From: Lentisphaeria bacterium
GTDB lineage: Bacteria; Verrucomicrobiota; Lentisphaeria; Oligosphaerales; PUNB01
Assembly: GCA_007133055.1 (NCBI GenBank)
Contig: SLNM01000059.1
Location: 1-10,442, forward strand
DNA length: 10,442 nt
Reading direction: 5' to 3'
Both the position numbers and the translations under genes were made by a program. The notes under the pieces were generated by a model. The model saw nothing but the letters and a program-made list of their open reading frames with translations. It was not told the origin of the DNA and made no database searches. This document shows positions 1 through 10,442 of this stretch, in pieces (the first letter of the stretch is position 1; each line of letters begins with the position of its first letter).

Positions 1-261
1 CTCGACCTGGCCGCCGAAATCGGCGTGGCCGGGAGTGTCGATGATATTGATCCAATGACCGCGATACTGGAAGGCGCCGTTCTTGGCGGCGATCGTGATC
101 CCCCGCTCGCGCTCGAGGTCCATCGAGTCCATCAGCCGTTCGTCAACCCGCTGATTGGCCCGGAACATGCCGCTCTGCCGGAAAAGCTGATCGACCAGGG
201 TTGTCTTGCCGTGGTCCACGTGCGCAATGATCGCCACGTTGCGAATTTTATTCTGAAGCAT
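1..261 (-). CDS. typA: TypA/BipA ribosome-associated translational GTPase, N-terminal part (runs off the left edge)
   Basis: Only the first 87 residues are present; the gene continues past the left edge. The visible part is the start of the GTP-binding domain of a translation-factor GTPase. Residues 13-21 (AHVDHGKTT) are the P-loop, RGIT at 53-56 carries the switch I threonine, and [10 protein letters not shown] at 75-84 is the G3 motif. The combination of the N-terminal [18 protein letters not shown] and the [10 protein letters not shown] spelling fits TypA/BipA rather than EF-G, LepA or EF-Tu. Family members bind the ribosome and act in 50S assembly and stress or cold adaptation. The ATG at 259-261 is preceded by AGGAAACAGGAACAAA, a plausible ribosome binding site. 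The family and start are near certain; nothing can be said about the C-terminal domains. Confidence 0.95.
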
Positions 262-308
262 TTTGTTCCTGTTTCTTTCCTGAATCCGTGATACAATTTG
301 CGAAAAGT

Positions 309-331
309 AATATATACATGGGGAATGTCAA
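309..331 (-). promoter_or_regulatory. Candidate typA promoter
   Basis: On the minus strand a perfect TTGACA lies at 331-326, followed by an AT-rich TATATATT stretch. The best -10 match, TATATT at 314-309, sits only 11 bp from TTGACA, which is too close. It is 17 bp from an overlapping upstream TTGTTG (337-332). The exact -35/-10 pairing is therefore uncertain, but the region is clearly promoter-like and lies about 50-70 bp from the typA start. An 8 bp inverted pair, ctgaatcc at 280-287 and ggattcag at 345-352, brackets it. Confidence 0.4.
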
Positions 332-385
332 CAACAAGCGCAATGGATTCAGACTTTCACTGACGCATTGCCGCATCGGGACTAA

Positions 386-413
386 TTGCATTGCCCGCAG
401 GTCGTGCTATTGT
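386..413 (+). promoter_or_regulatory. Candidate promoter for the phospholipase D lipoprotein gene
   Basis: TTGCAT at 386-391 is followed after 16 bp by TATTGT at 408-413, which is preceded by TGC to give an extended -10 (TGnTATTGT). Transcription would start near 420, leaving a leader of about 40 nt before the ATG at 463. This is a motif match only. A weak hairpin (ttgtt with aacaa) lies in the predicted leader. Confidence 0.35.
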
Positions 414-462
414 CCCGTTGTTCATCGAAGGCCATAAAAACAACACGGTATTTTTGACATAA

Positions 463-1818
463 ATGTTTTGTGAATACCTGAAAAATCCTCTGCGCATACT
501 TTGCATTCGACGTTTTCCTGCGCTGTCGGGCCGCTTCCTGGCACTGGCTCTGATCATCGCTTTGTCCGCAGGATGCGCTCGCATGCGGGCTCGCAGCATA
601 TTGTTCTTGCAGCATGGCACCAGAATTGACCGGCCCGGTCACAAGGCGGAGTTGACCGAACAACTGAATTTTCCGGTTCGCGACAATAATTCGGTTGAAA
701 TACTGCGCTCAGGGACGCATGTGATGGAGAGGAAGTATCGCCTGATCGCGCACGCCAGAGAAAGTATATATATCGAACAGTACATTTTTCGGCATGACAT
801 TGTCGGGGAGATGTTTGTTGACGCCCTGATCGCCAGGGCGGAAGCGGGGGTTGAGGTAAAAGTTATTGTCGACAGAATTGGCAGTCTGGCCGCGGCCCAC
901 ACCCTGGCCAGGAGATTTAGAGGGACGGGGGTCGAGTTCAGGGTTCACAACCCGCTGCTCTCGTGGACCCTCCTGGACATCAACAATCGAAACCATCAGA
1001 AAGTTTTGATCGTCGATGGCCAGGCGGCGATTGTCGCGGGACTGGGCATCGGCGAGGAATACCTTTACTGGCATGATCTGGGAATTCAGGTGGAGGGTGA
1101 AATCCTTTATGATCTGATGCGAATGTTCGAGTATGACTGGAATGCCGCCGGCGCCGGTTATTTCGGCGATCTGCTGCCGCTGCCCGTCCTCGGCCGGCTA
1201 AGGAACCGGGCGGGTGACCGACCGGTCGGGGGGGGGGAATACAGCATAGAGGACTTCAGAGGGGTCGGCGAGGTTCGCTGTAAATTGCTGACTGTCATCC
1301 CGGAATCAGGCAACCATGTGACTTTCGAATACCTGGTCGAACTAATCAACCATGCGACCAGTAAAGTTTACATTGCCAACGCCTATTTTGTTCCCAATAT
1401 TTTTCTGCGAAACGCCCTGGTGGACGCGGCCGAGCGCGGGGTGGACGTAAGGCTGCTGCTGCCAAAGGAGAGCGACTTGCCGATGGTCAGGCGGGCCTCG
1501 CACGTGTTCTACAGCCGATTATTGCGGAACAACATTAGAATCTATGAAAAGGATGGTATTATTTTACACGCCAAATACCTGGTGATCGACGGCAAATGGG
1601 CTTCCATCGGTTCCATCAACATAAACGACCGGGCCTTTTTCATGAATCATGAATCCAATATTCTGGTCATAGACCGGGATATCGGGCGCGAACTGGAGCA
1701 GATATTTTTCGATGACCTGGATCATGCCCGGGAAATCACTTATGAACAATGGCGCCGAAGAGGTGTCCGACAGCGCCTCGAGGAAATCATGGTGGTTCCG
1801 AGCATGCTTTTTTACTGA
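463..1818 (+). CDS. Lipoprotein with two phospholipase D (HKD) domains; cardiolipin synthase-like
   Basis: The protein has 451 residues. It has a positively charged N-terminus, a hydrophobic core (about 24-34) and a lipobox LSAGC, with Cys38 as the likely lipidated residue, so it should be anchored at the outer face of the cytoplasmic membrane or in the outer membrane. Two HKD catalytic motifs follow: H178-x-K180-x4-D185 and H369-x-K371-x4-D376. The second continues into IGSININDRAF and NHESNILV, as in bacterial cardiolipin synthases. Family members transfer or hydrolyse phosphatidyl groups through a phosphohistidine intermediate; cardiolipin synthesis is the likeliest reaction, but other phosphodiesterase activity is possible. 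Membrane-spanning helices typical of ClsA are absent, which is closer to the ClsB/ClsC layout, although a lipobox is unusual for those. The ATG at 463 directly follows an in-frame TAA and is the only usable ATG before the signal peptide; no Shine-Dalgarno is obvious. A run of ten G at 1228-1237 encodes the Gly256-258 region between the two domains. Confidence 0.88.
   Translation: MFCEYLKNPLRILCIRRFPALSGRFLALALIIALSAGCARMRARSILFLQHGTRIDRPGHKAELTEQLNFPVRDNNSVEILRSGTHVMERKYRLIAHARESIYIEQYIFRHDIVGEMFVDALIARAEAGVEVKVIVDRIGSLAAAHTLARRFRGTGVEFRVHNPLLSWTLLDINNRNHQKVLIVDGQAAIVAGLGIGEEYLYWHDLGIQVEGEILYDLMRMFEYDWNAAGAGYFGDLLPLPVLGRLRNRAGDRPVGGGEYSIEDFRGVGEVRCKLLTVIPESGNHVTFEYLVELINHATSKVYIANAYFVPNIFLRNALVDAAERGVDVRLLLPKESDLPMVRRASHVFYSRLLRNNIRIYEKDGIILHAKYLVIDGKWASIGSININDRAFFMNHESNILVIDRDIGRELEQIFFDDLDHAREITYEQWRRRGVRQRLEEIMVVPSMLFY
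1228..1237 (+). repeat. Ten-G homopolymer inside the phospholipase D gene
   Basis: Ten consecutive G are read as GTC GGG GGG GGG GAA (Val-Gly-Gly-Gly-Glu) in the linker between the two HKD domains. The reading frame is the same before and after the tract, so this length is the ON state. A gain or loss of one G would remove the second HKD motif. Confidence 0.95.
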
Positions 1819-1819
1819 G

Positions 1820-1898
1820 ACCTGAATCCCGAAACCTGAACTCTGTCACGAGCAATGCATCATTTCTGAATGTGAATTGAAACAAGCTACCCACTCAA
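1820..1898 (+). repeat. 79 bp dispersed repeat, copy A (upstream of the GHL6 glycosidase gene)
   Basis: This segment matches the reverse complement of 10024-10102 in 78 of 79 positions; the only difference is at 1827. The core, 1828-1898, is identical over 71 bp. It begins two bases after the phospholipase D stop codon and ends 37 bp before the glycosidase ATG at 1936. The start is made of 7 bp units (acctgaa, tcccgaa, acctgaa). The ends show no obvious terminal inverted repeats. No coding function is evident. Both copies point the same way towards the gene they precede. Confidence 0.95.
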
Positions 1899-1909
1899 GT
1901 TGAAAAGGA

Positions 1910-1921
1910 ACCAAATTTGGT
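1910..1921. promoter_or_regulatory. 12 bp perfect palindrome, candidate operator
   Basis: ACCAAATTTGGT is a perfect palindrome, flanked by direct copies of aaaagga (1903-1909 and 1922-1928). It lies 15-26 bp upstream of the glycosidase ATG, between the 79 bp repeat and the ribosome binding site. That is a suitable place for a repressor to block transcription or translation initiation. No regulator gene is present nearby, so this assignment rests on symmetry and position only. Confidence 0.4.
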
Positions 1922-1935
1922 AAAAGGACTTATTC

Positions 1936-3966
1936 ATGCATAATCTTCGTTTTCGGCAGATTCATTTGGATTTTCACACCTCGGAAAAGATCGAAGGCAT
2001 TGGTCTGGATTTCGACCGTGCGCATTGGCAGCGGACACTGCAGGCGGCGGCGGTCGACTCGATTACCTGCTTTGCCACCTGCCATCATGGCTGGGCTTAC
2101 TACAACACACAGGTCGGACAGCGTCATCCGCAGCTTCAGTTCGACCTGCTGCAACAACAGTTCGACGCCTGCAAGGAGATCGATGTCAATGTCCCCATTT
2201 ATTTGACTGCCGGTGTCAATAATATGGCGGCGGTCGCGCACCCGGAATGGCGCCAGCTCGGCCCGGACGGCCGACTGACGGGTTGGGCGCACTCGAACAT
2301 CGAGCCCGGCTTTTTCATGATGTGCTTCAATACCGACTATTTGGATTTCCTTTGCCGGCAGATCGAGGAGGTGGTCGGGCTGTTTCCCGGGTGCGACGGC
2401 ATTTTCCTCGATATTATTTCGCAGCCGGAATGTGTTTGTCATCGCTGCATCGCCACCATGCAGAGCGGTGGTCTTGATCCATTGCAGCCCGAGGATCGCA
2501 GGCAGCACGCCCGCAATGTGCTGATCGAGTACTATCGGCGGTCGACGGCGGCCGCCAGGAAGAACAACCCGGAGATGCCGGTCTTTCACAACAGCGGACA
2601 TATCAGCCAGGGAGACAATGAAATATTGCCGTATTTCAGCCATCTTGAGATGGAATCGCTGCCGACCGGCGGCTGGGGATACGATCATTTCCCGGTCTCG
2701 GCCAAGTACTGCCAGAATTTACCGCACGATGTACTCGGGATGACCGGCAAGTTTCATTCCACCTGGGGCGAGTTCGGCGGCTTCAAGCATCCCAACGCCT
2801 TGCGCTACGAGTGCGCGGCTATGCTTGCCGTCGGCACCAAATGCAGCATTGGCGATCAACTGCACCCCCGCGCCCGGCTCGACCAGTCAACCTATCAAAT
2901 TGTCGGCCAGGCATACCGGGAAGTGGCGGCCAAGGAACCATGGTGCCAGCAGCCGGAACCAGTCTCCGACATCGGGTTGATCTCCTCGGCCGCAGTCAAC
3001 CGGGACGTCGACAATCATCGGCGCGACAACCCCGCCGATGTCGGGGCGGGACGCATCATGCTGGAGGAGCATTTCCTGTTCGATATTCTGGACCCGAACA
3101 TGGATTTCAGCGGGCGCAAAGCACTGCTGCTGCCTGACGACATCAGAGTGGACGAAGCATTGAAGGCGAGGATTGACGCGTTTCTGGCGGCCGGCGGTAA
3201 GTTGATCCTAAGCGGGCGCAGTGGACTGAACGCGGCGGCGGACGATTTTCTCTGGGACCTGGGCGCCGAGTTTCAAGGCGTCAGTTCCTACCAGCCCGAC
3301 TATATTGTCGCGGCCGACCAGGTTCGGCCCGCGTTTGTCGACTCCCCACTGGTCATGTATATGCCTTCCATTCGCGTCAAGGCAGGCGCCGGGCAGTCTC
3401 TGGGAGCAGTTTACGACCCCTACTTCAATCGCAGCTACGAACACTTTTGCTCTCATCAGCACGCCCCACCGCGTCCTGAGCCCAGCGGGTTTGATTGCGG
3501 GATGATCAATCCGGCCGGCAACATTCTATATTTCGCCCACCCCGTGTTCAGCATCTATCGCCATTACGGCGCCGTTGCCTACCGTCATTACATCGCCGGG
3601 GCAATGCGATTATTCATGGGCGACAGCCTGTCGCTGGAGAGCAACCTTCCGTCCACCGCCCGGGTTCATTTGAACCGGCAGCCCGCACATGATCGCCTGG
3701 TACTGCATTTGTTGTTCGCCAATACCGTTTTACGCGGTGGCACCATGGAAATGCACGGCGGTACGATCAGGGACACCCGTCCGATCGAGGTGGTCGAGGA
3801 GCTGCTGCCATTGCGAGATACGCGGCTGTCTCTGCGACTGCCCCGGGAGATTGGCCGGGTTACCCTGGAACCACAGGGGAAAACTGTTGCCTGGCAGCAA
3901 GCCAACGACCGGATTGAACTGACCATACCAGAGTTCAATTGCCATCAAATGGTGGTGCTAAGCTAG
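1936..3966 (+). CDS. GHL6-family glycoside hydrolase with beta-galactosidase trimerisation domain
   Basis: The protein has 676 residues and no signal peptide, so it is probably cytoplasmic. The first ~340 residues resemble the 'hypothetical glycosyl hydrolase 6' TIM-barrel family: RQIHLDFHTSE at 7-17, DSITCFATCHHGW at 41-53, then DGIFLDI at 154-160, where D159 at a strand end is the best nucleophile candidate. Downstream, HLEMESLPTGGWGYDHFP (237-253) provides acidic residues E238 and E240. A C166-x-C168-x2-C171 cluster follows the FLDI strand and could bind a metal or be structural. From about 345 on, the segment around ALLLPDDIRVDEALKARIDA, then LAAGGKLILSGRSG, looks like the glutamine-amidotransferase-like trimerisation domain of GH42 beta-galactosidases. 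A beta-rich C-terminus follows. Substrate and reaction are not deducible; an intracellular glycosidase acting on imported oligosaccharides or glycosides is likely. The ATG at 1936 has AAGGA 7-8 bp upstream. There is no transporter or regulator next to it. Confidence 0.8.
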   Translation: MHNLRFRQIHLDFHTSEKIEGIGLDFDRAHWQRTLQAAAVDSITCFATCHHGWAYYNTQVGQRHPQLQFDLLQQQFDACKEIDVNVPIYLTAGVNNMAAVAHPEWRQLGPDGRLTGWAHSNIEPGFFMMCFNTDYLDFLCRQIEEVVGLFPGCDGIFLDIISQPECVCHRCIATMQSGGLDPLQPEDRRQHARNVLIEYYRRSTAAARKNNPEMPVFHNSGHISQGDNEILPYFSHLEMESLPTGGWGYDHFPVSAKYCQNLPHDVLGMTGKFHSTWGEFGGFKHPNALRYECAAMLAVGTKCSIGDQLHPRARLDQSTYQIVGQAYREVAAKEPWCQQPEPVSDIGLISSAAVNRDVDNHRRDNPADVGAGRIMLEEHFLFDILDPNMDFSGRKALLLPDDIRVDEALKARIDAFLAAGGKLILSGRSGLNAAADDFLWDLGAEFQGVSSYQPDYIVAADQVRPAFVDSPLVMYMPSIRVKAGAGQSLGAVYDPYFNRSYEHFCSHQHAPPRPEPSGFDCGMINPAGNILYFAHPVFSIYRHYGAVAYRHYIAGAMRLFMGDSLSLESNLPSTARVHLNRQPAHDRLVLHLLFANTVLRGGTMEMHGGTIRDTRPIEVVEELLPLRDTRLSLRLPREIGRVTLEPQGKTVAWQQANDRIELTIPEFNCHQMVVLS

Positions 3967-4036
3967 CAAAGCTCCGCCTCCAAACAAGGAGTATATTCAA
4001 GAAAAGCTGGTGTTTGAAGAAGTGAGTTCCGGATTG

Positions 4037-4666
4037 TCAGGGCAGGAACCGGTCGGCGGCAAATTCGTCGATCAGTTGTCTTAGTTGCAGGTACTGCGAC
4101 GCTACGGGAAATTGCGGAAATTGTTCTTGCACCGCAGCCGAAGGGCGGAACAGAATCCCCCGGTCGGCGGCTTGCAGCATGGTCGTGTCGTTGAAGGAAT
4201 CGCCGGTTGCCAGCACCTCGAAATTGAGACGGCGCAGCGCCTCCACCGCATGTCGCTTGCCGTCAGGCTGGCGTAATCGATAGTTGTCGACGCTGTCGTC
4301 GGCGCCGATTTCAAGGAAGTTGCAGAACAGTGCGGGCCGGTCCAGCTTGGCCATCAGCGGGTCGGCGAATTCATAGAAGGTGTCGGAAAGAATTATTACC
4401 TGGAAACGCTGGCGCAGCGAGGCGAGGAATTCGACTGCGCCGGGCAGTGGGCTGAGGGAGGCGATGACTCTTTGAATGTCCCGCAGCTTCAATCCATGCC
4501 GGCTGAGCAACTGCAGGCGGCCGCGCATAAGCTGATCATAGTCGGGAATATCCCGGGTGGTTAACCGCAGTTCTTCGATTCCGGTGCGCTCGGCGACGGC
4601 AATCCAAATTTCCGGCACCAGCACACCCTCCAAATCCATGGCGATAATCAGTGGTTGACGGGACAT
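4037..4666 (-). CDS. thrH: ThrH: phosphoserine phosphatase / homoserine phosphotransferase (HAD superfamily)
   Basis: The protein has 209 residues, about the same length as Pseudomonas ThrH (roughly 205), and strong recalled similarity throughout ([59 protein letters not shown]). HAD motifs: nucleophile D11 in DLEGV, S94 in ILSDT, K137, and acidic D156/D160 in GDSFND. ThrH dephosphorylates phosphoserine in serine biosynthesis and can transfer the phosphate to homoserine, feeding threonine synthesis. The start chosen is the ATG at 4664-4666, where GAGGAAG stands 6 bp upstream and the homology begins. An in-frame extension up to 4831 exists but has no family similarity and would overlap the promoter. 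It converges with the glycosidase gene, with 70 bp between the two stops. Confidence 0.93.
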
Positions 4667-4784
4667 TCTGCTTCCTCTAAAGTGACAATCGAAACGAATT
4701 TTCGGCAATGCTTGTCGGTTTGAGACGGAGCTTCGCCGGCCTCTGATAACGGCATAGGGGAAGACATTGCCGGCATCGGAGATT

Positions 4785-4812
4785 AATATATCCTCACCAA
4801 CCACGATCTCAA
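4785..4812 (-). promoter_or_regulatory. Candidate sigma70-type promoter for thrH
   Basis: On the minus strand TTGAGA (4812-4807) is separated by 16 bp from TATATT (4790-4785), five of six matches to each consensus hexamer. Transcription would start near 4778, leaving a 5' leader of about 110 nt before the thrH ATG. No other gene start lies between, which supports independent transcription of thrH. Confidence 0.5.
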
Positions 4813-4874
4813 CCAGACCGCGCTTATTCAAGCACGAAAGGATCGCAAGACAAACGATACTTGCCTGCTTTGAT

Positions 4875-4895
4875 GGTCGAGTCGGATACTCGACC
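4875..4895. repeat. Small hairpin, 8 bp stem
   Basis: GGTCGAGT (4875-4882) and ACTCGACC (4888-4895) are perfectly complementary around a 5 nt loop. No T-tract follows on either strand, so it is not a standard terminator. It looks like a short dispersed palindromic element, but only one copy is in the window. Confidence 0.7.
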
Positions 4896-4958
4896 TACGT
4901 TTAAGCCGTAGAGCCGGAATCCGTCCGTCCCAATGATCGACTGGGCAAATGCGACTAC

Positions 4959-4991
4959 TTACCCATTTTGCGCATTGCCTAAAATGGGTAA
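4959..4991. repeat. Perfect inverted repeat, 11 bp arms
   Basis: TTACCCATTTT (4959-4969) and AAAATGGGTAA (4981-4991) are perfect complements around an 11 nt loop. There is no following U-run for termination. It could be a protein-binding site, a cruciform or a dispersed palindrome. Confidence 0.8.
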
Positions 4992-5129
4992 ATACAGCCT
5001 TGTGGGGCTGCGGTTTCTTGTCTTTCGCGGCCATAACCTCATCTTGCTTTTCGTGCGCTTTGATCCGCGCGGAGCTTTGATTCAAGTGTATGTAATGCGT
5101 GGATTTGCCGACCTGGGGTTTGCTGTTTT

Positions 5130-5157
5130 CCGCCGCAGGATGATCCGCCGCAGGATG
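5130..5157. repeat. 15 bp tandem duplication
   Basis: ccgccgcaggatg occurs at 5130-5142 and again at 5145-5157, with period 15. It lies 21 bp beyond the recD2 stop and is not in a recognised gene. It is probably a replication-slippage product. Confidence 0.85.
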
Positions 5158-5177
5158 GCTGGGTTGCTGTTCACTGT

Positions 5178-7436
5178 TCAGTTGTCGGCCATCTCGCTTC
5201 GCAGCAACTGCGGTTCGGCCAGCCAGGCTTTTAACTGGGTATATCGCAGAGCCGGGCGGTCGTTGCGGATGGCCATGGCCAGAGCCTTGCGGCTGCCGAT
5301 CATGACAAGCAGCCGTCGCGCCCTCGTCATGCCGGTATATACCAGATTGCGCTGCAGCATAATGTAGTGCTGGGTAAGCAGTGGCATGATGACGGCCGGG
5401 AACTCACTTCCCTGGGACTTATGCACGGTTACGGCGTAGGCCAGTTTAATTTGGTCCAGCTCGATTCGTTCATACTCGACAACTCCGACATCGAAAGCCA
5501 CTGTCATCCGTGCTTCCTGTGAGTTTATTCCGACCACCTGTCCCAGCTCGCCATTGAACACCCCTTTGTCGTAGTTGTTGACCACCTGCATGACCCTGTC
5601 ATGCAGACGAAACGCGCGTTCGCCAAAATGCAATTCCGGCTTGGGTCCGGGATTGAGTGCCTGCTGCAATCTGGCGTTGAGCGAGATAGTACCGCAGGCG
5701 CCTTTGTTCATCGGCGCCAGCACCTGGACATCGGCCATGGGGTCGAGTTTGAATTTGGCTGGGATTCTTTCGGCGATCATAGTGCTGATCATTTCGCCGA
5801 CGCGCTCCGGCTCATTCTGTTCTATCCAGTAGAAGTCGGCGGTTTCCTCGCGGTCACGGTGGGTCAGGTCGGGAATCACGCCGCGGTTGACCGCGTGGGC
5901 ATTGAGTACAATCCGGCTTCCTTCCTCCTGCCGGTAGATTTCGGTCAGATGTGTTACCGCCACCCTTTGGCAGGCGATCATATCATGCAGCACACTTCCC
6001 GGCCCCACCGACGGCAGTTGATCGCGGTCTCCGACAAACAGCAGTCGCGCCTCGTCGGGCAGGGCTCCCAGCAAGCTGCTCATCAGCTCGATATCCAGCA
6101 TCGACACTTCGTCCAGGATCAACAGGTCGCAGCGCAGCGGTCGGTCTGGTCCATGCACGAACTCCCGTTTCTGGGGGTCCCATTTGAGCATGCGATGAAT
6201 AGTTTTTGCCCGTGCCCCGCAACTTTCGCTCAAACGTTTTGCCGCCCGTCCTGTCGGCGCCGCCAGAAACACTTTTTTCTGTAGAGTTTTGGCCAGCCTG
6301 ACAATTCGTCCGACCACCAGTGTTTTTCCCACGCCCGGCCCGCCGGTGATGATGCTTATGCGTGAGTTGAAGGCTCGGCGCACCGCCTGTCGCTGGGCTT
6401 CGTTCAGGATCTGCATCTCGGGCTCTTGCAAGGGAAGCTCGCCCTCGAACAAACCACCGCCGCGGGCGAGAATGTTGGTCAGTTTCTCCGCCACTGCGGT
6501 CTCGGCCCGGTACAGGCGTCGTTCATAAACCATTTGATTCCGGCATTCGGCGGACTCGCTTTTTGCCACCACCACTGCTGCGTCCAGAACCGCGCGGTGC
6601 AACCCGGTTTCAACCGGCTCCCGGTCGGCGCCCAGCAGTTCCGCCGCCCGCGTTATCAGTTTTTGCCGCGGATAGCAGGTATGGCCATCGTCCGCCAGCT
6701 TGCTCAGAGTGTAGGCGATGCCGGCAGCCAGTCGCAGCGGATTGTTCTTTTCGATACCCAGCTTGGCGGCAATCTGATCCGAGGTCTGAAATCCTATTCC
6801 CCAAACATCGCCGCATAGCCGGTAAGGGTTGCGCCGGACAATTTCCACCGCCGCATGGCCGTAGAAGGCCATAATCCGGCTGCACGCCCGCGGTCCCAAC
6901 CCCAGTCCTTGCAGAAAAATAAAGGCCTCGCGGTGCGCCTGATGTTCGTTCCACGATTTTTTGATCTGCCGGATTCGTTTGTCGCCAAGGCCGGGAATTT
7001 CACGCAGCCGGGCTGTTCGGCTATCCAGGACCGACAGGGTGTCCAGGCCGAAATGATCGACTATGCGAGCGGCCAGTTTGGGTCCGATGCCGGGCACGAT
7101 GCCGGAGCCCAGGTAGCGCCGGATTCCGGCTTCGCTGTGGGGCAGGATCGAGCGATGCGAGGAAACCCGCAACTGCAATCCGTGATCCCTGTGTTTCTCC
7201 CAGCGTCCCTTGGCCTCGATGTCCTGGCCCTCGATAATGCCACCCAGGCCACCGACCAAGGTAAGCTCGCGTCCGTCCTCGGTTTGCAGCCGCATCACCG
7301 AATAACCCCCGTCGTCGCTGGCAAAGACAATGCGCATGACTTCGCCGCGCACGGTTTCTTCGGTTAGGCCGAGGGTGTCACCGCCGCGCCCCGCGCATGA
7401 AGCGGTGTCAATGCGGTCTAGTAGTTCGTTCGGCAT
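5178..7436 (-). CDS. recD2: RecD2 superfamily 1B DNA helicase
   Basis: The protein has 752 residues, the usual RecD2 length (about 740). An N-terminal OB-like segment (VRGEVMRIVFASDDGGYSVM) is followed by helix-hairpin-helix repeats (GIVPGIGPKLA at 112-122, LREIPGLGDKRIRQI at 144-158) and NPYRLCGDVWGIGFQTSD (203-220). The SF1B motor then shows motif I GGPGVGKT (365-372), Ia APTGRAAKR (393-401), Walker B LILDEVSM (439-446), III GDRDQLPSVGPG (469-480), IV IYRQ (500-503), V VHKSQGSEF (671-679) and VI VYTGMTRA (699-706). All catalytic motifs appear intact. RecD2 is a 5'-3' helicase outside RecBCD, implicated in replication restart, mismatch-related and recombinational repair. The ATG at 7436 has only a weak Shine-Dalgarno; a GTG at codon 29 (7350-7352), where homology begins, is an alternative. 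It is the last gene of the cluster, 33 bp after the nitroreductase. Confidence 0.96.
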   Translation of the reverse strand: MPNELLDRIDTASCAGRGGDTLGLTEETVRGEVMRIVFASDDGGYSVMRLQTEDGRELTLVGGLGGIIEGQDIEAKGRWEKHRDHGLQLRVSSHRSILPHSEAGIRRYLGSGIVPGIGPKLAARIVDHFGLDTLSVLDSRTARLREIPGLGDKRIRQIKKSWNEHQAHREAFIFLQGLGLGPRACSRIMAFYGHAAVEIVRRNPYRLCGDVWGIGFQTSDQIAAKLGIEKNNPLRLAAGIAYTLSKLADDGHTCYPRQKLITRAAELLGADREPVETGLHRAVLDAAVVVAKSESAECRNQMVYERRLYRAETAVAEKLTNILARGGGLFEGELPLQEPEMQILNEAQRQAVRRAFNSRISIITGGPGVGKTLVVGRIVRLAKTLQKKVFLAAPTGRAAKRLSESCGARAKTIHRMLKWDPQKREFVHGPDRPLRCDLLILDEVSMLDIELMSSLLGALPDEARLLFVGDRDQLPSVGPGSVLHDMIACQRVAVTHLTEIYRQEEGSRIVLNAHAVNRGVIPDLTHRDREETADFYWIEQNEPERVGEMISTMIAERIPAKFKLDPMADVQVLAPMNKGACGTISLNARLQQALNPGPKPELHFGERAFRLHDRVMQVVNNYDKGVFNGELGQVVGINSQEARMTVAFDVGVVEYERIELDQIKLAYAVTVHKSQGSEFPAVIMPLLTQHYIMLQRNLVYTGMTRARRLLVMIGSRKALAMAIRNDRPALRYTQLKAWLAEPQLLRSEMADN

Positions 7437-7469
7437 ATAAACCCAAGCTTGAATCGGCAGCGGCCGGCG

Positions 7470-7988
7470 CTACCATTTTTCCTGGTGGATGTAACGTTCC
7501 TCGAATCGTGATTGCGGGGGCTGAATGTCAGCCGCCCAGCCTACGGAGACCACCGCAACCGGTACAATCGACTGTGGAAGCTGGAAATAACTCTTCAGAA
7601 AGTCAACCCTCTCCGGTCGCGGATGCACGCCCAGCCAGCAGGCGCCTAGTCCGAGCATGGATGCAGCCAGCAGTACATTTTCGATTGCCGCCGAGCAGTC
7701 TTGCAGCAGGTACGACAGCTCTCCGCCGTGCGCCCGCTGCAAGTCCCCGCAGACCACCAGGCCGAGGCCTGCCTCGGCCAAAAAGCTGCCATTGGGCAGA
7801 GCCTCGGCGATTTTGGCCAGGGTTGCGTGGTCGCGCACCACAATGAACTCCCATGGGTCCTTGGCGCAGGCCGAAGGAGCCGCCATGGCCGCCATCAGCA
7901 AATCACGCACCATTTCGTCGGACAGTTCTTCCTGGCGATAGCGACGAATGCTGCGCCGGGAGAAGATAGATTTTAGCTTGTCTTTCAC
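7470..7988 (-). CDS. Nitroreductase-family FMN oxidoreductase
   Basis: The protein has 172 residues from the GTG at 7988. It is a compact member of the nitroreductase fold: FSRRSIRRY (about 9-17) is the N-terminal phosphate-binding segment for FMN, and AAMAAPSACAKDPWEFIVV (about 34-52) is the usual second FMN/dimer motif. AAIENVLLAASMLGLGACWLGV is the conserved central helix and strand, and the C-terminus ends in RFEERYIHQEKW. Such enzymes form flavin dimers and reduce nitro compounds, quinones or flavins with NAD(P)H; the physiological substrate is unknown. The GTG start is chosen because CCGGAGG lies 9 bp upstream; an in-frame TTG at 8012 would place that site inside the gene. It lies between psd and recD2 in the same direction. 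Confidence 0.9.
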   Translation of the reverse strand: MKDKLKSIFSRRSIRRYRQEELSDEMVRDLLMAAMAAPSACAKDPWEFIVVRDHATLAKIAEALPNGSFLAEAGLGLVVCGDLQRAHGGELSYLLQDCSAAIENVLLAASMLGLGACWLGVHPRPERVDFLKSYFQLPQSIVPVAVVSVGWAADIQPPQSRFEERYIHQEKW

Positions 7989-8048
7989 AATCGTCAACCT
8001 CCGGTTAATCAATTTTTTGGCACTTGACGCCAGGGTCTGGGAGGGGGG

Positions 8049-8945
8049 TCAAGTTTGGCGTTCGCCGATCCGCTCTCCAAATGGCAGTTTGGTTTCAATG
8101 CCGGCCGCCGAATTATCCAGCAGATCACGATCCCAGTCCACCGCGCCCGGTTGCAGGAGCAGCACTATGGTTGAGCCGCCCAGGTTGAAATAGCCTTTCT
8201 CCTGCAGTTTATCGAATTCCCTCCCCTCATGTGTCTGCACAATATCCGCCACGGCAAATGCCCCCACCTCGATCATGGCCGCCGCACCGAAACCGGTAAG
8301 ATCAAGCCATGACACCCGCCGGCTGTTGGCTGCCAGAATGCCGTCCCGCCGCCGCATGGCCAGCGGATGCACCGAGTCGTACCGCCCGGGAATGGCCTGC
8401 CAGGACAGTACGCGACCGGCGGCCGGATAGTAGTAGCGGTGACAATCCACCGGTGCCAAACGAGCGATCATCGCCGGCCCGCCCGCCAGCCTGGAGGCCT
8501 GGTCCGGACTGGCCGCCAGCAAAGCGGGCAACCGGAAATCGAATCCCTTGATCCGAAGGCTCTCGCTTTCCTCGAGAGCCGGTAAAAATACCGCCCGGCA
8601 ATCGGCCGGACATACCAAAACATTCTCCTGCCAGTCGCAGGGACGGCATTCGGGGCGAAGCCGGCGGATGAAAAAATCATTGAACGAAGCAAACTCATCC
8701 ACCTGGCCCGCGCATTCCCCGACATCAACATCATACTTTCGAATGAACCTGGCAATGCGTCGGCGCGACCATGAAGTCCGAGCCAGCCGGCCCAGCCAGC
8801 GAGAGCACCAGGCCCGACCAAACAATATCCAACCCAGCCACGGACGAATGAGCGGATGATAAACTACGGCCAGCCAAAACCCGGCGGGCACCCTTTCCGT
8901 TTGCTCCCGCCCTGTCCGCCGCTCCCGAATAACAGTTGTCTTCAC
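8049..8945 (-). CDS. psd: Phosphatidylserine decarboxylase proenzyme
   Basis: The protein has 298 residues if it starts at GTG 8945. It decarboxylates phosphatidylserine to phosphatidylethanolamine at the cytoplasmic membrane. The self-cleavage motif is GGST (Gly256-Gly257-Ser258-Thr259): cleavage before Ser258 makes a short alpha chain with an N-terminal pyruvoyl group. Other landmarks are FNDFFIRRLRPECRP (about 88-102), CPADCRA with the likely triad Asp115, and ARLAPVDCHRYYYP with His169. The GGST spelling and the N-terminal region resemble the longer Psd form found in Clostridium and related sequences. The GTG at 8945 lies 4 bp after the upstream stop and has a GGA about 8 bp before it. 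A TTG at 8984, preceded by AAGG, is also possible and would add 13 residues overlapping the upstream gene. No phosphatidylserine synthase gene is in the window. Confidence 0.93.
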   Translation of the reverse strand: MKTTVIRERRTGREQTERVPAGFWLAVVYHPLIRPWLGWILFGRAWCSRWLGRLARTSWSRRRIARFIRKYDVDVGECAGQVDEFASFNDFFIRRLRPECRPCDWQENVLVCPADCRAVFLPALEESESLRIKGFDFRLPALLAASPDQASRLAGGPAMIARLAPVDCHRYYYPAAGRVLSWQAIPGRYDSVHPLAMRRRDGILAANSRRVSWLDLTGFGAAAMIEVGAFAVADIVQTHEGREFDKLQEKGYFNLGGSTIVLLLQPGAVDWDRDLLDNSAAGIETKLPFGERIGERQT

Positions 8946-8949
8946 ACCA

Positions 8950-9990
8950 TCAAGTTCCGGGCTGGTTAATTGAATTCGGTTCAAGTAAAACCTTGCGTAG
9001 CGATTCGAGATTCCGGCGCATCACCTGTTCGTAATGGTCCAATGGTGCGTCGACCGGACCGTTGGCAACCGGGTCCAATAGAACCACCGGAACGCCGGTT
9101 TCGCGGCTGATCATGCGTGCGGTGCGGTCGGAATACTGAGGTTCAATCAGGATCGCCCGAACATCCTTCTGCCTGATTTCGTTGATAATCCGCAAAACTT
9201 CGGCGGCCGCCGGCTCCTGTCCGGGATGCACATGCAGCAGAGCCACCACCTCCAGGCCCATTTCCGCCGCCAAGTAGTCAAATACATCATGCTGCACCAC
9301 GATGCGGCCATTGTCAATCAGTTTGCCCAGCTCGTGAAACTCGTCGGCCAATTGGCGCAGGCGCTCGCCGTAGGCGGCGGCATTCTGTTCGTAAATCGCC
9401 GTTGCTTCCGGGTTTAACCGAGCCAGGCCGTCGGCAATATTGGCGACGATTTCAGCCGCCAGGCGCGGACTGGCAAACAGATGCGGGTTCCAAGCACCTT
9501 CGTCCCGCCCGTGGCTGCAATCATGGTCATGGTCGTGATCTTGGCCATGATGGTGATCTTGGCCATGATGGTGATGGTGGCCGTGGTGGTCCTGGTGGTC
9601 GTGGTCGCGGTCGTGTGCCACCCCCGGCAAAGGGTCAATCCCGGCCGATGTGTCGATCACCGACAAATGTTGCCCCACCCTGGCCAGTGCCCGATCCAGA
9701 AAAATCTCCATTCCCAGCCCGTTGATTATCAGTACTTCGGCCGCTTCCAGGCGTCGCATATCCTGCGGAGTCAGGACATAGTCGTGCGGACATCCCAGTC
9801 CGGGCGGCAGCATCAACTGCACCTGCAACCCCTCCGCGCCGTGCGTCACGTTGCGGGCAAGCTGATAGATCGGATAGGTGGTTACCAGAACTCGGTCAGG
9901 CTCGGGATTTGTGTTTAAGCCGGCAATCAGCCAGAGCATCAAAACCACCATTGCTACCAGAACCACCCCGCCGACAATCTTCTTTTTCAT
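8950..9990 (-). CDS. znuA: Zinc/manganese-type ABC transporter substrate-binding protein with histidine-rich loop
   Basis: The protein has 346 residues. A KKK N-terminus and a hydrophobic stretch (about 5-24) form a signal peptide or uncleaved anchor; no lipobox is visible. The mature part is a cluster A-I metal-binding protein: VLVTTYPIYQLARNV at 34-48, then CPHDYVLTPQD with ligand His69, NPHLFASP with His170, VQHDVFDYLA with His234, and IEPQYSD (282-288) supplying the acidic ligand. The loop between the first two ligands (126-160) holds 17 histidines in 35 residues, typical of ZnuA-type zinc binders. The gene symbol is by family; manganese or iron specificity cannot be excluded. AGAGGTG stands 7 bp upstream of the ATG. 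It heads the cluster with psd, nitroreductase and recD2. The usual ATPase and permease partners are absent on both sides, so they would have to be elsewhere. The second 79 bp repeat lies 33 bp upstream. Confidence 0.92.
   Translation of the reverse strand: MKKKIVGGVVLVAMVVLMLWLIAGLNTNPEPDRVLVTTYPIYQLARNVTHGAEGLQVQLMLPPGLGCPHDYVLTPQDMRRLEAAEVLIINGLGMEIFLDRALARVGQHLSVIDTSAGIDPLPGVAHDRDHDHQDHHGHHHHHGQDHHHGQDHDHDHDCSHGRDEGAWNPHLFASPRLAAEIVANIADGLARLNPEATAIYEQNAAAYGERLRQLADEFHELGKLIDNGRIVVQHDVFDYLAAEMGLEVVALLHVHPGQEPAAAEVLRIINEIRQKDVRAILIEPQYSDRTARMISRETGVPVVLLDPVANGPVDAPLDHYEQVMRRNLESLRKVLLEPNSINQPGT
9537..9572. repeat. Perfect 18 bp tandem duplication in the histidine-rich loop
   Basis: gatcttggccatgatggt is present twice head to tail, at 9537-9554 and 9555-9572. 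It encodes a duplicated His-His-His-Gly-Gln-Asp unit in the metal-binding loop of the substrate-binding protein. The surrounding 9515-9620 is low-complexity ggtg/catg repeats. The loop length probably varies by slippage in multiples of three. Confidence 0.95.
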
Positions 9991-10023
9991 TTGCTGTCAC
10001 CTCTTTTTGGGTTCTTTCTCACT

Positions 10024-10102
10024 TTGAGTGGGTAGCTTGTTTCAATTCACATTCAGAAATGATGCATTGCTCGTGACAGAGTTCAGGTTTCGGGTTTCAG
10101 GT
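10024..10102 (-). repeat. 79 bp dispersed repeat, copy B (upstream of znuA)
   Basis: This is the inverted partner of 1820-1898, with 71 bp identical (10024-10094) plus 7 of the next 8. Read on the minus strand it ends 33 bp before the znuA ATG, the same arrangement as copy A before its gene. On the distal side its 7 bp units continue further (caggttt at 10084-10090, cgggttt at 10091-10097, caggttt at 10098-10104). The promoter of the znuA cluster must lie in or next to it. Within it, TGTCAC-N5-ATGCA resembles a sigma54 -24/-12 element, with T replacing the second G of the -24 GG and correct spacing to GC. Confidence 0.95.
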
Positions 10103-10107
10103 TTCAG
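10084..10107. repeat. Short 7 bp tandem array (caggttt/cgggttt)
   Basis: Three 7 bp units and a partial fourth run head to tail across the edge of repeat copy B. The reverse complement of tcaggtttcag (10097-10107) occurs at 10432-10442, the very end of the window. The array therefore brackets the multi-stem element in inverted orientation. Confidence 0.85.
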
Positions 10108-10116
10108 TCCATCCAG

Positions 10117-10404
10117 CCTGCTTAATTCACGAGCCAAGTTTGCCGCAGGCTGCCACGAGACAAGCCGCAGCTGTGGATTGCCATTCCGCTTCGCTCCATT
10201 GCTGCACTTCGTGCAGCCTCTATTCCTTACGGAATGGTCTACCGCAAGGCGATGGCTCGTGGCAGGATGCGGTGAAATTGGCCGCCCTTCGGGCGAAGCC
10301 ATTGCGGCGTATCTGTTTTGTTGGAAGGCATTCGCGGTATGCCTATACAGCGTCATGCCTTCCGCCGCACATCTGCACCACACTGGCTTCGTGAATTATT
10401 CAGG
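10117..10404. other. Multi-branched inverted-repeat element (possible structured RNA or nonautonomous mobile element)
   Basis: About 290 bp without a credible gene but with nested complementary arms. The outer pair is 10117-10136 with 10384-10404 (two mismatches and one bulge). Inside are 10143-10159 with 10256-10272 (15 of 17 paired), enclosing 10181-10188 with 10230-10237 (8/8), which encloses the hairpin gctgcac-ttc-gtgcagc at 10201-10217. A second arm is cgccc-ttc-gggcg at 10283-10295, extended by attggc/gccatt. A third is tgcggcg (10303-10309) with cgccgca (10363-10369), enclosing ggaaggcat (10323-10331) with atgccttcc (10355-10363). Together these close into one multi-branched fold. No match to tRNA, tmRNA, RNase P or rRNA was recognised. 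The strand and whether it is transcribed are unknown. Confidence 0.6.
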
Positions 10405-10442
10405 ATAGGTGCTTTCTGCCATTATTCTCTCCTGAAACCTGA

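Follow-up and report, generated by a model that had tools for sequence, protein, structure and literature searches.

A strongly folded, gene-free element from a Lentisphaeria bacterium: a probable non-autonomous transposon with IS1380-type ends

Near the end of a contig from a Lentisphaeria bacterium, a stretch without genes folds into a set of nested stems. Does it encode a structured RNA, or is it a piece of mobile DNA? An earlier note on this locus, made from the letters alone, offered both readings: a structured non-coding RNA, or a non-autonomous mobile element with terminal inverted repeats. The second is upheld here. Positions 10117-10404 of the window (the whole stretch analysed, 10,442 nucleotides) are very probably a non-autonomous transposon (MITE) of IS1380 type, its mobility being predicted by sequence comparison. 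This reading is preferred because the ends are present in many copies, the family has 4-bp duplications and the ends are common to IS1380 insertion sequences.

The window's own genome (G000) is a Lentisphaerota-like MAG of 2.03 Mb in 384 contigs, 68% complete, and the closest named relatives of the window's RecD2-like helicase, at 71-72% identity, come from Lentisphaerae/Lentisphaeria MAGs. Among the genomes compared, G001 and G002 represent two other genera of the family of G000, and G012 represents another family; completeness is 68-88% for G000, G001 and G002.

The folded element

A scan for paired ends delimits a mobile unit, CCTG...CAGG, that coincides exactly with positions 10117-10404. 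Its main features and immediate flanks are as follows.

10117-10404, plus strand: whole miniature element, gene-free, 288 bp by paired-end scan, fold z about -9
10117-10129, plus strand: left terminal inverted repeat CCTGCTTAATTCA, identical in family-A copies
10392-10404, minus strand: right terminal inverted repeat TGAATTATTCAGG, from the end scan and the ends of IS1380 loci
10113-10116, no strand: left flanking tetramer CCAG, the last bases of the left half of a host element, the host match ending exactly at 10116
10405-10408, no strand: right flanking tetramer ATAG, the first bases of the right part of the host element

The claim that this DNA is more organised than random sequence is borne out. 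The RNA minimum free energy of 10117-10404 is -145.2 kcal/mol (z -8.9) and DNA parameters give z -9.3, with none of 200 shuffled sequences as low in either case. Folding of both strands with flanks included (10097-10442) again gave an advantage over shuffles, with z -9.4 on the plus and -8.2 on the minus strand and none of 100 shuffles as low for each. The predicted fold is nested without crossing, as had been proposed, and comprises an outer stem, a left arm, a small CGCCC/GGGCG hairpin and a right arm. The outer stem consists of 14 pairs instead of the roughly 20 suggested earlier. Four perfect arms, of 8, 7, 9 and 7 bp, had been listed, and three of them can be placed: CCATTCCG/CGGAATGG (8 bp, 10181-10188/10230-10237), GGAAGGCAT/ATGCCTTCC (9 bp, 10323-10331/10355-10363) and GCTGCAC/GTGCAGC (7 bp, 10201-10207/10211-10217). 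The second 7-bp arm could not be tied to any one pair.

Open frames across 10117-10404 look by eye like chance, in keeping with the original description of the stretch as gene-free. It is located upstream of an ORF on the minus strand (8950-9990) that by eye is ZnuA-like. It had been said to match no recognised RNA family, and a search of the window against Rfam agrees, with no family at gathering score; at E-values of up to 1 there are three sub-threshold matches, the best at 20.3 bits against a threshold of 58.7, which look like chance. A tRNA and tmRNA scan of the window found none, and promoter and terminator scans found one each, where shuffles give 0.3 and 1.0. The inverted CTGAAAC-type repeats at 10097-10107 and 10432-10442, taken in the earlier note for the edges of the element, do exist but are heptad tracts of the host element.

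Ends, target sites and a candidate transposase

Homologues, looked for in the same genome and in relatives, prove to be numerous. With 40 of 161 first-look candidates scored, at least 63 matches to 10021-10442 were found in G000, in separate modules, and the window repeat had matches in four of 40 genomes: G000, G001, G002 and, weakly, G012. The end pattern TAGCCTGNNTAATTC, at one mismatch or fewer, occurs 235 times in G000, 71 times in G001, 104 times in G002 and 20 times in G012, against 0, 0, 1 and 0 for the reversed pattern. Across the phylum, 21 of 387 genomes contain exact ends, with 683 matches in total compared with 11 for the reversed-pattern control, and the distribution is patchy. 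One exact match in a genome is within chance; counts above chance include G339 (305), G162 (139) and G000 (135).

Pairing of ends in the retrieved loci, with weak pairs counted, gave 73 elements, of which 71 have a flank on either side. Of these 71, 31 are bordered by a perfect 4-bp direct repeat and 40 are not, while repeats of 2, 3, 5, 6, 7 and 8 bp number 1, 0, 0, 0, 0 and 0. Re-pairing the flanks in 1000 trials yielded a mean of 13.2 and a maximum of 23 perfect 4-bp repeats, the mean being high because CTAG is the favourite target. It follows that the unit runs from CCTG to CAGG, with a duplication of 4 bp and NTAR as target; in the family the tetramers are mostly CTAG. The window copy lacks the 4-bp duplication, its flanks CCAG and ATAG being unequal; a duplication of ATAG occurs at two insertions elsewhere (L256, L072). 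When the empty site was restored, it fell within an open frame of 360 bp for two of 42 elements, as against 67 of 136 control positions 190-330 bp away, so that insertions avoid open frames. These 42 come from the 45 elements with TA inside both flanking tetramers, the remaining three lacking flank. An alternative view of the ends, TA with inverted TAGCC...GGCTA and a covarying third base explained by compensation, was dropped because that base belongs to the 4-bp duplication (TTAA vs CTAG).

Several arrangements of the ends deserve mention in their own right. In L182, L186 and L196 adjacent ends share one flanking TA, as though a later element had landed on the terminus of one already present. 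Palindromes of 21 bp without a body (TARCCTGAATWATTCAGGYTA) occur at nine places in six of 377 genomes; such palindromes, TAGCCTGAATAATTCAGGCTA for example, amount to two fused ends (L193, L194 and L196 as well as the nine places), and perhaps represent scars, the products of hairpin deletion. L062, L064, L066 and L067 have a right end only, with start points that differ within the interior. Right-end-only copies at first resembled 5'-truncated retroposons, but two of them, L037 and L069, adjoin the host element.

A candidate for the mover comes from related genomes. G397, a genome of one contig, has three insertion sequences of 1594-1595 bp, framed by CCTGATCTATTCACG...TGAATWATTCAGG and coding for a PF13701 transposase of 471-474 aa; two have perfect duplications (CTAG, CTAA) and the third CTAG/TTAG. 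The one copy tested against the IS1380 family model NF033539 scored 369 bits (cut-off 180), and two copies of the transposase scored about 492 bits against PF13701. Of 197 genomes searched in the class, 12 contain relatives of this transposase at E-values of up to 1e-20. The left end of the window element, CCTGCTTAATTCA, fits the pattern CCTGNNTNATTCA of IS1380 elements in relatives.

This correspondence of ends extends over a set of 27 IS1380 loci in 13 genomes, which are not independent (eight are from G045, five from G403 and three from G397). The search for ends covered 350 bp on the side where one is expected. It gave an exact end at 12 of the 27 loci and in nine of the 13 genomes, where 0.1 locus is expected by chance, and an end with at most one mismatch at 14 loci (0.5 expected). 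Two mismatches bring the number to 26 against 8.5 expected, so that chance accounts for about a third of loci at this setting. Both ends, at two mismatches or fewer, are seen at seven of the 27 loci and at five of the 15 that are near full-length, and four of the seven have a perfect 4-bp duplication. G019, from the window's own order, has an intact IS1380 frame with both ends, and its flanks CTAA/CTAG form an imperfect repeat.

Searches for an IS1380 gene in G000, G001 and G002 (68-88% complete) found none, and PF13701 had no match in G012, G107, G197 or G258, all of which contain ends. G339 has one partial PF13701 gene over the cut-off, with a stop, and the other matches in G339 and G162 are weak; in these two genomes, the richest in exact ends, no examined PF13701 locus is framed by ends. 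A further 15 PF13701 loci, for the most part distant or fragmentary, were scanned with loose patterns that gave mainly background; a clean end adjoins the match at L243 and L251 only. The mover may be absent from these assemblies, may have been lost or may be more distant; an autonomous partner in the same genome is not strictly needed for a MITE. In the mechanism we propose, the ends would be bound in trans by an IS1380 transposase, which would insert the hairpin body at NTAR tetramers. The inverted-repeat interior would be the first source of the strong fold, with possibly a further role as RNA.

Interiors, covariation and the RNA reading

Clustering of 64 elements of 60-300 bp from the retrieved loci gave three families, besides which there are two small clusters and single elements.

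Family A: 233 bp, 15 members, G000-G002
Family B: 175 bp, 22 members, G000 and G001
Family C: 174 bp, 10 members, G339 and G162

The ends are common to families A, B and C and the interiors differ. The canonical family-A copy (L023/L017) reads CCTGCTTAATTCACG...GCATGAATTAATCAGG over 233 bp. Some elements have had their middle exchanged for another repeat with both subterminal pieces kept; in L191, L192, L299, L300 and L031 the middle is a repeat of the type AGCCACAAAAA...ACAGAAGGAAACGAAG and the subterminal pieces remain.

Could the fold instead be kept by selection in a transcript, the sequence acting as a cis-regulatory or small RNA, mobile or not? Strong folding (z about -9) is compatible with this, and compensatory change in relatives, which the earlier note had named as telling, is present in family A. 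There, in an alignment of 12 of the 15 members from three genera, 11 of 68 pairs are changed on both sides (31 cells) and the covariation score is 0.141 compared with 0.075 after shuffling, values that none of 500 shuffles reached; slid versions of the structure do not come near. These figures lean towards covariation, the structure having been drawn from the same alignment. In the left arm, for instance, some copies have CTGCCACGAG/CTCGTGGCAG where another has TTGCTTCGCCGC/GCGGCGGAGCAA. Against an RNA, further pair types in family A are unexceptional, being as high in 52 of 500 shuffles, and changes on both sides are few in families B (1 of 54 pairs) and C (4 of 65). Compensatory changes are also expected of a maintained DNA palindrome.

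Wobble pairs and strand preference bear on the same question. Counted over the union of the structures of both strands, G-U cells outnumber A-C cells in families B (116 vs 40) and C (55 vs 28), as favours an RNA, whereas family A is symmetric at 49 vs 47; the asymmetry, once considered as proof of RNA, is unsupported as such for that family and points neither way in B and C. In pairs common to both strands' structures the counts are 12/7, 4/6 and 7/6 in A, B and C, which speaks against an RNA. One strand is favoured by folding energy in 11 of 12 copies of family A, 19 of 19 of B and seven of nine of C, with consensus energies of -89.0 vs -77.4, -61.7 vs -37.3 and -53.6 vs -43.3, respectively. 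This is again on the side of an RNA; since the copies are related by descent, it represents few independent events.

Parts of the interior of family A are strikingly uniform. The CCGCAAGG loop is found in 12 of 12 copies and CCCTTCGGG in 10 of 12, both of which an RNA would explain, and inner segments (arm bases, the CCGCAAGG loop, the linker) are 98-100% conserved per column compared with 72% in the right loop. The near-invariant inner segments correspond to columns 14-31, 68-77 and 99-141 of alignment A1. Such conservation exceeds what binding or recognition of the ends alone accounts for. On the other hand, the lack of an Rfam family at gathering score, the promoter and terminator scans (one hit each, as above) and interiors that differ between families with common ends all weigh against an RNA. 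Taken as an account of 10117-10404, a structured RNA appears unlikely. For the pairing itself we lean towards a maintained DNA palindrome and keep the RNA reading, most of all for family B.

A broader and doubtful, though possible, extension of the transposon reading is that one transposon end (13 bp plus the NTAR target) has repeatedly captured unlike hairpin bodies across the phylum, that the pairing of these bodies is actively maintained and that their arms, meeting at a stable central hairpin, serve as interchangeable modules. Maintenance might then, equally tentatively, come from selection on cruciform or single-strand folding, from template-switch repair between arms or from an RNA role.

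The mosaic window copy and its place among known elements

The copy in the window is not a simple member of any family. It looks like a hybrid of two elements lying within a third, as judged from matches to other copies, and this triple-nested hybrid build is unusual for a MITE, as is the use of common ends by unlike hairpin bodies. Its parts are listed below.

10117-10293, plus strand: left arm, family A, interrupted by an insert; match to L017/L020/L027/L028/L030
10177-10237, plus strand: second hairpin family in the left loop, replacing the CATT or similar of canonical copies
10285-10293, plus strand: chimera junction CCCTTCGGG, 9 bp, common to the left-arm (A) and right-arm (D) parents
10294-10404, plus strand: right arm of a second family (D); match to L337
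10010-10116, plus strand: left half of the host element, which has GGYTCTTTCTCA...TGAGAAAGARCC ends; match to host copies
10405-10442, plus strand: right part of the host element, truncated where the contig stops; match to host copies

The segments 10115-10176 and 10238-10293 match L017/L020/L027/L028/L030 at 95-100%. In nine of the retrieved copies, three or four bases (CATT or similar) separate the 10115-10176 piece, whole or in part, from the 10238-10293 piece that comes after it, and 10177-10237 is therefore an insert in the window copy. Positions 10175-10238 match another hairpin repeat at 80%, and relatives of 10177-10237 at 75-80% identity are found in L023, L307 and L301 (in L301 over 48 bases only). 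Members of this hairpin family, about 60 bp long, lie at window 10177-10237, L023 901-961, L307 206-265 and L301 492-538; by eye they show apparent compensatory changes (CATTCC/GGAATG vs CGTTCC/GGAACG), and the family is a REP-like candidate. The right-hand portion, 10285-10442, forms a continuous 158-bp match of 96.8% to L337 of G002, a different genus, that spans the right arm and continues into host sequence; further D copies, mostly partial, are present in G000, G001 and G002.

The host element is complete in one place (L007/L040) and measures 472 bp there; its ends are GGYTCTTTCTCA/TGAGAAAGARCC, its duplication is the 8-bp TGAAAAAT, and it is possibly ISL3-like. Five distinct host end pairs are known: the complete copy, a 165-bp one in G002 with the 8-bp repeat TGAAAAAG, and three without a repeat. 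In L040 (491-962) the element contains heptad tracts, (CCTGAAA)n, as well as a short open frame of 70-72 aa, and a one-ended host piece lies at window 1814-1911 (minus strand), at the end of a phospholipase-D-like gene (named by eye). Also in L040, CCATCCAG and ATAGGTG are 181 bp apart.

How might such a copy have arisen? A family-A MITE may have entered at CCAG and a family-D MITE at ATAG, 181 bp apart in one 472-bp host copy. The sequence between them would then have been lost when the two recombined, or a template switch took place, at the 9-bp linker CCCTTCGGG that both share, leaving a product with an A left arm, a D right arm and unequal flanks; a separate hairpin repeat would have inserted into the left loop. 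Two insertions followed by recombination at the linker would account at once for arms of different origin, flanks that do not match and the loss of the host interior. The intermediate with both MITEs and the A parent at CCAG were not seen among the retrieved loci, and this history is one of several possible.

A simpler account of the mosaic, as distinct from the element family, would be that repeats were misjoined where the contig ends. The contig does belong to a MAG and does end in a repeat. Yet the sequence common to A and D at their junction is only 9 bp, and 9 bp is shorter than the usual assembly word lengths. Moreover, at least six contigs of another genus (G002) show the D right arm running directly into the host ATAGGTG; the D half of the arrangement is thereby shown, and we consider an artefact quite unlikely.

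Other known palindromic repeats must also be weighed against the IS1380-type transposon. REP and BIME palindromes are intergenic, form hairpins and occur in many copies, and REPs are tied to RAYT (Y1) transposases, which could in principle have moved the present family too. Y1_Tnp genes are indeed present (two in G000, five in G001, one in G002 and three in G012), and ends with at most one mismatch lie at four of 11 Y1 loci where about 1.1 are expected, three of the four in G001. The RAYT-like loci with nearby ends are L165, L167, L174 and L175. None of the 11 loci, though, has a Y1 gene framed by ends, and the window family, unlike REP/BIME, has 4-bp duplications and inverted ends in common with a DDE transposase; a RAYT mover is thus very improbable. 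A MITE of IS630/Tc1 type with TA duplication, like the Correia/NEMIS elements, agrees with the many copies with TA at both ends and with both end matches in G157 being near IS630-like genes (L202, L221; named by eye), but is scarcely credible and as mover ruled out by the duplication, 4 bp and not 2, with DDE_3 not found in G000, G001 and G012 and only partial in G002, and with ends that match IS1380 elements.

Within the IS1380 family (NF033539), the ends and 4-bp duplications are as on IS1380 elements in related genomes. The insertion sequences there are about 1.6 kb with a 471-474-aa transposase, whereas the window element is 288 bp, lacks a transposase gene and has a folded interior. A further parallel is provided by piggyBac, which is related to the IS1380 family: passages in a study that uses IS1380 as outgroup give TTAA duplications with CTAA, TTAG and GTAA variants (PMC10813416). 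For IS1247, another IS1380 member, a published table gives 5-bp repeats, not 4 (PMC3281130), a difference that counts against the IS1380 reading.

Prokaryotic MITEs such as QMITE2 and Correia, as portrayed in the main text of a review, are small, non-coding and intergenic, with terminal inverted repeats, direct repeats and stable predicted stem-loops (PMC10969869). The window element has the same small non-coding build; it differs in belonging to a group with several interiors per end type and in being a hybrid copy. IS1380 has no occurrence in that main text (PMC10969869). TIMEs, the miniature elements derived from Tn3, are described in sections of PMC4133298 as mosaic and non-autonomous, with stable stem-loops and with recombination between copies proposed. 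According to those sections they have Tn3 ends and are usually single copy, whereas the window element has IS1380-type ends and is multi-copy. Titles and abstract openings returned by a literature search held no description of an IS1380-derived MITE or of these elements; to that extent the IS1380-type MITE group was not found described, MITEs themselves being a known kind.

The analysis thus turns a fold without explanation into a probable mobile element with a candidate transposase family. It also bears on covariation-based RNA discovery in repeat-rich MAGs, where a fold with z of -9 and covariation above that of shuffled alignments can be those of a transposon.
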